Part shown: one piece after another, positions 1 through 12,657 of the stretch
Numbering within the stretch: the stretch's first letter is position 1
Layout: each line of letters begins with the position of its first letter
From: Helicostylum pulchrum
Lineage: Eukaryota; Mucoromycota; Mucoromycetes; Mucorales; Mucoraceae
DNA length: 12,657 nt
Direction: 5' to 3'
NCBI GenBank assembly: GCA_025677825.1
Contig: JAIXMO010000144.1
Location: 1-12,657 of the forward strand
The notes under the pieces: model-generated
Database searches by the model: none
The model's input: the letters and a program-made list of their open reading frames with translations, nothing else
What the model was told of the DNA's origin: nothing
Position numbers and translations under genes: made by a program

Positions 1-1
1 A

Positions 2-205
2 TTCAGCCTCAACTCCAGTAATTATGACGAAACGAGCATTGAGTTCTGTAAAGGCTTTGAAGACTGGAATGCTCATTGTATTTTGCCGGTTCATCGAATT
101 TATAGCCCTATCACTGTTGCCTGCATTAAAGATAATTCTACTAATCCAAAGGTTCCTCTTGGCTGTATCGTAATAATCCCTCAAGAAAAAAAACTTTTTG
201 TCTAA
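2..205 (+). CDS. 3' end of an unrecognised protein-coding gene (5' part outside the window)
   Basis: An open frame runs from the first bases of the window to a TAA at 203-205 and would encode the last 67 residues of a protein. The residue mix is protein-like, with two Trp/Asp/Cys-containing stretches and the segment ILPVHRIYSPITVA, unlike the low-complexity frames in the A/T runs nearby. There is no start codon because the gene begins upstream of the window. I do not recognise the family. The gene converges on the four-exon minus-strand gene at 513-1795, and the two stops are about 310 bases apart. It could be a host gene or part of a DNA transposon. No domain or catalytic motif can be assigned from so short a piece. 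Confidence 0.45.
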   Translation, partial: FSLNSSNYDETSIEFCKGFEDWNAHCILPVHRIYSPITVACIKDNSTNPKVPLGCIVIIPQEKKLFV

Positions 206-512
206 ACCATTTCATACATGTATTAATAAATATTTTTATCCCATTCCAAAAAAAAAGTTTCATTCATCGATACCTTGTTATTGTCCAAAAAAAAGGGGCG
301 GGGTGTTAAGGCTGCGTATTTAACGCGTTTATTGAAAGAGGAAGGAAACAATATGGTGAAAACGATGTAGAAAAAAAAATAGATGTTGACCAAGATGATT
401 CCGAAAAAAAAAGGAAAAGGAAAAAGGGGAGGAAAGGAAGGAAAAAAAAAAGCTTTGTTACGCAGGCTAAAAAAAACGCACTATTTATTTATTTGTACAA
501 AAAAGAATTATT
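206..512. other. Non-coding, purine-rich low-complexity spacer between two convergent genes
   Basis: This stretch has runs of A and of A/G, including a G-rich patch near 295-303 and an almost pure A/G tract at about 400-450. Any open frame through it encodes only Lys/Arg/Gly runs, so I read it as the shared 3' untranslated region of two converging genes. Apart from the polyadenylation motif of the minus-strand gene I see nothing functional in it. Confidence 0.5.
484..493 (-). promoter_or_regulatory. Polyadenylation signal of the four-exon gene
   Basis: On the minus strand two overlapping AATAAA hexamers (AATAAATAAA) lie about 20 to 30 bases downstream of the TAA at 513-515. That is the expected place for a fungal 3'-end processing signal and supports the predicted gene end. 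Confidence 0.45.
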
Positions 513-1795
513 TTATGCTTTCGACCATGCGGGGGCTTGATCCAAATATTGATTTTTTATTTCAATTGTCTTGGTTCTTCCTTTCATTCTGAGCTCTTTT
601 TCTTTTTTGGCATTTTTTCGAATTTGAAGATCAAATTCGTCAAACTTTTCGAATGCTTCAATACCCTTTAAAACAAATAATAGTTAGTGTTTATATCTAA
701 ACAATATTCATGAATATAACTATCTACCTTTCTTGAACGCCAAGACGGACGAATTACTTTTAATTTTATACTTTTTTCTACCTCTCCTGCTTCCGTATCG
801 GTACTCTCCTCGTCACTTTGCAATTGTTCCAATGCAAGATTAAAAACATCATTACCGAAAAGAGTTTTCATTTCGGACCCGAAAACGGAATGTGCCATTA
901 CTTTCTTTCTGTGTTTAAGCTTCTATATTTTAAAAAAAAGTAAGTCCAAGTGACAGGAATTGTTTCATACTACATAATTGACTTACGGTGACACGTCTGC
1001 CTTTTCTAACGTTAAGCTTCTTCTTGGCAGCCTTTTTTTCTTCCGATTCAGCTAGATTTGCTTTCTGTCTGTGAAAAACGAGCACAACTTTAGCTTTTAT
1101 CTCTCTATATGATACAATACTGTTCCACAACTTATTAGTGATATTTTCAATCTGTGATCCGACATAAGCAATAATATTATTGGTTACAGTTTCATTATTA
1201 GTGTCGGCTAAAGGCTTTGTATAATCCCACACCAGGTTCTCTGGAGCACCCTTCTGATTATCCAAAGAGGTACGGATCCACCCCTATTTCTGAAGTTAGT
1301 TTGAAATATGCTATAAAATTTATTAGAATAATCACTTACAGAAAGCATGTTATACATAGCTGTTCCTGGTCGAAAAAGTGTGCTATCGGACTGGCAAGTT
1401 ACAAGCTCCCTTGGTTCAGACGATCCTTCAAGTTTGCTTAAGATAATATCCAACTTTGACTCAATTCTCTCCAGACGGTCAATCCTAGATTCAATTCTAT
1501 CGAAACGGTCTTCAAAGCGTGATATCTTCGCGTCCAGTTTTTTTAAATCACTCTTTATACTGTCCCAGGTATTACTAGCTCCAGTCGCAAAAAAGCTTCT
1601 TGATAAGGCGGCAGTCATATCCGAGCCATTGGACACTCCCGAAAGTGATATAGATGGTGCCAGGACAGAAAACGATTGTTGGGTGTCTACGGACATGTCT
1701 TCACGAGAAGCTGAGTTGGCAGATGACACTGAGCTACTTCGGCTTCTAGTTCTACTGGAGATCAAAGAGTTGTTAAGGCGAGAAGGGTTTTGCAT
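513..1795 (-). CDS. Four-exon gene, 366-residue coiled-coil protein with basic region, function unknown
   Basis: Exons are 1795-1340, 1283-987, 922-728 and 665-513, with introns 1339-1284 (56 bases), 986-923 (64) and 727-666 (62). All three introns are phase 0 and end in AG. The first two start GTAAGT and the third GTAGAT. Introns 1 and 3 contain CTAAC branch-like sites. The start is the ATG at 1795. Residues 1-76 are Ser-rich. Residues 77-123 form a heptad-like coiled coil of Leu/Ile with Asp/Glu/Arg/Lys (RIESRIDRLERIESKLDIIL). Residues 153-222 look helical, and 234-259 are strongly basic and resemble a nuclear localisation or DNA-binding segment, with intron 2 inside it. The C-terminus ends in DQAPAWSKA. 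The perfect splicing and uninterrupted frame argue for an expressed gene. I do not recognise the family. A nuclear, self-associating protein is inference, and so is a possible accessory role in a mobile element. Confidence 0.75.
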
Positions 1796-1862
1796 TGTAA
1801 AATAATATCAGATATAGATGTAAAGAGATATGTAAAGGAAAAAAAAATCGACTTTGACATCC

Positions 1863-1871
1863 ATATATATA
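1863..1871 (-). promoter_or_regulatory. TATA-like box upstream of the four-exon gene
   Basis: On the minus strand TATATATAT lies about 70 bases before the ATG at 1795. A pyrimidine-rich tract (T run then CC, about 1836-1850) lies between the box and the ATG. Position and sequence fit a core promoter, but AT-rich DNA produces such motifs by chance. Confidence 0.35.
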
Positions 1872-3040
1872 CTCTTTCAATAATTAGCCCGGTATATTTT
1901 TTTTATTAGGCAAAATCTTATAATTCGTATAATAGCTCTACGTATTTCTTTTTTAAGGTATTCTACCGGTGCTCGTGTTAGAGTTTTTAATGTACAAGTG
2001 GGCATGGTTCTTTTTTAGAAATATTTTATTTGGTCAGATGTATTTGTTTTTATATGATAACGACAGGTCTTTTTTTTTTTCATGGAAGAATAAAAGAGGG
2101 GAAAAAAAAATCCCTCCTTTTTTCCTTTTTTCTTTTTTTTTTACTTTACTTTCAAACAATACTCTAATACTTTTTTCTTAAAAAAAACTTTATTGATGGT
2201 AAGATATAAATTAATTTATCAAATTGTTTCTAATGTTATTGCTTCTATATATTTTTAGTCCCAGAGCTATGTTATGATTTCATTGTTTTTTTTGGGGGTA
2301 AGATCGCTATATATACTCATATGCCATGCCAATATAACTGACAATTACTTAGTTTTTTATGCAGTTACTTGGGTAAATCGTATTTCTGGTTGAAAGGTAT
2401 ACTATAGAAATATTATTTAAGACTTTGAACCTATTTTAACGATTTTTATTAGTTAGACCTTTTTCAAACTGATTCTTGCTATTTATTGTTCTTATTTTAA
2501 GTTGCCACTTGATATTTCAGTTCGCAAGAAGAATATATCTACACGGACAGGTACAGTATAAAGAAAGTTCTATTCATATAATAATATATGTACACATATA
2601 AAGATAGACGTAGCTTTTTTTTAAAAATAAAATAATTTATCCTGCTTTAACTTTTACTACCAAATTTAAAATCATTTAACGTATCGTTTCGTATATATCC
2701 TGTTTTATTTCGTTTTATGTCCCTTTTTTTTTTCTTTTTTTATGTCGGTTTTGATACGTTGATTGGTATAAATCAATTCGGATATACCGACAAATACGAA
2801 AATATTCCTTTTTTTTTTCGCTCCGAAAGACGTATTTACATACAGTCATGCATATATTGAGTGTATTGCATTGGCTAAAAAACTTAATATACATGCAAGC
2901 ATTACGCAATGTGACAAAGCAAGCATTACATACAAATAGTGTGATGTGATGCACAAAATTAAAAATAAATAAAAAAATGCATGCGCAAAAAAAAAAGAAA
3001 AAAGAGATACATGCATATTTTTACTTTTTCGAAAAACGAA
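1872..3040. other. AT-rich stretch with no supported gene
   Basis: About 1.2 kb of very AT-rich DNA with many T and A runs. The open frames across it (for example near 1969-2181 and 2715-2954) translate to Phe/Lys/Tyr-rich low-complexity peptides and show no domain. The 5' boundary of the truncated retrotransposon that follows must lie somewhere here or just after, but no LTR or other sharp edge is visible. Confidence 0.5.
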
Positions 3041-3178
3041 CTATTGGTAGAAATAGTGCTCCACTCGGTAGGAAAATTACAAAAAATAAAAACTGCATTT
3101 TTGTCAATAGTCATACCAAGAGTCTATCGAAAGTGTTCCACTTGATAAACTCCTGATACGACTTTTGAATGACGATAG

Positions 3179-4351
3179 TTGTCTTTAAACACTGTGTTGG
3201 CTACGTTCAATATTACTTCCTCTAGTGGAAATAACTATATGCTTATTTTGGTTGATCATTTCAGTCGATTTACAATTCTTCGCGCAATTACAGATAAATC
3301 TAGTCTCACTATAGCTAAAGAATTACTTAATGTTTTCTGTCTATTTTCATTTCCTAAGGTATTAACCTCTGACAATGGATCTGAATTCGTTAACGAAATT
3401 GTATCACAGTTAATTTTAATGAGTGGCATTGACAGACGATTATCTTTACCTTATACTCCTACTGGTAATAGCGTTACAGAACGATTTGTAGGAATTGCAA
3501 AATCTGTTATTGTTAAATCACTGAAAGGAAGACACGCAGATTGGGATTTATATCTCAATCCTACGCAATTGGCTATGAACATTAAATACTCTAAACTACA
3601 CAAGTCGAGACCTTATAGTATTGTATTTAACAGACAACCAAACGATTTTGCAGACTATTCTAAAGTCACACCTACCTTATCTTTAATGAAAGCTGATACT
3701 AAAAAGATACATGACAGACTTGCTTTTGCACAAGAAGTTGTTATTCCTCAAATAGCGATATTAATTAAGACCACACAAGATAATGATCATGCTCGTTTCG
3801 AAAAATCTCACAAGGTTTTAAAAGACATGTATCCAATTGGTAGTAAGGTGATGATCGTTAATGTACATCGTCAGTCTAAGTTAGATGAAAGATATTCAGG
3901 TCCATTTACTATCAAAGGATATACCAAAAACAAATCTTATATCTTAACAGACAGACTCGATAATCTTTTAAGCCGTGATGTTCCTACGCAACAGATTAAA
4001 TTAATCCAATCTAGTGCAGCTTCTCAAAATGTAGTTAAAGATAAACACTACGAGGTACAAGCTATTATCGCACACAGAGGTGGCCCCATTAATTATGAAT
4101 ACCTAGTTCATTGGTTAGGATATAATGATGAAGCAGACCATACTTGGCAAACTGCATCTGATTTCGATTCTTCTTTACACATAGAACTTTATTGGCAACG
4201 CCGCAATGGCAACAACACAAAGGCTGCTCCTTTAGCTAAAACTGTCAATCATACTATTCGTAAGAAAGTCAATCGTGATAAACATTCCAACAAGAATGCT
4301 CATATTATTACGCGATCTCAAAGATTACTTGAGGCTAAACAGCAAAAGTAA
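3179..4351 (+). pseudogene. Ty3/gypsy integrase fragment with GPY/F module and C-terminal chromodomain
   Basis: The frame is open for 390 codons after a TAG at 3176-3178. Its first codon is TTG, so this is the 3' part of a pol polyprotein and not a separate gene. Numbering from that TTG, the rve core has SDNG with Asp65 and VTER with Glu101, exactly 35 residues apart as in D,D35E integrases. The expected first catalytic Asp, about 57 residues before Asp65, aligns with Ala8 (LATF), so the enzyme is probably dead. Residues 236-244 (DERYSGPFT) are the GPY/F module. Residues 290-341 are a chromodomain, with cage residues Tyr291, Trp312 and Tyr315 at HP1 spacing. The tail is basic. Family knowledge: integrase inserts the cDNA and the chromodomain steers it toward methylated H3. 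A zinc-finger relic (HHCC) may lie at about 3050-3145 but is too weak to call. Confidence 0.85.
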
Positions 4352-4551
4352 CTTTAAGTAAATGCATGAACCTTTTCCCTATATATTGTTTTTCCTGATG
4401 AAGGTTTTTAAGGGTTTTTACTGGTCTTATATACGCATTTTACTACGATCTATTATATTAGTTTACTTTCTCCCAAAAATTTTTTTTTCTTCTCTTCTTC
4501 CTTTATTTTTCTACTTTGCTTTACAAATTTATCAAGTCTGGTGGGGGGTAA
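4352..4551 (+). other. Short region between integrase stop and LTR, ending in a polypurine tract
   Basis: About 190 bases of T-rich non-coding DNA separate the pol stop from the LTR. The last bases, 4541-4551 (GTGGGGGGTAA), are a purine-rich tract directly before the TG that opens the LTR, which is where the plus-strand primer of LTR retroelements lies. A 4362-4616 open frame runs into the LTR and is a chance frame. Confidence 0.6.
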
Positions 4552-4712
4552 TGTTGTATTCACGTACTATACAGATATATAATTTAGATATACCTTTATA
4601 CACAAAGGCTATATAACAATATAATATTACCTATTTAGTATTTGGATCTGTATACTTCTTATCGACTATATAAATTTAATGAAGAAATATAGTGTAACAG
4701 TTTATTTCTTCA

Positions 4713-4797
4713 AGTGATACAATAACCTACAAACAGTTTATTGTACTGAAGTGGTACAATAATCTACAAACAGTTATTCTTCTAAAAAGTGATACAA
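4713..4797 (+). repeat. Internal tandem repeats of the LTR U3 region
   Basis: Two copies of a 26-base unit (4713-4738 and 4750-4775, start to start 37 bases, two mismatches) are followed 38 bases later by a 10-base partial copy (4788-4797). The same array sits at 6261-6345 in the other LTR. It lies 140 to 220 bases before the TATA box. Repeated units there are often transcription-factor sites, which is inference here. Confidence 0.6.
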
Positions 4798-4933
4798 GAA
4801 GCACTTTGTCTTCAAAGCTTATTTATTCATATTTTCCCACATTATATTCACTTATTTTCCTCACCATCAACTCACTTATTTTTCCCACCATCAATTAATG
4901 TTCCTTCAAATGTCTTATTTATATTCTGAAAAG

Positions 4934-4942
4934 TATATATAA
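4934..4942 (+). promoter_or_regulatory. TATA box of LTR 1
   Basis: TATATATAA lies about 100 bases before the LTR end and is conserved in the second LTR. This is the expected place for the U3 core promoter, with R and U5 following. In a 3' LTR it would transcribe outward into the flanking DNA at 5040 and beyond. Confidence 0.55.
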
Positions 4943-5041
4943 GGACCTATAATTTCCATTAAATAAACAACAATCATTTTCAAGTCTGATAATCTTTCTG
5001 TTTAATTTTTTATTTTTGATATTTATTCTTTAAATATCATA

Positions 5042-5341
5042 GAGCTTCCGGAAAGTAGAAGTTGTGGTAGCTTTTACGCGGTGGTGGAAGTTATGAAGTC
5101 TCATAAAACTTCGCCTTACTCGAAATGTATACCCTTGGTTCAGCCTTTTCTCGCGAATGAGACAAAAAAATACGCTGTCATTGACGTTGGTGATATTTTA
5201 TCAGTTGTTGGGTTGATTCAAAAAACTGACTTGGTAAATAACCGGGCTCAATCTTCCAACTGGTTCTACGTGATTTCACCATCAACTGCTTTTGATCGAG
5301 ACATGTCCATTAACGCAGGCAAGATTAGTGACCTGTTGTAG
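5042..5341 (+). CDS. Fragment of an unrecognised gene, cut off by LTR 1
   Basis: The frame is open from the LTR edge to a TAG at 5339-5341. It encodes 99 residues from 5042, or 82 from the first ATG at 5093. The translation is protein-like (SNWFYVISPSTAFDRDM near the end) and coding potential seems to begin right where the LTR ends. This fits a gene whose 5' part was displaced when the retrotransposon inserted. It also fits a second small gene driven by the LTR promoter. I do not recognise the family, and no catalytic motif is visible. The missing 5' part is not elsewhere in the window. Confidence 0.45.
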   Translation, partial: ELPESRSCGSFYAVVEVMKSHKTSPYSKCIPLVQPFLANETKKYAVIDVGDILSVVGLIQKTDLVNNRAQSSNWFYVISPSTAFDRDMSINAGKISDLL

Positions 5342-5367
5342 TGCAGTAGGTTTTTTTCGCTTAAAGT

Positions 5368-5372
<5 letters not shown>

Positions 5373-5406
<34 letters not shown>
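5373..5406. repeat. CT dinucleotide microsatellite
   Basis: Seventeen perfect CT units. It lies in non-coding DNA after the stop of the 5042-5341 frame. Frames through it give only Leu-Ser or Arg-Glu runs. Confidence 0.95.
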
Positions 5407-5408
<2 letters not shown>

Positions 5409-6058
5409 GTATATATTTATAAAAATGAATTAAAAGAGCTTTTTTTTTCTGTTTACAAAAAAAAAAAGATATAAACATACATTGATTGTGACTGCACAAT
5501 TCATCGTGCTTTCTATGTTTGTAGTCATCTATAGCTGAGCTTTAGTCCTTCACACTCGGCAAACTTGTATATAGTTATCGTCATCTTAATTGTTTTCTTT
5601 CTATTCAATCTTTTCGCAGCAACATTTTTTTACGTATCTCGTCGTAAAAAAAAGGGCTTTTTAGCATTATCTGTAGTGTCAACACCAGTAAGAGGACTTT
5701 ATTTTATTACAGTTAACGGTATGTATTGCGAATTAAAAGAATAAGTAAAAAAAAAAAAAAGTAGTAGAATATAAGGGCGTTTATTAAAAAAAAATACTTG
5801 CTTTATATAAGAACTCATTAGAGCGGAATATTAATTTTAACAAAGCAATCCGCATAAAAAAAAATATATATTATATAGCGATAAATGGAGCGCTATCGCT
5901 TCCCTGACCGCTGAATCCTTTTTTTTTAAAAAAAATCTGAATTCTGTTAGCATTCTTTTTTTTTCCATTTGGAGAAAATGAGCAAAAGCTGTAATTGAAA
6001 AGAAGGAAATTGAAATTCCATCGATAATTTTTTTTTTCCCTGCCAAATTTTAGCGATA

Positions 6059-6074
6059 CCGCTTGTGTAAGCGG
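6059..6074. repeat. Short perfect hairpin beside LTR 2
   Basis: CCGCTT and AAGCGG form a 6-base stem with a GTGT loop, about 25 bases before the LTR. A similar inverted pair (AGCGATA at 5877-5883, TATCGCT at 5894-5900) lies upstream. No T run follows, so it is not a bacterial-type terminator. Its role is unknown and it may be a remnant of a small mobile element. Confidence 0.3.
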
Positions 6075-6099
6075 TGCAACGCTTCCACAACCGCCACCG

Positions 6100-6585
6100 T
6101 GTTGTATTCACGTACTATACAGATATATAATTTAGATATACCTTTATACACAAAGGCTATATAACAATATAATATTATCTATTTGGTATTTGGATCTGTA
6201 TACTTCTTATCGACTATATAAATTTAATGAAGAAATATAGTGTAACAGTTTATTTCTTCAAGTGATACAATAACCTACAAACAGTTCATTGTACTGAAGT
6301 AGTACAATAATCTACAAACAGTTATTCTTCTAAAAAGTGATACAAGAAGCACTTTGTCTTCAAAGCTTATTCATTCATATTTTCCCACATTATATTCACT
6401 TATTTTCCTCACCATCAACTCACTTATTTTTCCCACCATCAATTAATGTTCCTTCAATGTCTTATTTATATTCTGAAAAGTATATATAAGGACCCATAAT
6501 TTCCATTAAATAAAAAACAATCATTTCAAGTCTGATAATCTTTCTGTTTAATTTTTTATTTTTGATATTTATTCTTTAAATATCA
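6100..6585 (+). repeat. LTR 2: 5' LTR of element 2
   Basis: A 486-base copy of the same LTR, TGTTGTATT to AATATCA. The two indels against LTR 1 are one A (in TTCAAATG, which is TTCAATG here) and one T (in CATTTTCAAG, which is CATTTCAAG here). Gag starts about 105 bases downstream, so this is a 5' LTR. It comes from a different insertion than LTR 1, so the divergence between them measures family age and not the age of one insertion. Confidence 0.93.
6481..6489 (+). promoter_or_regulatory. TATA box of LTR 2, promoter of element 2
   Basis: TATATATAA at the same relative place as in LTR 1. Transcription would start a few tens of bases downstream and run through the leader into gag at 6692. Confidence 0.55.
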
Positions 6586-6691
6586 TATTTTTTTTTATCA
6601 ATTCTAATTCCTGTTGTTTTATTTTTTGAAAATTATCCTTTATTTTTTTTTCTCTCCCTTTTAAAAAAAAAAATTATTATTTCCACTTACC
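6586..6691 (+). other. Leader of element 2; no clear tRNA primer site
   Basis: About 105 bases of T-rich then A-rich DNA lie between the LTR and the gag ATG. Directly after the LTR there is a T run (TATTTTTTTTT). I see none of the usual complementary tRNA 3' ends (such as TGG-starting sites) within the first 10 to 15 bases. The ATG at 6692 has the context TTACCATGT. Confidence 0.5.
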
Positions 6692-6788
6692 ATGTCTATT
6701 CCTACTCAAAACTTTATCGGTCCTGTTGCTCCTCCTGCTACTAGAATGGAAGATGTTGAATTTTCTGCCGAAACTGCTCCCAATGTTA
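6692..6788 (+). pseudogene. 5' piece of gag, split by the DNA transposon
   Basis: The ATG at 6692 opens 32 codons rich in Pro/Ala/Thr (MSIPTQNFIGPVAPPA at the start). The frame breaks at the TTA of 6786-6788, where the transposon begins. The downstream part of gag resumes at 9171 in the same frame when one TTA is counted, so no gag sequence was lost. Read into the transposon, the frame would give only an aberrant short peptide. Confidence 0.85.
6786..6788. repeat. Left target-site duplication (TTA) of the DNA transposon
   Basis: TTA directly before the element, matched by TTA at 9168-9170 directly after it. A 3-base TTA/TWA duplication is characteristic of PIF/Harbinger transposons. Counting one TTA keeps gag in frame, which supports this reading over a 4-base TTAG. 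Confidence 0.8.
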
Positions 6789-7067
6789 GAATAATGTTTC
6801 TGTTTTATATATAATTATTGATATTACAACAACTATAAATACATTATTATGTAACACCAATATAGTTCTTATCAACAAAATTAATCCATGGAAACAAATA
6901 TATATTACGTGAAAAAAAATATGTTTTTAATTGGCAATTATATTTTCATGGTATAAACATATTAACAATAAATTGTAATTATGTTCAAAGAATCAATAAT
7001 ATTCTTAAGCCTAAACGATTATTTTTAAAAAAACATTTTATATTTTATGGGTATTAAAACATTGTTC
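6789..7067. repeat. Left 279-base direct repeat, MITE-like
   Basis: Identical at every base to 8889-9167. Identity extends to 6786-7068 and 8886-9168 (283 bases, exact offset 2,100) because TTA precedes and T follows both copies. The repeat starts GAATAATGTTT and ends AAACATTGTTC, so it is bounded by its own inverted ends. It is flanked by TTA on the left and TAA on the right. It has no coding capacity and no TG...CA ends. Confidence 0.95.
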
Positions 7068-7078
7068 TAATCTGCTAT

Positions 7079-8548
7079 TCACAGATCTTTATTAAATTCT
7101 GTCCAATAATGCTCTATACAATATTTTTGCATAAATTCACTTTCTTTAACCCATGTTGTCTCATCATAATTTAACCATTTTACTAAATATATATAACTGT
7201 CTTTCTCTTTTTTATGACACATTATTTTTTCAATCTCATATACATCGTTAAATTCATCATTATCTATTCCCATGTCATAATCATTATCATTTTGAATGTT
7301 TAGTTTATTAAACTTTGCTTTTAAATTATTAATCAAATTATTTTGGTAAAAGTTTTTATTATTAATATATTCCTGTTTATACATAATGGCGTTATCTAAT
7401 CTGAATACTTCCTCGACTACCTCATCATTTTCATATTTATATTCGAAATTTTTTTCTGTCCAATTTTTATATATATCTTTATAGATATCATTATCTGCAT
7501 CATATACTTTACAACTGTTTTTTAGGTTAAAAATAACTGCAGCAAAGTTTAATTGTAAGTTATATAACGATTTTTCAGTTATTCTTATTATATTATGTTT
7601 ATTAAACCTTTCAAAATCATTAGTAAAATGATGAAAAAATGTTTCTATACTTGACCTTAAACTATTAATTTGTTTATTAAATAAAGCTTGTTGAACTGAT
7701 AAATCTTCTCCAATAGATTTTCTAAATGGAAAAGCAAATGATTCTATATCAATATTATAACCTTTAGCATTTATTTTATCTATTGTATTTGGAATGTGTA
7801 AAGTATATCCTCCATCTACTAATATACAATCACCCATATTAACATATTTATACAGTAGCATTTCTTCCATCATAACACCATCAGTTTTATCACTACATGG
7901 TACACTTTCACTTACATGAATAATAAAATTGTTAATATCAATTAAAAACTGTGTTCTATATCCATCATTTTTAAATTTATATGAATACATTCTTTTTTTA
8001 TCAAAATGTATATCTTGGTAAGATACTCTGCTATCATATCCATCTATAAAACATGTAACATTTTTAATTTTCAAAGGGTTATTTATCTTTGCAGATAGAA
8101 TTCTTATTATATAATTTGTAAAAAAATCTTTGTTTAACATTTTATTTATCCATTCAGAAAGATCTTTTTTGTGTTTAACATAAAATCTTTTATATATTTT
8201 AAAAAAATTAGTGTATGGTATATATTTATCCATTTTATTTATGGATAAACCACTTACTATATGAAACAATAACAATAATCCTTTTTCTATATGCCTATAT
8301 GGTCCTGGTAATTCTATTTTATAAAAATAATCCGTTAAAAATATATGGATAGGTAAGTATCCTATTTTTTGAATAAGTATTTTTTTAATTTCATCTATAT
8401 ATTTAACATCTTGAATTATGGTTCTATGAAAAAATTTGTATTTTTTTGTTTCTGGATAACTACAATGTAAAAAATCCCATGTATTTAACAGTTCTTTTAC
8501 TTGTAAATCGTATAGTGTTTGAAGATCGATGTCGTCATCCTTATTCAT
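7079..8548 (-). CDS. DDE transposase (PIF/Harbinger, DDE_Tnp_4-like) with C-terminal chromodomain
   Basis: An intact 489-residue protein. I start it at the ATG at 8548. A frame extended to 8557 would need a TTG start. Residues about 85-120 look like a helix-turn-helix (LLLLFHIVSGLSINKMDKYI). The catalytic core has Asp169 in FIDGYD, Asp245 in ILVDGGY and Glu302 in RSSIETFF, matching the D / D-x-x-Y / R-x-x-x-E pattern of HARBI1-type transposases. A linker rich in Asn/Asp/Lys follows. Residues 436-483 are a chromodomain with cage residues Tyr437, Trp458 and Tyr461, the spacing seen in HP1. Family role: nuclear cut-and-paste excision and insertion at TWA sites. The chromodomain would add binding to methylated H3 (inference). 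No introns. The Myb/SANT partner gene usual in PIF/Harbinger elements is absent from the element. Confidence 0.88.
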   Translation of the reverse strand: MNKDDDIDLQTLYDLQVKELLNTWDFLHCSYPETKKYKFFHRTIIQDVKYIDEIKKILIQKIGYLPIHIFLTDYFYKIELPGPYRHIEKGLLLLFHIVSGLSINKMDKYIPYTNFFKIYKRFYVKHKKDLSEWINKMLNKDFFTNYIIRILSAKINNPLKIKNVTCFIDGYDSRVSYQDIHFDKKRMYSYKFKNDGYRTQFLIDINNFIIHVSESVPCSDKTDGVMMEEMLLYKYVNMGDCILVDGGYTLHIPNTIDKINAKGYNIDIESFAFPFRKSIGEDLSVQQALFNKQINSLRSSIETFFHHFTNDFERFNKHNIIRITEKSLYNLQLNFAAVIFNLKNSCKVYDADNDIYKDIYKNWTEKNFEYKYENDEVVEEVFRLDNAIMYKQEYINNKNFYQNNLINNLKAKFNKLNIQNDNDYDMGIDNDEFNDVYEIEKIMCHKKEKDSYIYLVKWLNYDETTWVKESEFMQKYCIEHYWTEFNKDL

Positions 8549-8885
8549 TATATACAATTTATTTGATTATAATAATAAATTCACTTATATGATTTTAAAT
8601 ATGTAACAATTTTGAAATATATGAATAAAAAGGTAAATACTGAAGATCTTGCATATTCAATCATATATATAATTTGTGTTTAATGGTACTAACAAAGGAA
8701 ACATTAAAAAGTTTGTAAATCTATTAAAAAACGAATAATATTTATACTAATATTGTTTTTTAAAGACAAAAAAATTGCGTCCTCATTTTAAAGATTTATA
8801 TTTTATGCAAATGAGAAGAAAAAGAAATTATTTATGATTTATAATCAATATATACCAATATGAATTTAGTGACTGCCTTTTCTAA
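8549..8885 (-). promoter_or_regulatory. Upstream region of the transposase gene
   Basis: About 337 bases of extremely AT-rich DNA between the transposase ATG and the right repeat. It must hold the promoter unless the right repeat itself supplies it. Many TATA-like strings are present and none stands out, so I do not choose one. No open frame of interest. Confidence 0.4.
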
Positions 8886-8888
8886 TTA

Positions 8889-9167
8889 GAATAATGTTTC
8901 TGTTTTATATATAATTATTGATATTACAACAACTATAAATACATTATTATGTAACACCAATATAGTTCTTATCAACAAAATTAATCCATGGAAACAAATA
9001 TATATTACGTGAAAAAAAATATGTTTTTAATTGGCAATTATATTTTCATGGTATAAACATATTAACAATAAATTGTAATTATGTTCAAAGAATCAATAAT
9101 ATTCTTAAGCCTAAACGATTATTTTTAAAAAAACATTTTATATTTTATGGGTATTAAAACATTGTTC
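8889..9167. repeat. Right 279-base direct repeat, MITE-like
   Basis: Same orientation and same sequence as 6789-7067. TTA precedes it (8886-8888) inside the element and TTA follows it (9168-9170) as the outer target-site copy. It lies 5' of the transposase gene and could act as its promoter, while the left copy lies at the gene's 3' end, as in LTR elements. Confidence 0.95.
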
Positions 9168-9170
9168 TTA
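9168..9170. repeat. Right target-site duplication (TTA) of the DNA transposon
   Basis: The TTA directly after AAACATTGTTC. Its last A starts the gag codon that is completed by GT at 9171-9172, and gag then stays open. Confidence 0.8.
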
Positions 9171-11743
9171 GTTCTACTCCTGTTGCTAATCCTAAGGCTC
9201 CTGTCTGTCTTCCTCGTGGTGCTGGTTCTGACCCTGCTGCTGGTTTGCAAGTCAGTATTTCCTTACTCCATGAAGAAATTGTTTCATTGTATGCTCTTAT
9301 TGCTTCTAGTAATGGTACTACTGATGAATTAAGAAGTTACCGTGAGAAAGTAAGTAAAAAAATGGGGGATTTAGATCAGCTCGGTAGGGCTCAGAAGTTG
9401 ATTCAGGCTACGGCCGGCAGTACACTTGCAGGTGCCAAGTTGTCGAATGTAGTACCTCGTAATCTTCCTCTGTTTCAATGGGAAAACCAGGTCTCTGTAC
9501 CAGGTGCTCCTGTTTTCGTGGATGTAAACACTTGCATCATGAATTTTACTGATGTTATGATTAGTCATAACTTAGATTTGGATGCTAATTACCTTCGGGT
9601 ATTACCTCCTCTTCTTGCTGGAACTATTCGTCTTTGGTTTGAAGATTTTGTGACACAATTTAGAAAATTGTACCAACAAGATCCTTCTTGGATTCAGTTC
9701 TCCACTGCCATGCAAGATCGCTATGGTCTTAACGTGCAGGAAGAACGTAACAACTGTGCTAGGGAGTTAAACAGTATTATGATGTATGAAGGTGAGAACC
9801 TTGAATCGTTCATTGATAGATTCAACAGTTTGAGACGCCGTGCGGTAGATCAAGTATTACCCAATTCATTATTAATCGAACGTTTTCTTCTTGCTTTGCC
9901 TCGAAAGGTTGCTGAATATATCAACGTTGCTATTGTCAATCTTCCTGAATACAAGCGACAAGATATTGAAGTTCTTTCAGATTTGGCCCGCCGATTGCAA
10001 AACAGTACTTTGTTTACTATGCGTGCTAATACCATGGTTGCCCCTTTGATGCCTCCTCGTGCTCCTAAGCGTTCTGCCATGCACATTGATCAAAATGATG
10101 CTGTACACAGATCTTCGAATAGATCTAGGCATGCTACCAATTTGGCTCGTGCTGCTGCGCCCACTGGTACCACTACTGGTGAATCTTCCTCTTCTGCTGC
10201 TGTTTCTGTTGTGCCCCAACCAACTGACAAGTATTGTACCTTCCACAAGGCTAAGTCTCACAATACTAGTGAATGTCGTGCTGCTGCTGCTGCTGGTACC
10301 AATGTGAAACCCCGGGTGAAATATTGCCATGGCTGTGGTGTCGCCGGTTGGAACCCTCGACACGAGTGCGCTACTGCAAAACGTACGTCTCCTCCTCTTC
10401 CTCCTAATACTAATCAAGAGTATAACTTTGGTGCGATGACCTTGCAACAAGGTAGCAATGTTGTTGGCCCTGCCAATACTTCTTCTGCTGTTCCTTCTGT
10501 TCCTTCTGTTCCTTTTGTTCCTTCTGCTGTCTCTTCTGCTTCGGTTACGACTTCGCGTGCTGAATTACAGGCAGCATACAATGCTGGTGTTGCTGACGCC
10601 ACTGCGGATATACAGGAATTATCCATTGCTGATGATGAAGATGTCATCATGGATATACAAGCCCAGAATTGTAAGTATCATAACGTATTTAGTTCTTTAC
10701 CAGAAAATAAGTCTAACATGATCATAATTCCTATTATTATTCAGAATATTAAAACGTATGCCATTGTTGATACTGGTGCTACTTTTAGCATGGTGTCTCC
10801 TTCTTTTTCGACTTTTTTGGGTGGTGATATCAAGGTAGTTCCTTCCAAAGGTACTATCCAACTTGGCCATTCTGAAGCAGTAGTTAACAGATCTGGTTCT
10901 ACAATTTTAAACATCTATTATAATAAAAAGGTTTTAAAACACAATTTCGAGATTTTTTCTTTCTTTACAAGTAAAAATAACAGTACCATACCTATATTGA
11001 TTGGACTTGATTTAATAAGTAAACTTAACATTGGTATCACTGGTTTAGCACTTAGTCATACAGAACTTGCAGCTGATAACCCTTTTTCCGATCCTCCTAT
11101 TGATCCTTCTATTTCTGAACCTAATAACAGTCCTTATGGCACTATAGAAGAAAGAATTGAAATGGAAAAGTTATTAGAGCCTGTACTTCTTGCTAATAAG
11201 AATATTGATGTTAAAAACACTTACTGTACACTACCTGGAGCTATTGTATACCTTGAAACCAAACCTGGTTGTATTGCTTATCGTAAAAGTTATAGTCTTC
11301 CTTTAGCATATAAGGAGAAAGTAGCTGAGCAACTACAAATTTGGCAGGATGATAATGTAATTGAACCTGTTTCAACTTATAATGGGTTTAATTCTCCTTT
11401 ATTGGTAGTCGGAAAAAAAGATACTTCTGGTAAAATATCTAAAGAGAAAATTAGATTAGTTACAGATGTCAGAAATCTTAATGCTTTACTTACTGAAACT
11501 GATACACAACGATTTCCTTTGATTTCGGAAATCCATCAGAAGTTGGGGATGTCTAAAATTCATACTGTACTTGATATTAAGGCATGCTTCAATAGTTTCA
11601 GGATAGCAAAAGAACATAGACACAAACTTGCTTTTACAGACGTCTTTACAAACAAGCAATGGCAATACAAGAAAGCACCATTTGGGATTTCTTTCATTGG
11701 GAACCTTGTACAAAGAGTTTTACAAGATTGTTTAGCGACTTAG
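9171..11743 (+). pseudogene. Main part of gag-pol: capsid, zinc knuckles, protease, first half of reverse transcriptase
   Basis: Continues the frame of 6692-6788 and stays open for 2.57 kb until a TAG at 11741-11743. Gag core at about 9430-10020 (LWFEDFVTQF, ENLESFIDRF) is typical of the Retrotransposon gag family. Two Cys/His knuckles lie at 10235-10276 (CX2HX4HX4C) and 10325-10369. Protease has AIVDTGATFSMV with the catalytic Asp at 10769-10771 and a later ILIGLDLI. Reverse transcriptase starts near 11270 (ETKPGCIAYRKSY) and shows LVTDVRNLN, VLDIKACFNSF with the first catalytic Asp at 11573-11575, and KKAPFGISF. The TAG comes just before the YVDD box, which lies in the next frame. Gag and Pol in one frame is seen in several fungal Ty3 elements. 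The gene is non-functional, split at its 5' end and shifted at 11741. Confidence 0.88.
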
Positions 11744-12657
11744 ATTACATACAAGTCTACGTTGATGATTTGACAATTAGCACAAGTGATACTTACGCCA
11801 TCATACAGATTGTGTTGCTGAGGTTATTCGTAGATTAACTAAGCACAATTTAATGATTGCTACTGAGAAAATGGTTTTTGCTCAACAAGCTATCTTTATT
11901 TTGGGTTGGACAATTCAGAATGGTGCTATGGTTCCAGATCATCGTAAGGTCAATACGGCATACGAGTTTGAAATTCCACATACTACTAAACAGCTGCAGT
12001 CCTATCTTGGATATATGAACTATTTTAGATCGCATATATTGCTTTACGCGCATATTAGCGCTCCTTTAGACCACTACGAAATGTTGCTAATTTACAGGAA
12101 GTATGGAAACAAGAACACACTGATGCATTTAACAAACTAAAAGGTGGCATTAGCTTCTGCACCTCTTATTTTCCCATTGATTATAAGTACCCTCTTCATG
12201 TTGCTACTGATGCTAGTAACACTGCTATTTGTGGTGTATTATATATGCAAGTTGGCGAAAAAAGAAATACGTGGCAATGGCAAGTCGAGGTTTAACAAGT
12301 GTTGAGAGATGTTACTCTACTACAAGGCGTGAATTATTAGCTATAGTTTACTGTTTTCAACGATTTAATAAATGGCTAGTACAAAGCATTTTACATTACA
12401 TACTGATCATCGTTCGCTTTTATATATTCAAACAGTCTGGTGCCTAACCACCTGTTATTGACTTATTACGAACATTATTTAGTCTTTCATATACTGTTAT
12501 CCATATTCCTGGTATTCTGAATGTCATTGCTGATGCTGGAAGTCGAATGTACACAGACGGATATAAGTTGCAGGGTGGAGAGATAATAAATGAAAACAAT
12601 AGTGGTTTTATTTTAAAAAAGGAAAAACGTACTTTCGAAACTGCTTTAGGCGAGTCA
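11744..12657 (+). pseudogene. Frame-shifted second half of reverse transcriptase and RNase H of element 2
   Basis: The YVDD box is at 11758-11769, one frame off from the upstream part. The rest is recognisable only by hopping frames. RT continues at 11799-12073 (CAEV-type helix region, LGWTIQNGAMVPDHRKV, TTKQLQSYLGYMNYFRSHI). A connection segment follows at 12074-12175. RNase H starts with TDASN (Asp at 12209-12211), then RRELLAIVYCF (Glu at 12331-12333), HTDHRSLL (Asp at 12405-12407) and a final open piece 12448-12657 with HIPGILNVIADAGSR. The catalytic residues survive while the frame does not: by my count six apparent one-base losses and two gains. The window ends in the linker before integrase. 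Confidence 0.82.

Follow-up and report, generated by a model that had tools for sequence, protein, structure and literature searches.

The window, the whole stretch of 12,657 nucleotides analysed here (contig JAIXMO010000144.1 of Helicostylum pulchrum, assembly GCA_025677825.1), carries a 2,379-bp insertion with long direct repeats (R) at both ends and an internal region (INT) with one intact open reading frame (ORF) between them (Table 1). The initial annotation had placed this element at 6789-9167, which proved right to the base, and had described identical 279-base direct repeats bounded by TTA duplications. Both claims were matched exactly: the two copies of R showed 0 differences over 279 bases, and two empty sites confirmed the duplication. 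When the element was removed and one TTA was kept, the joined flanks corresponded to the empty sites at L038 and L041 with 99.2% identity over 120 bases and 0 gaps.

The joined flanks also restored a 274-aa open frame across the site, which matches a Ty3-type gag. Elsewhere in the window, a 5'-truncated Ty3-type element (3197-4351 and 4552-5041), whose integrase has a chromodomain of its own and is accompanied by an LTR, adjoins the second Ty3-type element with the LTR at 6100-6587. A CT microsatellite lies at 5373-5406, between both Ty3-type LTRs. In the same genome (32.2 Mb in 168 contigs), the window family is represented by this one full copy, and no solo copy of the window R was found there. 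An aspartic protease encoded in this genome has yeast saccharopepsin as its top match in PDB (E 2e-127), in keeping with a fungal host.

Table 1. Coordinates of the element, its parts and its target in the window
Feature	Positions	Strand	Basis or remark
Target: Ty3-type element, LTR 6100-6587 and gag start (ATG 6692)	6100..6788	+	Split by the insertion, resumes at 9171
Left target site duplication, TTA	6786..6788		Equals 9168-9170; empty sites L038, L041
R, copy downstream of the ORF, 279 bp	6789..7067	-	Own short inverted ends GAATAATGTTT / GAACAATGTTT, 10/12
INT (internal region), 1,821 bp, one long ORF	7068..8888	-	No other ATG ORF >45 aa (intronless reading)
Transposase ORF, 489 aa	7079..8548	-	ORF translation, Pfam, homologues
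Chromodomain, residues 437-483	7100..7240	-	Pfam; HP1 profile match
DDE_Tnp_4 match, residues 183-341	7526..8002	-	Pfam; alignment
R, upstream copy	8889..9167	-	Identical to 6789-7067
Right target site duplication, TTA	9168..9170		Equals 6786-6788; empty sites

The transposase-chromodomain protein

The minus-strand ORF had been annotated as an intact 489-residue protein with a PIF/Harbinger-type core and a C-terminal chromodomain, and domain models bore out both parts. Pfam matched DDE_Tnp_4 (E 7e-10) and Chromo (E 6.9e-6), each above its curated cut-off. A search of the protein database returned 23 homologues, among them near-duplicates, a 99% twin of the window protein and the protein of another family of the same genome (C44; P0020). 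DDE_Tnp_4 and Chromo occurred together in 22 of the 23 according to precomputed Pfam matches, and a profile search of the same database found no protein beyond these.

We aligned the window protein with 16 of the homologues (alignment A1). The seven that do not appear in A1 are P0001, which is the near-identical twin, together with P0007-P0010, P0012 and P0014; these are near-copies or shorter forms with the exception of P0007, which is absent for no sequence-based reason. Three acidic residues, D169 (just outside the DDE_Tnp_4 match), D245 and E302, were invariant in all 17 aligned proteins, and from the alignment and general knowledge of transposases we take them to be the candidate catalytic residues. 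At the other end of the protein, the Y-W-Y cage of HP1 has its counterparts in the aligned residues Y437, W458 and Y461; the W and the second Y were present in 16 of 17 proteins, as was a Y or F at the first position, and the residues were conserved across proteins as little as 32% identical to that of the window. Going by this alignment and by what is familiar of HP1, they presumably form an aromatic cage with predicted binding to methyl-lysine. A profile built from the 17 proteins and compared with PDB likewise matched the HP1 chromodomain 1kna (E 1.1e-10). The sole cage exception among the 17 is P0013, which is 45% identical to the window protein, keeps D/D/E and has no Chromo match.

Other families with the same plan

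Searching the genome with the window protein gave at least 47 matches. At least 13 of them fall in the transposase part, a further one is a weak relic (C105; E 0.001, 23%), and at least 33 cover the chromodomain end alone (residue 392 onward), the Ty3 integrase of the window among them. Two further families share the R-INT-R plan. The C44 element measures 2,291 bp, with an R of 239 bp, an INT of 1,813 bp and an ORF of 489 aa. The other family has three copies, C9, C20 and C29, which share every base of a 2,337-bp element with an R of 250 bp, an INT of 1,837 bp and an ORF of 479 aa.

The two repeats of an element, R1 and R2, were identical in all five direct-repeat copies (C51, which is the window copy, C44, C9, C20 and C29). 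In C51, C44 and C9 alike, INT holds a single ORF with DDE_Tnp_4 and Chromo, and no second ATG ORF of at least 60 aa was found in the INT of C44 and C9 on an intronless reading. The R of each of these three starts with GA, ends with TC and has inverted ends of its own, in which 10 (C51), 11 (C44) and 9 (C9) of the 12 outermost positions match; the probability that random pairs taken from R sequences match at 9 or more of 12 is 0.006.

The remaining members with coding sequence stand outside these five: C28 has an R and a body cut short, the 3' part of C50 is degenerate, the 5' part of C65 is missing, C42, C47 and C17 are truncated, and C15 has inverted arms. Downstream of the coding sequence of C65, a unit of 262 bp (L043:3655-3916) has inverted ends matching at 9 of 12 positions. 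Since the ends themselves had guided the choice of this unit by eye, the match is not independent evidence; no second copy of it was found in the genome, and in an unguided scan of L043 for R-like units, defined by inverted ends of 12 bases spaced at 220-300 bp, among the 12 of 17 pairs listed, it was no better than A/T-rich chance pairs. C17 also bears 63 bases that resemble the C44 R (85%). At about 3200-3500 of L042, after the degenerate C50, a frame begins with a zinc-ribbon-like CxxC...C motif and by eye resembles the start of another transposase.

Further copies had been expected to have direct repeats as well. This was true of C44 and of C9/C20/C29, and it failed for C15, so that direct repeats were present in five of the six copies with both ends visible. 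C15 (L037:3545-5778) is the one two-ended copy of a sister family that also comprises C42, C47 and C17. It has perfect 233-bp inverted arms, which take in the 3' end of the chromodomain-coding stretch, and neither inner inverted ends nor a clear target duplication was found in it. The same inner junction recurs in C17 (L046:4434-4960). Direct repeats are thus not universal, because the C15 family has inverted ends.

In a tree of 24 rows, computed without the distant C35 (a DDE_Tnp_4 protein of the same genome that sits on a very long branch), C51 and C44/C65 lay opposite C9 across the midpoint branch (99/98); the tree is unrooted. Because direct-repeat families stand on both sides of this branch, the R-INT-R plan is likely to be old in this transposase lineage, judging from the sequence relationships. 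C15 and C42 fell on the C9 side. It is possible that the ends were altered in the C15 family, or else that direct repeats had more than one origin.

The repeats themselves show little or no similarity from family to family. Between families, R identity was 0.498 and 0.483 for two pairs, against shuffled means of 0.497 and 0.505 (20 shuffles each), and 0.610 for C51 and C9, just above the shuffled maximum of 0.597, whereas INT identity was 0.551-0.566 against about 0.50 in 3 shuffles. With R near the shuffled level and INT above it, R has been replaced from one family to the next, yet R1 and R2 have remained alike within each, and some process must equalise the two repeats. In the C9 family, a recent origin would by itself be enough to explain the identity of the repeats, since its three copies show no difference over their 2,337 bp.

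Beyond this genome, no relatives with flanking DNA turned up in three scans of viral contigs. A scan of genome contigs found two, L047 (CANQOV010000062.1) and L048 (CANQPA010000068.1), both labelled 'uncultured Bacilli' MAGs from the sample Lapin-032; L047 carries a Chromo match, and both contigs end close to the ORF. The presence of a eukaryote-type transposase in Bacilli MAGs is probably due to eukaryote contamination. Upstream of the ORFs, the scan for R-like units returned 16 pairs in L047, 12 of them listed, and 12 in L048, all listed. A segment of L048 at 2115-2361 (247 bp, GA..TC) was considered as an R and set aside as one of many chance-level pairs.

Solo repeats and insertion sites

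R also occurs alone. Four solo R were found: the C44 repeat stands by itself at C73, C62 and C69 and the C9 repeat at C33, in each case with 0-1 difference to the R of a full copy. Perfect 3-bp target duplications flanked each of the nine insertions, whether full (five) or solo (four). TTA, which the annotation had reported for the window, did not extend beyond it: the other eight sites were AAA (within a run of A), ATA, CAA, CAG, AAG, TAG, GTT and CTG. A TWA-type target was therefore present at one of the nine sites only, and the middle base was A or T at all nine. For C44, an empty site matched the joined flanks with 98.3% identity over 120 bases and a 2-bp gap in the flank; none was found for C9, C20 and C29 among the loci compared.

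When the flanks were joined and read within 700 bases on either side, four of the nine sites (C51, C20, C29 and C33) gave open frames of 274-466 aa that partly match Ty3 gag/pol. The joined site of C62 gave a 289-aa frame with no match to these Ty3 proteins, and the other four gave no long frame.

Apart from the C105 relic, which was left out of this count, the member loci lie on 16 contigs of 10-33 kb, 12 with coding sequence and four with a solo R only. Many of the chromodomain-only matches, partly Ty3 integrases, share those small contigs. DDE_Tnp_4 genes as such are not limited to small contigs, since nine DDE_Tnp_4 matches outside the family are on contigs of 37 kb or more, of which two were measured at 660 and 721 kb. 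Assembly may account for the confinement of the family to small contigs. The insertion pattern fits targeting by the chromodomain; selection and assembly bias would look similar.

Two other repeat structures were seen on these loci. A near-perfect palindrome of 640 bp (95.6%) lies at L045:4093-4730 near a Ty3-type LTR (5199-5668). In L040, a 340-bp inverted pair (7064-7403 and 7891-8230; 99.7%) has a partial Ty3-type LTR (7636-7892) between its arms, and single copies of this arm recur in L037, L042 and L044.

Probable mode of movement and relation to known elements

On this evidence we consider it quite probable that the element is a composite-like R-INT-R unit, likely of the PHIS (Harbinger/IS5-type) group, which encodes one DDE and chromodomain protein and follows the cycle and targeting set out here. 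Its own transposase-chromodomain protein probably moves it and is likely to direct it to silent DNA rich in retroelements. In the predicted reaction, the transposase cleaves at the inverted ends of the outer repeats and integrates the complete unit with a 3-bp stagger; if it acts on the short inverted ends of every R, both R-INT-R and a single R could be its substrates. Recombination would keep R1 and R2 identical. A crossover between R1 and R2 would give a solo R and an R-INT circle, and such a circle could rebuild R-INT-R at a solo R. Neither an R-INT dimer nor a clean half element (R-INT or INT-R flanked by a duplication) was among the copies found. The chromodomain would read methylated histone H3 and bring the element to heterochromatin, represented here by Ty3-type retroelements. 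It might also stand in for the missing Myb/SANT partner, a replacement that is plausible, no second ORF being seen in INT.

The strongest competitor, to which we give slightly less than even chances, is that solo R and the identity of the repeats come purely from homologous recombination between R1 and R2 in recent insertions, as with solo LTRs, and that the transposase never moves R. The small distance of the solo R from the R of full copies (0-1 base) and their intact 3-bp duplications are what recombination would leave behind. Recombination alone has no need of the inverted ends that are also kept on the inner side of each R; these can be explained as well by the copying of one R onto the other, because R1 equals R2. 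The authors who described KolobokP, a composite element of animals, argue in the accessible part of their paper that single repeats get excised (PMC9587614), which speaks against recombination as the only route. Where the copies lie might likewise owe nothing to the chromodomain. They may survive only in retroelement-rich, gene-poor DNA, with small contigs gathering repeats, an account that we regard as possible, if less so than recombination alone. Every counted copy is indeed on a contig of 10-33 kb, where assembly bias is expected, and yet the nine outside-family matches are on larger contigs and the cage residues have been conserved over proteins as distant as 32% identity.

Far less credible is an LTR-retrotransposon-like element copied through RNA by reverse transcriptase from the surrounding Ty3 elements, even though identical direct end repeats, solo copies and a setting among Ty3 elements all recall one. 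R ends in GA..TC and not TG..CA, each R has short inverted ends, the duplications are of 3 bp, a gag or reverse transcriptase ORF is absent from INT, and no primer-binding site or purine tract was seen by eye at the R borders in the window. Because R begins with GA, ends with TC and has short inverted ends, we read the unit as a composite-like DNA transposon and not as an LTR retrotransposon. The annotation's description of the ends as LTR-like accordingly gave way: each R has inverted ends of its own and occurs alone with a target duplication, which points to a composite-like mechanism. A fortuitous arrangement, in which two copies of a miniature element happened to insert around a transposase gene or the assembly is at fault, might be suspected from the single full copy of the window family. 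Its likelihood is negligible, given three families with five copies, near-constant lengths of R and INT and a 3-bp duplication outside the whole unit; for the window element a chance origin is excluded, because two other families share the R-INT-R plan.

Returning to the composite-like reading, the catalytic domain and the 3-bp duplication make it likely, on sequence grounds, that the element belongs with the PHIS group, which in the available text of PMC12730594 unites Harbinger, ISL2EU, Spy, Nuwa, Pangu and PHISTA. The likeness to PIF/Harbinger described there lies in the DDE_Tnp_4 domain, the 3-bp duplication and the short inverted ends. Unlike canonical PIF/Harbinger elements, the present one has no Myb/SANT ORF in INT (on an intronless reading; a partner in trans is possible), a fused chromodomain, long direct end repeats, and a TWA (TTA/TAA) target at just one of nine sites. 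With Ty3/gypsy chromoviruses it shares a C-terminal chromodomain on a DDE DNA-joining enzyme, direct end repeats and residence on the same small contigs, but theirs is another integrase family, and their RNA copying, TG..CA ends and gag-pol have no counterpart here. In the portions available, one paper names Mavericks and chromoviruses or certain retrotransposons as chromodomain carriers (PMC10799480), and another places fused chromodomains in Gypsy elements and describes two-gene Harbingers (PMC12477816). Bacterial composite and IS26-type pseudo-composite elements, as outlined in the accessible text of PMC9587614, resemble ours in having end units around an INT and a possible circle of end unit and INT; their transposase, in contrast, lies in the end unit, whereas here it lies in INT.

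The closest parallel is KolobokP (Kojima and Bao 2022, PMC9587614). According to the part of that paper available, an INT with a DDD/E transposase lies between long terminal direct repeats (LTDR), each with short inverted ends, and solo repeats occur with target duplications; the paper presents these repeats as unlike those of any other DNA transposon. The present elements agree with that description in their long direct repeats with own inverted ends, in their solo repeats with duplications and in the position of the transposase. The same text gives KolobokP of animals repeats of about 450 or 660 bp, autonomous elements generally longer than 4 kb, common multimers, duplications of 3-4 or 4-5 bp, a Kolobok transposase with C/DxxH and a His-Me homing endonuclease, which is proposed to help multiply the composite plan and offset its loss. 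Here, by contrast, R is 239-279 bp, the elements are 2.3-2.4 kb and no multimer was seen; the window transposase combines DDE_Tnp_4 with a chromodomain and has no C/DxxH between D245 and E302; and no second ORF was seen in INT, hence no gene for a His-Me finger endonuclease. The combination seen in the window had been put forward as possibly undescribed. As far as DDE_Tnp_4, chromodomain and direct repeats together are concerned this stood, and in the open-access literature, as distinct from subscription papers and Repbase, the titles and abstract openings returned mention no Harbinger/PHIS element with long direct end repeats or with a chromodomain. The end architecture by itself has its precedent in KolobokP, within the limits of the text cited above.

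In conclusion, the structure is well supported, and it most likely represents the LTDR plan of KolobokP reached in a chromodomain-bearing Harbinger-type lineage. A bolder version, in which this is a second independent invention of LTDR by a Harbinger-type element that sheds solo R and R-INT circles, rebuilds itself without a homing endonuclease and parasitises retroelement heterochromatin by means of its chromodomain, strikes us as unlikely when taken whole. That the KolobokP plan occurs here with another transposase and with one gene only suggests that it can do without such an endonuclease, and that DNA transposons can acquire direct end repeats on more than one occasion. Furthermore, with a Harbinger-type transposase that carries a chromodomain, the targeting of heterochromatin by cut-and-paste elements would become testable, using the 489-residue protein and the 279-bp end.
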